Source: Gammaproteobacteria bacterium (GTDB taxonomy: Bacteria > Pseudomonadota > Gammaproteobacteria > Pseudomonadales > Azotimanducaceae). Taken from it: DNA of 64,000 nt. The DNA lies in the NCBI GenBank assembly GCA_009846005.1, contig VXYL01000016.1, positions 72,256 to 136,255 on the forward strand, in the 5' to 3' direction. The position numbers were made by a program, and so were the translations under genes. Numbering within the stretch: position 1 is the first letter of the stretch; every line of letters starts with the position of its first letter. The notes beneath the pieces are model-generated. The model ran no database searches and was not told the origin of the DNA. It saw only the letters and a program-made list of their open reading frames with translations. Shown here one piece after another: positions 1 to 64,000 of this stretch.

Positions 1-113
1 CTTGTCCCGTCCCGGTTGCCGGGCTTGTCCCGTCCCGGTTGCCGGGCTTGTCCCGCCCGTTAATCGCCAAATCCGCCTGTACCGGTGCGGACGACCACAA
101 GGGTCGCCCCTAC
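1..113 (-). repeat. Composite hairpin repeat copy 1, with 23-bp tandem units
   Basis: The window opens inside a tandem array: the 23-bp unit beginning CTTGTCCCGTCCCGG occupies 1-23 and 24-46 exactly, and a partial third starts at 47. At about 87-113 comes the other arm of the family, GGTCGCCCCTACG. Read on the minus strand it starts CGTAGGGGCGACC like the copies at 12504 and 47662. The array lies just beyond the stop of the DUF2333 gene, so it may shape the end of that transcript. The left edge is cut by the window. Confidence 0.75.
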
Positions 114-139
114 GAGCCCATAGCTACGCGTTTTCGACG

Positions 140-1201
140 TCAACCCTTGTCCAGGAGATCCCTCAGGTCGATCAGCGCCGCGTTGACGCGCGACACGTAG
201 GACGCCATCACCAGTGAGTGATTGGCAAGGAAGCCGAAGCCGCCGCCATTCAGGATCATCGGGCTCCAGATCGCCTCCTGGGTGGCCTCCAGTTCGCGGA
301 TGATCTGGCGCAGGCTCACCCGGGCGTTCTTGTCGTCGAGGACCGCCGAGAAGTCGTGGTCCACGGCCTTCAGCAGGTGCGCGAGTGCCCAGGTCTGGCC
401 GCGGGCCTCGTAGAAGACGTCGTCGATTTCGAACCAGCTGGTCTTCTTCTGGGTGTCCCGGCGAGTGTCCGTTGCCTGGGTGGCGGCGGGGTCGCCGGCG
501 AGGCCGAGATGGAGCTGTCTCTTGCCCACGCTTTGGGAGAGCCGCTGGGAGATGTCGCCGAGGCGGGTTTCCACCTCCTGCAGCCAGCGCGCAAGGTTGT
601 CGGCCCGGGCGTAGAACTGGGTGTCTTCGGCGGCGCGGTTGGCCAGCCGCGTGGCGTAGTCGGTGACGTGGGCGGCGCCTTTTCGGTATTCGCTCTCCGA
701 GGCGGGGAAGATCCAACTGGCGTTGTCGTAGAAGAAGTGGCCCTGGGCGATGGCGAGATCGGGATCCTCGGCGGACTGGCTCTGGGAGCGGCTCAAGTCG
801 TTGCGAAGCGCTCGGCTGATGTCGCGTACGTGCACGAGCACCCCGAACTCCCAGTTCGGCACGTTGTCGACGATCACACCCGGCGGGAAGATATCGTTGG
901 ACAGGTAGCCGCCGCGCTTGTCGAGCAGCGTCTCCGCCAGCACGACGATGGTGGTCGCCGTGGTGTAGCCGGTAACGGGTTCGACCCCCGCCTTCGCCGC
1001 GCGCTGCTTCGCAACCGCCACGGGGTCGAACATGTCGGGTTCGTAGGACCACCACCACCACAACGCGATCACGACCAGCACGTAGATTCCAAGGACCGCG
1101 CCAGCGGCCAACCCGACACCCGTACCGATCTTCTTCGTCCAGCCGGACTCGTCGGGTGTCACGAAGGGGCTCTTCTGCCAGAATTTCCAATTGAACTTCA
1201 T
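140..1201 (-). CDS. DUF2333 family inner-membrane protein
   Basis: This 353-residue protein has a basic N terminus, one membrane segment at about residues 28-52 ending in a run of tryptophans (ALWWWW), and a long hydrophilic, probably helical periplasmic part. Length and layout fit the proteobacterial DUF2333 family, whose function is not known. The ATG start overlaps the stop of the upstream copper-chaperone gene by 4 bp (ATGA). It is therefore the last gene of a three-gene minus-strand unit (lipoprotein, PCu(A)C protein, DUF2333). Envelope function is inferred from topology and neighbours only. Confidence 0.85.
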   Translation of the reverse strand: MKFNWKFWQKSPFVTPDESGWTKKIGTGVGLAAGAVLGIYVLVVIALWWWWSYEPDMFDPVAVAKQRAAKAGVEPVTGYTTATTIVVLAETLLDKRGGYLSNDIFPPGVIVDNVPNWEFGVLVHVRDISRALRNDLSRSQSQSAEDPDLAIAQGHFFYDNASWIFPASESEYRKGAAHVTDYATRLANRAAEDTQFYARADNLARWLQEVETRLGDISQRLSQSVGKRQLHLGLAGDPAATQATDTRRDTQKKTSWFEIDDVFYEARGQTWALAHLLKAVDHDFSAVLDDKNARVSLRQIIRELEATQEAIWSPMILNGGGFGFLANHSLVMASYVSRVNAALIDLRDLLDKG

Positions 1202-1656
1202 CGGTGCTGCTCCGATCGGATCGCGAACACGACGGGAAGCGTCTCGCCGCCGTCGAGGGTGGCCGCGAGGGTCACCTCGGCGGCGGCCCCGTCGAACCCG
1301 AACAACATCAGATGCTTGCCTCCGGGTGCGAAGTAGACCGTCGCCTTCGACGGTATCGTCACGCGCTCAAGCCGTCGCATTCGCATCATACCGTCGTGTT
1401 CGGTTGATTCGTGGATCTCCACCCGCAATCCCGGGTGGTCGCTGTCGAAACCGATGATGTCGAGGGGCAGGTTCCCGGGGTTGGTCACCTCGCAGTAGGC
1501 AGCCGTCACCGTACGACCCGCCACGGGTGCCCGTACCCATGCGTTGTCGAACGCCAGCGTGGGTCCGAGAGATTGCCTAGCGTGGCTACCACCGTCGCAG
1601 GATGCGACGAGGAACGCGAGCATGCCGGCGACGACGGGCCCGAGCACGCGCACCAT
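1198..1656 (-). CDS. PCu(A)C-type periplasmic copper chaperone (lipoprotein)
   Basis: The protein has 152 residues. It begins with a lipoprotein signal whose lipobox is LVASC, at about residue 20, so it is probably membrane-tethered. The mature part carries the His/Met pattern of the PCu(A)C (DUF461) family: IHESTEHDGMMRMRRL followed about 20 residues later by GGKHLML. Family members bind Cu(I) in the periplasm and pass it to the Cu(A) site of cytochrome c oxidase. The gene starts 1 bp after the upstream lipoprotein gene and overlaps DUF2333 by 4 bp, so the three are probably co-transcribed. No oxidase gene is in view. Confidence 0.88.
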   Translation of the reverse strand: MVRVLGPVVAGMLAFLVASCDGGSHARQSLGPTLAFDNAWVRAPVAGRTVTAAYCEVTNPGNLPLDIIGFDSDHPGLRVEIHESTEHDGMMRMRRLERVTIPSKATVYFAPGGKHLMLFGFDGAAAEVTLAATLDGGETLPVVFAIRSEQHR

Positions 1657-1657
1657 G

Positions 1658-2371
1658 TCAGGTTTCGGCGGGGAGAAGCAAGACCGTCACCTGGGGCGGC
1701 AGACCGATCTCGATGCGCCCCCGTATGCGCTTCTCGCCAGGCGACCGGCTGAGCTGTTGGTAGACCCAACGACCATCGGCGTCGCTCGGTACACGGATGG
1801 ATACCCGTGCGTTGTCCGATCGCGCTTGCCGACCGAATTCGACGAGTTCGGAGGCGATGCCGGGAGTCCGTTCCCGCAACGCGGTTCGGTCAAGTCGCAG
1901 AGTCAGGCGTTCGGCATTCGACAACATCTCCAGTTGCTCGCGCATCGGGGCGATTCCCGTATGGCTGCGGTCCACGTACTCGGCCCGAGCCAGCATGAAC
2001 CCTGCATGCGGCCACTGTTCCCGCTCCATGGCGAGTTGGGCCAGTTGCAGGTAGCGCTCCACGATGCGCTCGAATCCCCGCCTCGTTGCCGGATGGTTCG
2101 GTGCCATCGCCGACGCCTGCTGGTAGTAGAAGTAGGCGCTGTCATCTTCCGGCGTCAGCAGACGGTCGTCGTCCAGGGCGCGTTCGGCGGTGTCGATGAG
2201 GTCGAGGAACGCCTCCGTCTCGCCGGGGTCCGGCGCGGCGATGTCGGGCGGCGGCGCAGGTTCTACGGGCGTCGGCTCCGGTTGGTTCGGCGTGGGTGCC
2301 GTGCAAGCGCCGAGCAGGAACGCCACGAGGGCACCGGATAGCGCGGATCGATGGTGATGGTAGGTGGTCAT
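1658..2371 (-). CDS. Lipoprotein with helical TPR-like region
   Basis: I chose the ATG at 2371 because it directly precedes a classic lipoprotein signal with lipobox LLGAC; the frame stays open upstream to 2461. The 237-residue product continues with a Pro/Glu-rich linker (about 27-50), then a helical stretch with TPR-like spacing of Ala, Leu and Tyr (about 55-165) and a C-terminal beta-rich tail. I do not recognise the family. It is the first gene of the unit with PCu(A)C and DUF2333, and is divergent from the DsbD-like gene, with about 100 bp between them for promoters. An envelope role is likely. Confidence 0.7.
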
Positions 2372-2472
2372 CGCTGAGGGACTGGAATCGGTGTCCGGCA
2401 CCACCGCTCGCGCGGCGAGGACGTCAGGTAGATCGTGCGACAATCCAGGTTGGTCGCGCAAGGATCGTAAAC

Positions 2473-3063
2473 GTGGCTATCCGACTCGTGTTGTTCTTCG
2501 CCGTGGCCACCTGCGCCGCGTCGATGCGTGCCGCCGAAATCGATGGAGTCGATCTAGGCACCATCAACGACCCGTTGGCCGAGGCGTCGGTTTTCCTTCC
2601 CGTCGACCAAGCCTTCGCCTTTTCGCTGCACCTACGCCCCGGCGAGGACGGCGTCGAGCAGATCGTAGCCCGCTGGGACATGCCGGCCGGCTACTACCTT
2701 TATCGGCACGGGTTTCGGGCGGACGCCGAGGAGGGTCTGGCCCTAGGCGAACTGCGGATACCCCGCGGCGAAATGCGCACCGACGAGTATTTCGGCAAGT
2801 CGGAGGTCTACGTTGGCAGCGTGGAGGTCGTCGTGCCGGTGATCCGGCGCGCGGTGCGAACCGCGACGGTTCGGTTCGCCTACCAGGGTTGTGCCGAACA
2901 AGGGCTTTGCTACCCGCCCACCGAACGGGACGAGGTATTGGATTTCGGCCAGCTTCGGCCGGCCGCCTCGTCGCAAACGGCAATCCTCTTGGGCGCAGCG
3001 GCGTTGCTGGTCGCGGTGTTGTTGACCGTCCGTGCGATGCGGTCACGCCGCGCCGTGCGATAA
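2473..3063 (+). CDS. DsbD alpha-domain-only protein with C-terminal membrane anchor
   Basis: From the GTG at 2473 the 196-residue protein has a signal peptide (about 1-23), one DsbD N-terminal domain and a C-terminal membrane segment (about 168-188) followed by Arg-rich residues. The hallmark [13 protein letters not shown] keeps the two redox cysteines spaced C-x5-C as in E. coli DsbD-alpha, which passes electrons to periplasmic partners. The eight-helix beta domain and thioredoxin-like gamma domain that normally recharge it are absent. The gene sits where full dsbD lies in Pseudomonas, 35 bp before aroQ. It may need a separate transmembrane reductase. Alternative upstream starts exist but would lose the signal peptide. 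Confidence 0.8.
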
Positions 3064-3098
3064 TTGCAGGGTTTCAGCCCCTCTCGCGAAGGTTGGTC

Positions 3099-3551
3099 GT
3101 GGCGAAGATCCTGGTCCTGCATGGGCCCAACTTGAACCTCCTGGGAACGCGTGAACCCGGTATCTACGGGGCGGCGACGCTAAAGGACATCGACCGGGGG
3201 CTCGCGGCCCAGGCGGGTTCCGCCGGACACGACCTTGAGTCGGTGCAGAGCAACGCCGAGCACGAACTCGTCGACGCCGTGCAGCGCGCGGGGGCCGATG
3301 GCGTGCGCTTCATCGTCATCAATCCCGCCGCCTTCACCCACACCAGCGTGGCCTTGCGCGACGCCTTGCTCGCCGTCGAGATTCCCTTCATCGAGGTGCA
3401 CCTTTCGAACGTCAACGCGCGCGAGCCGTTCCGCCACCACTCCTACTTCTCGGACATCGCGCAAGGCGTCGTAGCCGGTCTCGGCGCAAAGGGCTATGAA
3501 TTCGCGTTGGCGGCAGCCATGAGCTGGCTGGCCGACGAGAGCGCGCAGTAG
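3099..3551 (+). CDS. aroQ: Type II 3-dehydroquinate dehydratase
   Basis: AroQ catalyses the third step of the shikimate pathway, dehydrating 3-dehydroquinate to 3-dehydroshikimate; it works as a cytosolic dodecamer. The GTG start gives [20 protein letters not shown] with the catalytic Tyr and flexible-loop Arg, then [16 protein letters not shown] and [18 protein letters not shown] with the catalytic His. Its 150 residues are the normal family length. It lies between the DsbD-like gene and accB, the usual gammaproteobacterial order, and is probably co-transcribed with both. Confidence 0.96.
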
Positions 3552-3562
3552 GGGCGCGTACC

Positions 3563-3979
3563 ATGGACATGCGGAAGATCAGGAAGCTGATCGAGCTCGT
3601 GCAGGAGACCGGCATCGCCGAACTCGAAGTGCGGGACGGCGACGAGAAGATCCGGGTTGCTCAATTCGCTTCGGTTTCCGCCAAGGTGCCGGAGCACGCC
3701 GTGGCAGCGGAGGATGTGCAGGTGCCGGCGGCGAAGAATGCGCCGGGGGCCGTGATGGCCGCGCCGATGGCGGGGACGTTCTATCGTGCTCCTGCCCCGG
3801 GTGAGGCGCCGTTCGTCGATGTCGGGGACACCGTGGCCGTTGGCGACGTGCTGTGCATCATCGAGAGCATGAAGATGATGAACCGGGTGGAGAGTGATTT
3901 CGCCGGACGGATCGCCGAGGTCCTGATCGAGAACGGCAAGCCGATCGAGTCGGGGGCGGGGTTGTTCCGGATTCTCTAG
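3563..3979 (+). CDS. accB: Biotin carboxyl carrier protein of acetyl-CoA carboxylase
   Basis: The 138-residue AccB carries the biotin used by acetyl-CoA carboxylase in the first committed step of fatty-acid synthesis. The N-terminal helical domain (about 1-40) is followed by a short Ala/Pro linker and the biotinyl domain (about 62-138), with biotin acceptor Lys in CIIESMKMMN. At 138 residues it is slightly shorter than the E. coli protein, mainly through the linker. It begins 11 bp after aroQ. The biotin carboxylase gene accC, which nearly always follows accB in this group, is missing here; the next gene is prmA. Confidence 0.95.
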   Translation: MDMRKIRKLIELVQETGIAELEVRDGDEKIRVAQFASVSAKVPEHAVAAEDVQVPAAKNAPGAVMAAPMAGTFYRAPAPGEAPFVDVGDTVAVGDVLCIIESMKMMNRVESDFAGRIAEVLIENGKPIESGAGLFRIL

Positions 3980-4070
3980 CGGCGGCACCCCACCTAGGAC
4001 GAGTGATGATGACAATACGGCATCGAAACTTGACTCGAGTGGGAGCCTTTTGCCGCGTTCAACCAGACTG

Positions 4071-4931
4071 ATGCCCTGGATGCGCGTGAGCGCCAGCGCC
4101 ACGGCGGACCTTGCCGACGACATCGCCGCACGACTGACGGCCGCAGGCGCCATCTCGGTTACCTTGGCACCTGCCGCAGACGAAACCGACCACGTACTGG
4201 AACCCGCGCCGGATGCCACACCCATGTGGGACACCGTCCGGGTGGAGGGCCTGTTTGGCGTCGAGGCGGATCTTTCGCCGCTTGCCGGAGTCGACATCGA
4301 TGTCGACTTCCTGGCGGACCGGGACTGGTCCGAGACGTGGCGCGAAGGCATCAGGCCGTTGCGGTTCGGCAAGCTGCTCGTGGTGCCGAGGACGTCCACG
4401 TTCCAATCGTGTCCCGGCGATGTCGTCGTACGGCTGGACCCCGGGCTCGCCTTCGGAACCGGCACCCATGCGACGACCGCCCTCTGTCTAGAGCGATTGG
4501 CGCAACTGCCGCTCGAAGGCAAGCGCGTTCTCGACGTCGGGTCTGGATCCGGAATCCTGGCGATCGCCGCGGCGCGGATGGGGGCGACTGTCGTCGCCGT
4601 GGACTATGACCGTCAAGCGCGACGCGCCACCTTGCAGAACAGCGGGGACAACGGGGTCGAGGTCGAGATCGAATGCCATCTTGACGCCGTTGACTCTCTG
4701 TTCGACGTTGTGGTGGCGAACCTGGTTGCCGACACGATTCGTGGAATGGCCGATGTCCTGTCCGAACGCGTGGTACCGGGCGGTGAACTGGTGCTTTCCG
4801 GCATACTACCGAGGCAGGTGGAGTGGGTTGTGGACGCGTTCTGCAAGAAAAAGTGGCGATTCGAAGCGCCCACCTACCGCGACGGCTGGGCGATGTTGCG
4901 AGGGCTTCGATGTCCGAATCCGCGGCGCTGA
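4071..4931 (+). CDS. prmA: Ribosomal protein L11 methyltransferase
   Basis: PrmA uses S-adenosylmethionine to trimethylate ribosomal protein L11. The chosen ATG gives MPWMRVSAS, matching the MPW start of family members; an in-frame TTG at 4050 is less likely. The 286-residue protein has an N-terminal L11-binding region and a Rossmann domain with LDPGLAFGTGTHATT (the family signature), VLDVGSGSGILAI (SAM binding) and VVANLVADTI. It follows accB after about 90 bp and overlaps the DUF3426 gene by 22 bp, so the two are translationally close. Confidence 0.95.
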   Translation: MPWMRVSASATADLADDIAARLTAAGAISVTLAPAADETDHVLEPAPDATPMWDTVRVEGLFGVEADLSPLAGVDIDVDFLADRDWSETWREGIRPLRFGKLLVVPRTSTFQSCPGDVVVRLDPGLAFGTGTHATTALCLERLAQLPLEGKRVLDVGSGSGILAIAAARMGATVVAVDYDRQARRATLQNSGDNGVEVEIECHLDAVDSLFDVVVANLVADTIRGMADVLSERVVPGGELVLSGILPRQVEWVVDAFCKKKWRFEAPTYRDGWAMLRGLRCPNPRR

Positions 4932-5653
4932 TCTCCGAGTGTCCTAGTTGCCAGACGCGCTTCCGCGTTACCGAGGAACAACTCGCCGTCGCGGACGGTC
5001 GAGTACGTTGCGGCGCATGCCTCGCGGTCTTCGATGGCCGTGAAGCGGAGGTTCGCGAGGAGCCTGCCCTCGGCGGCGAACCGGTGGACGTGCTGCTGGA
5101 AATCGAGGGGACGGAACAGGCATCCGCTCCGGCGGCGACAGGGGGCGTCTCAGCACCCGACTACGAGGAAGCGCCGGAATCCACTCCCGAGAAACCGTTG
5201 CATCCGGTTCTGTTTGCGGCAGCCATTGCGGCGGCGCTGGCGCTGCTCGCTGCTGGCGTTCTGGTGCTGCAGTACGAGGTCTACGTCCAGGATCCGGTGC
5301 TTCGGGACGCCTACGAGATCGTTGGCGTCGAGGTGCCGAGATACAAGGCACTCGAGGAGATCGAGGTTGCCAATACATCCGTCGACGAGCGCTCGGGCGC
5401 TCCGGAAGACTTGATCGTCAGGCTGGACCTGACCAACACCGCGCCGCGCTATCAGCGCTTTCCGAACCTGGCAGTGCGATTCCATCGGGAGGACGGGACG
5501 TTGCTCGCCGACGAACAACGCGTTCTGCCGGCGGCGTACCTGCCGAGCCCGACGCAGTCTCGTCTCATGTCGCCGCACCAGACCGCTTCGGTAGCGCTGC
5601 GCCTCGACGATCCCGGACCGGACGCGTCGAGCTACTCGATTTCGCTGCTATGA
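4910..5653 (+). CDS. Zinc-ribbon plus DUF3426 membrane protein
   Basis: The ATG at 4910 gives a 247-residue protein starting with an MJ0042-type zinc ribbon: [10 protein letters not shown], then [10 protein letters not shown], i.e. two CxxC pairs about 20 residues apart. A Glu/Pro-rich linker, one membrane segment (about 98-120, rich in Ala and Leu) and a C-terminal DUF3426 beta domain follow. The zinc ribbon would be cytoplasmic and DUF3426 periplasmic. The function is unknown; the position after prmA is conserved in gammaproteobacteria. It overlaps prmA by 22 bp and the next gene by 4 bp (ATGA). dusB and fis, which usually follow, are absent. Confidence 0.88.
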
Positions 5654-6252
5654 AACACCCCCCCGATACGTTGGTCACCGTCAAGCGGGCGTTGCTGAGC
5701 GTCTCCGACAAGACCGGGATCGTGGAGTTCGGCCGGGCTCTCGAAGCCATGGACGTCGAACTGGTATCGACCGGCGGTACCTTCGCCGCGCTTTCCGACG
5801 CGGGCGTCCCGGTGACGGAGGTGGCATCCGTAACCGGTTTTCCGGAGATGATGGACGGACGGGTCAAGACGCTGCATCCGGTGATCCACGGCGGCATCCT
5901 CGCGCGCCGTGATGTGGATGCCGAAACCCTTGCCCGACACGGTATCAACGGCATCGACCTGGTGGCGGTGAACCTCTATCCCTTTGAAGCGACCGTGGCC
6001 CGGCCGGACTGCACACTGCAACTCGCGGTGGAGAACATCGACGTCGGCGGGCCGGCCCTGCTCCGCGCCGCGTCCAAGAACCACCGCGACGTCCTGCCGG
6101 TGGTGGATCCCGCCGACTATCCGGACGTCTTGGGCCAACTCGCGGACGGCGGCACGTTGCTCGACTATCGCTTGCGCATGGCCGCCAAGGCGTTTCGACA
6201 CACCGCAGCCTACGACGCCGCGATCGTCGCGTATCTGGAGAAAAACCTATGA
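5650..6252 (+). CDS. purH: IMP cyclohydrolase, PurH N-terminal domain only
   Basis: PurH is normally a fused enzyme of about 520 residues doing the last two steps of purine synthesis. This gene encodes only 200 residues, the IMP cyclohydrolase (MGS-like) half. All family blocks are intact: [54 protein letters not shown] and [18 protein letters not shown]. It ends cleanly after [13 protein letters not shown], just where the AICAR transformylase domain would begin. The start overlaps the previous stop and the stop overlaps purD (both ATGA), so the truncation looks natural and co-translated. The transformylase step must be supplied elsewhere if the pathway works. Confidence 0.9.
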
Positions 6253-7535
6253 GAATCCTGGTCGTCGGTTCGGGCGGCAGGGAACACGCGCTGGCATGGA
6301 CGCTGGCACGTTCGCCGTCGGTGGAGGCTGTATTCGCGGCGCCGGGCAACCCGGGAACCGCCACCGAGGACAATGTCACCAATGTCGACGTCGACGGTGG
6401 CGACTTCGACGCCCTGGTGGACTTGGTGCGCCGCCGCGATGTCGACTTGACCGTCGTCGGCCCGGAAGCGCCGCTGGTGGACGGCATCCGCGACCACTTC
6501 GACGCGGCGGGTCTCAAATGCTTCGGACCGTCGAAGGCGGCCGCACGCCTGGAAGGGTCGAAGGCTTTCGCCAAGGAATTCATGGCGCGCCATGGCATTC
6601 CCACCGCCGCGTCCGAGACATTCACCGACTTGGCCGCCGCCGAGCGTTACATCCGGCAACGAGGTGCGCCGATCGTGGTCAAGGCGGATGGTTTGGCGGC
6701 GGGGAAAGGCGTCGTCGTTGCCGGGGAGGTCGACGAGGCGGTCGACGCGGTGCGCGGTATGCTGTCGGGCGATAGTTTCGGCGATGCAGGCCGGCAGGTC
6801 GTGGTCGAGGACTTCTTGGAAGGCGAAGAAGCGAGTTTCACCTGCGTCCTCGATGGCGAGCGTGCGATTCCGTTCGCTTCGTCCCAGGATCACAAGCCTC
6901 GCGACGAGGGAGACCGGGGACCCAACACCGGCGGCATGGGTGCCTATTCGCCGGCGCCGGTGGTGACGCCGGCGGTGCATGATCGCATCATGGCCGAGGT
7001 CGTCGAGCCGCTGGTGCGAGGCGCGGCTTCGGACGGCATGCCGTACCAGGGCTTCCTCTACGCCGGTTTGATGATTGCCCCCGACGGCGCACCGAAGGTT
7101 GTGGAGTTCAACTGCCGGTTCGGGGACCCGGAAGCCCAGCCCGTGCTGTCGAGGCTGCGTTCCGACCTTGCCACGCTCTGCCTGCGCGCCGTCGACGGGA
7201 CGGGACTCGCCGACGACGGTCTCGAATGGGATCCACGTACGGCGCTCGGCGTCGTCCTCACGGCGGGTGGCTATCCGCTGGCCTACGACAGCGGAGACGC
7301 CATCACCGGACTCGACGACGATCTTCCCGACAGCAAGGTGTTCCACGCCGGTACGGCTTTCGGGGCGACGGGCATCGTCACGGCGGGCGGTCGCGTATTG
7401 TGCGTGGTGGGACTCGGCGACGGCATCGCATCGGCGCAACGCCTTGCCTACCAGCGTGCTGCGAGCATCCACTGGCGGCGGATTTCGTACCGCCGGGACA
7501 TCGGATTTCGCGCACTGGCGCGGGCGTCTGACTGA
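6249..7535 (+). CDS. purD: Phosphoribosylamine-glycine ligase (GAR synthetase)
   Basis: PurD joins glycine to phosphoribosylamine with ATP in purine synthesis. The 428-residue protein is full length: N domain [17 protein letters not shown], substrate-binding [10 protein letters not shown], the ATP-grasp region with [52 protein letters not shown] and a C domain with TAGGYP. It overlaps purH by 4 bp. The purH-purD pairing is standard, which makes the loss of half of purH stand out. Confidence 0.97.
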
Positions 7536-7596
7536 CAGACGCCTATCCCGAACCACGGCACTCTTCGGGCAACCCAAGCCCAAAGGAGGAGACGCC

Positions 7597-8460
7597 GTGC
7601 TCGAACTGCTTAGAACCTTCAAACCCTTCCAATCCCTCACCGCGGCCGCGCTTGCCGCTGTGGAGCAGCACGCCGACCGCCTGCGACTCCCGGAGCAGCG
7701 TTGGCTACGGCGTCGGGGTCAGCCGCTGACCCGCGACCTGTTTCTGATCGACGGCACCGTTTCGGTACGCGGCGCGAATGGCACGCACCGCGTCACAGCC
7801 CGGGAGACCGGGGGTGAATCGCTCAATGAACTCGCCGGTGACGGGGTGGAGATTTCCACCGTGACGACGGTGGAAATCATCGCCGTGGACCTCGCGCGCG
7901 TCCGACCGATCCTCGAAGGGCGGACATCGGTCGCCGCTCCGGAGGTCTCCGTGGTCGACGAGTGGATGCACGCGCTTCTGGAGGGACCGGTGATGCGTTG
8001 GTTTCCACCCCGCACCTGGGCTCGTCTGCTGCGCGCCGGGAGGGCTCGAAGGGTCCGGCAGGGTGATCTCGTCGTCGCGCAGGGCGAGACATCGGACCAC
8101 ATCATCGTCGTCGGTAGCGGCACGGCGGTGAGTGGCGAAGCGCGCTTTGGCCCCGGCGACTTTTTCGCGGAGGAGTCCGCGCTGACCAAGCTTCCGGCTG
8201 CCGCCGACGTCATCATGGAGACCGATGGCGTCGTCGTCGCCTTCCCAGCCGAGGATGTGCTCGCGTTGATCGGCGAATACGATGCGCCGGACGGCGATCC
8301 GCCCCAGCGCCTTGATCTCGACACGGTGTCGACGGCCCGGGAACAGGAGGCGCTTGCCGGTTTGGCACCCGGTTCGCCCGTCGCCGTGCGCGGTGGGGAT
8401 CCCGGGCGCCGGCTCGTCGTCGCCGCCAAACTGCTGCGTCGGGGATTCGCCGTCGTCTAG
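7597..8460 (+). CDS. Cyclic-nucleotide-binding-like protein with possible rhodanese-like tail
   Basis: The GTG at 7597 is preceded by a strong ribosome site (AAAGGAGGA, 6 bp upstream), which decides the start. The 287-residue protein seems to hold two cNMP-binding-like beta rolls: a degenerate one (about 1-105) and a second (about 125-225) with DLVVAQGETSDHIIVVGSG and FGPGDFFAEESAL. The C terminus (VAVRGGDPGRRLVVAAKLLRRGF) resembles the helix after the active-site loop of rhodaneses, with Cys lacking. No DNA-binding domain or kinase is visible, so a sensor or scaffold role is a guess. It follows purD by 61 bp. Confidence 0.7.
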   Translation: MLELLRTFKPFQSLTAAALAAVEQHADRLRLPEQRWLRRRGQPLTRDLFLIDGTVSVRGANGTHRVTARETGGESLNELAGDGVEISTVTTVEIIAVDLARVRPILEGRTSVAAPEVSVVDEWMHALLEGPVMRWFPPRTWARLLRAGRARRVRQGDLVVAQGETSDHIIVVGSGTAVSGEARFGPGDFFAEESALTKLPAAADVIMETDGVVVAFPAEDVLALIGEYDAPDGDPPQRLDLDTVSTAREQEALAGLAPGSPVAVRGGDPGRRLVVAAKLLRRGFAVV

Positions 8461-8586
8461 CGGCCTGGGCTGGTGGGCGGCGTTGCGCCACGTCGCCACT
8501 ACCAGTTTTCGCGGCAGTGTGGACGAGGAACTGGCAAGATTCGCCTGCATGCAGGCGCGCTAGTCGAAAGCGCTAGGGATCTACGA

Positions 8587-11500
8587 ATGCGGTCGACAGC
8601 TCATGTGCGGAACGCGGCGTCTTCGCTGTCTTCGACATTGCTGCGTGGGCCGTCGATGTCGGTTCGTGGCGCGCGGGGGTTTGCGGTCGGCACTCTCGTG
8701 TTGCAGGCGGGCCTCGTGGTGGCGGAAACCAACCACACCGTTCCCCTGTTCCCGTCCGCATCGGACGCCACGCGCCAAGGCTTCGTCCGTGTGATCAACC
8801 ACTCGGTCCTCGACGGCGAAGTTCGCATTCTGGCCGTTGACGACTCAGGCGGACGCGTGGACCCCATCACCTTGGGGGTCGACGGTCGCGAGACCGTTCA
8901 TTTCAACTCGGACGACCTGGAACTGGGCAACGATGGCAAGGGCCTGTCCGGGGGTGTCGGGTCAGGGGAGGGCGATTGGCGGCTGGAGCTGACCAGCGGT
9001 CTGGACATCGAGGTGATGGCCTACATCCGTACGACCGACGGGTTCCTGACGGCAATGCACGACACCGTGCCCGGCACGGACAACCGCCACGAGGTCGCGA
9101 TTTTCAATCCTGCCAGCAACCGGGACCAGATCAGCCGCCTGCGCATCGTCAATCCGGGCGAGTCCGATGCCGGCGTCACGATCACGGGTGTCGACAGCAC
9201 GGGAGCGTCGCCGGGCGATGCCGTTGCGGCGAGCGTTGCCGCCGGCGCCTCGCTTACCTTGACGGCGGAAGAGCTCGAGTCCGACGGGTTGGGCGACGGC
9301 GCCGGAAAATGGCGGCTCAACGTCGAGTCCGACCAGCCGGTAGTCGTCGTCAACCTGCTCGAGAGCCCCACCGGGCACCTGACCAACCTCTCCACGACCA
9401 TCGGCAGCCGACGGGTACCGTTGTTCCCGAGCGCCTCGGGCACGCGCGGGCAGGGCTTCGTGCGAGTCCTCAACCCGTCGGACGAGGCCGGGGTGGCATC
9501 CGTGGCGGCGTTCGACGACACGGGGCGGGCCTACGATCCCGTCATGCTGGACCTCGGTGCGGGCGAGACCGCGTACTTCAACTCCGACGACCTGGAGCAG
9601 GGAAACACTGCGAAAGGGCTGTCCGGCCGTACCGGCACCGGAGAGGGCGACTGGCGTTTGGAGTTCTCGAGCGACCTCGACATCGAGGTTTCGGCCTATG
9701 TCCGCACCGAGGATGGCTTTCTAACGGCCATCCACGATTCCGCGCCCGGCACGGCCTATCGGTCGCGTGTCCCCACGTTCAATCCCGGCAGCAACGTGGA
9801 TCAGGTCAGCCGGCTACGGTTGGTGAACGTCGGTACGTCCCCGGCGGATGTCAGGATCCAAGGCATCGACGGCCTTGGCGAATGGTCATCGACCGTGCAA
9901 GTATCGTTGCCTGCGGGTGCTGCGCGTGATCTCAGCGCAAGGGAACTGGAGTCCGGCGGCGAGGGATTCGCCGGCATGCTCGGCAACGGTGCGGGCAAGT
10001 GGCAACTGATCATTCGGTCCGATCAACCGCTCGTCGCGATGAGTTTGTTGGAGAGTCCCACCGGGCATCTGACGAACTTGTCCGCGGTCCCGGTAGACCG
10101 CTCGGCGAAGGTCTTCGAGCACCGGCAGTCCTTCAGGCGGTTGGCGGAGGATTCTTTTTATTCGAACGAGGAGTGGTACTTCGATCAGCAGAGGGGTTGG
10201 TACGCCGCTAACTATGAGCTGGCGAGGTACGCCGGCTTCCAGGATCTGCTGAAGAAGCACGACTACCACCTGCCGACCGGCCGGGGTCTCACGGTTCTTC
10301 AGGCCGAAAGGAACCACACGCCCGACGACCTCGGCGATGTCCGCCATCTATTCGTCTACAAGGACTCGGACCGCCATAGCCGGACCGTCGCCGAGATACT
10401 CACAGAGTACAGCGACTACCCGCTTCTTCTGACCAGGCACACCACATTCTCCTTTGAGCTGGACTCCTTCCACACCACGGACACGGCGGATTTGCGGGCA
10501 TTCGCGGGGGACGAAGACCGGACCCGTCGCTACCCGTCGTTAACACACGACGGCGTGCCGATCGCACCCGCGAAGCTGTTGAATGTCAGCAATACCAACG
10601 GCGGGTCGTCTGTCAACATCCTGAGACATTTCGACAAGTTCGTGGAAGAGAACGACTTGGTGGCCTGCACCGCGCAAAGTTCGTTGATCGAGGGGAACTG
10701 GACAACGAGCGGCATGGCGTACAACAGCATCGTGGTAGATCAGAAATACGGGAACCCCAACGCCTTCGACGGTGCCAAGGTGAACGACCACGGCTCGCCG
10801 CGGTACAAGCCCGACATCATGGCGCGCGCCAAGGCGGCGGCGACCAGCTATTCCTCTCCCCTGGCGTGCTCCGCCGCAGCCATGCTGCTGGAACGAGCGC
10901 AGCTAGACCCGCTACTGTCCAACGCCTACCACGGCATCGCCATCAAGGCCATTCTCATGGCGGGCGCTACGCGCTTCAACTACCGGGCCAGCGCCGAGTG
11001 GGCGGATGTCAGCCCGATCGACCCTTTGTTCTGGCACGGCGAATGGGAGCGAACGTCTGATGAGCTTCCGCTCAGTCCGAGGTACGGCGCTGGCGCACTC
11101 AACGTGCTTGCCGCATACGACATTCTCGATGCGGGAGAATTCGACGGCGAAGCCGACGTCGCAGTCGGGCCACGCGGCTGGGACTACGGCCGCGATCCCG
11201 TCGAGGGGGATGTCGTTGCCTATAGCTTCGACGTCGCCCGCGAGTCGGTGTTCTCCGCCGTTCTCGTCTGGCACCGATACATCGACGACGACTGGACCAG
11301 CTACCTTCCAGACTACGCGCTCGAGGTCATCGACGGCGGAGGCGGCCGCGTGGCGTTTAGCAACAGCGCCACGTCCAACGTCGAACTGGTGGAGGCCACG
11401 TTGCAGCCCGGCAGCTACGTCATGGAGGTGCGGGCCGCTTCCGACGGGGGCAGTCCCCATGAGCTGACGTACGGTCTCGCGTGGACTACCAAGGCCATCT

Positions 11501-11787
11501 GCGCTGCCCCAGAGGGCCTGCGCGTCGAAGGAGACGACGAGTCCTGGACCCTAGAATGGGACGAGCCAGCGGATTTGCAATGCCGCAAATACCGGCTACA
11601 GGCCCGGGCCGGCGACGACGAGTCGGAAGCGGTGGAGGAGGATCTGTACTTGGATCTGAATACGCACACCTATGCCAAATCCGACGATGCGTCGGCGCGG
11701 CACTTCCGCGTCTATGCCTACCCGAACGACGGCGACGTCGCCTATCGCTACCCGTCCTCCCCGACTCGCATCGTCGGCGATCCTTAA
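8587..11787 (+). CDS. Large secreted S8 (subtilisin-like) protein with duplicated beta module
   Basis: From the ATG at 8587 (a second ATG at 8656 gives a tighter signal peptide) the product has 1066 residues. After the signal come two copies of a module of about 226 residues (about 50-275 and 276-504). Each is two related halves, marked by FNSDDLE.GN..KGLSG/DGFLTA.HD and SNxDQxSRLR/LLESPTGHLTNLS. Residues about 520-860 resemble an S8 peptidase: RHSRTVAEIL holds the His (about 597) and KPDI...TSYSSP the Ser (about 754), but the Asp position appears to be Glu (VLQAERN, about 574) and the AGN oxyanion motif is not clear. A beta sandwich and an FN3-like C terminus follow. Protease activity is uncertain. 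It stands alone, divergent in content from both neighbours. Confidence 0.75.
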   Translation: MRSTAHVRNAASSLSSTLLRGPSMSVRGARGFAVGTLVLQAGLVVAETNHTVPLFPSASDATRQGFVRVINHSVLDGEVRILAVDDSGGRVDPITLGVDGRETVHFNSDDLELGNDGKGLSGGVGSGEGDWRLELTSGLDIEVMAYIRTTDGFLTAMHDTVPGTDNRHEVAIFNPASNRDQISRLRIVNPGESDAGVTITGVDSTGASPGDAVAASVAAGASLTLTAEELESDGLGDGAGKWRLNVESDQPVVVVNLLESPTGHLTNLSTTIGSRRVPLFPSASGTRGQGFVRVLNPSDEAGVASVAAFDDTGRAYDPVMLDLGAGETAYFNSDDLEQGNTAKGLSGRTGTGEGDWRLEFSSDLDIEVSAYVRTEDGFLTAIHDSAPGTAYRSRVPTFNPGSNVDQVSRLRLVNVGTSPADVRIQGIDGLGEWSSTVQVSLPAGAARDLSARELESGGEGFAGMLGNGAGKWQLIIRSDQPLVAMSLLESPTGHLTNLSAVPVDRSAKVFEHRQSFRRLAEDSFYSNEEWYFDQQRGWYAANYELARYAGFQDLLKKHDYHLPTGRGLTVLQAERNHTPDDLGDVRHLFVYKDSDRHSRTVAEILTEYSDYPLLLTRHTTFSFELDSFHTTDTADLRAFAGDEDRTRRYPSLTHDGVPIAPAKLLNVSNTNGGSSVNILRHFDKFVEENDLVACTAQSSLIEGNWTTSGMAYNSIVVDQKYGNPNAFDGAKVNDHGSPRYKPDIMARAKAAATSYSSPLACSAAAMLLERAQLDPLLSNAYHGIAIKAILMAGATRFNYRASAEWADVSPIDPLFWHGEWERTSDELPLSPRYGAGALNVLAAYDILDAGEFDGEADVAVGPRGWDYGRDPVEGDVVAYSFDVARESVFSAVLVWHRYIDDDWTSYLPDYALEVIDGGGGRVAFSNSATSNVELVEATLQPGSYVMEVRAASDGGSPHELTYGLAWTTKAICAAPEGLRVEGDDESWTLEWDEPADLQCRKYRLQARAGDDESEAVEEDLYLDLNTHTYAKSDDASARHFRVYAYPNDGDVAYRYPSSPTRIVGDP

Positions 11788-11859
11788 TGGGTCTCGAGGT
11801 GTGCGTGACGGCTGTGTTGCGGTGTAAGCTCGGCTCGTACGTTCCGTGATGCGACCGAA

Positions 11860-12483
11860 ATGACCAAGCTCGACTCGCTTCTGACCGCCGTTGACCGGGG
11901 CCTGCGCAGTGTCGCCGGCGTTGTCAAGGCCGACCGTCCCAGTCCGGCGGCGGATTGCGAGTCCGAACTGACAGATGCCGAACGCCGCCATGCCGCGGGA
12001 CTGATGCGCGTCAACCACTGCGGCGAGATCTGCGCCCAGGCGCTCTACGAGGGCCAGGCGCTGACCGCGCGTCGCACGGAGACACGGGAGTCCCTCACCA
12101 CGGCGGCGCGACAGGAGGAGGATCATCTGGCCTGGTGTCGGGAGCGCCTCACCGAGCTCGACGGTCGGCCAAGCGTTCTGGATCCAGCGTTCTACGTCGC
12201 CTCCTTCGCCCTCGGTGCGGTCACCGGGCTGCTCGGCGACCGGGTCAGCCTGGGCTTCATCGAAGCCACCGAGGATCAGGTCAAGCACCACCTCGACCGG
12301 CACATCGAGAAACTGCCGGAGGGTGACGAACGCAGCCGGGCCATTCTCACGGAGATGAGGTCCGACGAGGTGCGGCACGGCGAGGACGCGGTTCGATCCG
12401 GCGGGATCGAGTTCCCACCGGCGGTGAAGGGCGTCATGGGACTGGTCTCGAAGGTGATGACGGAGACGACCTACCGGATCTGA
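11860..12483 (+). CDS. coq7: Demethoxyubiquinone hydroxylase (Coq7 family)
   Basis: Coq7 hydroxylates 2-octaprenyl-3-methyl-6-methoxybenzoquinol late in ubiquinone synthesis, using a di-iron centre at the inner membrane. The 207-residue protein shows the ferritin-like metal ligands: MRVNHCGEICAQALYEGQA, RQEEDHLAWC, FIEATEDQVKHHL and MRSDEVRHGEDAV, giving the two ExxH-type motifs. A hydrophobic stretch FALGAVTGLLGD is the usual membrane-touching part. In Pseudomonas coq7 also lies near trpC and osmC. A dispersed repeat begins 20 bp after its stop. Confidence 0.96.
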   Translation: MTKLDSLLTAVDRGLRSVAGVVKADRPSPAADCESELTDAERRHAAGLMRVNHCGEICAQALYEGQALTARRTETRESLTTAARQEEDHLAWCRERLTELDGRPSVLDPAFYVASFALGAVTGLLGDRVSLGFIEATEDQVKHHLDRHIEKLPEGDERSRAILTEMRSDEVRHGEDAVRSGGIEFPPAVKGVMGLVSKVMTETTYRI

Positions 12484-12503
12484 AGAACGTCGCGGCTGCG
12501 CGC

Positions 12504-12631
12504 CGTAGGGGCGACCCTTGTGGTCGCCCGCGCGGGGGCACAAGGCGTCAAATCGACTGCCACGAGAATGCGCGAGCATTCTCGAAACGCGCCCGAAGGG
12601 CGCGCCGGGACGGGACAAGCCCGCCCCTACG
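12504..12631 (+). repeat. Composite hairpin repeat copy 2 (reference copy)
   Basis: This is the clearest copy. It opens with CGTAGGGG and closes with CCCCTACG, perfect inverted ends. Inside, the left arm is a hairpin GGGCGACC/GGTCGCCC with a 5-base loop; a second hairpin, CGCGCCC-type arms around GAAGG, lies near 12588; the right arm is GGACGGG, loop ACAAG, then CCCGCCCC. It fills the gap between coq7 (plus) and the VOC gene (minus), where two transcripts converge, so a bidirectional terminator role is plausible. No protein is encoded. Confidence 0.85.
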
Positions 12632-13049
12632 ATCCGTGCTCTGCTCCCCGGCCGTCCACCCGCGCCAACGGCGGGTGGTGGATGATCTGCACCGTCGTGC
12701 CTTCAGGATCCTTGCAGTAGAAGCTCCGCGCCCCGTCGCGATGGGTGCGGGGCGGCGCATCGACGGCCACGTCGTTCGCCGTCAGGTATTGGTACCAACC
12801 GTCCACATCGCCGGGTTCGTCGACCAGGAAACCAATGTGGTCCAGGCGTTGGGCGCCTTCGACGATGTCGCCCGTTGCGCGGTGGATCGCCAGGTTGTCC
12901 GTGCCGGAGGTGAGGTAGACGTTGTCGTCGTCCGGACGCCATTCCACCGCCATGCCGAAGAGTTCCGTGTAGAACGTCAGGGTCTTCTCGAACTGGCGCG
13001 CGTGAAGGGCGACGTGGTGCATACCGGCTAGCGGCGGTCGCTGCGTCAT
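12627..13049 (-). CDS. VOC (glyoxalase/dioxygenase fold) protein
   Basis: The 140-residue protein starts at the ATG at 13049 (MTQRPPLAGMHHVALHARQF) and has the paired beta-alpha-beta-beta-beta units of the vicinal oxygen chelate superfamily. Likely metal ligands are the His in GMHHVAL, the His in LDHIGFLV and the Glu in CKDPEGTTVQI. Substrate cannot be told from sequence; VOC members include glyoxalase I, dioxygenases and resistance proteins. Its start overlaps the osmC stop by 4 bp, so it is translated with osmC. The last few codons enter the end of the repeat at 12504. Confidence 0.85.
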   Translation of the reverse strand: MTQRPPLAGMHHVALHARQFEKTLTFYTELFGMAVEWRPDDDNVYLTSGTDNLAIHRATGDIVEGAQRLDHIGFLVDEPGDVDGWYQYLTANDVAVDAPPRTHRDGARSFYCKDPEGTTVQIIHHPPLARVDGRGAEHGS

Positions 13050-13468
13050 GCTTCGATCAGCTCGTAGTCGTGGGTGACGACGACCCCGGCGCGTTCCAGC
13101 ATGATCGACGCGGAGCAGTACTTTTCGGCGGTCAGGTGGATGGCCCGCTCGACTTTCTTGGGGTTCAGGGCACGACCCGTCACCCGGAAATGGAAGTGAA
13201 TGCGGGTGAACACCTTGGGATCGGTGTCGGCGCGTTCGGCCTCGATCTCGGTGGCGCAGTCGACGAGATCCTCCCGACCCCTGCGAAGAATGTTGACGAC
13301 GTCGAAAGACGTGCACCCGCCGACGCCCAGCAGCATGAGTTCCATGGGGCGAACGCCCTGGTTCTGCCCGCCCAGTTCGGGTGGTCCGTCGATCGCGACC
13401 TGGTGCCCGCTTCCCGAGGTGCCCTCGAAGCGCACGTCGCCCGCCCAGTCCACCGTCGCCCGCATCAT
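13046..13468 (-). CDS. OsmC family peroxide-reducing protein
   Basis: OsmC/Ohr-fold proteins reduce hydroperoxides with two cysteines. The 140-residue protein keeps both: GVGGCTSFDVVNIL and LTAEKYCSASIML, plus the family glutamate in PMELMLLGVGG. It belongs to the general OsmC/YhfA-like branch rather than the Ohr branch, judging from the NQGVRPMELML block. It begins immediately before trpC ends (stop-start spacing 0) and overlaps the VOC gene by 4 bp, extending the trp transcript. The trpC-(vfr)-osmC-coq7 neighbourhood is known in Pseudomonas; here no vfr lies between. Confidence 0.92.
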   Translation of the reverse strand: MMRATVDWAGDVRFEGTSGSGHQVAIDGPPELGGQNQGVRPMELMLLGVGGCTSFDVVNILRRGREDLVDCATEIEAERADTDPKVFTRIHFHFRVTGRALNPKKVERAIHLTAEKYCSASIMLERAGVVVTHDYELIEA

Positions 13469-14275
13469 TCAGCCGAACAGCCGCTCGAGGGCCCTACCGG
13501 GATCGGGTGCGCGCATGAAGGCAGTACCGACCAGGAAGGCGCGGACCCCGGCGTCCTGGAGCCTCCGGACGTCCTCGGGGGAGTGAATGCCACTCTCGGC
13601 GACGACCGCGACGGCGTCGGGAATCACGCCTAGGAGGTCGATGGTCGTGTCCAGGTTCGTCGTGAACGTGGCGAGGTCCCGGTTGTTGATGCCAACGATC
13701 TTGGGGCGCAGGTCGAGTGCAGCGTCAAGTTCGTCCCGGTCGTGAACCTCGATCAGCACGTCGAGGCCCAATTCCCCGGCGAGCCGCGCGAGATCCCCCA
13801 GTTGCCCAGCCTCCAGTGCAGCGGCAATCAGCAACAGGCAGTCTGCACCTAGCGCGCGTGACTCGTAGACCTGGTAGGGGTCGACGATGAAGTCCTTGCG
13901 CAGCGCCGGCAGCTTGGTGGCGTTCCGCGCATCCTCGAGGTGACCGTCGCAACCCATGAAATAGCGAGTGTCGGTGAGCACGGAGAGGCACGCTGCCCCG
14001 GCCCGCTCATAGGACGTCGCGACTTTCGCCGGATCGAAGTCGGCACGAATGACGCCCTCGCTAGGCGACGCGCGCTTGATCTCCGCGATCACGGCGGGGT
14101 TGCGGGTCTTGATAGCCTTGGCGAATCCGCGAGGGATCGGGGCCGCCTCCGCGGTTCTGCGAACTTCGGCGAGGGGCCGTAGCCGGCGCCGGGCAACGAC
14201 CTCGGCACGCTTGTGTTCGACAATCTCGGCGAGTATGCCGCCGGGTTGAGGCGGATCCCGCTTCGCCCGGTTCAT
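13469..14275 (-). CDS. trpC: Indole-3-glycerol phosphate synthase
   Basis: TrpC closes the indole ring in tryptophan synthesis. The 268-residue TIM-barrel protein shows VIAEIKRASPSEGVI (catalytic Lys and substrate binding), LSVLTDTRYFMG, LPALRKDFIVDPYQ, GADCLLLIAA, VGINNRDL and VAVVAESGI. It is a stand-alone TrpC without a fused TrpF. Start ATG at 14275 overlaps the trpD stop by 4 bp. The order trpG-trpD-trpC is the standard gammaproteobacterial anthranilate branch. Confidence 0.96.
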   Translation of the reverse strand: MNRAKRDPPQPGGILAEIVEHKRAEVVARRRLRPLAEVRRTAEAAPIPRGFAKAIKTRNPAVIAEIKRASPSEGVIRADFDPAKVATSYERAGAACLSVLTDTRYFMGCDGHLEDARNATKLPALRKDFIVDPYQVYESRALGADCLLLIAAALEAGQLGDLARLAGELGLDVLIEVHDRDELDAALDLRPKIVGINNRDLATFTTNLDTTIDLLGVIPDAVAVVAESGIHSPEDVRRLQDAGVRAFLVGTAFMRAPDPGRALERLFG

Positions 14276-15297
14276 ACCTCGCCCATCATTCGCGTCAGAT
14301 CGACGAACTCCTTGAACTTTTCCGATGCCTGTCCTGACGCGATCAAGTCCTGGGCGAGCACGACGCCGTTCGCCAACGTCGTGGCAACGCCCGATGCGTA
14401 TATCGCGGCGCCGGCGTTCAGAGCGACGATGTCCGAGGCGGCTTCGTTGGACTCGTCGAGCGCCGAGCGGATGAGGCCGAGGCTCTGTTCCGGCGTCTGG
14501 GCCCGTAGTTCGTCCATCGCTCTCTCGCGCATGCCGAAATCGGCAGGTGACACTTGGTAGGAGTTGATGTTGCCGTCGTTCAGTTCGACGACGGTGGATG
14601 GTCCCTGGATGGAAACCTCGTCGAGGCCGCTGCTGTGCACGACGAGGACGCGTTCCGATCCGAGCGCCTGGGCGACTTCGGCGAGTGGTCTTTGCCATGC
14701 CGGGGCGAACACGCCCAGCACCTGGCGTTTCGCGCCCGCCGGGTTGGTGAGCGGACCGAGCAGGTTGAAGATGGTGCCGATGCCCAGTTCGCGCCGTACG
14801 GGCCCGGCGAAGCGCATCGCCGCGTGATGGCGCACCGCGAACAGGAATCCGACGCCGACTTCGCGGATGCATCGCTCGACCTGGTCGGGTTCGAGTTCGA
14901 GGTTCGCGCCCGCGGCCTCCAGCACGTCGGCGCTGCCGCTCGCGCTGGACGCGCCCCGGTTGCCGTGCTTGGCGACGTGGGCACCCGCGGCAGCAGCCAC
15001 GAAGGCGGCCGCGGTGGAGATGTTGAACCGCTTCGCGGCACCGCTCCCGCCGGTACCGCAGGTGTCGACCAGGTTCGGGACATCGACGTCGACCTTGGTG
15101 GACACCGCCCGCATGGCTTCCGCGGCGCCGGTGATCTCCTCGACGGTCTCGCCCTTGGCCTTGAGCGCAATGAGCACGCCGGCGATTTGGGCCGGCGTGG
15201 CTTCGCCGCCCATGATCGCGTCGAATACCGAGCGTGTTTGTTGGCGGCTCAAGTTCTCCCCGGCGACCAACGCCGCCAGGGTTTCGTTCACCTGCAT
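14272..15297 (-). CDS. trpD: Anthranilate phosphoribosyltransferase
   Basis: TrpD transfers phosphoribose from PRPP to anthranilate. The 341-residue protein carries DTCGTGGSGAAKRFNIST (the PRPP-binding glycine loop), HGNRGASSASGSADVLEA and IFNLLGPLTNPA. It has its own start (ATG 15297) and is not fused to TrpG. It overlaps trpC by 4 bp and follows trpG after 11 bp, so all three genes form one operon. Confidence 0.96.
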   Translation of the reverse strand: MQVNETLAALVAGENLSRQQTRSVFDAIMGGEATPAQIAGVLIALKAKGETVEEITGAAEAMRAVSTKVDVDVPNLVDTCGTGGSGAAKRFNISTAAAFVAAAAGAHVAKHGNRGASSASGSADVLEAAGANLELEPDQVERCIREVGVGFLFAVRHHAAMRFAGPVRRELGIGTIFNLLGPLTNPAGAKRQVLGVFAPAWQRPLAEVAQALGSERVLVVHSSGLDEVSIQGPSTVVELNDGNINSYQVSPADFGMRERAMDELRAQTPEQSLGLIRSALDESNEAASDIVALNAGAAIYASGVATTLANGVVLAQDLIASGQASEKFKEFVDLTRMMGEV

Positions 15298-15308
15298 CGA
15301 TTCGCTCC

Positions 15309-15887
15309 CTACAGTCCCTGAGTGAGGAAGTTGCCGAGCAACTGGTGGCCGACGCGCGTCTTGATCGACTCCGGGTGAAACTGTACCCCTTCGACGGGAT
15401 GCTCGCGGTGCCGGATGCCCATCACCTCGTCCGCTTCCCCAAGTTCCGTCGCGGTCCATGCCGTGACTTCCAGGCACTCGGGAATCTCGGTGACGATCAA
15501 CGAGTGGTAGCGCGTCGCCTCGAAGGCGGACGGCAGGGCACGGAACACGCCGCGCCCGGCGTGGTGGATGGCGGAGAGTTTGCCGTGCATGACCTTGCGG
15601 GCACGGCGCACGGTGCCGCCGTAGGCCTGGCCGATGCTCTGGTGGCCGAGGCAGATGCCCAGCGTCGGGATGTGCTTGCCGAAGGTCTCGACCGCCGACA
15701 GCGAGATGCCCGCTTCGTTGGGGGTGCATGGTCCGGGCGAGATGACGATCTTGTCCGGCGCCATGCGCTCGATTTCGTCCAAGGTGATCTCGTCGTTCCG
15801 GTGCACCGCTACATCGGCGCCGAGTTCGCCCAGGTACTGCGCAACGTTGTAGGTGAACGAGTCGTAGTTGTCGATGAGGAGGATCAC
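15309..15887 (-). CDS. trpG: Anthranilate synthase glutamine amidotransferase subunit
   Basis: TrpG releases ammonia from glutamine for TrpE; the same subunit often also serves aminodeoxychorismate synthase in folate synthesis. The GTG at 15887 gives a 192-residue protein starting [14 protein letters not shown]. The class I amidotransferase triad is visible: Cys in [16 protein letters not shown], and His and Glu in [11 protein letters not shown]. Its partner trpE lies about 11 kb away on the same strand. The 174 bp upstream is shared with the divergent membrane-protein gene; I saw no obvious Trp leader peptide. Confidence 0.95.
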
Positions 15888-16061
15888 CTGCGCAACCCCG
15901 GGCCCGGCGAGAGGCGCGCAGCTTACAGACCTACGCCCGGGCGCGAAAGGTGGGACCGCGGGCCAGTCGCGCCAACCCTGTGTTCGATAGCCGCTGATGC
16001 GCGCCGTGACTTCGATACGGTCGCCCTTTAGCATGGTGGTCGTGGGAAATCGGAGGTTTGT

Positions 16062-16835
16062 ATGCGGGACGTGACCGAGTTCTCGGTGGGCGACATTCTC
16101 CGGGTGTCGTTTTCCACGTACTCCGACAACCTGCCGTCGTTCCTGCCGCTGTCGTTGATTGCCTTTGCGCCGTCGTTCGCGGTTGTGTTCTTGCTTGACT
16201 CGAGCTCCGTCAACAATCCGTTAGTTGCAGATCCAACGACGCTCAACCCCCTTAGCGCCGAGTATTGGGGCTTCATGATGGCCACGATGCGCGAGTCGTT
16301 CGTCGACCTGCTCTGCGCGTTCTGGTTGCAGGCCGGGGTGGCGTTCGGGGTCGTCCGCCACTTGCGGGGAGGGAATCCGGGCTACCTGGAGACGTTCCTG
16401 GGCTCGCTGCGCATGCTGTTTCCGGCCGTCTTGGTCACCGCTGTCGTTGCCGTCGCCACGGGCATCGGGTTTTTGCTGCTCGTCGTTCCGGGCGTCATCG
16501 TTTCATTGATCCTTTGGGTAGCGGTGCCAGCGGCTGTCGTGGAACGCAGCGGCTTTCGAGCGCTTGGTCGGAGTGCGCAGTTGACGGACGGCTACAAGGG
16601 CCAGATATTCGGCTTAGCGTTGATTCTCTTCATATTGCAGTCCGTGGTACTAGCCGTCGTCGTCATGGTATCGAGCACCGTGCTAACCGACATCGCCGCG
16701 GTCCGCGTTGTGGCGCAGTCCTGCGGCGCCGTGTTGTCGGGCATCTGGGCAACGGCGGTTGCGGTCACCTACCACGACTTGCGAGTACTCAGCGAAGGTG
16801 TGGACACACGGGTGGTATCGCGAGTCTTCGAGTAG
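16062..16835 (+). CDS. Multi-pass membrane protein, UPF0259/YciC-like (paralogue 1)
   Basis: The 257-residue protein has about six hydrophobic segments, a conserved opening ([20 protein letters not shown]), an amphipathic [14 protein letters not shown] block and a cytoplasmic-looking [22 protein letters not shown] loop. These features resemble the UPF0259/YciC and glycerophosphodiesterase-membrane-domain families, whose function is poorly known. The next gene encodes a clear paralogue. It is divergent from trpG and convergent, through its partner, with the RDD/SpoIIM operon. Confidence 0.72.
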
Positions 16836-16848
16836 TCGGACCTCGGTC

Positions 16849-17586
16849 GTGCGAGATGCAAGCACGTTTCCCCTAGGCGGCGTGCTCGCTGCGGGCACGC
16901 GCTACTACGTCCGGAACTTGGCGCTGATCCTGCCGGTCTCGCTGCTCGCCTTTGTGCCTGCTTTTGTGGTGATCGCCGTTAGCGTTGACGAAGGCTTCCG
17001 GTTCGATCTCGGCCCCGCCAAGGTGGAATTCAGGTATCGCGAATTGACGAGCCTAGTCTGCGGGGTCTGGTTGCAGGCGGGCCTGAGCACGATCGTCATT
17101 CGCCAGCTCGAGGGCAGCTACCAGGATTTCGGTGAAACACTCGTCGCCTCGATTCACTCGCTGTTTCGTTGTGCCCATGTGGCGCTGATCGGTGCCGTGG
17201 TGTTCGTCGTCGGACTCATGGCTCTCGCATTGCCGGGCCTGGTGTTGGCGACCATGCTCTGGGTAGCCATGCCTTCGGCTGCCGTCGAGCGTTGCGGCCT
17301 CGTCGGGGCGTTGCGGCGAAGCTACGAGTTAACCCGGGAGTACCGGTTGCGGATCCTGGGCCTGTTCTTGGCGTTCGTCGTGGTACTGCTGATCGTGGAG
17401 TTCGCAATCGGGCTGGTTCTGTTTCCCCGGGTCCCCGAAGGCCTCTCGTCGCAGGAGATCGTCAAGCAGATTGGGGGGATATTCATCGGCGGACTCGTCG
17501 GAAGCATCGTTGCGGTCTCCTACTACTACCTCCGAACCATCAAGGAGGGTGCTTCCAGCAAAGCGATTGCTCAAGCCTTCGACTAG
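16849..17586 (+). CDS. Multi-pass membrane protein, UPF0259/YciC-like (paralogue 2)
   Basis: The start was placed at the GTG at 16849 because the resulting N terminus (MRDASTFPLGGVLAAGTRYY) lines up with the start of the preceding gene; the open frame extends further upstream but overlaps that gene. The 245-residue protein shares with paralogue 1 the WLQAGLSTIVIRQLEG block, the LPGLVLATMLWVAMPSAAVE segment and the CGLVGALRRSYELTREYR loop, and ends alike (SKAIAQAFD versus SRVFE). The 13-bp gap indicates one operon made by tandem duplication. It overlaps the 3' end of the converging RDD gene by 4 bp. Confidence 0.75.
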   Translation: MRDASTFPLGGVLAAGTRYYVRNLALILPVSLLAFVPAFVVIAVSVDEGFRFDLGPAKVEFRYRELTSLVCGVWLQAGLSTIVIRQLEGSYQDFGETLVASIHSLFRCAHVALIGAVVFVVGLMALALPGLVLATMLWVAMPSAAVERCGLVGALRRSYELTREYRLRILGLFLAFVVVLLIVEFAIGLVLFPRVPEGLSSQEIVKQIGGIFIGGLVGSIVAVSYYYLRTIKEGASSKAIAQAFD

Positions 17587-18479
17587 GGATGTTCGAGCGT
17601 TGATCGATCGCGCCGTCGGGCGGCCTCGTGCTTGTCAGCCCGCCGGTCGCCGAACAGCGCGTGCCGTTCGAGGTGCTCGCGTAGCGCCGCGTAGTAGTCG
17701 GTGAGGAAGGACTCGCCGTCCACGCCGTCCCGGTCGCCCCAGTCGATCTTGTCCAGGATGCGGTTGAGAACATCCTTCCTGGTGTCCAGCGTCCCCCGGG
17801 TCGCAGGTTGCCGTAAGAGCCTCTCGAGCACCTGCAATTCCGCAATTCCGTAGACATCAAGCTCGGCCGGCGTGAACCGGTAGCGTCGCAACGGCGGTTT
17901 CGTCGACAAGTCCTTCAAGAGTGCCACGGGTTCGGCGTAGACCACCCACGTGCCGCCGATCATGTCGCCGATGCGCAACCGGTCCCGGTTGAAGATGGGT
18001 AGCAGGGTGAAGATGCCGAACCAGATCAACGCGGCCAAGGCGAGCACATTGTCCAGGTCGCTGCCGCCGAGGTCGGACGGCTTGATGAGCAGCAGCGTGG
18101 CCGGCATGAAGACCTCGATCTCGCGGGTGAGGTTGCGGGCAGCCACGGCCCCGGGCGAGAGCGCGCCGCCACGACGGTCCGCGACACGCAGTTTGAACAC
18201 GCGCTTGCCGGGCGTTTGGCCCCGCCAGCGCAGTTCGAAGGCCATGAAGAACGGGCACCGCAGAAAGAACGAGAGGATCACGAACAAGGCAAAGCCGAGG
18301 GCGCCGGTGGCGGGCGTGACGAGGACGACGAACAGCACAGCGGCGAACAGTGCGACGAAGATGATCAAGAGATCAATCAGCACGGCACCGGCACGAGCAC
18401 CGAGATCGGCCAGTTCGACTTCGATGGGTACGCCTTCGGGCGTCAGGACCGACCGGAGGGCGGCGCCGTCACTGGCCAT
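17583..18479 (-). CDS. RDD family membrane protein
   Basis: The ATG at 18479 gives a 298-residue protein (the frame is open further upstream). It has an RDD domain (about 25-165): ADLGARAGAVLIDLLIIF with the namesake Arg-Asp pair, then about four membrane segments and GQTPGKRVFKLRV. The cytoplasmic C-terminal tail of about 110 residues is charged and helical and not part of RDD. RDD proteins are often suggested to be transporters. It overlaps the upstream SpoIIM-like gene by 11 bp and ends the DUF4129-DUF4350-MoxR-DUF58-SpoIIM-RDD operon. Confidence 0.88.
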   Translation of the reverse strand: MASDGAALRSVLTPEGVPIEVELADLGARAGAVLIDLLIIFVALFAAVLFVVLVTPATGALGFALFVILSFFLRCPFFMAFELRWRGQTPGKRVFKLRVADRRGGALSPGAVAARNLTREIEVFMPATLLLIKPSDLGGSDLDNVLALAALIWFGIFTLLPIFNRDRLRIGDMIGGTWVVYAEPVALLKDLSTKPPLRRYRFTPAELDVYGIAELQVLERLLRQPATRGTLDTRKDVLNRILDKIDWGDRDGVDGESFLTDYYAALREHLERHALFGDRRADKHEAARRRDRSTLEHP

Positions 18480-19485
18480 GGCGCGGACCCATCGGGACTG
18501 ATCGCCCGCCAAGCGTGAAATAGGCGAGCCATAGCACAAGCATGGTGCAGCCGACGGCCATGCGTGTCGTCGTGTCGGTGATGAGTTGCCGGCCAAGGCC
18601 CTCCAACAGGGCGGCGACAAACAGCATGACGACGGCGCCGACCACCAGGATCGTGGCGGTCCGTCCTTTCGCTCTCAGCGCCGCCAACCGCGTGCGGCGG
18701 GTTGGATTGATCATCGCGCCACCCAGGTGGAGCCCTGCGCCCCCGCAAAGAACAATTGCCGTGAGTTCAGTGGTGCCATGGATCGCGAGCCACGCGAGGA
18801 ACTCGACGGTCAGATCCTTGCCGTCGAATACGGCGCAAATGGCACCGATTGCTAGACCGTTGTAGAAAAGGAGCAAGACGACGGGTACCCCGAACGCGGC
18901 GCCTAGCGCGAAGCAGAGCATGCCGATGCGAGCGTTGTGGGTGAAGAGAAATGTCGCGAATGCAGTCATTTGATCCGCCGCCTTGGGCTTGTCGAATATC
19001 GTCTCGGCGAGCTCCTGCCGGGTCGCATCTGGCGTCCGCCCTTGGGCCATGGCGGTTGAGACGAATGCCTCGAACCACGCCGGTTCCTTCGCCGTAACGG
19101 CCCATCCCGTCGCGACACCGGCAAGAAGAAGACCCGCCGCAAGCGCGTTCGACCACCCGGTGCGCCGCACGGCGACGGGGAAGTCGCGGCGGAAGAACCT
19201 GGCCAGAACCTGTCCGAGATTTGCGCGGACGCCGTACACCACGAAATAGGCGCGCAGGCTCAGAGACTCCAGGTAGGCGAGCAGGTTGGCGTCGAGGGAG
19301 ATGCTGCGCGCAACCGACAGCGATGACATGCAAGCGCGGTACAACGCCGGCGCGCGGGCGAGCTCCTCGGCGTCAAGCGACTTCAGCCCGTGGCGTTCGG
19401 CACGAGCGATCAACGCTTCGAGTTCGCGCCACTTGCCCTCCCGTTCCTGGCGAAAGCGGTAGCTCTTCAAGAGGTCGTCGGGCAT
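18469..19485 (-). CDS. Stage II sporulation protein M-like (DUF95) membrane protein
   Basis: The 338-residue protein has a hydrophilic N-terminal domain (about 1-100) with repeated Arg/Glu helices, and five or six membrane segments. The SpoIIM core shows ATFLFTHNARIGMLCFALGA, FGVPVVLLLFYNGLAIG and FLAWLAIHGTTELTAIVL, the last being the most recognisable SpoIIM block. In non-sporulating bacteria such genes are commonly next to MoxR, DUF58 and RDD genes, as here. It starts 5 bp after the DUF58 gene. Function is unknown; a membrane partner for the MoxR ATPase is inferred from context. Confidence 0.88.
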   Translation of the reverse strand: MPDDLLKSYRFRQEREGKWRELEALIARAERHGLKSLDAEELARAPALYRACMSSLSVARSISLDANLLAYLESLSLRAYFVVYGVRANLGQVLARFFRRDFPVAVRRTGWSNALAAGLLLAGVATGWAVTAKEPAWFEAFVSTAMAQGRTPDATRQELAETIFDKPKAADQMTAFATFLFTHNARIGMLCFALGAAFGVPVVLLLFYNGLAIGAICAVFDGKDLTVEFLAWLAIHGTTELTAIVLCGGAGLHLGGAMINPTRRTRLAALRAKGRTATILVVGAVVMLFVAALLEGLGRQLITDTTTRMAVGCTMLVLWLAYFTLGGRSVPMGPRHGQ

Positions 19486-19490
19486 GGCCG

Positions 19491-20792
19491 TCAGATCTGA
19501 TCCCGGGCCTTGACGGCGAGGTACCGGTTGACGAGCGATGGACCGAGTCGACTCGCCGGCGCTTCGACGCAGAGCACGCCGAGCCGAGCGAGTCGGGTGA
19601 ACACGGCCCGGCGTTCCCGCATCAGGTCGTACGCCACGACCGCGCGGGCGACGTGCTCGAGATCGTCCGGGCGGCGCGCAAAGGGGTCTTCAAGGGACGT
19701 GTCGCTCAACGCGACGAAGACGATCAGATGCCGCTTGGCCAGGTAGCCGACGTTGTCGATCATGAGGTCGGCGGTGACGGTGTCGACGAAGTCGGTGGCA
19801 ACGACGATCAGCGAGCGGCGTGATAGGCGACCGCGCAGTTCGGCGAGCGCCAGCGTGAAGTTGGTCTCTTCGGTGCTGTAGTCGACGCCGGCGAACGCAC
19901 GTTGCAGGCGTGCCATCGTGCCCATACCGCCCGAAGGCGTCACGAACGCGCGGGTTCGGGCATCGAACGCGGTCACTCCCACCTTGTCGCCGGCCTGCAG
20001 GGAAACATAGCCGAGAAGGAGCAGGGCACCGATGGCGTGGTCGAGTTTCGGCAAGCCGTCGACCGTCTCGGCCATGAGGTGGCCCGTGTCCAGTGCAAGC
20101 ACGACGTGGTGGTTTCTCTCGGTCTGGAATTCCTTGCACACGAGCTTGCGGTGGCGCGCGGAGTGCTTCCAGTCGATGGTGCGCGTGTCGAGTCCCGCGG
20201 CGTATTCGCGCAGCGCTTCGAACTCGCTGCCGGTCCCTTTTTCGATTTGCGGCTTGATGCCGAGCGGTGCGTCGTTCGCGGCGAAGGCGAGTGCCTGGCG
20301 TTTGACGGAAGCGATGTTCGGAACCACGGGACAGTCGGCGTCGAGGGGGCGTCGAAGCGTGCGCGCGGCGAATCCCAGCGGGCCTGCCGAACGCAGCCAG
20401 AGACTCGCCAGCCGCACATTGCCGCGTCGGTGCGCGTAGATCTCGATTTCCCTTTCCGTGGTCTCGTCTGCTGCCAAGCGCGCCGAATGCGTGTCCAAGG
20501 GTGCAGTGGGCCCCTCGACGTCTATCGTGAATTCGATGGTGACGGACTCACTGCACGCGATTCGGACAATGACGCGATCAGGTTCGCCGACGTGGAGTAC
20601 CTGGGGAGGTTCGACGTCGGCATCGATGTGCCGCCGAATGAGGCTTGCCGCGTCCACCGCGATGGCGGCCAGCGCCACGGCGAGCCATGCGGGTCCGAGC
20701 ACCCACCACGCGGGGGCTACGAAGGCGACGACCAGCGCGGCGGGGGCGGCGATGCCGACGGCTACGGCGGCGCGGGCAGTGGGATGGATCAT
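19491..20792 (-). CDS. DUF58 domain protein (VWA-like), MoxR partner
   Basis: The 433-residue protein starts with two close membrane segments (about 8-48), then a beta region and the DUF58 core: [20 protein letters not shown], then [21 protein letters not shown] von Willebrand A-like fold follows with [21 protein letters not shown] and [12 protein letters not shown], where the DTGHLM segment stands in for the metal-site DxSxS. DUF58 proteins work with MoxR AAA ATPases, probably in complex assembly or metal insertion at the membrane. It overlaps moxR by 4 bp. Confidence 0.9.
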
Positions 20793-21745
20793 TTGGGGAC
20801 GGGAGTCTGCTCGATGATCTCGCCGACGATCTGGTCCGGGTGCAGCCCCTCGATCTCCGAACCGGGCGACAGCACGATGCGGTGCCGTAGCGTTGCCGGG
20901 GCGAGATGCTTGATGTCGTCCGGGATGACGTAGTCCCGGGCGTCCAGCGCCGCGTAGGCGCGTGCGGCACTGGCCAGCATGTTCGCGGCGCGGGGGGAGG
21001 CGCCGAAGCTCAATCCGGGGTGTTCCCGGCTGGCGCGGACCAGGTCGACCACGTAGTCCACGAGATCCTCGCCGAGCCGGATGCCCTCGAGATCAGCGCG
21101 CATTGCCTCGAGATCGGCCGGCCCCGCGACCGGTTCGATGCCGAACGCTTCCGGGCTCGTCATCGTGGTCCGGCTGCCGTGTGCCCGTACGATATCTCGT
21201 TCGTCGTCGCGTGTCGGGTAGTCGACGACATGCTTGAACAGGAAGCGGTCGAGTTGCGCCTCGGGCAGCGGATAGGTGCCCTGCTGCTCGATGGGGTTCT
21301 GGGTGGCCACGACCATGAACTCGCTGCTCAAGGGATAGTCCTCGCCGTCGATGGTGACCGTGCGCTCCTGCATTGCCTGGAGCAACGCCGCCTGGGTCTT
21401 CGGCGGCGTGCGGTTGATCTCGTCTGCTAGCAGGATCTCGGTGAACACGGTGCCCTTGGTCAACACGAACCGGGAGTCCGCGAAGTTGAAGATGTTGGTG
21501 CCGATGACGTCGCCGGGCATCAGGTCCGGCGTGAATTGGATGCGCCCGAAGTTGAGATCGAGGCTCGCCGAGAAACAGCGCGCGATCATCGTCTTGGCGG
21601 TCCCCGGCACTCCTTCGATGAGGACGTGGCCGTTGGTGAGCAGTCCGACGAGCAGCAGCTCGAGCGTGGCTTCCTGACCGACCACGGCCTTGTGGACCTC
21701 CGCCTTGATGGCTTCAGCGAGGGTCGCGACTCGATCCGGATCCAC
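20789..21745 (-). CDS. MoxR family AAA+ ATPase
   Basis: The 318-residue ATPase has Walker A in [13 protein letters not shown], Walker B with [20 protein letters not shown], sensor 1 in [20 protein letters not shown] and the C-terminal lid with [16 protein letters not shown]. MoxR ATPases are chaperone-like and act with a VWA-domain partner, here the DUF58 protein encoded next with a 4-bp overlap. The start overlaps the DUF4350 gene by 32 bp, so the operon is very tight. Confidence 0.94.
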
Positions 21746-22952
21746 GGAACATCTCCTCTATCCAATCGTAGTGGCGGCGCGCCTTCGCGAGCGGCCGCGC
21801 CTCGTCGCCCGGCAACCGCGTACGAACGCCGCGCCGGGCGGCGATGTCCTCGAGAACGCCACGCGCCTTGACATCGTTGTCAGCCTCGCCGCGTCGCGAT
21901 TGAGCGCCAAGATGGAGGCGCCGAGCCGCTTCCTCGAGGGAGACCCTGGCGTAGCGGTCGGCGATGTACGCCGCATCGTCTCCGGCGGCGAGAAGTCGTC
22001 CGGCGTTGCGCAACAGCGTTTCGTGGCCGCTCCCGAATACGGGTTCCGGTTGGCCCGCCCCATGCGGTTTGCCGAATCCCACCGCCGCGCGCCACACGGT
22101 GACGGCGACGGCGCCCAACACCAATAGCGTCGCTGCGAGAAAGGGCGGTGCCATGAGCAGGCGCGGCAGACTGGGCACGATGGCGAAGCCGTGGAGCGTC
22201 TCGTCGAAGTGAACAGTGGCGTCCGGAGACGGCTTGAGACGGTCGATCAAGCCGAGCGCGAAACGCGCGTTGTCGCCGCGGTGCAGGCCGTGATTGGCGA
22301 TGATGTCGGGATCCGCCAGCACGATGATCTGTGCGTCGCGGTCAGTCATCTCGCCCACAAGGGCGCCGTCCGAGCTCGCAAGGAGCGCGTCCAGCTGGTC
22401 ACTGTTGACCAGTTGGAGGTCGCCCTCGATGGTGGGTGCGCCGTTGCCAAGGCGGTCGGTCCAGGGCTGGTCGATGTCGGACCGATTGATGGAAGCGGGG
22501 ACGACCACACCGCGCGCGACCTTTCCTGCGGTGCTTTTCGACAGGAGCGATGCCTCCTCAATCCAGCCGCGGGGCCCCGGCAAGTCGTTTGCGTGTGCCC
22601 ATTTGGGCAGTGCGACGAGAACGCGGCGTTTGCCATCCATGAGACGTTGAAGCTCCGCGACGCTATGGATGCGTAGATTCGGCTCCAGGATCAACAGCAC
22701 ATCCTCCGGCGCGATGCTCCGGCCGAGTCGACTGCGATTGACCTGGACATCGTAGCCCACCTCGCGCAGCAGGCCGGCCAAGCCGGCGTGTCCGACCGCC
22801 GACCGCGAATAGCTGCTTGTTCCGGTGACCGTGCGGTCCGCCGGATCGATCACGACCGCCACGGCGAGGAGGGCACAGGTGGCGGCGCCTCCGAGCAATA
22901 TCAACAACGCAGCCGTGCGGCGGGTCACGATTTGATCGCTGGAATCTGGCAC
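21714..22952 (-). CDS. DUF4350 domain membrane protein
   Basis: The 412-residue protein has an N-terminal membrane anchor (about 14-35), a periplasmic DUF4350 region resembling a GATase-like/IFT52 fold ([44 protein letters not shown]), a second membrane segment (about 268-290) and a cytoplasmic helical tail. DUF4350 proteins are regular members of MoxR-DUF58 clusters; the biochemical role is unknown. It lies between the DUF4129-like gene and moxR, which it overlaps by 32 bp. Confidence 0.82.
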
Positions 22953-23015
22953 GTTCGCGGCCTATCCCGTTGTGAGTTCCGACTCGGGGCGTCGCCGAGG
23001 CGGAAACAACGCGAC

Positions 23016-23075
23016 CGTAGCGCCCCAGTGCCGCCCCGACGCTTCGCTCCGCCCCGCGTTGGCGTCGCCCCTACG
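23016..23075 (-). repeat. Divergent composite hairpin repeat copy 3
   Basis: Read on the minus strand this starts CGTAGGGGCGACGC, like the copy at 34076, and ends with GCGCTACGG, a decayed inverted end. The middle (GGGGCGGAGCGAAGC) does not match the other copies. It lies in the 173-bp gap between the DUF4129-like and DUF4350 genes, so it interrupts an otherwise tight operon. It is the weakest member of the family. Confidence 0.4.
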
Positions 23076-23125
23076 GGCTTGTTCACCGTGACTCAACGGA
23101 TGGCGGATTTGTTCCATGGCGAACT

Positions 23126-23755
23126 CTATGCAGGTGCTGGACCGGCGGCGTTGTCGATCTCGACGGCATCGCGGCGACAGTCCTCGAACTGCGCTTGTGT
23201 TGCCGGCCGACCGCCGAAATGGACAAGCTCAGAGGCTCGCACCAGGGCACGTAGGCGTTCCGGATGAGGTCCTCGGTGGGCTCGAACGATCTCCCGAGCG
23301 GTCTCGGCCCCCGATGTTCGGTCGTGGGGCCTGAGTATCCCGAGCACCCCTAGCAGCAGTAGGTGGATGGCCCCCGCAAATCGACCTTGCCGGGCCAGGT
23401 CGTCCGCCGTCTCAAGCCAATCCCCGGGTGCTTGCAGCCCCGGGGCCGGGGCCGCGTGGTGCCGATTTCGATCCGCGCGACGCTTGCGCCGCATTTTCCC
23501 AACCGCTTCCAGATTGACCGCCATTACCCACGCCGCCAATGCGGCGGCACCGAATGCCGCTCCCGCTAGGATGAGCCAGCCGAATTCGGCTGGTATCCCC
23601 TCGCTTAGGCTGGGCGGATCGTCCTGCGCAACGATGGGCAGTTGACGCTGGATATCCTGCTCGTCGTAGATCTCATCGAGTAGCGTATCGACGTCATTCG
23701 AGGCGGCCGCGGTTGTCGCGACGGCGCAGAGCCCGAGCACGACGAGACTCCGCAT
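23126..23755 (-). CDS. DUF4129-like membrane protein, head of MoxR operon
   Basis: The ATG at 23755 begins a good signal peptide (MRSLVVLGLCAVATTAAAS). The 209-residue product has a short periplasmic part, one membrane segment (about 63-85) and a cytoplasmic domain with DDLARQGRFAGAIHLLLLG and ALVRASELVHFGGRPATQAQFEDC, which resembles the DUF4129 domain common in MoxR/DUF58 clusters. The open frame continues about 230 bp upstream without a better start. It is the first gene of the minus-strand operon ending with the RDD gene. Confidence 0.72.
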   Translation of the reverse strand: MRSLVVLGLCAVATTAAASNDVDTLLDEIYDEQDIQRQLPIVAQDDPPSLSEGIPAEFGWLILAGAAFGAAALAAWVMAVNLEAVGKMRRKRRADRNRHHAAPAPGLQAPGDWLETADDLARQGRFAGAIHLLLLGVLGILRPHDRTSGAETAREIVRAHRGPHPERLRALVRASELVHFGGRPATQAQFEDCRRDAVEIDNAAGPAPA

Positions 23756-23834
23756 GAAGCGTCGGGGTTGAATCGAGGCGCGCGAGAACACCCGCCAATC
23801 GTAGCGCTTGGCACAAGGCCGTGCCAAAACGACG

Positions 23835-23872
23835 ACACCGACTCGCGGCCGGCGCGAGCCGCGAGTCGGTGT
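23835..23872 (-). terminator. Strong hairpin after the aldehyde dehydrogenase gene
   Basis: Perfect 15-bp arms at 23835-23849 and 23858-23872 (ACACCGACTCGCGGC and its complement) with an 8-base loop. On the minus strand the stem is followed by GTCGTTTTGG, a short T tract. A second stem (9 bp, 23885-23893 with 23906-23914) lies between it and the aldehyde dehydrogenase stop. The pair fits termination of that gene before the DUF4129-like gene. Confidence 0.6.
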
Positions 23873-23922
23873 GGCTACCACGGTCGGCCAGCCCATCGCG
23901 ACAGCGGCTGGCCGGCGGTCGT

Positions 23923-25347
23923 CTACTGGTTGTAGCCCATGATCGCCTTGACTTCGAGGAATTCCTCGAACCCGTAGCGACCCCATTCCCGTCCGTTGCC
24001 GGATTGCTTGTAGCCGCCGAACGGCGCCTTGTTGTCCACCGGGGCGCCGTTTAGGTGGACGTTGCCGGTGCGGATCCGACGCGCGACGTCGCGGGCGCGG
24101 TCGCTCGTGCCGGAGACGTAGCCGGACAGGCCGTAGGATGTGTCGTTGGCGATCCTCACTGCATCATCGTCGTCCTCGTAGCCGATCAGCGACAGCACAG
24201 GCCCGAAGATCTCCTCCCGGGCGATGGTCATGTCGTTGCTGACGTGGGAGAACACGGTCGGGCGAACGTAGTAGCCGGCGTTCAACCCGTCGGGCCGACC
24301 CGGACCGCCGCATTCGAGCGTGGCGCCTTCCTCGATCCCTTGCTCGATCAAGCCCTGGATCTTGTTGAACTGCACCTCGGAGACGACTGGGCCGATGGTG
24401 GTATCGGCCGCGCCGGGGTCGCCTACCTTGACGTTGGCGGCCGCGGACTTGGCGATTCCGGCCGCCTCGTCCATGCGCGAGTTGGGGACCAGCATGCGGG
24501 TCGGCGCGTTGCAGGACTGGCCGGAGTTGGTGCACATGCCGAACACGTCCCGGGCGATGGCGGCCGCGAAATCGGCGTCATCCAGGATGATGTTGGCAGA
24601 CTTGCCGCCGAGTTCCTGGGCCACCCGCTTCACGGTCGGAGCCGCGTTGCGCGCCACCTCGACACCTGCGCGCGTTGAACCGGTGAACGACACCATGTCG
24701 ACATCCGGGTGCGAGGAGATGGCGGAACCCACGGTCGGACCGTCGCCGTTGACCAGGTTGAAAACGCCCGGCGGCACGCCGGCCTCGTCCAGGACTTCGG
24801 CGAACAGGATGGCGTTGAACGGCGCGACCTCCGACGGCTTCAAGACCATCGTGCAACCCGCCGCCAACGCCGGCGCGACCTTGCACGCGATCTGGTTGAT
24901 CGGCCAGTTCCACGGCGTGATCAGACCGCATACGCCGGCAGGTTCGCGAATGACGCGCGTGCCGCCGATGTCCTCCTCGAACTCGAAGCGCTTGAGGACG
25001 CTCAAGGTCGAAAGGAAATGCCCGAGCCCAGCCGGCGCCTGGGCGCCGTTGGCGAGTGCTGCGGGCGCGCCCATCTCCTCACTGATGGTGGATGCCACCA
25101 GGGGAATGCGCGACTTGTAGACATCGACGATGCGTTGCAGGAGGTCGATGCGTTCCTCTTTCGTGGTCCGGGAATACGAGTCGAAAGCCGCGACGGCGGC
25201 GGCAACGGCCCGGTCGACGTCGTCGGCATTGCCGAGCGCGACCTGCCCGATGGCCTCTTCGGTGGCGGGGTTGATCACGTCGAGACGTTCGCTCGACAGG
25301 GGTTCCACCCACTCGCCGTTGATGTAGAACTGGGTGCGATGACTCAT
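23923..25347 (-). CDS. NAD(P)-dependent aldehyde dehydrogenase
   Basis: This 474-residue class I/II aldehyde dehydrogenase has the general-base Glu in AQELGGKSANIILDDAD, the catalytic Cys in CTNSGQSCNAPTRMLVP, the NAD-binding SFTGSTRAGVEV and ITPWNWPINQIACKVAPALA, and the C-terminal EIFGPVLSLIGY and PFGGYKQSGNGREWG. Substrate cannot be fixed by sequence reading; family members oxidise aliphatic or aromatic aldehydes to acids. It is followed by strong hairpins and preceded by 250 bp with dispersed repeats, so it is probably its own transcript. Confidence 0.93.
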   Translation of the reverse strand: MSHRTQFYINGEWVEPLSSERLDVINPATEEAIGQVALGNADDVDRAVAAAVAAFDSYSRTTKEERIDLLQRIVDVYKSRIPLVASTISEEMGAPAALANGAQAPAGLGHFLSTLSVLKRFEFEEDIGGTRVIREPAGVCGLITPWNWPINQIACKVAPALAAGCTMVLKPSEVAPFNAILFAEVLDEAGVPPGVFNLVNGDGPTVGSAISSHPDVDMVSFTGSTRAGVEVARNAAPTVKRVAQELGGKSANIILDDADFAAAIARDVFGMCTNSGQSCNAPTRMLVPNSRMDEAAGIAKSAAANVKVGDPGAADTTIGPVVSEVQFNKIQGLIEQGIEEGATLECGGPGRPDGLNAGYYVRPTVFSHVSNDMTIAREEIFGPVLSLIGYEDDDDAVRIANDTSYGLSGYVSGTSDRARDVARRIRTGNVHLNGAPVDNKAPFGGYKQSGNGREWGRYGFEEFLEVKAIMGYNQ

Positions 25348-25433
25348 CTGGTCCTTCCTACGGTTTTGAAAAGCAGCCGCGCAACGTATGCGAAACCGCC
25401 CTCACTCCGCAAGTACATCCACAGCGGAAAGAG

Positions 25434-25530
25434 CCTAGGGGCGACCCATCGCGTCCGTCAGGACGCGCGGTCGACCGCGCTGAATTCCCGTGTGGGTCGT
25501 GAACGGGACGGGACAAGCCCGTCCCCTACG
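25434..25530 (+). repeat. Composite hairpin repeat copy 4
   Basis: It starts TAGGGGCGACCC and ends GTCCCCTACG. The left arm has an extra inner hairpin (CGCGTCC, loop GTCA, GGACGCG) between GGGCGACC and a decayed GGTCGACC; the right arm is the standard GGGACGGG, loop ACAAG, CCCGTCCC. It lies between the aldehyde and acyl-CoA dehydrogenase genes. Confidence 0.8.
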
Positions 25531-25555
25531 AACTGTACCCAACGCTGGTCCGCAT

Positions 25556-25595
25556 CGTAGGGGCGACCCTATCGCGTCTGTCAGGGCACGGTCGC
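25556..25595 (+). repeat. Partial composite hairpin repeat copy 5 (left arm only)
   Basis: CGTAGGGGCGACCCTATCGC opens this second, truncated copy, 25 bp after copy 4. Its inner part resembles the arm of the copy at 47662, but the right arm is missing; the acyl-CoA dehydrogenase stop lies only 5 bp away. Two copies side by side suggest duplication or nested insertion. Confidence 0.6.
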
Positions 25596-25600
25596 GAGGC

Positions 25601-26764
<1,164 letters not shown>

Positions 26765-26884
26765 AGGTGTACCCCACTACCCGATTACCGGTAATCCTAA
26801 CGGATGGGATACGCGGCGTTCGAACACAAAAAACCGGATTGCCCGGCGACTATCCAAGCAATCGTAGGCCGTCGACGCTGGGTC

Positions 26885-28372
26885 TCAGTCCATCTCCCTG
26901 AACGACGAAGCGGCCATGCGTGCCGCACGGAAGATGGCGCGGCCCTTGTTCATGGTCTCTTTCCATTCCAGCCGCGCAACCGAGTCGGCGACGATGCCGC
27001 CACCGGCCTGGATGTAGAGCCGCCCGCCTTTCAGGATCGCGGTGCGGATGGCGATGGCGGTGTCCATGTTGCCGTTCCAGGCCAGGTAGCCCACCGCGCC
27101 CCCGTAGATGCCCCGCTTCACCGGTTCGAACTCGTCGATGATCTCCATGGCGCGGATCTTCGGGGCTCCCGAAAGGGTCCCGACGGGCAGGGTCGCGCGC
27201 AGCACATCGACGGCGGTTCTGCCCTCGGCCAATTCGCCGACGACGTTGGACGACAGGTGCATGACGTGCGAATAGCGCTCCACGACGAACTGCTCGGTGA
27301 CCTCGACGCTGCCGATTTTCGAGACGCGGCCCACATCGTTGCGGCCGAGGTCGATCAGCATCAGGTGCTCGGCGATCTCCTTGGGGTCGCCTACGAGTTC
27401 CTCCTCCATGGCCCGGTCTTCGGCCTCGGTGCGACCGCGGCGTCGGGTACCGGCCAGGGGTCGGTTGACAATCACGCCGTCTTCGACGCGGGCTAGGATC
27501 TCGGGAGAGGAACTGACGATGTGGAAGCCGCCGAGGTCCATGAAGTACATGTACGGCGAGGGATTCAGACTGCGCAGGGCGCGGTAGAGGTTGATCGCCG
27601 GGCTGACGAACGGGATGGACATCCGCTGCGAGAGTACGACCTGCATGACGTCGCCGGCGCGGATGTATTCGCGGATTCGTTCCACGGCGGCCATGAACTT
27701 GGCGCGGCCGAAGGCGGACTCGAAGTGCTCCTCCTCGACGGCTTCATTGGCGGTGGCGGTGATGAACTGCGGGGTCGGGTCCGCCAGTTTGGCGGCCATC
27801 GTCTCGAGGCGTGCCGTGGCGCGGGCGAAGGCGCCGGGTTGGGCGGGGTCCGTCAGCGAGATGAACTTCACGCGGCTCGACATGTTGTCGAACACCAAAA
27901 CGTCGGTGGACACCATCAGCAGGATGTCCGGCGTGCCCAGGTCGTCCGGCGGAGCCGAGTCCTTGAGCCGTTTCTCAACCGTGCGGACCGTGTCGTAGCC
28001 GAAGTAGCCGACGAGACCGCCGAAGAACCTGGGTAGTCCCGGGATGTCGGGGACGTGGTAGCGGTGGCTGAACGCCTCGATAGCCGACAGTGGATCGTCG
28101 GTCCGGAACTGCTCGACGATCGCGCCGTCGTCTTCTATCGTGAACTCGTCGCCGCACACCCGAACCAGCGTGCGGGAGGGCAGGCCGATAATGGAATACC
28201 GTCCCCACTTTTCGCCGCCTTGGGCGGCGGACTCGAGAAGGTAGGAATAGGGTCCGTTGGCTAGCTTCAGGTAGGCCGAAAGCGGCGTCTCAAGGTCGGC
28301 GAGAATCTCGTGGACGACCGGTATGTGGGAATAGCCGGCGTCGCGGAGGGCATCGTAGTCTTCTTGGTTCAT
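26885..28372 (-). CDS. trpE: Anthranilate synthase component I
   Basis: TrpE turns chorismate into anthranilate with ammonia from TrpG. The 495-residue protein shows the tryptophan-feedback site near the N terminus ([20 protein letters not shown]), and the chorismate-binding core with [88 protein letters not shown] and [11 protein letters not shown]. Feedback inhibition by tryptophan is likely. The trpGDC operon is 11 kb away on the same strand. The 152 bp upstream toward gph shows no leader peptide that I could identify. Confidence 0.97.
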
Positions 28373-28524
28373 GGCAATCGCGCAGTTGGGACGAGGAATG
28401 GCGAAGAGGTCCCGAGCACCGCCGTCAGGCGCCTCGGACGAGCGTTAGGATCGCCAGCGCGAGTCGGCGCCGCCTACGCCGCAGGTCCGGTTCGATTGCC
28501 GTTGTCGATTCATGGGCGCGAAAC

Positions 28525-29169
28525 CTAAACGAGGGCGTCGAACGAATCAATGACCCGGTCGGCGCCGAGACGGGCGGGATCCTTGCCGTGGTTGTAGCCG
28601 TGGCGGTACAGGGCAATGTCGCAGCCGGCGGCGCGGGCGCACAGCACATCGGTCTCGGAATCGCCCACGAACAATGCGTGTTCGACGGCTGCCCCAAGAT
28701 TCTCGCACGCGTACAGGGTCGGCTCGGGGTGGGGCTTGAAATTCGCGGTAGAGCCGCGGCCCACCACGACCGCGAAGTAGCGGGCGAGATCGAGGGCGTC
28801 GAGCAGACGATTGCTCAACTCCGTTGGCTTGTTGGTGACGACCGCCAGTGGAGCGCGCGCCGCCAGCACGGTCAGCGTCTCGACGACGGCGGGATAGGGC
28901 AGGGAATGGTCCGCGATGTGCGCGGCGTAGTGTTCGACGAGCGCCGCTTGGTGCTCCTCCAACTCCTCTGCCTCGGCCCGGATGCCAAGATGCCTGAATG
29001 CGGCCTCGAGCATCGCGCGGACACCGTGTCCGACCCAATGCCGCGTCAGCGACTCGTCGACGTCGCCGCGCCCTGCGCGGGCCAAGGTGTGGTTGAGCGC
29101 GCGCGAGAGATCGGGCGCGGTATCGACGAGAGTGCCGTCGAGGTCGAAAAGATAGGCTGAGTAGCTCAC
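28525..29169 (-). CDS. gph: Phosphoglycolate phosphatase (HAD family)
   Basis: The 214-residue HAD phosphatase has motif [15 protein letters not shown], motif [11 protein letters not shown], and motif III/IV with [12 protein letters not shown] and [16 protein letters not shown]. Gph hydrolyses 2-phosphoglycolate formed from damaged DNA ends and RuBisCO-like side reactions. It overlaps rpe by 4 bp; the rpe-gph-trpE order is classic for gammaproteobacteria. Confidence 0.93.
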
Positions 29170-29861
29170 CCGGCCGGCGCTGCCAGCTCGTCGCGCATGG
29201 CACGGATGACCGAACTGTAGTCATCAACGCGCGAACCGGCACCGGCGGGGACCCCGAAGATGGCGGATCCGGCGACGAACGTGTCGGCGCCGGCCGCTGC
29301 CGCGTCGGCGATGTTGTCGATCTTGATGCCGCCGTCGATTTCGAGCCGGATGTCGCGACCGCTAGCGTCGATGGCGCGGCGTGCGGCCTCGACCTTGCCG
29401 AGTGACGACGGTATGAAGGCCTGACCGCCGAAGCCGGGGTTGACCGACATGATGAGCACGAGGTCGACGGCGTCGATCAGCGGCTCCAGCGAGGCGAGCG
29501 GCGTCCCCGGGTTGAACACGAGCCCCGCCCGGGCGCCACGCTCGTGAATCAGCCCGAGTGAACGGTGCGGGTGTTCGCTCGCTTCGGGATGGAACGACAC
29601 GATATCCGCCCCGGCATCGGCGAATGCGGCGATCAGGCTGTCCACGGGCTTGACCATGAGATGGACGTCGACGGGTGCCCTAACGCCGTGCCGACGCAGG
29701 GATTCGAGCACCAGCGGGCCGACGCTGAGGTTCGGCACGTAGTGGTTGTCCATGACGTCGAAGTGGATCGCATCGGCACCTGCGGCGACCACGTCGTCGA
29801 CCTCCTGACCGAGCTTGGCGAAGTCGGCGGCAAGGATTGAAGGAGCGATCCAAGGTTCCAC
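29166..29861 (-). CDS. rpe: Ribulose-phosphate 3-epimerase
   Basis: Rpe interconverts ribulose 5-phosphate and xylulose 5-phosphate in the pentose phosphate pathway. The 231-residue TIM barrel has [30 protein letters not shown] (catalytic Asp, metal His), [26 protein letters not shown] and [12 protein letters not shown]. The GTG at 29861 is the only plausible start ([13 protein letters not shown]). It follows murU after 35 bp and overlaps gph by 4 bp. Confidence 0.96.
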
Positions 29862-29896
29862 GGCGAGTTCAGCACCGCGCTTCGGTGGCGCGCATT

Positions 29897-30565
29897 CTAC
29901 GCCGTCAGACGGCGCGCCCGCTTGAGTTGCTCATGCGTGCCGATATCGATCCAGGTTCCGGTGAAGATCTCGCCTGTCACCTCGCCCGCGTGCGCCGCGC
30001 GGAACAGGGGATCGGTAAGCGGGAAAGCGCCGTCGGGAGTATCGGCGAACAACGACTCGTCGAGCACGGCGATCCCGCAATAGGTCAGGTCGCTGGCGGC
30101 GCCGCGCCGGACCCGGGCGGCACCAGCGGCCGTTTCGAGGTGAAAGTCCGCACGGTCCTTGTGCGCCGGGGTTGGGGTCAGCACGAGGTGCGCCTTCGCG
30201 GCATGCACATCGGTCAGGTCGCGAAACGCGTAGTTGGTCCAGATGTCTCCGTTCAGCACCACGAACGGTCCCGGAAGGAGGTCGGGAAGCGCCTTCTTGA
30301 TCCCTCCGCCGGTATCGAGCAGCTCCGGTTCGCGGCTGTAGCGGATTCGGATCCCAAGGTCGATGCCGGTACCGAGTGCCCGTTCGATCGCGTCGCCGAG
30401 ATGGTGCAGATTGACAACCACGTCGCGGATGCCAGCGCGGCGCAGCCAGCGAAGCTGGTGGACGATCAACGGCTCGCCAGCGAGGGGGACGAGCGGTTTG
30501 GGGATGCGTTCGGTGAGCGGCCGCAGGCGTTCGCCACGGCCGGCTGCGAGGATCATCGCCCGCAC
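29897..30565 (-). CDS. murU: N-acetylmuramate-alpha-1-phosphate uridylyltransferase
   Basis: MurU makes UDP-MurNAc from MurNAc-1-phosphate in the cell-wall recycling route that bypasses de novo (fosfomycin-sensitive) synthesis. The 222-residue nucleotidyltransferase has [20 protein letters not shown] (nucleotide loop and catalytic Lys), VVLNGDIWT (metal Asp) and [11 protein letters not shown]. Its pairing with amgK, overlapping by 13 bp, identifies it as MurU rather than a mannose-1-phosphate enzyme. Confidence 0.93.
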
Positions 30566-31536
30566 GAATCCTCCTCGAGCCGATCAACCACGCGCGGAAG
30601 CAACTCGACGCCGATCCAGTCCGCGAATTCGGCAGTCTCGGGGTAGTGCCGTGCGAGTCGAGACACGCGGCCCAGAACCGGCGCGATGTCGCCGAGATGG
30701 CTGGATCGCCCGCGGCCCAGGTACAGACGGGCGAATATGCCGACCGCCTTGAGCTGGCGTTGGATCGCGGTGAGATCGAACGCGCGGTTGAACGTGGACT
30801 CCGCGCAATGGAGGTCTGCCAAGGCAAAGAAATGCTGCCGCCAGGTCGCGATCCGGGCTTCATCGAACTCGACATAGCAGTCACGTAGCAGCGATGCGAT
30901 GTCGTAGCAGGCGGGGCCGAAGAGCGCGTCCTGGAAGTCGACGATGCCGACCGTGGCGTCGTTTCTCCAGATCAGGTTGCGGCAGTGGTAGTCGCGATGC
31001 ACCGTGCGCGGCGGCACGCTTTGCGTCGCCTCGATCAAGGCGTCCGCGACACCGTCGTACGCCGGGGGAACATCGATACCGACGAGACGTCCAAGTAGCC
31101 AATCGGTGAAGATCGCGAGTTCGTCCGCAAAGCGCGTCGTCGTATAGGGCGGGATGTCGTCGCTCACCACGGTCTGCAGCTTGACGAGATCGACCACGGC
31201 GGCCTCGACAGCCACGTCGATCTCGCCACCCGCGTAGGCTGCGGCGAAATCGCGCTCGCCAAGGTCTTCGAGGAGTAGCATCCCGCGGTCGAAGTCGACC
31301 GCGTGTACCTGGGGAGTACGGAGCCCGTGTTTCCTGAACAGGTCCGTTAGGCGGGCGAAGCGCGGGTTATCCTCGGTATCCGGCGGCGACAGCATGGCAA
31401 CGAAGGTGGATACGCCCGTCGAGACCCGAAAGAACTGCCGCGTGCTGGCTTCTGCCGGCAGGCGGGTCAGATCGATGCGGCCCGTGTCGAGCGTTCGTTC
31501 GACCCAGGCGGCGAGTTCGGCGACGTCTTGGCTCAC
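30553..31536 (-). CDS. amgK: N-acetylmuramate/N-acetylglucosamine anomeric kinase
   Basis: AmgK phosphorylates recycled MurNAc at C1 for MurU. The GTG at 31536 gives a 327-residue protein of the aminoglycoside-phosphotransferase fold: catalytic HRDYHCRNLIW and metal-binding VGIVDFQDALFGPACYDIAS are both intact, with LLLEDLGERDF as the hinge. It is transcribed away from lptD, the same arrangement as in Pseudomonas, but the two start codons are only 7 bp apart, so each promoter must lie in the other gene or further inside. Confidence 0.93.
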   Translation of the reverse strand: MSQDVAELAAWVERTLDTGRIDLTRLPAEASTRQFFRVSTGVSTFVAMLSPPDTEDNPRFARLTDLFRKHGLRTPQVHAVDFDRGMLLLEDLGERDFAAAYAGGEIDVAVEAAVVDLVKLQTVVSDDIPPYTTTRFADELAIFTDWLLGRLVGIDVPPAYDGVADALIEATQSVPPRTVHRDYHCRNLIWRNDATVGIVDFQDALFGPACYDIASLLRDCYVEFDEARIATWRQHFFALADLHCAESTFNRAFDLTAIQRQLKAVGIFARLYLGRGRSSHLGDIAPVLGRVSRLARHYPETAEFADWIGVELLPRVVDRLEEDSCGR

Positions 31537-31543
31537 GCGACGA

Positions 31544-33829
31544 TTGTCTCCAAGAAGGCCTAGGATTGCATGGCCGTGGCTAGTGCTCGCGGCACCCCTG
31601 GTCATGGGCCAGGAGCTTGCCGACGCGCTTTGGCAGGACGATGTCGCCGCCCTTGCGAACCCCTGGCGCTGCCCGGGTCGATACACATCGCCACCGATGC
31701 CGTTTCCCCTGGAACTGGAAAGTGCCTCGCTGCCACTGGTGGCGACTGCGCAGTCGTACAGTTCGCTGGACTCGCGCGTCGACGCGACCGGAGGCGTTGT
31801 GATCCGACAAGGCAACCGACTGCTGGCGGCAGGTTCCGCGACGTTCGACGACGCCACGTCGTTGGCGCGGGCGACCGGGAACGTGCGCTTCGACGAGCCG
31901 GGTTTCAGCGTGCTGGGGACGAGCGCGACCGTGGACTTCGGAGCCTCGCACGCCCGCGTCGACGAAGCGGAGTTCGTGCTAACCGACCGTCAACTGCGGG
32001 GCCAGGCGGATACGCTCGAGAGGCGCGACGATGTACTCGAACTCGACTCGGCGACGGTGACGAGTTGCCCGCCGGGAGGGGCGACCTGGCAGATCCGAGC
32101 CCGATCGGTTCGCCTCGATACCGATTCGAACGTTGCGACGTCGCGCCACGCTCGCCTGGTGCTTGGCCGCGTACCCGTCTTCTACGCCCCCTATCTGCGT
32201 TTTCCCGTGAGCGGCCGGCGAACGAGCGGGTTCCTGGTCCCGGATTTCTACCGGGGGCGGGACGGCTTTGACCTGTCGGTCCCCTACTACTTCAACTTGG
32301 CGCCCAACTACGACGCGACGCTGACGCCTCGATGGATCGCCGAGCGCGGCCTTGGCCTCGAAGGCGAGGTGCGGCATCGAACCCGAACTGCGAATACGCG
32401 CCTCGATGCATCCTTCCTCAGGGAGGATCGCCAATACGACGGGGAATTCGGCCGCGCCGACTCTCGATCTGCGGGCGCGTTCTCGCCGTCGGATCGCTGG
32501 GCACTCGGGGTCGATCATCGCGGCCGCCGGGGGCGCCTGCGAACCGAAATCGACTACGCCGCGGTGAGCGACAACGACTACTTCGTCGACTTCGCGGTGG
32601 AACAGGGGCTCGCCAGCCGCGTTGCCCTCGAACGGCGGGGGGAGATCGAATACGCGCGCGGTGGTTTCGTCGGTCGACTCCTGGCGCAGAGGTTTCAACG
32701 CCTGGAATCCGGTCGAGAGTCCTATCAACGCCTTCCCGAGGTCGGCGTTTCCTACGCAGGGCCGCTCATCGGACCGCTCGGCTGGTCGATGGGTGCGACG
32801 GGCGCGTGGTTCGACTCGCCGACGGGGACATCGATCACGGGGAGACGCTATCACGTCGATCCGCGGTTGCAGCTCACGCTGAACCGGCCGTGGGGATTCC
32901 TCAAGATGTCGGGCGGTATGCGCGGTACGCGCTACGATCTCTCCGGTGTGCCGCAGGGTGTCGATCCGCGACCCCGCCGCACGCTCGGGGTCGGTGCACT
33001 CGACGCCGGGCTTGTCTTCGAGCGCGATGTCTCGCTCGCTAGCGGGCCCGCCACTCAAACGTTGGAGCCGCGCCTTTACTACCTGCGCCAGTCGCACGCG
33101 GACCAGGAACATCTGCCCGTTTTCGACGCGGCGGAGCTGACGTTCTCGTATCGGCAGCTGTTTCGCGACAACCGGTACGCGGGCCTCGACCGGATCGAGG
33201 ATGCCGACCGCGTTTCATTGGGCGTGGTGTCGCGGCTGTTCAACGCCATGGGAAGCGAAGTGATGACGGCTCGGCTTGGGACGATGGTCCACCTCGATGA
33301 GCCCCGGGTCATGCTGGGCGGACCGAGGCAGATGGACCCCGAGGTGGTCGGGGAGTTGTCGGGTCGTCTCGGGCGGGTGCGCGTTATCTCGAGGCTTGCA
33401 TGGGACGTCGGCGGGGACGAACTAGGCGAACTCGGCACGGGACTGTCCTACCGCCGGGATGCACGCCGCATGGTCAACCTCGCCTACCGGCGGCGTTTCC
33501 CGGACGTCGACCAGACCGACTTGTCGTTTCACTGGCCAATCCCCGGCATCGGCGAACGCGTCAGCGCGTTCGCGCGATGGAACCATGACTGGCGTCATGG
33601 TCAAAACATCGAGTCCTTTGCGGGATTCGCCTACGCGAACTGCTGCCTGGCGGTGAAGCTGCTTTGGCATCGGACCATCGATGCACCGCGCAATCTGCCG
33701 GAGGGCGTGCGGGGAAGCCACGACGGATTGATGGTTCAGGTCTCGCTCAAGGGATTGGGAGGATTCGGCTCGAAGGTTGATTCTCGGCTGGTTCGTGGCA
33801 TAAAGGGCTACCGTCCCGGTGGTACATAG
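31544..33829 (+). CDS. lptD: LPS-assembly protein LptD
   Basis: LptD is the outer-membrane barrel that, with LptE, inserts lipopolysaccharide. The TTG at 31544 gives a signal peptide (basic SPRRPRIA, then a hydrophobic run) and 761 residues; the frame is open upstream but other starts do not make a signal. After the signal comes the OstA/LptA-like beta-jellyroll (about 65-185, TGGVVIRQGNRLLAAGSA through LELDSATVTSCPPG), then the barrel with YLRFPVSGRRTSGFLVPDF and YYFNLAPNYDATLTPRW. The conserved C-terminal cysteine pair is seen in YANCCLAVKLLWHR; N-terminal partners are in CPGRY and SCPPG, as expected for its disulfide maturation. Confidence 0.93.
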   Translation: MSPRRPRIAWPWLVLAAPLVMGQELADALWQDDVAALANPWRCPGRYTSPPMPFPLELESASLPLVATAQSYSSLDSRVDATGGVVIRQGNRLLAAGSATFDDATSLARATGNVRFDEPGFSVLGTSATVDFGASHARVDEAEFVLTDRQLRGQADTLERRDDVLELDSATVTSCPPGGATWQIRARSVRLDTDSNVATSRHARLVLGRVPVFYAPYLRFPVSGRRTSGFLVPDFYRGRDGFDLSVPYYFNLAPNYDATLTPRWIAERGLGLEGEVRHRTRTANTRLDASFLREDRQYDGEFGRADSRSAGAFSPSDRWALGVDHRGRRGRLRTEIDYAAVSDNDYFVDFAVEQGLASRVALERRGEIEYARGGFVGRLLAQRFQRLESGRESYQRLPEVGVSYAGPLIGPLGWSMGATGAWFDSPTGTSITGRRYHVDPRLQLTLNRPWGFLKMSGGMRGTRYDLSGVPQGVDPRPRRTLGVGALDAGLVFERDVSLASGPATQTLEPRLYYLRQSHADQEHLPVFDAAELTFSYRQLFRDNRYAGLDRIEDADRVSLGVVSRLFNAMGSEVMTARLGTMVHLDEPRVMLGGPRQMDPEVVGELSGRLGRVRVISRLAWDVGGDELGELGTGLSYRRDARRMVNLAYRRRFPDVDQTDLSFHWPIPGIGERVSAFARWNHDWRHGQNIESFAGFAYANCCLAVKLLWHRTIDAPRNLPEGVRGSHDGLMVQVSLKGLGGFGSKVDSRLVRGIKGYRPGGT

Positions 33830-34193
33830 CGCGACGACCGAGCGGGAAACCCGGGAGCGTCGGGGCAACAGGAAGATGAACATGACACGTCTAGGAAAAA
33901 CGCGCCTCGCATGGAACAAGCGCCAAAGGGAGCTTGCGACCGTGGCGTTTGGTCCATGCGAGGTCGGTGTGGCTGGGCCGGAGGCGAACCCGGCACATAG
34001 CGAAGCGAAGTGCCGGGCCGGCTTTGGGGCGCTTCCATGGAGCACATCCGCAACCCGTGAAACTGCATGGCCAATCGTAGAGGCGACGCTGGTCGTCGCC
34101 CGCGCATGCGCCTCGTGGGTCGGCGGGACGGGACAAGCCCGTCCCCTACGGCTCGCTCCCTGCACGACCGCACCCTGGCCCCAAGCGTGGGCG
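33830..34193. other. Long lptD-surA spacer holding a hairpin and a repeat
   Basis: This 364-bp gap contains no convincing gene. At 33989-34017 there is an 8-bp stem (CCCGGCAC/GTGCCGGG, 13-base loop), possibly an attenuator for read-through from lptD. At 34076-34150 lies a dispersed repeat. The surA frame happens to be open through all of it, back to 33819, but the translated sequence is just the repeat and looks non-coding. In relatives lptD and surA are almost adjacent, so the spacer looks acquired. Confidence 0.6.
34076..34150 (+). repeat. Composite hairpin repeat copy 6, upstream of surA
   Basis: CGTAGAGGCGACG pairs with CGTCGCC across a 5-base loop, and GGGACGGG pairs with CCCGTCCC across ACAAG; the copy ends CCCCTACG. 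It lies 44 bp before the chosen surA start, in frame with it and without stops. Confidence 0.85.
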
Positions 34194-35510
34194 GTGGCGT
34201 CGGCGATGATTGTTTTTGTCGCCGGGGTCTCAGTCGCCGCGGCCGAACGGGGGACCCTCGATAGCATCGTCGCCATCGTCAACGACGACGTGGTGCTCAA
34301 GAGCGAATACGATGATCGGCTCGCGGAGTGGATGGTCCGACTGAACGAGTCGGAGCGGAACGACCCGCAGATCGTCAGCACGGTGCGCAGCCAGGTGCTC
34401 GAGCAACTCATCGCAGAGAGCATTCAGCTCCAGGAGGCGGAACTGCGAGGAATCGAGGTGGATGACGAGACGTTGACGCGTGCCGTCACGGGCTTCGCCC
34501 GCGAGAACAACATGACGCTGGAGGAGTTCATCGCCGACGTAGCGGCGCAAGGCAGTTCCTACCGGGCGCTGCGCGAGCGGATTCGCCACGACATCATTAT
34601 CGATCGTGTGCAACGGGCGGTCGTCAACCGCCGGGTCTTCATTGCCGAGCGCGACATCGACGAATTGCTTGCGTCGCCGTTCTTCGAGGAAGCGATTTCG
34701 GACGAGTACCGCCTTGGGCACATACTCCTCGAGGTCACGGCGGAGATGACGGCCGCGGAGATCGAAGCGGTTCGCGCCAAGGCGGACGGTCTCGCTGCTG
34801 ACCTGCGCGCGGGCGCCGACTTTGCGGCGACGGCGACAGAGCACTCCGGCGCGCCCACCGCGGCCAACGGCGGCGATTTGGGTTGGCGAAAGGAGAGCCG
34901 GATTCCCAGCCGCTTCGCCGAAGACGTCGTCGACTTGGAAATCGGTGCCGTGGCGGATCCCGTCCAGGACTCGTCCGGGTTCCACATCGTGAAGATGATC
35001 GACCGCCGGGGCGCTTCCCAGCAACGCGTGGAGCAGACCCTCGTCCGGCACATCCTGCTGTCGCCGTCGGCCATCCGCTCGGACGAGCAGACCCGCGCCG
35101 CCATCGAGGCGATTCGCGGTCGAATCGTCGCTGGCGAGGACTTCGCCGAATTGGCGCAGGAGTATTCCGAGGATCCCGGCACGCGACTGGCGGGCGGCGA
35201 CTTGGGCTGGACGACGACGGAGAATCTCGATCCCGCGTTCCAGAGGATGATGAACCTAACGGGGGTGGACGAGCTCTCCGAGCCGTTCGAGAGTTCCTTC
35301 GGCTGGCACATTCTGGAAGTTCAAGGACGACGTCAGCAGGACATCAGCGAAGAGTCCCGCCGCAACTACGCCGCGCAGCGGCTTTTGGAAAAGCGCTTCA
35401 GCGAACGGCTCGACGAGTGGTTGACGGAGATCCGCGACGAGGCGTTCGTCGAGCGACGTGCGAACGTATCCGGGCAGCAGGGCGATTCGGCCGCGCCGTT
35501 CGGCGGTTGA
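34194..35510 (+). CDS. surA: Periplasmic chaperone / peptidyl-prolyl isomerase SurA
   Basis: SurA escorts outer-membrane proteins, LptD included, across the periplasm. From the GTG at 34194 (an ATG follows at 34206) the protein has 438 residues: hydrophobic signal IVFVAGVSVAAAERG, N-terminal helical domain (IVAIVNDDVVLKSEYDDRL, VLEQLIAESIQLQEAE), two parvulin domains (about 180-280, GHILLEV...GGDLGWRKES; about 290-395, RHILLSPSAIR...GGDLGWTTTEN) and the returning C-terminal helix. The signal lacks the usual basic start, so the true N terminus may lie upstream of, or have been displaced by, the repeat. pdxA, which normally follows, is missing. Confidence 0.9.
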   Translation: MASAMIVFVAGVSVAAAERGTLDSIVAIVNDDVVLKSEYDDRLAEWMVRLNESERNDPQIVSTVRSQVLEQLIAESIQLQEAELRGIEVDDETLTRAVTGFARENNMTLEEFIADVAAQGSSYRALRERIRHDIIIDRVQRAVVNRRVFIAERDIDELLASPFFEEAISDEYRLGHILLEVTAEMTAAEIEAVRAKADGLAADLRAGADFAATATEHSGAPTAANGGDLGWRKESRIPSRFAEDVVDLEIGAVADPVQDSSGFHIVKMIDRRGASQQRVEQTLVRHILLSPSAIRSDEQTRAAIEAIRGRIVAGEDFAELAQEYSEDPGTRLAGGDLGWTTTENLDPAFQRMMNLTGVDELSEPFESSFGWHILEVQGRRQQDISEESRRNYAAQRLLEKRFSERLDEWLTEIRDEAFVERRANVSGQQGDSAAPFGG

Positions 35511-35590
35511 CGCCACACCCGACCCGCCGAAGTCGGCGCGCGGGATCCTGGTGTCCTCGCCGCGCAATGCGCGATAGACGTCGGGCCGCG

Positions 35591-36376
35591 ATGGGTATGG
35601 CGCGCTCAGCGAAGCAGCGGGCCCTCGGTCAGCATTTCCTCACCGACACGTCCGCCCTCGACCGGGTATTCGCGGTTCTCGACATCGACGCATCGGATCA
35701 CGTCCTCGAGATTGGTCCCGGCGCAGGCGCGCTCACGATGCGGTTGGGTAAGGAAGCCGGGTCCGTCGTTGCCGTCGAAGTCGACCGCAACCTCGCGACA
35801 TCGCTGCAGGCGCGACTCCCCCAGGTCGAAGTCGTTTGCGCCGACGCCCTCAAGGCGGATCTTGCCGGGCTGCTCGACCGGGCTGGTGAGCGCCGTCGAC
35901 GCGTGGTCGGGAACCTGCCCTACAACATCGCGAGCCCGCTGCTAACTCGCCTGTTCGAAGCGGGTGCCGAGGACATGCACTTCATGGTGCAGGCCGAAGT
36001 TGCGCGGCGACTCGCTGCGGCACCCGGATCCAAGACCTACGGGCGGTTGTCCGTCATCGCACAGTGGCATTGCCGGATCGAATTGCTCTTCGAGCTTGGA
36101 CCCGGGAGCTTCTCACCGCCGCCGAAAGTGCGTTCGGCCTTCGTACGGCTCGAGCCGCTCCCCGATCGGCTGGCGTGCGATGCGGCCGCGCTTCGCCGCG
36201 TGGTGCGCACGGCGTTTGCGAAGCGCCGAAAAACCCTGGCCAATGCCTTAGAATCCCTGCCCGTCGATTGGAGCGCGCTGCGCATCGACCCGAAGGACAG
36301 ACCGGAGAACTTGAGCGTCGCTGACTTCGTTGCGATCGCCAATGGTCTACCCGCCAACGTTGGACGACCGAGTTGA
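35591..36376 (+). CDS. rsmA: 16S rRNA dimethyladenosine transferase (KsgA)
   Basis: RsmA dimethylates A1518 and A1519 in helix 45 of 16S rRNA late in 30S assembly. The 261-residue protein has LGQHFLTD, the SAM site DHVLEIGPGAGALTMRLG, acidic VVAVEVDRN, catalytic RVVGNLPYNIASPLLTRLF and the C-terminal FSPPPKVRSAFVRLEP and RRKTLANAL. ATG at 35591 is preferred; in-frame ATGs at 35567 and 35597 are alternatives. It lies 80 bp after surA and overlaps apaG by 35 bp. Confidence 0.96.
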   Translation: MGMARSAKQRALGQHFLTDTSALDRVFAVLDIDASDHVLEIGPGAGALTMRLGKEAGSVVAVEVDRNLATSLQARLPQVEVVCADALKADLAGLLDRAGERRRRVVGNLPYNIASPLLTRLFEAGAEDMHFMVQAEVARRLAAAPGSKTYGRLSVIAQWHCRIELLFELGPGSFSPPPKVRSAFVRLEPLPDRLACDAAALRRVVRTAFAKRRKTLANALESLPVDWSALRIDPKDRPENLSVADFVAIANGLPANVGRPS

Positions 36377-36749
36377 CCCAGTGAACGGATTTGAAGTCAG
36401 CGTCGAGCCGCGCTACATCCTTGCGGAGTCGGACCCCGCCAAGTCCCGTTTCGTGTTCGCCTACACGATCACCATCGCCAACCACGGCGAAGAAGCGGCG
36501 CAGCTACTCAATCGGTATTGGCTGATCACCAACGGGGATGGCAAACGCGAGGAAGTGCGCGGCCCGGGCGTGGTCGGCAATCAGCCACGCATCGCGCCCG
36601 GCGAGGCGTTTCGGTACACGAGCGCCTGCGTTTTGGAGACGGCGGTGGGATCCATGGAAGGCCACTACGAGTTCGTGAGCGACGGCGGCGCGCGTTTCGA
36701 GGTCCCCATCCCGACGTTCTCCCTGGCCGTCCCAGACGCCGTGCATTGA
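36342..36749 (+). CDS. apaG: ApaG protein (Co2+/Mg2+ efflux-associated, DUF525)
   Basis: The 135-residue ApaG has an immunoglobulin-like fold with the family blocks RFVFAYTITIANHGEEAAQLL, RYWLITNGDGKREEVRGPGV, QPRIAPGEAFRYTSA and GSMEGHYEFV. Its biochemical role is unclear; it is linked to cobalt and magnesium handling and pyrophosphate binding. ATG 36342 gives about ten residues more than the E. coli protein; a GTG at 36381 would match its length better. It sits between rsmA and apaH as usual. Confidence 0.93.
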   Translation: MVYPPTLDDRVDPVNGFEVSVEPRYILAESDPAKSRFVFAYTITIANHGEEAAQLLNRYWLITNGDGKREEVRGPGVVGNQPRIAPGEAFRYTSACVLETAVGSMEGHYEFVSDGGARFEVPIPTFSLAVPDAVH

Positions 36750-37600
36750 GCGGCGACCGCGGAACTATCTCGGGCGCCGACCGTCCGACACGGGGTTCCA
36801 CCTACGTGGTGGGCGACATCCAGGGATGTTTCGAAAGTCTCGAAGCGCTTCTCGTCGAGGTTGGCTTCGGCGATGCCGACCGGCTGTGGTGCGTCGGCGA
36901 CCTGGTCAACCGCGGCCCGGATTCACTTGGCGTACTGCGTTTCGCGCACGGTCTTGGCGAACGGTTTGCCTGCGTGCTCGGCAACCACGATCTGCACTTT
37001 CTCGCCATGGTCTACGGCGGCCACCCGCACCGTGCCACCGACACGATGCAGGCTTTGCTCGATGCGCCGGACTGCGCGGAACTGGCGGACTGGTTGCGGC
37101 ATCAGCCCCTGTTCATCGACGGCGGCGGCAGGGTCGTCGTACACGCCGGCATTCCGCACATCTGGACAATGGAGATGGCGCGCGACAACGCCCGCGAAGT
37201 GGAAGCCGTGCTACGCGGACCGGGCCACGCCAGGTTCTTCGAGGCGATGTACGGCAACGAGCCCGCGCTTTGGCGCGACGATCTGGAAGGAGTGGATCGG
37301 CACCGCGCTACCGTCAACTACCTCACCCGGATGCGCCTCGTCGACATCGAGGGACGCCTGGAGTTTGGCCACAAAGGCACGCTTGACGATCTGCCCGAGG
37401 GCTACGCGCCTTGGTTCGCCTACCCGACCGAGATCGACGCGACGCTCTACTTCGGCCACTGGGCGGCGCTTGACGGCGCGACGGGACGGTCGCGGATCGT
37501 CGGTTTGGACACCGGTTGCGTCTGGGGCCGAACCATGACCGCGGTTCGCCTGGAGGACGAGGCGATGTTCAACGTGGCCGCCGCCGAAGGTTGCGCATGA
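36746..37600 (+). CDS. apaH: Symmetrical diadenosine tetraphosphatase
   Basis: ApaH splits Ap4A into two ADP. The 284-residue metallophosphatase shows [51 protein letters not shown] and [10 protein letters not shown], the full set of metal ligands. The TTG at 36746, overlapping the apaG stop, is the best start because the next candidate (GTG 36806) begins inside the first strand. The stop overlaps cca by 4 bp. Confidence 0.95.
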
Positions 37601-38676
37601 CAGCCCGTTCTTGGATCGATGTCGGTGGAGGCGCGACGACCTATCTCGTCGGCGGCGCAGTGCGGGACGAGTTGCTGGACCGACAACCGAGCGAGTTCGA
37701 TTGGGTCGTCGTGGGGGCCACGCCGGAGCGGATGCTGGACCACGGATTCAACCAGGTCGGTCGAGACTTTCCCGTTTTCCTCGAACCGAACTCCGGCGAG
37801 CAGTACGCCCTCGCGCGCACCGAACGCCGCACGGGACCGGGCCACGCCGACTTCGTGTGCGACGCCGCCCCGGACGTCACCTTGGAGGCCGATTTGGCGC
37901 GCCGGGATTTGACGATCAACGCCATGGCGCGGGACAGGGACGGCACTTTGATCGACCCGTGCGACGGCCAGCGCGATATCGCTGGGCGCATGCTGCGCCA
38001 CGTGTCGCCCGCGTTCGCCGAAGATCCGCTGCGGGTGTTCCGGGTGGCGCGGTTCGCCGCCCAGCTGCCGGACTTCGAGATCGCCTCCGAGACGCTGGCA
38101 GTGATGCGATCGATGGTCGATGAACTGGCGGCGCTGTCCGGCGAACGCGTCTTCGCGGAACTGCGCAGAGCGGCCGATTCGGCCCGCCCCGGGCGCTTCT
38201 TCGAGACCCTCGGCGCCGTTGGCGAGCATTGCTGGTTTCGCGACATCGACCTCCGCGCCACGGCGCGTCTGTTCGGCGCCGGGGTGTTCGCAGATGCGTC
38301 GACGGCCCTGGTCGGCATGGGCTGGGTCAACGCTCCTGCCGCCGTGGACCGGTTGTACCGAGACCTCCGCGCGCCGCGCCAGATACTCCGGGGCGCGGTT
38401 GCGCTGGCACGCCATGGCAAGACGTTGGTGCAACGAGACGTTGACGCACAAGCCCTGCTCGACGCGTTAACGGGCATCGATGCGTTCCGGCAGAACGATG
38501 TCACGCCGATCGTGCTCGCCGGTGCCGAAGCGTGCAGCGGTCGGTCGATGGCAGGCAAACGGCAATTGATCGGCGAACTGAGCGTGCTGCGGGTCGATGC
38601 GCAGCCTGGCCCGGATTACGGTGCCGCGCTGCGCCGTCGCCGCGTCAATTGGATCGCAAAACGGTGCCCACCATAG
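37597..38676 (+). CDS. cca: tRNA CCA-adding nucleotidyltransferase (Cca family)
   Basis: This class II nucleotidyltransferase adds or repairs tRNA 3' CCA. In 359 residues it has [61 protein letters not shown] and [15 protein letters not shown], matching the E. coli-type Cca, then the helical neck and body. The catalytic metal pair, DRD in E. coli, reads EFD here. The C-terminal HD phosphohydrolase domain of the E. coli enzyme is absent. The TAG stop at 38674-38676 is the first part of a dispersed repeat, so the last codons may have been trimmed by the insertion. Confidence 0.92.
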
Positions 38677-38750
38677 GGGACGGGCTTGTCCCGACCCGTT
38701 TCCCCAGCGAACGATGTCCGGCGCGGGCGGGGACAGGCCCCGGCCCTACG
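38674..38750 (+). repeat. Composite hairpin repeat copy 7, supplying the cca stop codon
   Basis: It starts TAGGGGACGGG and ends GGCCCTACG. The arms are more decayed than in other copies (CGGGCTTGTCCCG at the left, GGCGGGGACAGGCCCCG at the right). The leading TAG is the stop codon of cca. It fills the 154-bp gap between converging cca and tsaD, where plsY and folB lie in Pseudomonas. Confidence 0.7.
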
Positions 38751-38830
38751 GGTTGCGCCGCCTGCCCGAGCGTCCCGTGTTCTTGAGACGCTCGATGTGA
38801 TGCACCAACAGTCGTCCCGGTAGCCGGCAC

Positions 38831-39850
38831 TCAAAGTGCCGCCGGATCGAGTTCGACCAACGGCCACCGGGCACGCGTCACCACCTCGAGTGCTTCGCGC
38901 CGGCCGGCGCCCAATCGGATTGCGCCCGCGTACGCGATCATGGCGCCGTTGTCGGTGCACAGCGCGGGCGGCGGATAGATCACCCGAGGCAAGGCAGCCT
39001 TCAGACGCTCGCGTAGGCGGCGGTTGGCGGCAACGCCGCCGGCGATGACCAGTTCATCGAGTCCGGTATGTTCGACCGTGCGTCGACACTTGATGACCAG
39101 AGTGTCGACCACGGCCTCCTCGAACGCCCGGGCGATGTCGGCGATGTCCTTATCGGTGAGAGGCGCGTGATGGCGGACCGTGTTGAGGGTGAAGGTCTTC
39201 AGCCCCGAAAAGCTCATGTCGAGGCCGGGTCGGTCGGTCATGGGTCTCGGGAAGTTGAACCGTTCGGGGTCGCCTTGCTCGGCGGCCGCGGCGATCGCCG
39301 GACCTCCGGGATAGCCGAGCCCGAGCATCTTGGCGGCCTTGTCGAATGCTTCACCGGCGGCATCGTCCAGGCTTTCGCCGAGCAGTTCGTAGGAACCGAT
39401 GCCGTGGACGCGGAAAATCTGCGTATGACCGCCGGATACGAGCAGGGCGGCGAACGGCAACGCGGGCGGAGAGGTGTCGGCACCCTCGATCAACGGCGCG
39501 AGCAGGTGCGCCTCCATGTGATGCACGCCGATCGCAGGTACTTGGAGTCCGTAGGCCAGCGCGCGCCCGAACGTTGCCCCGACCATCAGTGCGCCGATCA
39601 GGCCAGGGCCCGCGGTATAGGCCACGCCATCGAGGTCGGCGGGCGAACGACCGGCCTTGTCGAGCAATTCGCTCACTAGCGGGACGACCTTGCGGACATG
39701 GTCCCGGGAGGCGAGTTCGGGTACCACGCCTCCGTAGCGCGCATGCAGGTGTACCTGGCTGTAGATCGACTGTGCAACCAAGCCGTCCGTGGTGTCGTAC
39801 AAGGCAACACCGGTTTCATCGCAGGAAGTCTCAATGCCGAGTACGAGCAT
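38831..39850 (-). CDS. tsaD: tRNA N6-adenosine threonylcarbamoyltransferase
   Basis: TsaD transfers the threonylcarbamoyl group to A37 of ANN-decoding tRNAs, working with TsaB and TsaE. The 339-residue ASKHA-fold protein has [17 protein letters not shown], the metal-binding [11 protein letters not shown] (HxxxH), [27 protein letters not shown] and [17 protein letters not shown]. It is divergent from rpsU, as in most gammaproteobacteria. The tRNA-Ile(CAU) of this window is among its expected substrates. Confidence 0.96.
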
Positions 39851-39865
39851 GACGGACGTGGGGCG

Positions 39866-39973
39866 CTACGACGCAACGATCAGGTGGGCGATGACCAGGG
39901 CGACGAGCAGCGGCAAGCAGGAGACGGCGGCGACCACACATCCGGCTACGAACGATCTCAGTAGTCCGAGCAT
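39866..39973 (-). CDS. Possible 35-residue membrane peptide upstream of tsaD
   Basis: An ATG at 39973 opens a 35-codon frame (MLGLLRSFVAGCVVAAVSCL and a further 15 mostly hydrophobic residues) ending 15 bp before the tsaD start. One Arg near the N terminus followed by about 28 hydrophobic residues would make a single membrane helix. I do not recognise it and see no strong ribosome site, so it may be chance in the tsaD leader. Confidence 0.3.
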   Translation of the reverse strand: MLGLLRSFVAGCVVAAVSCLPLLVALVIAHLIVAS

Positions 39974-40077
39974 GACGCGAGCCTAATGCCGTCGACCGGC
40001 CCACTCAACACCCAGCCGCCTGGCTTTGGTGGAGCGACTCGCTTTGAGTGCCGCAGTTGACAAGGCGTGCCGGCTGG

Positions 40078-40106
40078 TTGGCAACCCGCGGCGCGATGAG
40101 TAGAAT
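40078..40106 (+). promoter_or_regulatory. Sigma-70-like promoter of the rpsU operon
   Basis: TTGGCA at 40078-40083 and TAGAAT at 40101-40106 are separated by exactly 17 bp, and the rpsU ATG lies 27 bp after the -10 box. A further TTGACA at 40057 is not correctly spaced. The position fits the main promoter of the rpsU-yqeY-dnaG-rpoD macromolecular-synthesis operon. Confidence 0.6.
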
Positions 40107-40133
40107 GCGCGTCCGGTTTCCCGCAGGCCATCC

Positions 40134-40349
40134 ATGCCGTCCGTCAAAGTCAGAGAAAACGAACCGTTCGACGTGGCGTTGCGCCGCTTCAAGCGGTCCT
40201 GTGAAAAGGCAGGTGTGTTGTCGGAGGTACGTCGTCGCACGTACTACGAGAAGCCGACCGCCGTTCGCAAGCGCAAGGCAGCCGCCGCGGTGAAGCGCCA
40301 CATCAAGAAACTGCAGCGCGAGGCGCGGCGGTACGAAAAGGCTTTCTAG
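40134..40349 (+). CDS. rpsU: 30S ribosomal protein S21
   Basis: S21 (71 residues) is a small basic protein needed for translation initiation in gammaproteobacteria. [20 protein letters not shown], then [20 protein letters not shown] and the Lys/Arg-rich tail match the family over its whole length. It is the first gene of the macromolecular-synthesis operon with dnaG and rpoD. Confidence 0.98.
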
Positions 40350-40435
40350 CGCAGGAAGCCGCATCGGGCAAAACGCAACCGCGCGAGCCCCAGCCTACGA
40401 ACACTCCCGGCGCGTGCAATATCGGACGTTTTGCC

Positions 40436-40885
40436 ATGAGCGATCTGAAAGACCTTATCGAAGCTGCTACCAAGGACGCCATGCGCGCCCGGGACAGGGA
40501 CCGCGTCAAGGCGCTGCGCCTTGTCAACGCCGAACTCAAACAGGCCGCGATCGATGGGCGCAAGACGCTCGCGGATGCCGACGTGGTCAGCGTGCTGGCG
40601 CGGATGCGGAAGCAGCGCCGCGACTCGCTGGGCCAGTTTGAGACGGCCGGTCGGGAGGATCTCGCGGCGATCGAGCGGTTCGAGATCGACGTGATCGAGG
40701 AGTTTCTGCCCCAGGCCTTGTCGGCCGACGAGATCGAACAGGCGGTAGCGGCGGCTATCAAGGCTACCGGTGCCACCGGCATGCGCGACATGGGCAAGGT
40801 GATGGGCGCGTTGAAGGGCGAGCTGACCGGTCGTGCGGACATGGGTGCCGTCAGCCAAATCGTTCGCGCCGCTCTTCAAGCCTGA
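40436..40885 (+). CDS. GatB/YqeY domain protein
   Basis: The 149-residue protein matches the YqeY family, which shares the tRNA-binding helical tail domain of GatB: MSDLKDLIEAATKDAMRARD, RVKALRLVNAELKQAAIDGR, EFLPQALSADEIEQAV and MGKVMGALKGELTGRADM. A link to tRNA-dependent amidation is presumed but unproven. Its place between rpsU and dnaG is conserved. Confidence 0.93.
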   Translation: MSDLKDLIEAATKDAMRARDRDRVKALRLVNAELKQAAIDGRKTLADADVVSVLARMRKQRRDSLGQFETAGREDLAAIERFEIDVIEEFLPQALSADEIEQAVAAAIKATGATGMRDMGKVMGALKGELTGRADMGAVSQIVRAALQA

Positions 40886-40970
40886 TTGCGCTCCCGACAA
40901 CGCCCCGGAAGCAGAAAACGCGGTCGCATCCTATAGCGTCGCCGACCGCGTGGGTCTATCCTTGCCGGCA

Positions 40971-42692
40971 ATGGCAGGCCGTATTCCTGAATCGTTCATC
41001 AACGACTTGCTAGCTCGGGTCGACATCGTCGACGTGATCGGCCCCCGGGTCCAACTCAAGAAATCCGGTCGCAACCACAAGGGTCTGTGCCCGTTCCACG
41101 ACGAAAAGACGCCGTCGTTCAATGTCAACGAGGACCGTCAGTCGTTCCACTGCTTCGGGTGCGAAGCGCACGGCACGGCGATCGGATTTCTGATGGAGTA
41201 CGACAACCAGACCTTCCCGGAAGCCATTGAGACCCTCGCATCCATGGTGGGCATGGAAGTTCCCCGAGAGGCGGGGCGCGGGCCTAAGGTGGACACCGAA
41301 CTCTACGACGTGCTCGAGGCCGCGGCGCGCCAGTTCCAGCGCTGGCTGCGGGATGACGACGCATCGGCGGCGGTCGCCTACCTAAAGAACCGGGGACTGT
41401 CCGGCGAGATCGCGCGGGACTTCGGCATCGGCCTGGCGCCCGGCAGGAATCGCTTGAAGACCGCTTTGGCCTCGTTCGGCGAGCAGAAGTTGATCGATGC
41501 CGGTTTGCTCGGCCGGTCGGAGCGAGGCGGCGAGAGCTACGACCGGTTCCGCGAGCGCATCGTGTTCCCGATCCGCAACACCCGCGGTCGCGTCATCGGC
41601 TTCGGCGGTCGCGTCTACGGCGATGGTCAGCCGAAGTACATCAATTCGCCCGAAACGGCCGTGTTCCGCAAAGGGCGGGAGCTCTACGGGCTCTACGAGG
41701 CGCGCCGGGCCCAGCGCGGTCTGCAAAGCGTGGTCGTGGTGGAAGGCTACATGGACGTCGTCGCCTTGGCGCAGCAGGGCGTCACGAACGCCGTTGCGAC
41801 GCTTGGCACCGCCATCGGCCAAACCCATTTCGAGACGCTCTACCGGCACGTGGACCTCGTCGTGTGCTGTTTCGACGGCGACGAGGCGGGCAGGGGTGCT
41901 GCGTGGAAGGCCGTGGATGCGGCTTTCCCCGCGCTATCCGAAACCCGCCAACTCAGGTTCGTGTTTCTGCCGGAGGGCGAGGATCCCGATACGGTCGTCC
42001 GCGACCGGGGCGCGGCGCATTTCCGCCAGCTTGTCGATGATGCCATGCCCGTCGGCGAGTACTTCCTCGACCACCTGCGGGAAGGGCTCGACCTCGACGC
42101 GGCCGACGGACGTGCGTTGCTCGCCGAACTCGCCGCCCCGCACATCCGCCGCCTGCCTCGGGGCTCGTTGCGGGAGATCATCATCAACGACCTTGGGTTG
42201 CGCGCGCGTATGGACGTTGCCGCCGTCGCCCGCACGGCTCAGATCCCTGACGGGGATGAGCGAGTGCCGGTGGCAGCGGGCCGCTCCGGCCAAGAACAAG
42301 GGGTGGGGAATAAACGACTATTGAAGTACGTAGTCCAATACCCACAACTTATCGATGGTCTCGATTCACAAATGCGCACCGAGCTTGCGGACGCCGCGGA
42401 CACCAGCCTGCTGGCCGACGTCGTGCGGCATCTCGTCGAAGAACCCGGCATGGACACCGGCACGTTGATCGGCTGTTTCGTGGGTCGGGAAGGCTACGAC
42501 GAGCTGGCGGCGCTGGCGGGCGAGGAGGTTCTGTTGCCCGAGGAGGCCGTAGTTCTCGACCTCGATGCGCGTGCGCGTCGGTACATCGTCAAGCGGCGTG
42601 GGTCGGCGCTGTTGCGCAAGGCCCTCGAGAGCGGCTCCATGGAGGACGCGCAACGCCGCTGGTCGGACGCGAAGGCCCAACAGACGCTATAA
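40971..42692 (+). CDS. dnaG: DNA primase
   Basis: DnaG makes RNA primers at the replication fork. The ATG at 40971 gives 573 residues: N-terminal zinc finger CPFHDEKTPSFNVNEDRQSF then HCFGC (CHC2 type), the core RNA polymerase domain with FRERIVFPIRNTRGRVIGFGG, TOPRIM motif VVVEGYMDVVALAQQG and VVCCFDGDEAGRGAAWKA with catalytic acids, and a C-terminal helicase-binding domain. Upstream codons overlap yqeY and are not needed. About 66 bp separate it from rpoD, where a processing or promoter site would be expected. Confidence 0.96.
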   Translation: MAGRIPESFINDLLARVDIVDVIGPRVQLKKSGRNHKGLCPFHDEKTPSFNVNEDRQSFHCFGCEAHGTAIGFLMEYDNQTFPEAIETLASMVGMEVPREAGRGPKVDTELYDVLEAAARQFQRWLRDDDASAAVAYLKNRGLSGEIARDFGIGLAPGRNRLKTALASFGEQKLIDAGLLGRSERGGESYDRFRERIVFPIRNTRGRVIGFGGRVYGDGQPKYINSPETAVFRKGRELYGLYEARRAQRGLQSVVVVEGYMDVVALAQQGVTNAVATLGTAIGQTHFETLYRHVDLVVCCFDGDEAGRGAAWKAVDAAFPALSETRQLRFVFLPEGEDPDTVVRDRGAAHFRQLVDDAMPVGEYFLDHLREGLDLDAADGRALLAELAAPHIRRLPRGSLREIIINDLGLRARMDVAAVARTAQIPDGDERVPVAAGRSGQEQGVGNKRLLKYVVQYPQLIDGLDSQMRTELADAADTSLLADVVRHLVEEPGMDTGTLIGCFVGREGYDELAALAGEEVLLPEEAVVLDLDARARRYIVKRRGSALLRKALESGSMEDAQRRWSDAKAQQTL

Positions 42693-42758
42693 TGCGCCGT
42701 TTTCTCGATCCCGGCGACCGGTTCCGGTCGTCCCATCCATCCAACCCCACGAGGTGAT

Positions 42759-44597
<1,839 letters not shown>

Positions 44598-44607
44598 GCA
44601 CGATTGT

Positions 44608-44652
44608 CGCGCCCGAAGGGCGCGTCGGGACGGGACAAGCCCGTCCCCTACG
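44608..44652 (+). repeat. Partial composite hairpin repeat copy 8, after rpoD
   Basis: This copy has an inner hairpin (CGCGCCC, loop GAA, GGGCGCG) and the complete right arm (GGGACGGG, ACAAG, CCCGTCCC, then CTACG); the left arm is missing. It starts 11 bp after the rpoD stop and could help end or stabilise that transcript. Confidence 0.75.
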
Positions 44653-44688
44653 AACCGTTGGCAAGGTGAGATTGTGGTCATCTACCGG

Positions 44689-44732
44689 GAGATTTCGCGG
44701 AGCGAAATCTCGGGCTACCGCGAAGCGGTAGC
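44689..44732 (+). terminator. Two hairpins between rpoD and the tRNA gene
   Basis: A 10-bp perfect stem (GAGATTTCGC/GCGAAATCTC, 3-base loop, 44689-44711) is followed by an 8-bp stem (GCTACCGC/GCGGTAGC, loop GAA, 44714-44732). They lie where the rpoD and tRNA transcripts converge. On the plus strand the second is followed by GTTTGG, a poor T tract. A bidirectional terminator is likely but not certain. Confidence 0.5.
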
Positions 44733-44735
44733 GTT

Positions 44736-45110
44736 TGGTGGGCCCACCAGGACTCGAACCTGGGACCAATGGATTCACGGTCTCCCGGCGTTTCCGCCGG
44801 GCGTGGACTATCTCACCACCCTCGCCGCCGGATTCCGGCGGCGGTCGGGTGCGGGACGCTCAAGCCTGTCATCAAGGACGCTCGGCGCGTTGCCAATAGC
44901 ACCGCGCCAGTCCCCAGGTAGTCTCTGCACCTTCCGGCGGTGTACCGCCGGCTTGGCTCAGGATTGCCGTGGTCGCCACGACCGACGGTTTCCCTGAATT
45001 CATCCCGTTCATCTTCCGGCTCTCGCCGCAAGTGCACCAACCGAGGCTTCGCGCGATCACGAACCTCGTCTCGATGAGTCCACTGCTCTAACCAACTGAG
45101 CTATAGGCCC
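44736..45110 (-). tRNA. ileX: tRNA-Ile(CAU) interrupted by a group I intron
   Basis: Exon 1 (45110-45074, 37 nt) begins GGGCCTATAGCTCAGTTGG and ends with anticodon CAT; exon 2 (44775-44736, 40 nt) begins AATCCATTGGTCCC and ends with encoded CCA. Joined they give a 77-nt cloverleaf: acceptor GGGCCTA/TGGGCCC, anticodon stem TGGA/TCCA flanking loop CTCATAA, and T arm CCAGG-TTCGAGT-CCTGG. A CAU anticodon with this body, just after rpoD, is the isoleucine tRNA whose C34 is changed to lysidine by TilS, as in Pseudomonas. The 298-nt insertion lies between U36 and A37. A possible -10 (TACACT) lies 13 bp upstream. The gene symbol is by analogy. Confidence 0.9.
44776..45073 (-). ncRNA. Self-splicing group I intron (IC3-like) in tRNA-Ile
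   Basis: The 298-nt insertion has the group I marks: exon 1 ends in U, the intron ends in G (44776), and an internal guide GUGA (about 45061) can pair with exon UCAU through the usual final U-G. P7 is read as GACTA (44923-44919) with TAGTC (44810-44806). Core blocks CTGAGCCAAGC and GTGCAGAGACTA resemble the Azoarcus tRNA-Ile(CAU) intron. Hairpins: P6-like CCGGCGG/CCGCCGG, P8-like GGCGCG/CGCGCC, a 9-bp CGCCGCCGG/CCGGCGGCG, and P9-like CCCGGCG-GAAA-CGCCGGG with a GNRA loop. No endonuclease ORF is present. Exact P1 and P3 pairings are not resolved by eye. Confidence 0.87.
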
Positions 45111-45262
45111 GTCGGCGGGAGTGTAGGGGCCGCGGTGGAAGGCGTCCATAGTGCGTGGCGCATCTTGGGCAACCTGATTGCCGATTGCAGGCGAAGTCCG
45201 AGCCAAAACGACCGGCTGGTACACTGGCTGGATGCCAACGCAGCTACCCCACGGAGCCTGTC

Positions 45263-46417
45263 GTGAAGCGAATCAACCTGCCACTCCTTGCCGCTGTGTT
45301 TGTGATGAGCGCTAGTTCAGGCTTGGCGGAAGAGACCGACCGTCCCCGGGTGGAGCCCAACGGCACGGTCCACGTCCCGGCCTTCGACTTGCCCGAGTCC
45401 GTGTATCTCAGCGACGAGTCCCGTGCGGCGATGAAGTACTTTCGCGATGTCTACGGTCCGGAGTTCGGGACGTTCTCGCGCGGTTGCCCCAACCTCTTCG
45501 AGGTCGCCGACGATCCGGAGGCGGCGCGCGCCGCCCGCCAATGTGTCGCGGACGGCTACTACGAGACCTCGATCTACAAGGACACCCGCGCCAAACATCC
45601 GGTCGAGATCACGGGCGAGACCATCGCCGGCGTCTATACCGAGGTGTTCGTTCCCACAAACGGCGTCGCGGCAGCCAACAAGAACCGCGTCCTGATCAGC
45701 ATTCACGGCGGCGGCTTCACGATCGGCGCACGGTATTTCAGCCATACCGAGGCCATGCAGGTCGCCCACATGGGCGGCTACAAGGTGATCAGCCCCGACT
45801 ATCGAATGGCCCCCGAGTTCACCCATCCCGCCGGTCTTGAGGACGTGGTCGCGGTCTACCGGGCCATGCTCAAGGGCTACGATGCCGCGAGCATCGGAAT
45901 CTACGGATGCTCCGCGGGGGCAATGCTGACCGCACAGGCCGTCGCCTACCTGCTCCGGAACAACCTGCCGACGCCGGGTGGAATCGGTCTCTTCTGTGCG
46001 GGGATACCGATGACGGACGGGGCGGTCCCGGGTGTGTTCAAGATGGGTAGGAGCGAGAGTGCGTTCCTGGTATCGGCCATCAACGGCTTTCCTCGACCGG
46101 TGGAGAGGACCAACCCGCCCCGTGCAAGGGGCTATTTCACCGGCGTGAAAGCGGATGACCCGATGGTCGCTCCCGGCGACCACGACGAGTTGCTGGCCCG
46201 GTTTCCGCCGTCGCTCCTGATCAGCGGCACGCGTGACTTCGCACTAGGGGGAGTGCTCGCCAGCCACAACAGACTGGTCCGCTTAGGTGTCGAGGCCAAC
46301 CTCCACATCTGGGAGGGTCTCGGCCATGCCACATTCGCGTTCAACCCACGGTTGCCGGAGTCGGACGAAGTGCACAACGTGATCGTACGCTTCTTCGACG
46401 AGCACCTCGGACGGTAA
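45263..46417 (+). CDS. Secreted alpha/beta hydrolase, hormone-sensitive-lipase family
   Basis: The GTG at 45263 gives a signal peptide (KRINLPLLAAVFVMSASSGLA) and 384 residues. The HSL-family oxyanion motif HGGGFTIGAR, nucleophile elbow GIYGCSAGAML, Asp in SGTRDFALG and His in GLGHATFAF form a complete triad. Esterase or lactonase activity on short-chain esters is expected; the substrate is unknown. It is preceded by the tRNA gene on the other strand and followed after 7 bp by the O-antigen-ligase-like gene. Confidence 0.9.
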   Translation: MKRINLPLLAAVFVMSASSGLAEETDRPRVEPNGTVHVPAFDLPESVYLSDESRAAMKYFRDVYGPEFGTFSRGCPNLFEVADDPEAARAARQCVADGYYETSIYKDTRAKHPVEITGETIAGVYTEVFVPTNGVAAANKNRVLISIHGGGFTIGARYFSHTEAMQVAHMGGYKVISPDYRMAPEFTHPAGLEDVVAVYRAMLKGYDAASIGIYGCSAGAMLTAQAVAYLLRNNLPTPGGIGLFCAGIPMTDGAVPGVFKMGRSESAFLVSAINGFPRPVERTNPPRARGYFTGVKADDPMVAPGDHDELLARFPPSLLISGTRDFALGGVLASHNRLVRLGVEANLHIWEGLGHATFAFNPRLPESDEVHNVIVRFFDEHLGR

Positions 46418-46424
46418 CCCCGGC

Positions 46425-47666
46425 GTGAGCGGCGGGGAGGGAACACCCGAATCGCGGTGGCACAACGTCGCGGGTGCGCTCCTCGAGTACCGGGTTCCCG
46501 CTAGCGCGACGACCGTCGTGGTCGCTTTGGGGTCGATCTTCGTGCTGACCTCCCAGAGCGCATCGAGTTGGCCGACCTACATCCTCGGCGCATACGTTCT
46601 CGCCGGTGCGGCCAAGTGGCGTTCGCTGTTTCTCGACAGAGGGTTCCTAGTTGTCGTCGTCCTGCTCGCCTACATCCCCTTGTCGAGCCTTTGGTCGACG
46701 CCATGGGACGCGCGGGAGGCGTTCAGCCAGGTGATGCGCGCGCTGCTCGTGTTCACGTTCGTGGTTTGCATTGCCGAATCCGTTCAGGTGGACTGGTTTG
46801 TCCAACGGTTTGCCCAGGTAATTGCGGTCTGCGGCACGTTGGCGGCGACCGCTGCCATTGGTGTTTTCTTCACAGAGTCACCGGATGACGGGCGTTTGAA
46901 CGGCCTTGGGCAGTTGGACACCCATGTGATGGCGGCCATGGTCTACGCCCTCGCCGCCGTTTGCGGCTTGACATGGCTTGGCAGCGACGACCGGTCCCTA
47001 GGGCGTTGGATTGCGGGCGTGTGCGTCGCGGTACTGGTGGTCGCGGTGGTCCTGGCTGGATCTCGGAATGCCGCTGTGTGCATGGCATTCGGACTCGGTT
47101 GTGTCTTGATCGCGAACCGGGTGTCTACGGCACGAGGTTTCATGCTCATCGCGGGCTCGTTTGCGGTCGCCCTGCTGGCGGTTCTGCTGGCGGCGTTTTG
47201 GCTGGTGCCCGGCGCCGGTGACGTGATCCTTCCCCGTGGGACGAGCTTCCGTCCCGCAATCTGGTTGGACTACGCAGCTCGAATCCGCGCCGACGGGATT
47301 TGGTTCGGTCTCGGTGTCTTGACGCCCGACCTGATCCAGGTCGGCGGCTACGACGTGCTTCACCCGCACAACCTGTATCTTACCGTGGTTTACCAAGCGG
47401 GCCTGCTCGGGCTCGCCTTACTGGTGACCGTAGTCGCCGCTACGGCCCACGCGTTGATTGGCAATTACCGAGAGCCCGAGGCGAAGCTCGGGCTCGCAAT
47501 CTGGGCTATGGCGTTGCCGGGCTACCTGCTGGACGGTCACGAGCTGGTCGACAAGGTCGGCTGGACCTGGCTCCTGTTCTGGCTGCCGGTCGGAATTGCG
47601 CTCGGCATTCGCGCGCGACAGGGACTGGAAGACGCGCGGCGGTTCGGCGTACACGTCATCTCGTAG
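46425..47666 (+). CDS. O-antigen ligase / polymerase-like membrane protein
   Basis: The 413-residue protein (GTG start) has about ten membrane segments and a large periplasmic loop near residues 255-310, with ILPRGTSFRPAIWLDYAARI and GVLTPDL..GGYDVLHPHNLYLTVVYQAGLLG. The Arg before the loop and the HxHN-type HPHNLYL motif are typical of the Wzy/WaaL (O-antigen ligase, PF04932) superfamily. It may join or polymerise surface glycans; nearby glycosyltransferases support this. The TAG stop is formed by the first bases of a dispersed repeat. Confidence 0.85.
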   Translation: MSGGEGTPESRWHNVAGALLEYRVPASATTVVVALGSIFVLTSQSASSWPTYILGAYVLAGAAKWRSLFLDRGFLVVVVLLAYIPLSSLWSTPWDAREAFSQVMRALLVFTFVVCIAESVQVDWFVQRFAQVIAVCGTLAATAAIGVFFTESPDDGRLNGLGQLDTHVMAAMVYALAAVCGLTWLGSDDRSLGRWIAGVCVAVLVVAVVLAGSRNAAVCMAFGLGCVLIANRVSTARGFMLIAGSFAVALLAVLLAAFWLVPGAGDVILPRGTSFRPAIWLDYAARIRADGIWFGLGVLTPDLIQVGGYDVLHPHNLYLTVVYQAGLLGLALLVTVVAATAHALIGNYREPEAKLGLAIWAMALPGYLLDGHELVDKVGWTWLLFWLPVGIALGIRARQGLEDARRFGVHVIS

Positions 47667-47758
47667 GGGCGACCCTATCGCGCCCGCAGGGCGCGCGGTC
47701 GCCCGCGCCTCGCGCGCCGGCGCATCCGGGCGGGACGGGACAAGCCGGTCCCCTACGC
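47662..47758 (+). repeat. Composite hairpin repeat copy 9, supplying a stop codon
   Basis: CGTAGGGG at the left and CCCCTACG at the right are perfect inverted ends. The left arm GGGCGACC/GGTCGCCC encloses an inner CGCCC-GCA-GGGCG hairpin; the right arm is GGACGGGACAAGCCGGTCC, with one change. TAG at 47664-47666 is the stop codon of the upstream ligase-like gene. It fills the gap to the converging glycosyltransferase gene. Confidence 0.85.
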
Positions 47759-48832
47759 GTTTGAGCGACCCCGTCTCGTAGCGTCCTCGAGCACGTCGAT
47801 CGTGGATCGGGCGGCCCGGTCCCACGAGAAGGCGCAACCTCGACGTCGGGCGTTCGTTGCCAGGCGACGGCATGTGTTGCCGTCGTTGGCGAGCTTGAGA
47901 AACGCGCGGGCAAGGCTCGCGGGATCGCCCGGGTCGACCAGAATCCCTGCGTCGCCGACGACCTCGGCCATTGCGCCCGTTCCGGACGTGATCACGGGCT
48001 TGCCGTGGTGCATCGCCTCGATTAGCGGAATGCCGAACCCCTCGTAGAACGAAGCAAGCACTAGGGCCGAGCACGATTCGTATACGCCCGCCAATCGCTC
48101 GTCCGGGATGGATCCTAGGTCGACAATCCGCTTGGCCGCCGGATCGCGGGCCATGTCGGCGGGGAGCCCGGATTCGCCCCATCCGGTGGGCCCGACGAGC
48201 ACGAGGTCGTGGTTCAACCCGGCTGCCGTTGCCCGGCGGAAACCCTCCACCGTGCCGCGCAGGTTCTTGCGTGGCTCCTTGGTGCCGACGAACAGGAAGT
48301 ACGGCCGCGGATGCGTAAACGGCACGGCCTGCGACACCTCGCGGGGAGCATTGTGGATCGTCGCGACGTCGCGTCGTCCGCAGTACGCGGCAATACGGTT
48401 GGCAGTGTCTGCCGACACCGCGATTACGCGTTCGGCGCGTGCTAGGGCGAGGGGCATCAAGGTCGTATCGAGCAATCGGTTTAGCGGTTGCATGGTATCG
48501 GGAGCGACGCGCCAGACCATGTCGTGGATGGTGACCACGGCAGGAATCTTCCCGAGCATCAACGGCAGGTGATGACGCGGGGAGAAGAACACATCGACCC
48601 GGTCGCGCTTGGCCCAGCGCGCGAACGCGACATTGGCGGTCAGGAAGCCGCTCAATCGGCGCGACGGGCCGGTACGGTACAGGCCCTTGATCTGGGACGG
48701 TTTGTCAAGCCGACGGTCCAGATAGATGAACAGCTCGTGGCCGTCGGCGATGCGGGCGAGTATCTCGCGGGCGTAGACGCCGATTCCGGAGAACGGATGG
48801 CGCAGTGGTCGGCCGTCGACGGCGATCCGCAC
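47753..48832 (-). CDS. Glycosyltransferase family 4 protein
   Basis: The 359-residue GT-B enzyme begins MRIAVDGRPLRHPFSGIGVY and has IHDMVWRVAP in the acceptor domain, FLFVGTKEPRKNLRGTVEGF at the domain joint and the donor-site signature LVLASFYEGFGIPLIEAMHHGKPV (Glu-x7-Glu). The pattern resembles mannosyl- or rhamnosyltransferases of surface polysaccharide loci. Donor and acceptor are unknown. It follows the second glycosyltransferase by 2 bp. Confidence 0.9.
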   Translation of the reverse strand: MRIAVDGRPLRHPFSGIGVYAREILARIADGHELFIYLDRRLDKPSQIKGLYRTGPSRRLSGFLTANVAFARWAKRDRVDVFFSPRHHLPLMLGKIPAVVTIHDMVWRVAPDTMQPLNRLLDTTLMPLALARAERVIAVSADTANRIAAYCGRRDVATIHNAPREVSQAVPFTHPRPYFLFVGTKEPRKNLRGTVEGFRRATAAGLNHDLVLVGPTGWGESGLPADMARDPAAKRIVDLGSIPDERLAGVYESCSALVLASFYEGFGIPLIEAMHHGKPVITSGTGAMAEVVGDAGILVDPGDPASLARAFLKLANDGNTCRRLATNARRRGCAFSWDRAARSTIDVLEDATRRGRSNA

Positions 48833-48834
48833 GC

Positions 48835-49953
48835 CTAACCCGGATTTCCCAGGAGGGAGGAATAGATGTCCCCGTAGCGTTCACCCATCAGCCGTCCGTT
48901 GAACAGCCGTTCGAAACGACATCGGGCACCGGCACCGAGCGTCTGGGCCAGATCCGGCTCGCGGTGCAGCCTATCCATGGCGTCTCGAAACGCCTCGGGC
49001 GACCGGGGTTCGACCACGACGCCCGTCTCGCCGTCGACATTCACATGACTCGTTCCGGACCCGACCTCCGCGGTGATCAACGGCTTGCCCGCCATGGCGC
49101 CCTCGAGGAGCGAGACTCCGAAGGCTTCGGCGCGCAGATAGGACGGCGACACCACCGCCCGACACTGCCGGAGCAATGCGACCTTCATGGGGTCCGGCAC
49201 GTACCCGGTGAAGGCAACGTTGGGGAGGCCAAGGCGCTGGGATTGTTTCTTGAGTTCCCGTTCCAGCGGGCCCGCACCAACGATCACCGCGCGGTAGGGT
49301 GCGCCGCGCATGGCTTCGAGCAGGATGTGCAGGCACTTGTAGTAGCGCAGGACGCCGATGAACAGGAAGAACCCCGACCCGTAGCCGGCATGGGTACGCT
49401 TGAGGAGCGCGTCGTCCGCACACGGGTAGGACTGTTCATCCAGTCCAATCGGCACGACGTCCACGCGGTCCCGGAAGCGCCTCAACACCCTGGACGACGC
49501 CAGGTAGTTCGGCGATGTGCAGACGATCCGGTCCATGGAGCGAAGGAATCGCCTCATGAGTGGGGCGTAGGTCCACGCCAGCAGTCGTTGCCGGACGATG
49601 TCCGAGTGGTAGGTCACAACCGTCGGCATGCGGACGCGCCCGGTGAAATGCATGACGTCGGCCAGTGGCCACGGGAAGTGGTAGTGCACGACGTTCGCCC
49701 ACCCGAGCAGGCGCCGGAACATGGGAAACGCCTCGATCGACAGGCTGCAGGAGGCGACCTCGCCGGTCCGGCGACAACGGTACACGGCCGCTTCGTCCCG
49801 TCGGACGACCCGTGGTTCTGTCGTCCCGCTGGTGCAAAGCACGCGGCTCTCGACGCCATGCGGTGCCGTGTTGAGGCAGATCTGACGAATCGTCTCCTCC
49901 AGTCCGCCCTGGGTTTCGGGGAAGTAGGTGCGGTAGACGTGGAGCACACGCAC
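48835..49953 (-). CDS. Glycosyltransferase family 4 protein
   Basis: The 372-residue protein has the N-terminal VLHVYRTYFPETQGGLEETI, VVHYHFPWPLADVM, VVTYHSDIVRQ, the joint GFFLFIGVLRYYKCLHILLEA and the donor motif PSYLRAEAFGVSLLEGAMAGKPL. It fits the GT4 group that includes rhamnosyl/mannosyltransferases. It lies between a PhyH dioxygenase gene (6 bp upstream) and the other GT4 gene (2 bp downstream). Confidence 0.9.
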   Translation of the reverse strand: MRVLHVYRTYFPETQGGLEETIRQICLNTAPHGVESRVLCTSGTTEPRVVRRDEAAVYRCRRTGEVASCSLSIEAFPMFRRLLGWANVVHYHFPWPLADVMHFTGRVRMPTVVTYHSDIVRQRLLAWTYAPLMRRFLRSMDRIVCTSPNYLASSRVLRRFRDRVDVVPIGLDEQSYPCADDALLKRTHAGYGSGFFLFIGVLRYYKCLHILLEAMRGAPYRAVIVGAGPLERELKKQSQRLGLPNVAFTGYVPDPMKVALLRQCRAVVSPSYLRAEAFGVSLLEGAMAGKPLITAEVGSGTSHVNVDGETGVVVEPRSPEAFRDAMDRLHREPDLAQTLGAGARCRFERLFNGRLMGERYGDIYSSLLGNPG

Positions 49954-49959
49954 TTGCGG

Positions 49960-50766
49960 TCAGTCCTCCATTAACGCCCTGTGCCTCGTTCGACCATGCA
50001 GTCGGGCCAGTTCTCTCTCGGCTTTCCCAGGTTCTTCCTGCGGCCGGGGGATCATCTCGAAGTGTCGGTAGGGGTCGCTGCCCTTGACCAGGATTGCCCG
50101 GTCCCCTTGGGCCTTGGTCTGGCGGACGTCGGTGGCGCAATAGCGCAGCACCATGCCGATGCGGCGGTCGTCGGTGAGATTGGGCTCGGAGCCGTGGATC
50201 ACGCGAACGTGGTGCAGTGACATTTCGCCGGGTGCCAAGGGCGCGAGCACGGTCTTGGACTCGTCCACGTCGGTCTTGACCACCTGGCCGCGGCTCAAGA
50301 GATTGTGATCGCCGTAGGTGTCGTCCTGTTCGAACAGCGGGCCGGCGTGACTGCCGGGCACGAAGCGCATCGGACCGGTTTCGGGACCGGCGTCCGACAG
50401 GGCGATCCACGCGGTGGCGACGTGGTGCGGTTCGAGCCCCCAGTAGGTGGCGTCCTGGTGGTACGAGACGAAGCCGGGACCCGGCTCCTTGATGAACCAG
50501 TCCATGGACCAGAGCAGCACGTCGGGTCCCAGCACCGCGGAGACCGGCTCGACGATTCGCGGATCGTGAACCAGGTCCCAAGCCCAGGCGCAGGTGATCG
50601 GCAGCGCCTGCCGCGCGGCCCGTTCGGTTCCCGGCTCGGCCCCGGCTTCTGCCTCCTCCAAACGGTCGCGCAGGCCACGTGCCTCTTCCGGCGAGAAAGC
50701 GCGCAGCGGGAACAGGAAGCCGTTCTCGTTGAACGAGTCGATCTGTGCCTGCGTCAGTACCGTCAT
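49960..50766 (-). CDS. Phytanoyl-CoA dioxygenase (PhyH) family protein
   Basis: This 268-residue Fe(II)/2-oxoglutarate enzyme has metal ligands His and Asp in YHQDATYWG and the distal His in MSLHHVRVIHGSEPN, with Arg for 2-oxoglutarate in DRRIGMVLRY. PhyH proteins hydroxylate varied small molecules; the substrate here is unknown. The start overlaps the isomerase gene upstream by 4 bp and the stop lies 6 bp before a glycosyltransferase, placing it inside a small operon. Confidence 0.88.
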   Translation of the reverse strand: MTVLTQAQIDSFNENGFLFPLRAFSPEEARGLRDRLEEAEAGAEPGTERAARQALPITCAWAWDLVHDPRIVEPVSAVLGPDVLLWSMDWFIKEPGPGFVSYHQDATYWGLEPHHVATAWIALSDAGPETGPMRFVPGSHAGPLFEQDDTYGDHNLLSRGQVVKTDVDESKTVLAPLAPGEMSLHHVRVIHGSEPNLTDDRRIGMVLRYCATDVRQTKAQGDRAILVKGSDPYRHFEMIPRPQEEPGKAERELARLHGRTRHRALMED

Positions 50767-51551
50767 GGATTCGGCCCGAGTCCGTATGGCCGGCCCCAGC
50801 CTAGGCCCTCGGCGACGGTCGTCATCGGGCGGTACTCGCAGCCGATCCAGCCGTCGTAGCCGAGGCGGTCGCAGACATCGAAGAGGTAGGGCAGGTTGAC
50901 CTCTCCGAACTGCGGTTCGTGTCGACCCGGCACACTCGAGAACTGGATGTGGGCGATGAGATCGAGGTTGTCCGCGATGCCCCGGGCAAGGTTCCCCTCC
51001 ATGATCTGGCGGTGGTAGAGATCGTATTGCATTCGGACGTTGTCGCGACCGATCGCTTGGATCAACCGCCGTGTTTCCGCGGTCAGGGTGAGGAAATAAC
51101 CGGGCGTGTCCTCGTCGTTGAGGGGTTCCAACAGGATGCGGATACCGTGGGTTGCGGCGGCATCCGCGGCATGGCGGATGTTCTCCGCGAATAACACCTC
51201 GGCATCGTTGCGCTGCTCGTCGGCGACGACTCCGGCCATGACATGGATCATGGGGACATCCAGGGTTCGGGCATAGCACAAGGCTTGCTCGAAATGATCC
51301 TTGAAGTCTGCCTGCCGCCCGGGCACGGCGGCCAGACCCCGTTCCCCAGCGCTGGCATCGCCGAGCGGCGTGTTGAGCAGAATCATGCGAACGCCCGTCT
51401 CGCGCAGGCGACGCCTGATTTCGCCCGGGCCCTCGGCGTAGGGAAAGAGGTACTCCACGGCTTCAAAGCCGATGGCCCGGGCAGCGCCAAAACGCTCCGC
51501 CACCGGCAGATCGGGGAACATGGTCGAGACGTTGGCGGCAAACCGAGGCAT
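50763..51551 (-). CDS. hyi: Hydroxypyruvate isomerase family protein
   Basis: Hyi interconverts hydroxypyruvate and tartronate semialdehyde in glyoxylate metabolism. The 262-residue TIM-barrel enzyme shows PRFAANVSTMFPDLP, GIRILLEPLNDEDTPGYFL, VRMQYDLYHRQIMEGNLA, IAHIQFSSVPGRHEPQFGEV and WIGCEYRPM, with the metal-binding Glu, Asp, Gln/His and Glu of the family. ATG 51551 is preferred over the GTG two codons upstream. No glyoxylate carboligase gene is near, so the pathway here is uncertain. Confidence 0.87.
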   Translation of the reverse strand: MPRFAANVSTMFPDLPVAERFGAARAIGFEAVEYLFPYAEGPGEIRRRLRETGVRMILLNTPLGDASAGERGLAAVPGRQADFKDHFEQALCYARTLDVPMIHVMAGVVADEQRNDAEVLFAENIRHAADAAATHGIRILLEPLNDEDTPGYFLTLTAETRRLIQAIGRDNVRMQYDLYHRQIMEGNLARGIADNLDLIAHIQFSSVPGRHEPQFGEVNLPYLFDVCDRLGYDGWIGCEYRPMTTVAEGLGWGRPYGLGPNP

Positions 51552-51581
51552 GGACACGCGCCTATTCGCACTCGACGTCGG

Positions 51582-51986
51582 TCACGGTCCGAACAGGTCG
51601 TCAAGCCGACGCCGGGCGTCGGCCTGTTTGTCGTCGCCAGGGTCGACGGCGTCGCCGCTGTCAGCGGGTTCCGCATCCGCGCCAGCCCGAATCTCTCCGG
51701 TGAATAGCGCATCGAGTTTGGCCTTTGCGCCGGCTTGGCGTTCCCTCGACCCGACCCGATACGCGTTCGTCGGGCGGAAGTAGTCGCAGAAGTTCGCGTT
51801 CTCCTTGTTGACGGGCGGATCGGTTCGTTCGTCGGTGCACGTGATGGAAGCGTCCGGGGCGTAGTTCCGGCACATCCGGCAGCAATGCAGATCCTCGAAG
51901 CACTCGGGACAGTTCATATGCCGGGTAATGGGGCGCGGCAGTTCGTCGAGCGAGGTGCCGCAACTCCAGCATTCGAGGGTTGCCAT
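51582..51986 (-). CDS. Cysteine-rich zinc-ribbon protein, unknown
   Basis: The 134-residue protein opens with ECWSCGTSLDELP, then MNCPECFEDLHCCRMCRNYA and further Cys in SITCTDE and NFCDYF: at least nine cysteines in the first 70 residues, enough for two metal sites. The second half is low-complexity and acidic with ALFTGEI and a similar DDLFGP end. I do not recognise a named family. It lies 24 bp upstream of hyi and overlaps the EthD gene by 1 bp. Confidence 0.72.
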   Translation of the reverse strand: MATLECWSCGTSLDELPRPITRHMNCPECFEDLHCCRMCRNYAPDASITCTDERTDPPVNKENANFCDYFRPTNAYRVGSRERQAGAKAKLDALFTGEIRAGADAEPADSGDAVDPGDDKQADARRRLDDLFGP

Positions 51987-52711
51987 CAGGGAATCCCGAC
52001 CATCTCCGTCTGCGCACTCAAAATCAGCATGCGCTCACCGTCGATCCACTTCTCCATGCCGTCGGCTTCGATGGTCTCGCGCCAGCGAACCGAGTCCTCG
52101 GAGTCGTGGTAGTACAACTCCGCCATGCCGGCATAGGGCTCGTTCGCGGGGTCGATGCTGTGGCTCACGACGTAGCGGAAGCCGCCCACGGCTTCCATGG
52201 TGGCCTTGACGTTGGGGACGTGGATGTCGAGCCAGTGGGCGAAGAATTCACCGTAGTCCGTGTCCGGTTTGGCCGCGACGAGATACGTCACCTTGTGGAA
52301 TCCGGACCGCGTCATGGGGTAGGGCGCGTTGAGGGTCAGCGGGTCGGTGTCGAGATGCTCGGAACCGTCGATCACGACGTATTCGCGGGTCGCCCAGGGC
52401 ATGTACGGCTCCGCCTTCTGCTGGAACGTATCGCGGGGTTCGGCACCGAAACCGGTCTCGGGTTTCGGCAACGGTCGCGGCCACCAAAGCTGCGCCACCC
52501 CGTCCCAGGGGTGAACGCCTGCCGAGTTGGCGTCGTAGAGCGTGGCGAAGTAGCGCCGGGCGTGGGGTCGGCCCCGTTGCGCGCCGTCTTTCTGACTCTG
52601 GATCACGGCGGGCATGTGGTTGGCGAACCAGTGCGCCACCAACTCCTCCCGGGATGTACCCGGCTTGCGCTTGATGAGGTACATCATCTTTGCGCCCGGC
52701 GTCTGGTCCAT
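51986..52711 (-). CDS. Tandem EthD-domain protein
   Basis: From the ATG at 52711 the 241-residue protein has two EthD (dimeric alpha-beta barrel) units: MMYLIKRKPGTSREELVAHW with NHMPAVI (about 8-105) and VTYLVAAKPDTDYGEFFAHW with DIHVPNVKATM (about 135-235). EthD proteins are associated with degradation of ethers and other xenobiotics, but most are uncharacterised. It heads the minus-strand run EthD, zinc ribbon, Hyi, PhyH and two glycosyltransferases, and is divergent from the ABC transporter. Confidence 0.82.
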   Translation of the reverse strand: MDQTPGAKMMYLIKRKPGTSREELVAHWFANHMPAVIQSQKDGAQRGRPHARRYFATLYDANSAGVHPWDGVAQLWWPRPLPKPETGFGAEPRDTFQQKAEPYMPWATREYVVIDGSEHLDTDPLTLNAPYPMTRSGFHKVTYLVAAKPDTDYGEFFAHWLDIHVPNVKATMEAVGGFRYVVSHSIDPANEPYAGMAELYYHDSEDSVRWRETIEADGMEKWIDGERMLILSAQTEMVGIP

Positions 52712-52860
52712 GTCGCGGCTCCCGTCGTGCGGTGCGGCCAATCTTACGCCAACCCTCTACCTTGACTCGCGCCCACCGCACGCGTATTTTCGCGCGCCCT
52801 TCGACCCCGTCTGCCGCATGTCGCCGACCGACGAAGCGGCATGCCGCGAGGACCGTCCGA

Positions 52861-53865
52861 ATGCCGCAAATCGAAGTACGGGGTCTTGCCAAGACCTTCC
52901 GGGTGGCCGAGCGGTTGCCGGGACTAGCCGGCGCCTTCCGGGGTTTGTTCCATCGCCGGATGCGTGACGTCCACGCCCTCGGTGGAGTCGATTTCGACAT
53001 CGAACGCGGCGAACTGGTTGGCTATATCGGCCCCAACGGCGCCGGCAAGTCGACGACCATCAAGATCCTCGCGGGAATCCTCAATCCCACGGCCGGTACC
53101 TGTCGGGTCGACGGCCTAACCCCATGGCGTGACCGGCGCCGCCACGTTGCCCGCATCGGCGTGGTGTTCGGCCAGCGCACACAACTGTGGTGGGATCTGC
53201 CGGTCATCGAGAGCTTCGACCTGTTGCGGGACATCTACCGGATTCCTGCCGAAGCGTACCGCGACAATCGCGACCGGCTCATCGCGCTGATGGATCTCGA
53301 GCCGTTGCTCGACGTGCCGGTGCGGCAGCTATCGCTGGGCCAGCGCATGCGGTCGGACCTGGCGGCTGCGCTGTTGCACGGGCCGAGCCTGCTCTTCCTG
53401 GACGAGCCGACCATCGGGCTCGATGCCGTGTCCAAGCTCGCGATCCGGGATTTCGTGCGCGAGTTGAACCGCGAGCGGCAGGTGACGGTCCTGCTGACCA
53501 CCCACGACATGGACGACATCGAGGCGTTGTGCGAGCGGGTCATGGTCATCGGCAACGGACGGATCCTCGTCGACGGGAGCGTGGATGGTCTGCGACGGCG
53601 GGTGCGCAACGAACGCGTGCTGGTGGTCGACTACGACTCGGCGGGGGAAGCGGGGACGGTGGACGCCGGAGGGGACGGCGTTCGCTTGATCGAACGCGAC
53701 GCCTCGCGCGTTCGCATCGCCTTCGACCCGGACCGCCTCCCGGCGGCAACGCTCATCGGCAGACTCCTGGCCCAGGGAACGCCAAAGGATCTCTTCATCG
53801 AGCACCCGCCGATCGAACAGACCGTCGCCGAGCTGTACGCCGAACACGACATGCGCGAACGATGA
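52861..53865 (+). CDS. ABC transporter ATP-binding protein
   Basis: The 334-residue ATPase has Walker A YIGPNGAGKSTTIKIL, Q-loop VVFGQRTQLWWDLPV, signature LSLGQRMRSDL, Walker B LLFLDEPTIGLD and switch TTHDMDD. The C-terminal 80 residues form an extra beta domain as in exporters of the ABC-2 type. ATG 52861 was chosen since upstream residues are not conserved. It overlaps the first permease by 4 bp; together with the second permease it forms an export system of unknown cargo. Confidence 0.93.
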   Translation: MPQIEVRGLAKTFRVAERLPGLAGAFRGLFHRRMRDVHALGGVDFDIERGELVGYIGPNGAGKSTTIKILAGILNPTAGTCRVDGLTPWRDRRRHVARIGVVFGQRTQLWWDLPVIESFDLLRDIYRIPAEAYRDNRDRLIALMDLEPLLDVPVRQLSLGQRMRSDLAAALLHGPSLLFLDEPTIGLDAVSKLAIRDFVRELNRERQVTVLLTTHDMDDIEALCERVMVIGNGRILVDGSVDGLRRRVRNERVLVVDYDSAGEAGTVDAGGDGVRLIERDASRVRIAFDPDRLPAATLIGRLLAQGTPKDLFIEHPPIEQTVAELYAEHDMRER

Positions 53866-54689
53866 GCGCCAATATCGGCCCGCTCGTCGCGGTGGTCAGC
53901 GCCCGCTATCGAACCCTGCTGCAGTACCGGGCGGCGGCGTTCGCGGGGTTCGCGACCCAGCTATTCTGGGGAGCGATCCGGCTCATGATCCTTGCAGCGT
54001 TCTTTGCCGCTGCCACAGAGCCGCAGCCCATGGACCTTTCACAGATCGTGGCCTACGTATGGCTCGGTCAGGCATTGCTCGGGATGCTGCCCTGGAACGT
54101 CGATGCCGACTTCCGCGCACAGGTCCGCGATGGCACGGTTGCCTACGACCTGCTCCGCCCGTTGGATCTGTACTCGTACTGGTTCGGGCGCACCTTGGCG
54201 TTCAGGGTCGCCGCTCCGACGCTGCGCGGCATCCCGATGGTGCTGTTCGCCATGGTTCTGCTGCCGTTGGCGGGCCTCGGCGATTGGGCGCTGACTCCCC
54301 CGGCGTCGGCGAGCGCCTTCGCGGGGTTCGCGGCATCGCTCGTCCTCGCAGCGATGCTGGCCACGGCGGTCACCCTGCTTGCCCACATCTCGCTCTTGTG
54401 GACGATCTCAGGCGTTGGCATGGACCGGATCCTGACCGTGCTGGTCACCGTCTTCTCGGGACTCATCGTGCCGTTGCCGCTGTTCCCCGACTGGCTGCAG
54501 CCGTTTCTGAACTGGCAGCCGTTCCGGGGCCTCGCCGACGTGCCCTACCGCATCTACAGCGGCAACATACCGCCGGCCGAGATCGCAGGGGAGCTTTTCT
54601 TCGTTCTCGTCTGGATGATCGCGCTGGTTTTGCTGGGACGGCTGATTCTGCTTCGCGGCGTCCGTCGCATGGTGGTGCAGGGCGGATGA
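53862..54689 (+). CDS. ABC-2 family permease (subunit 1)
   Basis: The 275-residue protein has six membrane segments and the conserved VAYVWLGQALLGMLPWNVDA and VRDGTVAYDLLRPLDLYSYW blocks of the ABC2_membrane_6 family, ending with a LNWQPFRGLADVPYRIYSG loop. It overlaps the ATPase gene and the second permease (both ATGA), so the three are co-translated. The heterodimeric arrangement is typical of this family. Confidence 0.9.
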   Translation: MSANIGPLVAVVSARYRTLLQYRAAAFAGFATQLFWGAIRLMILAAFFAAATEPQPMDLSQIVAYVWLGQALLGMLPWNVDADFRAQVRDGTVAYDLLRPLDLYSYWFGRTLAFRVAAPTLRGIPMVLFAMVLLPLAGLGDWALTPPASASAFAGFAASLVLAAMLATAVTLLAHISLLWTISGVGMDRILTVLVTVFSGLIVPLPLFPDWLQPFLNWQPFRGLADVPYRIYSGNIPPAEIAGELFFVLVWMIALVLLGRLILLRGVRRMVVQGG

Positions 54690-55489
54690 ACTCGGCGGCG
54701 CTGCTCTATCGCTACCTCTCGATCTCGCTGCGCGGACAGTTGCAGTACCGGGCGTCGTTCTTGATGGCTGCGTTGGGCAACCTGTTGAACTGCGTGATCG
54801 AACTCGCCGGCATCTGGGTGCTGTTCGACCGGTTCGGGAACCTGTCGGGCTGGAGCTTCGCCGAGGTGGCTTTCTTCTGCGGCGCGGTCAACGCGACCTA
54901 CGCGATTGGCGAACTGATGGCCACCGGGTTCGATCAGTTCGGCACCCTGTACGTCAAGACCGGCGACTTCGACCGCCTCCTGCTGCGCCCGCGCAGCACG
55001 GTCCTGCAGTTGGCGGGCCACGAACTGTCGCTGCGCCGCCTTGGCCGGCTGTTGCCGGGCCTCGTCATTGTCATCGCCGCTTGGGCGGCACTCGATCTGC
55101 CGTTGGAAGCAGATCGCCTCGCCCTGCTCGCGTTCGCAATGGCCGGGGGCGTCGCGTTCTTCTTCGCGTTAATGGTGTTGCAGGCCACGATGTGTTTCTG
55201 GACCACCGAGTCGCTGGAACTCATGAACATCCTCACCTACGGCGGCGTCGAGACGGCGTCCTACCCGCTGCCCATCTACCACCGGCTGTTCCGGCGTTTC
55301 TTCACCTTCGTCGTTCCGCTGGCGTGCATCGGCTACTTCCCCATCGTCGCCGTGCTCGGCGTCGACGACCCGCTCGGGACCTCGCGCATGTTCCAGGTGG
55401 CGGCACCCCTGGCGGGATTCGCCTTCTTCGGCGTGGCCATCGGCGTTTGGCAACTCGGCGTTCGGCGGTACACGTCCACCGGTAGCTGA
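54686..55489 (+). CDS. ABC-2 family permease (subunit 2)
   Basis: The 267-residue protein has six membrane segments and parallels subunit 1: GQLQYRASFLMAALGNLLNC, FGTLYVKTGDFDRLLLRPRS and a C-terminal FTFVVPLACIGYFPIVAVLG. It is also of the ABC2_membrane_6 type, so the exporter is probably an ATPase dimer with two different permeases. It ends 56 bp before the amidohydrolase gene. Confidence 0.9.
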   Translation: MNSAALLYRYLSISLRGQLQYRASFLMAALGNLLNCVIELAGIWVLFDRFGNLSGWSFAEVAFFCGAVNATYAIGELMATGFDQFGTLYVKTGDFDRLLLRPRSTVLQLAGHELSLRRLGRLLPGLVIVIAAWAALDLPLEADRLALLAFAMAGGVAFFFALMVLQATMCFWTTESLELMNILTYGGVETASYPLPIYHRLFRRFFTFVVPLACIGYFPIVAVLGVDDPLGTSRMFQVAAPLAGFAFFGVAIGVWQLGVRRYTSTGS

Positions 55490-55545
55490 CGCGGGAGTTG
55501 TGGCATAGTAGTCGGTTGACTTGTTTCGGGCTTGGGGAGAAACCA

Positions 55546-57207
55546 GTGGGGCATGACCTTGTGATTCGCAGCGGCACCGTGGTCGACGGGGCCGGCAACG
55601 AACCGATCGAGGCCGACATCGCCATCGACGGCGACAGCATTACCGCCATCGGACCGATAGCTGAACGCGGTGCGGAGGAGATCGATGCCAAGGGCAACGT
55701 CGTCACGCCGGGATTCATCGACCTGCACACCCACCTCGATGCGCAGATCGGCTGGGATCCCGAGATGACGTCCGTCACCTGGCACGGCGTGACCACGGCG
55801 CTTCTCGGCAACTGCGGCGTCACCTTCGCGCCGTGCCGCAAGGAGGATCGGGAGTTTCTCGCCGGCATGATGGAGACCGTCGAGGACATCCCCAAGCACG
55901 CCATCCTCACCGGACTGCCCTGGGACTGGGAGTCCTACGGGGGCTACCTGGACTCCATCGAGCGCCTGGGACCAATGATCAACGTCTGCGGGCTGGTCGG
56001 ACACAGCGCCACCCGCTTCTACGTCATGGGCGAACGCGCCATCGAGGAACAGGCGACGCCGGAGGAGATCGAACGGATCGCCGCGCTTGCCGGACAGTCC
56101 GTCAGGGAAGGGGCGCTCGGTTTCTCCGTCAACCGGCATCCCGGCCACACGCTGCCCGACCGGCGCCCGATCCCGGGCACCTTCGCGTCGAGGGAGGAAC
56201 TCATCGCCATCGCCCGGGCTGTCGGTGCCGAGGGCGGCCTCATGCAGACCGTGCCGAACTTCGGCAAGGTGGACGAGGAGATGGACATCATGGCGGAGGA
56301 AGCCGAGACAAGCCGAATCCTGTTCAGCGCCATCGGCGAACACCGCGAGCCCTTGGACGAACACGTCAGCGCGATGCGCGCCAAGGGTCTCGACGTCACG
56401 GGCATCACGGTCCCGCGCAGCGGCGGCGGGGTTGGCGGGCTGTCGGCGAATGTCATGTGGTGGACGCCGAGCTGGCGGCAGTTGAACAAACTCGACTTCG
56501 AGGCCCGCCTCGCGGCAATCCAGGACGAGAGCTTCCGCGCCAAGCTGGTGGCCGAAGTGCGGGACAACGAACAAATCAATGAACACGCCATGCGCGTCAC
56601 CAAACGCTGGTATCCCTTGGGCGACGGCGCACGGCCGAACTACACCCAGTCGCGCTACGAGAGCCTCGCCGACATCGCCCATGCCGCAGGCGAGCATCCA
56701 GCCGAGGCCTGGCTGCGTCTGACGTTGGCAAGCGACGGCAAGGTGTTGTTCCACCAGCGTGGCTTCAACGTGAACCTGGAGAACCTGGAGAAGCTCATCA
56801 CCACCGACTGGGCGATGCCGGGGCTCGGCGACGCGGGTGCCCACGTCAGCCAGATGATCGACTCGGGCTGGGCGACCTTCGTGCTTTCCCACTGGTACCG
56901 CGACAAGGGCACCTACACGTTGCCCGAGGCCGTGCGCCGGATCACCTCGGTGCCGGCGCATGTGCTTGGGCTCAAAGACCGCGGAACCCTGGCGGTGGGT
57001 GCGAAGGCGGACATCAATGTCGTTGACATCGACCGCTTGGAGGAGCGCCAGCCGTACATGGTTCACGACTTCCCGGGCGGCGCGCCGCGCTTCCAGCAGA
57101 GGGCTCAAGGGTACAAGGCGACGGTCTGCAACGGCCAAGTGACGTTGCGGGATGACGAGCACACGGGGATTTGCGCGGGACACGTCCTGCGGAACGGCGC
57201 TGGCTAG
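55546..57207 (+). CDS. Amidohydrolase family protein (D-aminoacylase-like)
   Basis: The GTG at 55546 follows a GGGGAGA ribosome site and gives 553 residues. The N-terminal HDLVIRSGTVVDGAGNEP and GNVVTPGFIDLHTHLDAQIG (metal-binding HxH), the middle barrel with LVGHSATRFYVMGERA, and MPGLGDAGAHVSQMIDSGWA with the conserved Asp place it with N-acyl-D-amino-acid deacylases and dihydroorotase-like amidohydrolases (Amidohydro_3). The C-terminal DRGTLAVGAKADINVVDIDR closes the composite beta domain. Substrate is unknown. Confidence 0.88.
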   Translation: MGHDLVIRSGTVVDGAGNEPIEADIAIDGDSITAIGPIAERGAEEIDAKGNVVTPGFIDLHTHLDAQIGWDPEMTSVTWHGVTTALLGNCGVTFAPCRKEDREFLAGMMETVEDIPKHAILTGLPWDWESYGGYLDSIERLGPMINVCGLVGHSATRFYVMGERAIEEQATPEEIERIAALAGQSVREGALGFSVNRHPGHTLPDRRPIPGTFASREELIAIARAVGAEGGLMQTVPNFGKVDEEMDIMAEEAETSRILFSAIGEHREPLDEHVSAMRAKGLDVTGITVPRSGGGVGGLSANVMWWTPSWRQLNKLDFEARLAAIQDESFRAKLVAEVRDNEQINEHAMRVTKRWYPLGDGARPNYTQSRYESLADIAHAAGEHPAEAWLRLTLASDGKVLFHQRGFNVNLENLEKLITTDWAMPGLGDAGAHVSQMIDSGWATFVLSHWYRDKGTYTLPEAVRRITSVPAHVLGLKDRGTLAVGAKADINVVDIDRLEERQPYMVHDFPGGAPRFQQRAQGYKATVCNGQVTLRDDEHTGICAGHVLRNGAG

Positions 57208-57435
57208 GACTGCATCGGCGTGCGCCGGGTTGCGATATCTCCCCGACGTGATGCCAAAGCCGGGCCCCGGCGTCCCGCCGGGCGAACCGTGCGAACACAC
57301 TCAGAGGTTAAGGTAGCGGCGCGGCGGCTAGCTAGAGCGCCCTCAGGCCACGTTCGGGTCGCCGGACGGAACCTGTCTTCGGGTGGCAGCAAGCCACCAT
57401 GAACTCGCCACGCGGATTCGGTTCACGATCGGACA

Positions 57436-59064
57436 CTACGGCTCGGCAGCCTCGTCGACGTTTACCAAAGCTCGGGCGATTTCTCGCGCCGCGTCCAGGT
57501 TGTCGACCCATCGCTCCTCCGGTACGGACCGAAGCAGGTTGAAAGAGCGAAGCGTCGCCTCCACCGTTCCACCCAGCCCCATGACGATCACTTCCGTGCC
57601 CGATTCAACGGCCACGTCCATGAGCCTGCCGATTACGATGGCTGCGCTGTCGTCGAGATCGCCCGTCTCCGAAAAGTCGAAGATCACCACGTCGTGCTTC
57701 TGCAGGTCGGAGCTGAACGCCCCCACCAGCCGATGGGACGAGGCGACGGTGAACACGCCCTTGAGTGCGAACAGGCCAGTTCGGGCCGCGTAGGGGTCCG
57801 CCGCGTCGTCGGTGATGCCGAAGAATGTCTGATCGAGCAGCGGAACCGAAGTCACACTGTCCAACTCTAGCGTCTCCAACCGCCGTGCATGGGACATCGC
57901 GGCCACGATCAGGCCCACGGTCACTGCGGTTACGAGATCGACGAATACGGTAATGCCCAGGGTGGTGATCATCGCCACGGCATGCTCGGGGCGCATCCTG
58001 TGAATCCGCACGAGAAGGTGCCAGTCCACAATGTCCAGGCCGATCTTGATGAGCACGCCAGCCAAGGCAGCCCGCGGGATCGGCTCGACATGGCTCCCGA
58101 GTCCGGCCACCAGCACCAGCATCAGAATGGCGTAGATGGCGCCGGAGAGCCTTGTCGTACCACCGGCCCTGATGTTGGTTAACGTCCCGAGAGTGTTACC
58201 GGCACCGGGCATGCCGCCAACCATGCCGGCGACCATGTTGCCGATCCCTTGCCCGAACAGTTCCCGGTTCGGGTCATGGCGCGTGCCCGTCACCGTGTCT
58301 GCGATTAGCGATGTGAGCAGGCTGTCCACGGAACCGAGCAGCGCCAGGATCAGTGCCGGTTCCAGCGCCCGCAGAAGAAAGGCCGTTGTCGGCAGCTCCA
58401 GTGCGAAACCGGGCAGGCCGACGGGCACCGGGCCGACCACCGGCGCATCGTGCAACCAGAGCACGCCCATCAAGGTTCCGACGACGAGTGCCGCGAACGG
58501 ACCCGGCACGTACTTGGACCAGCGCGGCCGCCAAAGCACCGCGATGGCCAGCGAGACCGAAGCTATGGCAACTGCGCTGAAGTTCACGCCGCTGGCGAGC
58601 ACCGACGGCAAAGCGTTGATCGAATCCTTCGACCCCCCTGCCTCGGGTGCACCGAGAAACGGAAGCAACTGAATCAGGATGATGATGAGCCCCACCCCGG
58701 ACATGAATCCTGAAATCACCACTTGGGGGGTGTAGGCGACGAAGCGCCCGATCCTCGTCAAACCGAGCAGCGCCTGCAGTAGCCCGCCCAACGCGACCAC
58801 CGTCAGCGCCTCCGGTAGTGTCGTAGCGTGGGTGGTTACGATCACCGCTGTGACCACGGCCATCGGTCCGGTCGCACCGGAAATCTGCGTACGCGTCCCG
58901 CCGAAGACGGCGGCGAAGAATCCTACCGCTATCGAACCGTAGATTCCGGCCGCAGCGCCAAGCCCGGAGGCTACTCCGAATGCGAGCGCTGCCGGGAATA
59001 CGACCACCGTTGCGGTAATGCCGCCAAGGAGGTCACCCCTCAATGCGCGGAAATCGTAGGCCAT
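57436..59064 (-). CDS. SulP family anion transporter with STAS domain
   Basis: The 542-residue carrier has the SulP membrane core: DLLGGITATVVVFPAALAFG, QISGATGPMAVVTAVIV, YTPQVVISGFMSGVGLIIIL and GQGIGNMVAGMVGGMPGAGN. The cytoplasmic STAS domain (about 425-535) has HDVVIFDFSETGDLDDSAAI. SulP proteins move sulfate, bicarbonate or dicarboxylates; the ion cannot be told here. No carbonic anhydrase or sulfur gene is adjacent. It is flanked by long non-coding gaps of 228 and 263 bp. Confidence 0.93.
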   Translation of the reverse strand: MAYDFRALRGDLLGGITATVVVFPAALAFGVASGLGAAAGIYGSIAVGFFAAVFGGTRTQISGATGPMAVVTAVIVTTHATTLPEALTVVALGGLLQALLGLTRIGRFVAYTPQVVISGFMSGVGLIIILIQLLPFLGAPEAGGSKDSINALPSVLASGVNFSAVAIASVSLAIAVLWRPRWSKYVPGPFAALVVGTLMGVLWLHDAPVVGPVPVGLPGFALELPTTAFLLRALEPALILALLGSVDSLLTSLIADTVTGTRHDPNRELFGQGIGNMVAGMVGGMPGAGNTLGTLTNIRAGGTTRLSGAIYAILMLVLVAGLGSHVEPIPRAALAGVLIKIGLDIVDWHLLVRIHRMRPEHAVAMITTLGITVFVDLVTAVTVGLIVAAMSHARRLETLELDSVTSVPLLDQTFFGITDDAADPYAARTGLFALKGVFTVASSHRLVGAFSSDLQKHDVVIFDFSETGDLDDSAAIVIGRLMDVAVESGTEVIVMGLGGTVEATLRSFNLLRSVPEERWVDNLDAAREIARALVNVDEAAEP

Positions 59065-59327
59065 CCGCCCCTATCCCGCCAGCGTCAGCAGCTCACATTT
59101 GGGCCGAACCCTACCCTAGGGGACCTGCCAGAGCAATTGCGATGCCCGAGGTGGTGTAACGACATTCCTTGGTGGCTAGGACGCCGCAGGGGTGACGTCA
59201 TAGTGGCCCTTGGCATCCCTGTCGCCCATCCGTCATCTAACGAGGCTGCGAGGACGGTGACAGCAGCGGAAGTCCTGCTCGCTCTTGACGCTGACCGAAC
59301 ATGACAACCGCGCTGACGGACTTGGCG

Positions 59328-59720
59328 TCATGGCTGATAGTGTCGGACGTCAATTTCCGGCAAGAAACGATAGTGTCGGACGTTCGCCGTCATCAAGGCT
59401 TCCCCCGCCTCGACTGCTGTTGCTGCGATCAATGCGTCCGCAAGGCGCAGGCCATGTGCCAGCGCATGACGTTCCACATACAACACCGCCCTGTGACTGA
59501 CGCTTTCGGATACCGGGACTACGCGCCAGCCGTTCTCACCGATTGCCCGCCTGAGCCCAAGGAGTTCGTTGTTGTCGCGTACTCCTTGTACCAGTTCCAT
59601 GTACGAAACGGCCGAGAGTGCCACGCCCGCGCACCCGGCGAGGGCAGCCCGACTCCCTGTCCGCATCCGGCCGGGCGAAGCGGTACGCGAGTACAGGCAG
59701 GAGTCCTCGTCAAGCGGTGT
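59328..59720 (-). pseudogene. Broken PIN-domain (VapC-like) toxin gene
   Basis: The frame gives a PIN C-terminal half: ALSAVSYMELVQGVRDNNEL, ERHALAHGLRLADALIAATA and ALMTANVRHYRFLPEIDVRH, with the second and third acidic residues present. The N-terminal strand with the first catalytic Asp (LDxDxLI) is only vaguely echoed as PLDEDSCLYSR, and no start codon lies before it; the first ATG (59666) is too late. No antitoxin gene precedes it. A 15-bp direct repeat (GATAGTGTCGGACGT, 59336 and 59369) marks the 3' end. It looks like a decayed remnant. Confidence 0.6.
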
Positions 59721-60183
59721 CGGCGAGCAGGGGCTGGCCGATGGCGGCGAGGAACCCGTCTTCGTCACGGGGCGAGACCAAGACGTTCGACTCGCCGTTG
59801 TACCGGATATCCAGTATGTTCGTGCCCGAGGCGAAGTCATCCGACGGTAGGTCCAAGATCTCGCGACCCCTACGCCGTCTTACGCTGACAATCGAGGCGA
59901 GGCGAATCCGGCGCTCCTTGGTCGCGCGGTGAGTGACAAGCGTCTCGTCCACGATCACGTAACGGGGGAGCAAGTCGATAGTCCGGATCGCCTGTGCGAA
60001 GCCCGCGGCGAGGAGTAGTGCTCCCACGACCGCCTTGATGCCGCCGAACGGAAGAAAACTAAGACCCAACAACGCGAACCCCACGTTCAACAGCAGGAGT
60101 TTCACGGCTAGCTTGTCGATGGCCGAACGGAAAGACACGGCTTGGGAGGCGTAGGGATGAATGGCGTTGGCGCTTGTTCTCAC
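59710..60183 (-). CDS. Two-helix membrane protein with PH-like domain
   Basis: The GTG at 60183 gives 157 residues, just after the upstream PhyH gene ends; the frame is open further up but overlaps that gene. Two membrane segments (about 28-70, KLLLLNVGFALLGLSFLPFG and AVVGALLLAAGFAQ) are followed by a beta-rich region (RYVIVDETLVTHRATKERRI, RLASIVSVRRRRG) like bacterial PH (YdbS/DUF304) domains. Function is unknown. Confidence 0.62.
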   Translation of the reverse strand: MRTSANAIHPYASQAVSFRSAIDKLAVKLLLLNVGFALLGLSFLPFGGIKAVVGALLLAAGFAQAIRTIDLLPRYVIVDETLVTHRATKERRIRLASIVSVRRRRGREILDLPSDDFASGTNILDIRYNGESNVLVSPRDEDGFLAAIGQPLLADTA

Positions 60184-60200
60184 AACCAACCCTAACTGCG

Positions 60201-61199
60201 TCAAACCGCCCAACCTTCCCATATGTTGTCGGCGGTCGTCGCAACGTCCTCGCGGTAGTTGCGCGTGTCCACCCACCACTGGTACTTCTCGCCGGGGCCG
60301 TATTCCTCGTCGTCGTAGTACGTCATGCCATCGCGTTGGTAGTCGCAGGGCACAACCAGGCGCACGGTGGGGCGGTCGCCGTCGGCGGAGTAGTTGACGC
60401 CCGCGGAATGCATGGTACGCGGGTGCCAGAACACAACGTCGCCGGCGTGCCCGGTGAACTCGACCGGCGTGATGTCGCGCAGCACCGCGTCACGCGACTG
60501 CCGGAACCCCTCGCGGCGTTCCTCGGAAATCACGCCGCCGTGGACCGTGTCCCAATGCGGGTGCAGGCGCAGGTGCGAACCGGGCCACAGCGTGAATCCG
60601 CCGCTGCCCGGGAGGATCTCGTGGACTAGAACCATCGCCGATAGCTCGGCGGCCATGTAGTCGGCGTGCGGACCCAGGCGCCCCGGCCGCGACGAGGGCT
60701 TGGGCAATACCGCGTAGATGCCGCGTACCCGGCGCGGCGGCTTGATGGGTGCATCGAAGAACGCCCGCACCATCGCGATCATGTTGGGATGGTTGGCGAT
60801 GCCCTCGACGAGAAAGGACTCGGTGCCGATGCCCTCCGGCCCGGGTGATCGCATCTTCCAGTTGTCGTGGATCAGGCGGCCGACCCGCGGGATGTCGTCT
60901 TCGGTCCACTTCTCGCCGGGTGAATCCAGCCAGGTGGCGGGGTCGTCGCGGCGGAGCACTTGACGCGGGACGTTGCTCCACAGGTAGTCGATCGTTTGCT
61001 CGAAGGCTCTTTCGTCATCGACGAGCCCCCGCTTGACGATGAAGCCCTGTTCCTTGAAGTGGGCGACCTCCGCGGCATTGAGCGTCGGACCGGGCGTTGC
61101 GAAATCCGGATCCTCGAACAGGATGGGTTCCCGAACGGCGACTTCCGGGGCCTTCGGTTGCCCCGACGCATGGCCTACGTTGTATTCGGTGTATTCCAT
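60201..61199 (-). CDS. Phytanoyl-CoA dioxygenase (PhyH) family protein
   Basis: The 332-residue Fe(II)/2-oxoglutarate oxygenase shows the helical N-terminal part ending FKEQGFIVKRGLVDDERAFE, metal ligands in LGPHADYMAAELSAM (His-x-Asp) and WHPRTMHSAGVNYS (distal His), and Arg in DRPTVRLVVPCDYQ. It is not closely similar to the other PhyH protein in this window. Its start overlaps the TesB gene by 25 bp, so the two are probably co-expressed. Substrate unknown. Confidence 0.88.
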   Translation of the reverse strand: MEYTEYNVGHASGQPKAPEVAVREPILFEDPDFATPGPTLNAAEVAHFKEQGFIVKRGLVDDERAFEQTIDYLWSNVPRQVLRRDDPATWLDSPGEKWTEDDIPRVGRLIHDNWKMRSPGPEGIGTESFLVEGIANHPNMIAMVRAFFDAPIKPPRRVRGIYAVLPKPSSRPGRLGPHADYMAAELSAMVLVHEILPGSGGFTLWPGSHLRLHPHWDTVHGGVISEERREGFRQSRDAVLRDITPVEFTGHAGDVVFWHPRTMHSAGVNYSADGDRPTVRLVVPCDYQRDGMTYYDDEEYGPGEKYQWWVDTRNYREDVATTADNIWEGWAV

Positions 61200-62035
61200 C
61201 GCATCAGTCCTTCCTGGACGCAGGTGGCCGCAAGCTCGCCGTCTCGAGTATATAGCCGCCCGCTCGCAAGCCCCCTGCCGCCGCCGGTGGCTTCGACGTC
61301 TTGCGCGAAAAGCAGCCACTCGTCGGCGCGCGCCGGGCGGTGAAACCACATGGCGTGGTCGAGACTGGTGCCTTCGAGGCCCGAGTCCTGCCAACGCATC
61401 CCCAGCGGCAGCATGACGTGATCGACGACCGTGGTGTCGGACAGGTACGCAAGCCCGGCTTGATGGACGAAGCACGCATTCGGGAGCGACTCGGGAATGC
61501 GCATCCACATGAGCTGGGTCTCGGTGACGGGCACGCCCCGGGGTTCGGTGGGCGGATTGACGTAGCGGATGTCCACGGGACGGTCCGACCCGTGCCAGAC
61601 GTCCGCGCCGCTAAGCTCGAGCGTGAAGTCGTCGTAGGTATAGCTCACCTCGTCTGGCGAAGGCACGTCCGGCATCGGGGCAGCGGTGTATTCGGGCGAC
61701 TCGTCGGGAACCTGGTAGGAGACCAGTGACCGGAACAGTTCCTTGCCGCGCTGGTTCGCGAGCACCTGCCGGGACGAGAACGAGCGGCCGTCGCGGACAA
61801 CCTCCACCTCGAGGTCCACGGGTAAGTCAACGTCGCCGGGACGGAGAAAGTAACCGTGCAGCGAGTTCACGCGTCGGTCGTCGGCGACCGTGGCGTGCGC
61901 CGCCGCCATGCACTGCGCGAGGAATTGTCCGCCGAACATCCGTTCGCCCTTGTCCGGAGAAGGTGGTGCGACGAATCGGCCCTCGCCGAGAGCGTCCAAA
62001 TCGAGTAGAGGCGCGAACATGGGTTCATCGAACAT
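61175..62035 (-). CDS. tesB: Acyl-CoA thioesterase II
   Basis: The 286-residue double-hotdog thioesterase has GERMFGGQFLAQCMAAAH, LHGYFLRPGDVDLPVDLEVE, and the catalytic second half with TSLDHAMWFHRPARADEWLL (Asp), GGRGLASGRLYTRDG and LAATCVQEGLMR (Gln). TesB hydrolyses medium and long acyl-CoAs. It is divergent from the luciferase-like gene, with 78 bp between the starts, and overlaps the PhyH gene downstream. Confidence 0.93.
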   Translation of the reverse strand: MFDEPMFAPLLDLDALGEGRFVAPPSPDKGERMFGGQFLAQCMAAAHATVADDRRVNSLHGYFLRPGDVDLPVDLEVEVVRDGRSFSSRQVLANQRGKELFRSLVSYQVPDESPEYTAAPMPDVPSPDEVSYTYDDFTLELSGADVWHGSDRPVDIRYVNPPTEPRGVPVTETQLMWMRIPESLPNACFVHQAGLAYLSDTTVVDHVMLPLGMRWQDSGLEGTSLDHAMWFHRPARADEWLLFAQDVEATGGGRGLASGRLYTRDGELAATCVQEGLMRWNTPNTT

Positions 62036-62113
62036 ACCCGAGTGCGCCTCGCGCTGCGAGTGCGCCTTGCAATGCTAGGCGTGTAAGCTTGCCGTTTTGC
62101 CTGCGGGGGCACC

Positions 62114-63118
62114 ATGAAGCTGGGTATGGGGATCGGGCCGTTCGGACCGCCGGGAGGCGCACGGCTCGTGCAGATGGCGCAGGAAGCCGAATCACTGGGC
62201 TACGACACCATCTGGGCACCGGAGATCTACGGTGCCGACTGCTTCACGCCGCTCACCTGGATCGCCGCCCATACCGAGCGCATCAACGTCGGCAGTTCCA
62301 TCATGCAGATCTCGGCGCGGACGCCTGCGAGCGCGGCGATGCACGCGGTTTCACTGGACTATCTGTCGAACGGCCGCCTGATCCTCGGCATCGGCGTATC
62401 CGGGCCGCAGGTCGTCGAGGGCTGGTACGGTCAGCCCTATCCGAAACCGCTGGCGCGCACGCGCGAGTGGATTGCTATCTTCCGCCGGATCGTCTCCCGC
62501 GAAGGGCCGGTGTCGTTCGACGGCAATCACTACAAGCTGCCCATGCCGGGCGGCACGGGGCTCGGCAAGCCGCTGAAGCTGATCCTGCATCCGGTGCGCG
62601 AGCGCATACCCGTCTACCTCGGCGCGGAAGGGCCGAAGAACGTCGCCTTGGGTGCAGAACTGTGCGACGGCTGGATCCCCATGTTCCTGTCTCCCTACCG
62701 GATGCTGGACATGTACAAGGACGCCATGCGGATCAAGAACAGCGACTTCGAGATCGCCGCGTCAGTGCCCGTCATCGTCGACGACGACGTCGACCGCGCG
62801 CTCGGCCAGATCAAGCAGAACGTCGGCTTCTACGTGGGCGGCATGGGCGCCAAGAGCTTCAACGTGCACAAGGACCACATCACGCGCATGGGCTTCGGCG
62901 AGGAAGCCGACCGCGTTCAGGACCTGTTCATGGCGGGCCGACGCGACGAAGCAATGGCGGCGGTGCCGTCCGAACTGTGCGACGAGATCTCGCTGGTCGG
63001 GCCGAAGGAGCGCATCCGCGAACGCCTCCAAGCCTGGAAGGACAGCCCGGTGACCATGATCAACGTCGGCACCGGCAATCCGGAAACGCTTCGGTTCATG
63101 GCTGAAGAACTGCTCTAA
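62114..63118 (+). CDS. Luciferase-like (LLM class) flavin/F420-dependent oxidoreductase
   Basis: The 334-residue TIM-barrel protein begins MKLGMGIGPFGPPGGARLVQ and carries AESLGYDTIWAPEIYGADCF, GSSIMQISARTPASAAMHAV, YLSNGRLILGIGVSGPQVVE and LILHPVRERIPVYLGAEGPK, as in the F420-type LLM oxidoreductases (MSMEG-like). Whether it uses FMN or F420 cannot be decided here. A second LLM gene follows 45 bp later on the same strand. Confidence 0.87.
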   Translation: MKLGMGIGPFGPPGGARLVQMAQEAESLGYDTIWAPEIYGADCFTPLTWIAAHTERINVGSSIMQISARTPASAAMHAVSLDYLSNGRLILGIGVSGPQVVEGWYGQPYPKPLARTREWIAIFRRIVSREGPVSFDGNHYKLPMPGGTGLGKPLKLILHPVRERIPVYLGAEGPKNVALGAELCDGWIPMFLSPYRMLDMYKDAMRIKNSDFEIAASVPVIVDDDVDRALGQIKQNVGFYVGGMGAKSFNVHKDHITRMGFGEEADRVQDLFMAGRRDEAMAAVPSELCDEISLVGPKERIRERLQAWKDSPVTMINVGTGNPETLRFMAEELL

Positions 63119-63163
63119 GCGAAACACGGACGAGCGCCAGCCGTCCCAACGGGAACTCATCCA

Positions 63164-64000
63164 ATGCGCGACATGAAATTCGGGGCGTTTCTCGCACCGC
63201 ACCACCCCATCGGCGAGCATCCGACGCTGCAATTGCGCAGTGATCTCGACCTCGTCGAACACCTCGACCGACTGGGTCTCGACGAGTTCTGGTGCGGCGA
63301 GCACCACTCCACCGGCTGGGAGGTGATCGCTTCCCCGGAACTCTTTCTGGCCGCCGCGGCCGAGCGAACCCACCGCATCCGACTCGGCACGGGCGTGGTT
63401 TCCCTGCCGTACCACCACCCGTTCATGGTCGCCCAACGCCTAGTGCAACTCGACCACCAGAGCCAGGGACGTCTAATCTTCGGTTCGGGACCCGGTGCCT
63501 TACCGTCTGACGCCCATACCCTCGGCGTCGACCCGATGGTGCTCCGCGACCGCCAGGACGAGGCGATGGGCATCATCCGCCGGCTGTTCGAGGGCGGCGA
63601 CCGGTTCAGCTACGAAAGCGAGTGGTTCAAGCTCAACGAAGCCAAGCTCCAACTCCTGCCGCTGCAACGGGACATGGAGTTCGCGGTCGCCTCCATGGTG
63701 AGCCCGTCGGGTATGACGCTCGCGGGCAAGCACGGCGCGGGCGTTCTGTCCATCGGTTCCACGACCAAGGCCGGTCTGCAGGCGCTGCCCCTGCAATGGA
63801 GCTTCGCGGAGGAATCCGCCGCGAAACACGGCCGCGCGGTGGACCGAAGCATGTGGCGGGTGGTCATGAGCTGGCACATCGCCGAGACCCGGGACAAGGC
63901 CCGCGAGGAAGCCAAGGAAGGGCTCTTCCGCCACAACAACGAGTACACCGTCGGTACGTTGGCCGCAGGCGAGGGAACCATCTTCAAGACGCCCGACGAA
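63164..64000 (+). CDS. Luciferase-like (LLM class) flavin oxidoreductase, cut by window end
   Basis: The frame opens at the ATG at 63164 (MRDMKFGAFLAPHHPIGEHP) and is still open at the last base, 279 codons in. LDEFWCGEHHSTGWEVIASP, TGVVSLPYHHPFMVAQRLVQ, GRLIFGSGPGALPSDAH and QLLPLQRDMEFAVASMVSPS match bacterial-luciferase-alpha-like, FMN-linked monooxygenases (limonene/alkanal type). The family is usually 350-400 residues, so about a quarter is missing beyond the window. Confidence 0.88.
   Translation, partial: MRDMKFGAFLAPHHPIGEHPTLQLRSDLDLVEHLDRLGLDEFWCGEHHSTGWEVIASPELFLAAAAERTHRIRLGTGVVSLPYHHPFMVAQRLVQLDHQSQGRLIFGSGPGALPSDAHTLGVDPMVLRDRQDEAMGIIRRLFEGGDRFSYESEWFKLNEAKLQLLPLQRDMEFAVASMVSPSGMTLAGKHGAGVLSIGSTTKAGLQALPLQWSFAEESAAKHGRAVDRSMWRVVMSWHIAETRDKAREEAKEGLFRHNNEYTVGTLAAGEGTIFKTPDE

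Follow-up and report, generated by a model that had tools for sequence, protein, structure and literature searches.

Bacterial tRNA genes interrupted by group I introns are best known for introns of subgroup IC3, in which P7.1 and P7.2 are absent and P7 leads directly to P3; a P7.1/P7.2 insertion between these two helices is a mark of subgroup IA. A described case close to the one reported here, the intron of the Azoarcus pre-tRNA-Ile(CAU), shares its host tRNA with our intron and is, we presume, a small, ORF-less element that follows a CAU exon end, uses a GUG guide and occupies the same place. It has been assigned to IC3 (PMC4498298; also a title cited in PMC3984707). Published work places group I introns in the tRNA-Ile2 of Azoarcus, Acidovorax and Burkholderia, the latter two known here by mention alone, in work on tRNAscan-SE 2.0 that names the same host tRNA (PMC8450103). 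Putative group I introns have likewise been published for tRNA genes of Gammaproteobacteria, in tRNAs other than Ile2 and with their types left unassigned.

Group I introns act through guanosine attack at the 5′ splice site and exon ligation at the 3′ splice site; the available text of the 2014 review from which we take this names P7.1 and P7.2 among the class features and places all phage introns then observed in protein-coding genes (PMC3984707). A 2025 database paper suggests, from subtype counts, phage–host exchange of IA2 introns (PMC11835236). In the literature searched, which lay mostly outside subscription journals and was in part accessible, we found neither an IA-type intron described for tRNA-Ile2 nor a group I intron described for any phage tRNA.

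Here, we describe a locus within a 64,000-nucleotide stretch of DNA (the window) from a draft bacterial genome (106 contigs, 97% complete). It is very probably a working tRNA-Ile2(CAU) gene with an ORF-less, phage-type (subgroup IA) intron that belongs to one homologous family, was probably acquired laterally and has since been inherited mostly with the chromosome. Such an arrangement would place a phage-type ribozyme in the apparently sole AUA-decoding tRNA across a wide set of uncultivated bacteria.

Gene layout and ribozyme core

The tRNA-Ile2(CAU) gene, CCA included, occupies window positions 45110–44736 on the minus strand, exactly the coordinates given in a preliminary description of this DNA. 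A group I intron of 298 nt interrupts the gene directly after U36. Its parts and neighbours are as follows.

45120..45148, minus strand: candidate promoter serving the tRNA gene itself, 9 nt upstream, TGGACG-N17-TACACT
45074..45110, minus strand: 5′ exon of tRNA-Ile2(CAU), 37 nt, ending ...GGACTCAT at 45074, with anticodon CAU (U36)
44776..45073, minus strand: group I intron, 298 nt, first base C, terminal G at 44776
44736..44775, minus strand: 3′ exon of tRNA-Ile2(CAU), 40 nt, AATCC...CACCA, starting with A37, CCA encoded
42759..44597, plus strand: rpoD, convergent neighbour of the tRNA-Ile2 gene

Once joined in silico, the two exons fold as a 77-nt cloverleaf of canonical form whose anticodon is CAU, which bears out the earlier reading of a tRNA-Ile(CAU) with encoded CCA, broken after U36. 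Also as first described, the intron lacks an ORF of its own: the window's ORF list holds none of ≥80 aa inside 45073–44776 on the intron strand, and by that measure the intron encodes no homing endonuclease. A single antisense ORF of 107 aa overlaps it. TACACT stands just upstream of the tRNA in 13 of the 15 same-genus loci inspected; a strict consensus promoter scan found no promoter. tRNA-Ile2 genes sit near rpoD in many Gammaproteobacteria. Two hairpins lie directly downstream of the tRNA (window about 44690–44735), and the GAGATTTCGC...GCGAAATCTC hairpin, which resembles a repeated element, occurs again after the tRNA in loci L012 and L013 and partly in L015 and L016. Plain ARAGORN misses the gene and its introns-allowed mode misnames it tRNA-Gln(CTG), so the window case shows how annotation loses such intron-split tRNA genes.

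Searched against the window in E-value mode, the Rfam group I model RF00028 gave a clear best match at 44784–45041 that spans the full model (1–253 of 253) at 49.3 bits and E 1.7e-11. An Rfam scan of the whole window at the gathering threshold reported nothing, because that score falls 0.7 bits short of the cut-off of 50; the model thus agrees with the proposed group I intron over its full length, with a score just under the cut-off. The locus is the sole RF00028 match in the draft genome at E ≤ 1, and the native fold of the gene is far more stable than its shuffles (z −7.56, 0/100).

Fifty tRNA-Ile2 introns were collected from relatives of the host, named loci around rpoD and a sample of the class, and 47 were aligned (alignment A1), leaving out L020, L022 and L029 (>325 nt). 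A group I model of 78 pairs was drawn on the window sequence and tested on these 47 homologues. Its principal elements in the window are listed here.

45035..45038, minus strand: internal guide GGUG, pairing by eye with exon CAU (U36·G wobble at the splice site) and intron C1
45002..45007, minus strand: P3 5′ strand CGGGAU, partner 44852–44857, 99.6% paired, compensatory change at 1 of 6 pairs
44993..44998, minus strand: P4 5′ strand UUCAGG, partner 44957–44962, 99.6% paired, zero compensatory changes
44919..44923, minus strand: P7 5′ strand GACUA, partner UAGUC 44806–44810, guanosine-binding helix, invariant in 47/47
44865..44918, minus strand: P7.1/P7.2 insertion separating P7 from P3, with an invariant CCUG/CAGG helix and a covarying GGGAC/GUCCU helix, both 100% paired
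44784..44801, minus strand: P9 hairpin with GAAA loop, 96% paired, compensatory changes at 6 of 7 pairs

Over the 47 introns, 90.8% of cells were paired under the model (79.4% when shuffled), changes on both sides of a pair numbered 470 cells (158.8 when shuffled), and the covariation score was 0.340, against 0.133 for shuffles and 0.064–0.096 with partners slid by 1 to 3 columns. P2, P6a, P7.2, P8 and P9 covary, as does P3 at one pair; P4, P7 and P7.1 are near-invariant and therefore lend no covariation support by themselves. Pairing was complete (100%) in P6, P6a, P7 and P8; it was poorest when P5 is taken together with its extension (59.7%) and in the distal parts added to P7.2 (69%) and P8 (50–82%). 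The P3–P8 and P4–P6 domains with the P3/P7 pseudoknot are accordingly present across the alignment, P5 and its extension being the weak part. With its RF00028 match and covariation above the controls, the intron is confirmed as group I.

At the splice sites, all 47 aligned introns keep the GGUGC guide and the terminal G unchanged, the guide forming the U·G pair at the 5′ site, and this upholds the CAU exon end and GUG guide reported at the outset. Exon U36 before the break and the CAU exon end recur at 50 of 50 loci of the family, whose exon stems pair. A P10 helix is possible by eye in the window copy, between exon AAUC and the GGUU before the guide. Two other explanations of the interruption were rejected: an archaeal-type (bulge–helix–bulge) intron, because the RF00028 core fits, and an assembly artefact, because site and structure are common to 22 other genomes of the family.

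Subgroup and phage relatives

The P7.1/P7.2 motif (CCUG...CAGG enclosing a covarying helix) was found in all 50 tRNA-Ile2 introns and in none of the 24 other tRNA introns parsed from the class. Introns of tRNA-Thr and tRNA-Lys have other sequence of similar length between P7 and P3, and in the tRNA-Leu introns L229 and L235 P7 runs straight to P3 (by eye). The window intron thus differs from the Azoarcus type, which as an IC3 intron lacks P7.1/P7.2; the two are set apart by the published class of the Azoarcus intron rather than by aligning its sequence. These features place the tRNA-Ile2 family, on sequence, in a phage-type subgroup IA, and kinship with Azoarcus is not supported.

Judged from core sequence, the closest non-tRNA relatives found for the window intron are phage introns. 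A search of annotated phages (62 of 50,697 records at E ≤ 10, 7 of the best 20 below 1e-3) matched the terminase gene of Vibrio phage 11895-B1 (E 9e-8) and Klebsiella jumbo phages (E 5e-5 to 6e-4), and exact core patterns were found in 12 IMG/VR contigs. The L277 intron is a close relative, with the 5′ exon end TCAT, the guide GGUG and P7.1 in common; the frame across it resembles SU10-type capsid proteins (by eye), and an ORF about 1 kb downstream matches SU10_MCP and the PHROG major head family. L281, a phage contig by gene content, carries a tRNA-Ile2 with a 242-nt intron at the same site. On that contig the intron-bearing tRNA-Ile2(CAU) (8695–9013) adjoins tRNA-Arg(CCT), and the ribonucleotide reductase gene looks split, possibly by an intein (by eye).

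Klebsiella Alcyoneusvirus records hold the intron in an unannotated tRNA-Ile2 inside a tRNA array. In L288 (2423–2733) a jumbo-phage tRNA-Ile2(CAU) is split by a 231-nt group I intron; L291 and the hit records H23 and H24 carry the same stretch, L293 has part of it, and a 330-base query from the Klebsiella phage was covered fully in four records and by 78% in a fifth. The stems of the joined product pair by eye, and ARAGORN makes no call on it. The annotation shown for L288 and L291 lists no such tRNA-Ile2, and the Muenster paper gives six tRNAs by ARAGORN, with the word ‘intron’ absent from its main text. HNH-annotated genes lie near the tRNA-Ile2 in L291, and the one scanned has a NUMOD3 motif. 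Used as a query, the Klebsiella phage intron matched 87 records at E ≤ 1e-5, of which 64 were Staphylococcus phages, as well as the S-CBWM1 psbA intron. These phage IA-type introns (Vibrio terminase, L277 capsid, S-CBWM1 psbA, Staphylococcus) have core sequence in common with the window intron, but they interrupt protein genes, several with nucleases in or beside them, whereas the window intron is ORF-less and splits a tRNA.

A core tree of 65 rows, in which most forks are weakly supported, nests the introns of L277 and L281 within the bacterial set and puts the Klebsiella intron beside a Vibrio phage terminase intron; if right, this placement means that the site was entered more than once. 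We put forward, tentatively and as less likely than not, that the tRNA-Ile2(CAU) anticodon loop is a homing site common to phage tRNA genes and bacterial chromosomes, entered more than once by phage group IA introns (the main bacterial family, and a separate branch in Klebsiella jumbo phages), with phage intron-bearing tRNA-Ile2 genes as the vehicle. Were this so, an essential host tRNA would now depend on a phage-derived ribozyme. Transfer may have run from the phage pool to bacteria, and phage tRNA genes with introns at the same place offer a concrete test case for phage–host exchange.

Three IMG/VR contigs (L275, L276 and L278) begin inside an intron-bearing tRNA-Ile2, and in L275 a tyrosine integrase ORF follows, as if a provirus used the tRNA 3′ end as its attachment site. 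A phage tRNA-Leu(UAA) with an intron of the same core type lies on a 146-kb IMG/VR contig (L279, 9523–9861, minus strand). In Vibrio phage R16F (L289) the terminase large subunit is annotated as five CDS pieces, and intron cores lie within, or at the edge of, two of the gaps.

Distribution and descent

The nearest named rpoD relatives of the host are an uncultured Pseudomonadales genome and the marine HTCC2089 and K189A clade, as expected if the DNA is gammaproteobacterial, the host group named in the preliminary description. A search of 57 relatives with the gene recovered the same-site intron in 22, all in the host's family: 14 of 15 genomes of the same genus (in the remaining one, G011, the search found nothing) and 8 of 21 from other genera, compared with 0 of 21 genomes from other families of the order. 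Among the other 13 from those genera, nine have an intronless tRNA-Ile2 (by pattern, told from Met by eye) and four have neither. Named loci around rpoD carry the intron in 4 of 80 cases (HTCC2089, two K189A clade genomes and isolate NAT125).

Under strict filters, RF00028 matched 56 of 369 genomes in a sample of the class. We read 64 loci, covering nearly all matches listed; 23 are tRNA-Ile2 genes with an intron of the window's family, from 23 genomes besides the window's and 17 families, and at 17 no intron-bearing tRNA was parsed. At 18 of these 23 genes rpoD is adjacent; of the five without it, four came with only about 250 bases of flanking sequence. ARAGORN's names for class loci (Gln, Met, Asp, His, Ser) were rejected after splice-site re-parsing. 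The same set includes group I introns after position 36 in tRNA-Thr(UGU) and tRNA-Lys(CUU) (L211, L213, L216, L219 and L222, the 3′ splice site of the L211 parse being wrong), and ARAGORN misnames the tRNA-Thr genes in it. The exact core pattern, which misses diverged copies, was detected in the order sample in 8 of the 18 genomes that belong to the host's family, against 0 of 372 from other families; in the phylum sample it occurred in the window genome only (1 of 398). E. coli genomes gave zero intron matches; among the matches listed for plasmids (7 records), the 5′ exon alone matched.

Within the genus, exons are identical or nearly so and the intron periphery diverges. Intron and rpoD distances agree in the host's family (Mantel r 0.73, 0/5000 permutations, n = 16), and weakly in other class members (r 0.21, 520/5000, n = 18). 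The rpoD tree, built from 85 of 115 rows after dropping 28 rpoD rows (mostly Pseudomonas, no intron seen) and the duplicates L184 and L199, requires at least eight changes in intron presence, three of them forced by well-supported branches; some rows scored as ‘none’ have no tRNA-Ile2 at all in the fetched stretch, and the count is therefore rough. L027 has a very long, unreliable rpoD branch. Taken on the sequences, the pattern reads as a small number of transfers or losses between orders, with descent mostly vertical once inside the host's family. The intron would probably have reached that family laterally, out of a pool that phages share, and would since then have passed mostly with the chromosome.

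Splicing and the reading of AUA

The proposed course of expression follows from the model. The pre-tRNA would be transcribed, probably on its own, and its intron would fold and bind guanosine at P7; cleavage would follow U36, with exon CAU paired to guide GUG, after which U36 would be joined to A37 and the intron released at its terminal G. We expect the window transcript to splice in the cell in this way. An anticodon loop would exist only in the spliced product, so TilS would act, forming lysidine, after splicing and ahead of AUA decoding, and failure to splice would be lethal or close to it.

The draft genome gave 39 tRNA hits, two with a regular CAU loop. ARAGORN, which names any CAU tRNA Met, calls both Met, and by eye they are fMet and elongator Met; the canonical CAU cloverleaf of the split gene stands beside these separate initiator and elongator genes, as tRNA-Ile2(CAU) should. 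Compared with E. coli, three of the best five of 6058 matching records lay on tRNA-Ile and the top two on tRNA-Lys. The 375-nt gene search, ARAGORN (run over the draft's 39 tRNA hits) and patterns found no intact tRNA-Ile(CAU) in the draft genome or in two single-contig relatives (G012, G013), in answer to the concern in the preliminary description that a second, uninterrupted copy might exist. The draft tRNA listing also lacks tRNA-Asp and tRNA-Ile(GAU), and absence there is therefore weak by itself; the first CAU pattern was too strict, also missing elongator Met, and its negative counts for little. G012 and G013, one contig each, have two CAU-pattern tRNAs apiece, fMet- and elongator-like. 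No UAU anticodon appears among the draft's 39 hits, and a UAU pattern for tRNA-Ile(UAU) occurred in 0 of 5 genomes tried. A second, intronless partial match in another genome (G019, C114) was discarded, being just a tRNA 3′ half on which ARAGORN makes no call. The draft carries a tilS gene (146.7 bits, cut-off 93.6).

Since no intact tRNA-Ile(CAU) or tRNA-Ile(UAU) was found, the intron-bearing tRNA-Ile2 is probably the host's only AUA decoder on this gene inventory, and reading of AUA probably needs splicing. A caveat to the sole-decoder reading is a tRNA-like gene in the same genome (L062, G000:C81:86724-86796) whose anticodon loop holds CAU but is 6 nt long, and whose acceptor stem is short.

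Several other readings were considered. The preliminary description took the intron for a gammaproteobacterial relative of the one in Azoarcus tRNA-Ile(CAU), perhaps passed laterally from one of the two classes, beta- and gammaproteobacteria, to the other; the shared tRNA and the position and CAU/GUG guide that we take the two to share would fit. tRNA-Ile2 introns mentioned for Acidovorax and Burkholderia also fit (PMC8450103). Yet the IA-type P7.1/P7.2 of 50 out of 50 introns and the phage affinity of the closest non-tRNA relatives found speak against it, as do two IC3-like tRNA-Ile2 introns of the class sample (L266, L272) that lie, by eye, at a different place, between U33 and C34. We regard kinship with the Azoarcus intron as very unlikely; the lateral movement itself remains likely, with the data pointing to phages as its partner. 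Active mobility today, by homing into intronless tRNA-Ile2 alleles with a nuclease from phage or chromosome, is compatible with lateral acquisition of a phage-type intron, and seems to us unlikely. The patchy spread (by exact pattern, absent from all 372 genomes in the order's other families, yet present in 23 other genomes in 17 class families), the same site in phage tRNA-Ile2 and the HNH-annotated genes near the Klebsiella phage gene, one with a NUMOD3 motif, suggest it. The window intron has no ORF, however, and within the family it agrees with rpoD; it encodes no homing nuclease, so that present mobility would need help from elsewhere.

The remaining readings concern function. A decayed intron that has stopped splicing, the tRNA gene being a pseudogene and AUA falling to another tRNA, could draw on L062 and on the RF00028 score just under the cut-off, and is barely credible set against exons that stay near-identical across the genus while the intron periphery diverges, intact core invariants and compensatory changes; two low-scoring 73-nt tRNA hits, in G012 and G013, are tRNA-Glu and not counterparts of L062. 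As for the statement that splicing controls AUA decoding, the mature tRNA does require splicing, but regulation finds no sequence or expression support. A regulatory intron, spliced at a rate that responds to guanosine or Mg2+ so as to tune AUA decoding, would suit an apparently sole decoder of a rare codon (3 of 2068 codons in four window ORFs are AUA), whose tRNA could be limiting; any tRNA intron would look alike, and we consider it highly improbable. The working tRNA-Ile2(CAU) gene with an IA-type intron is thus the reading we prefer.

Two further genes of the draft genome (L061, G000:C81:42322-42418; L064, G000:C97:99908-100001) have a long variable arm and, by eye, the anticodon CGC; ARAGORN names L064 Ala(CGC) and leaves L061 uncalled, and the tRNA body is unusual for an alanine anticodon.
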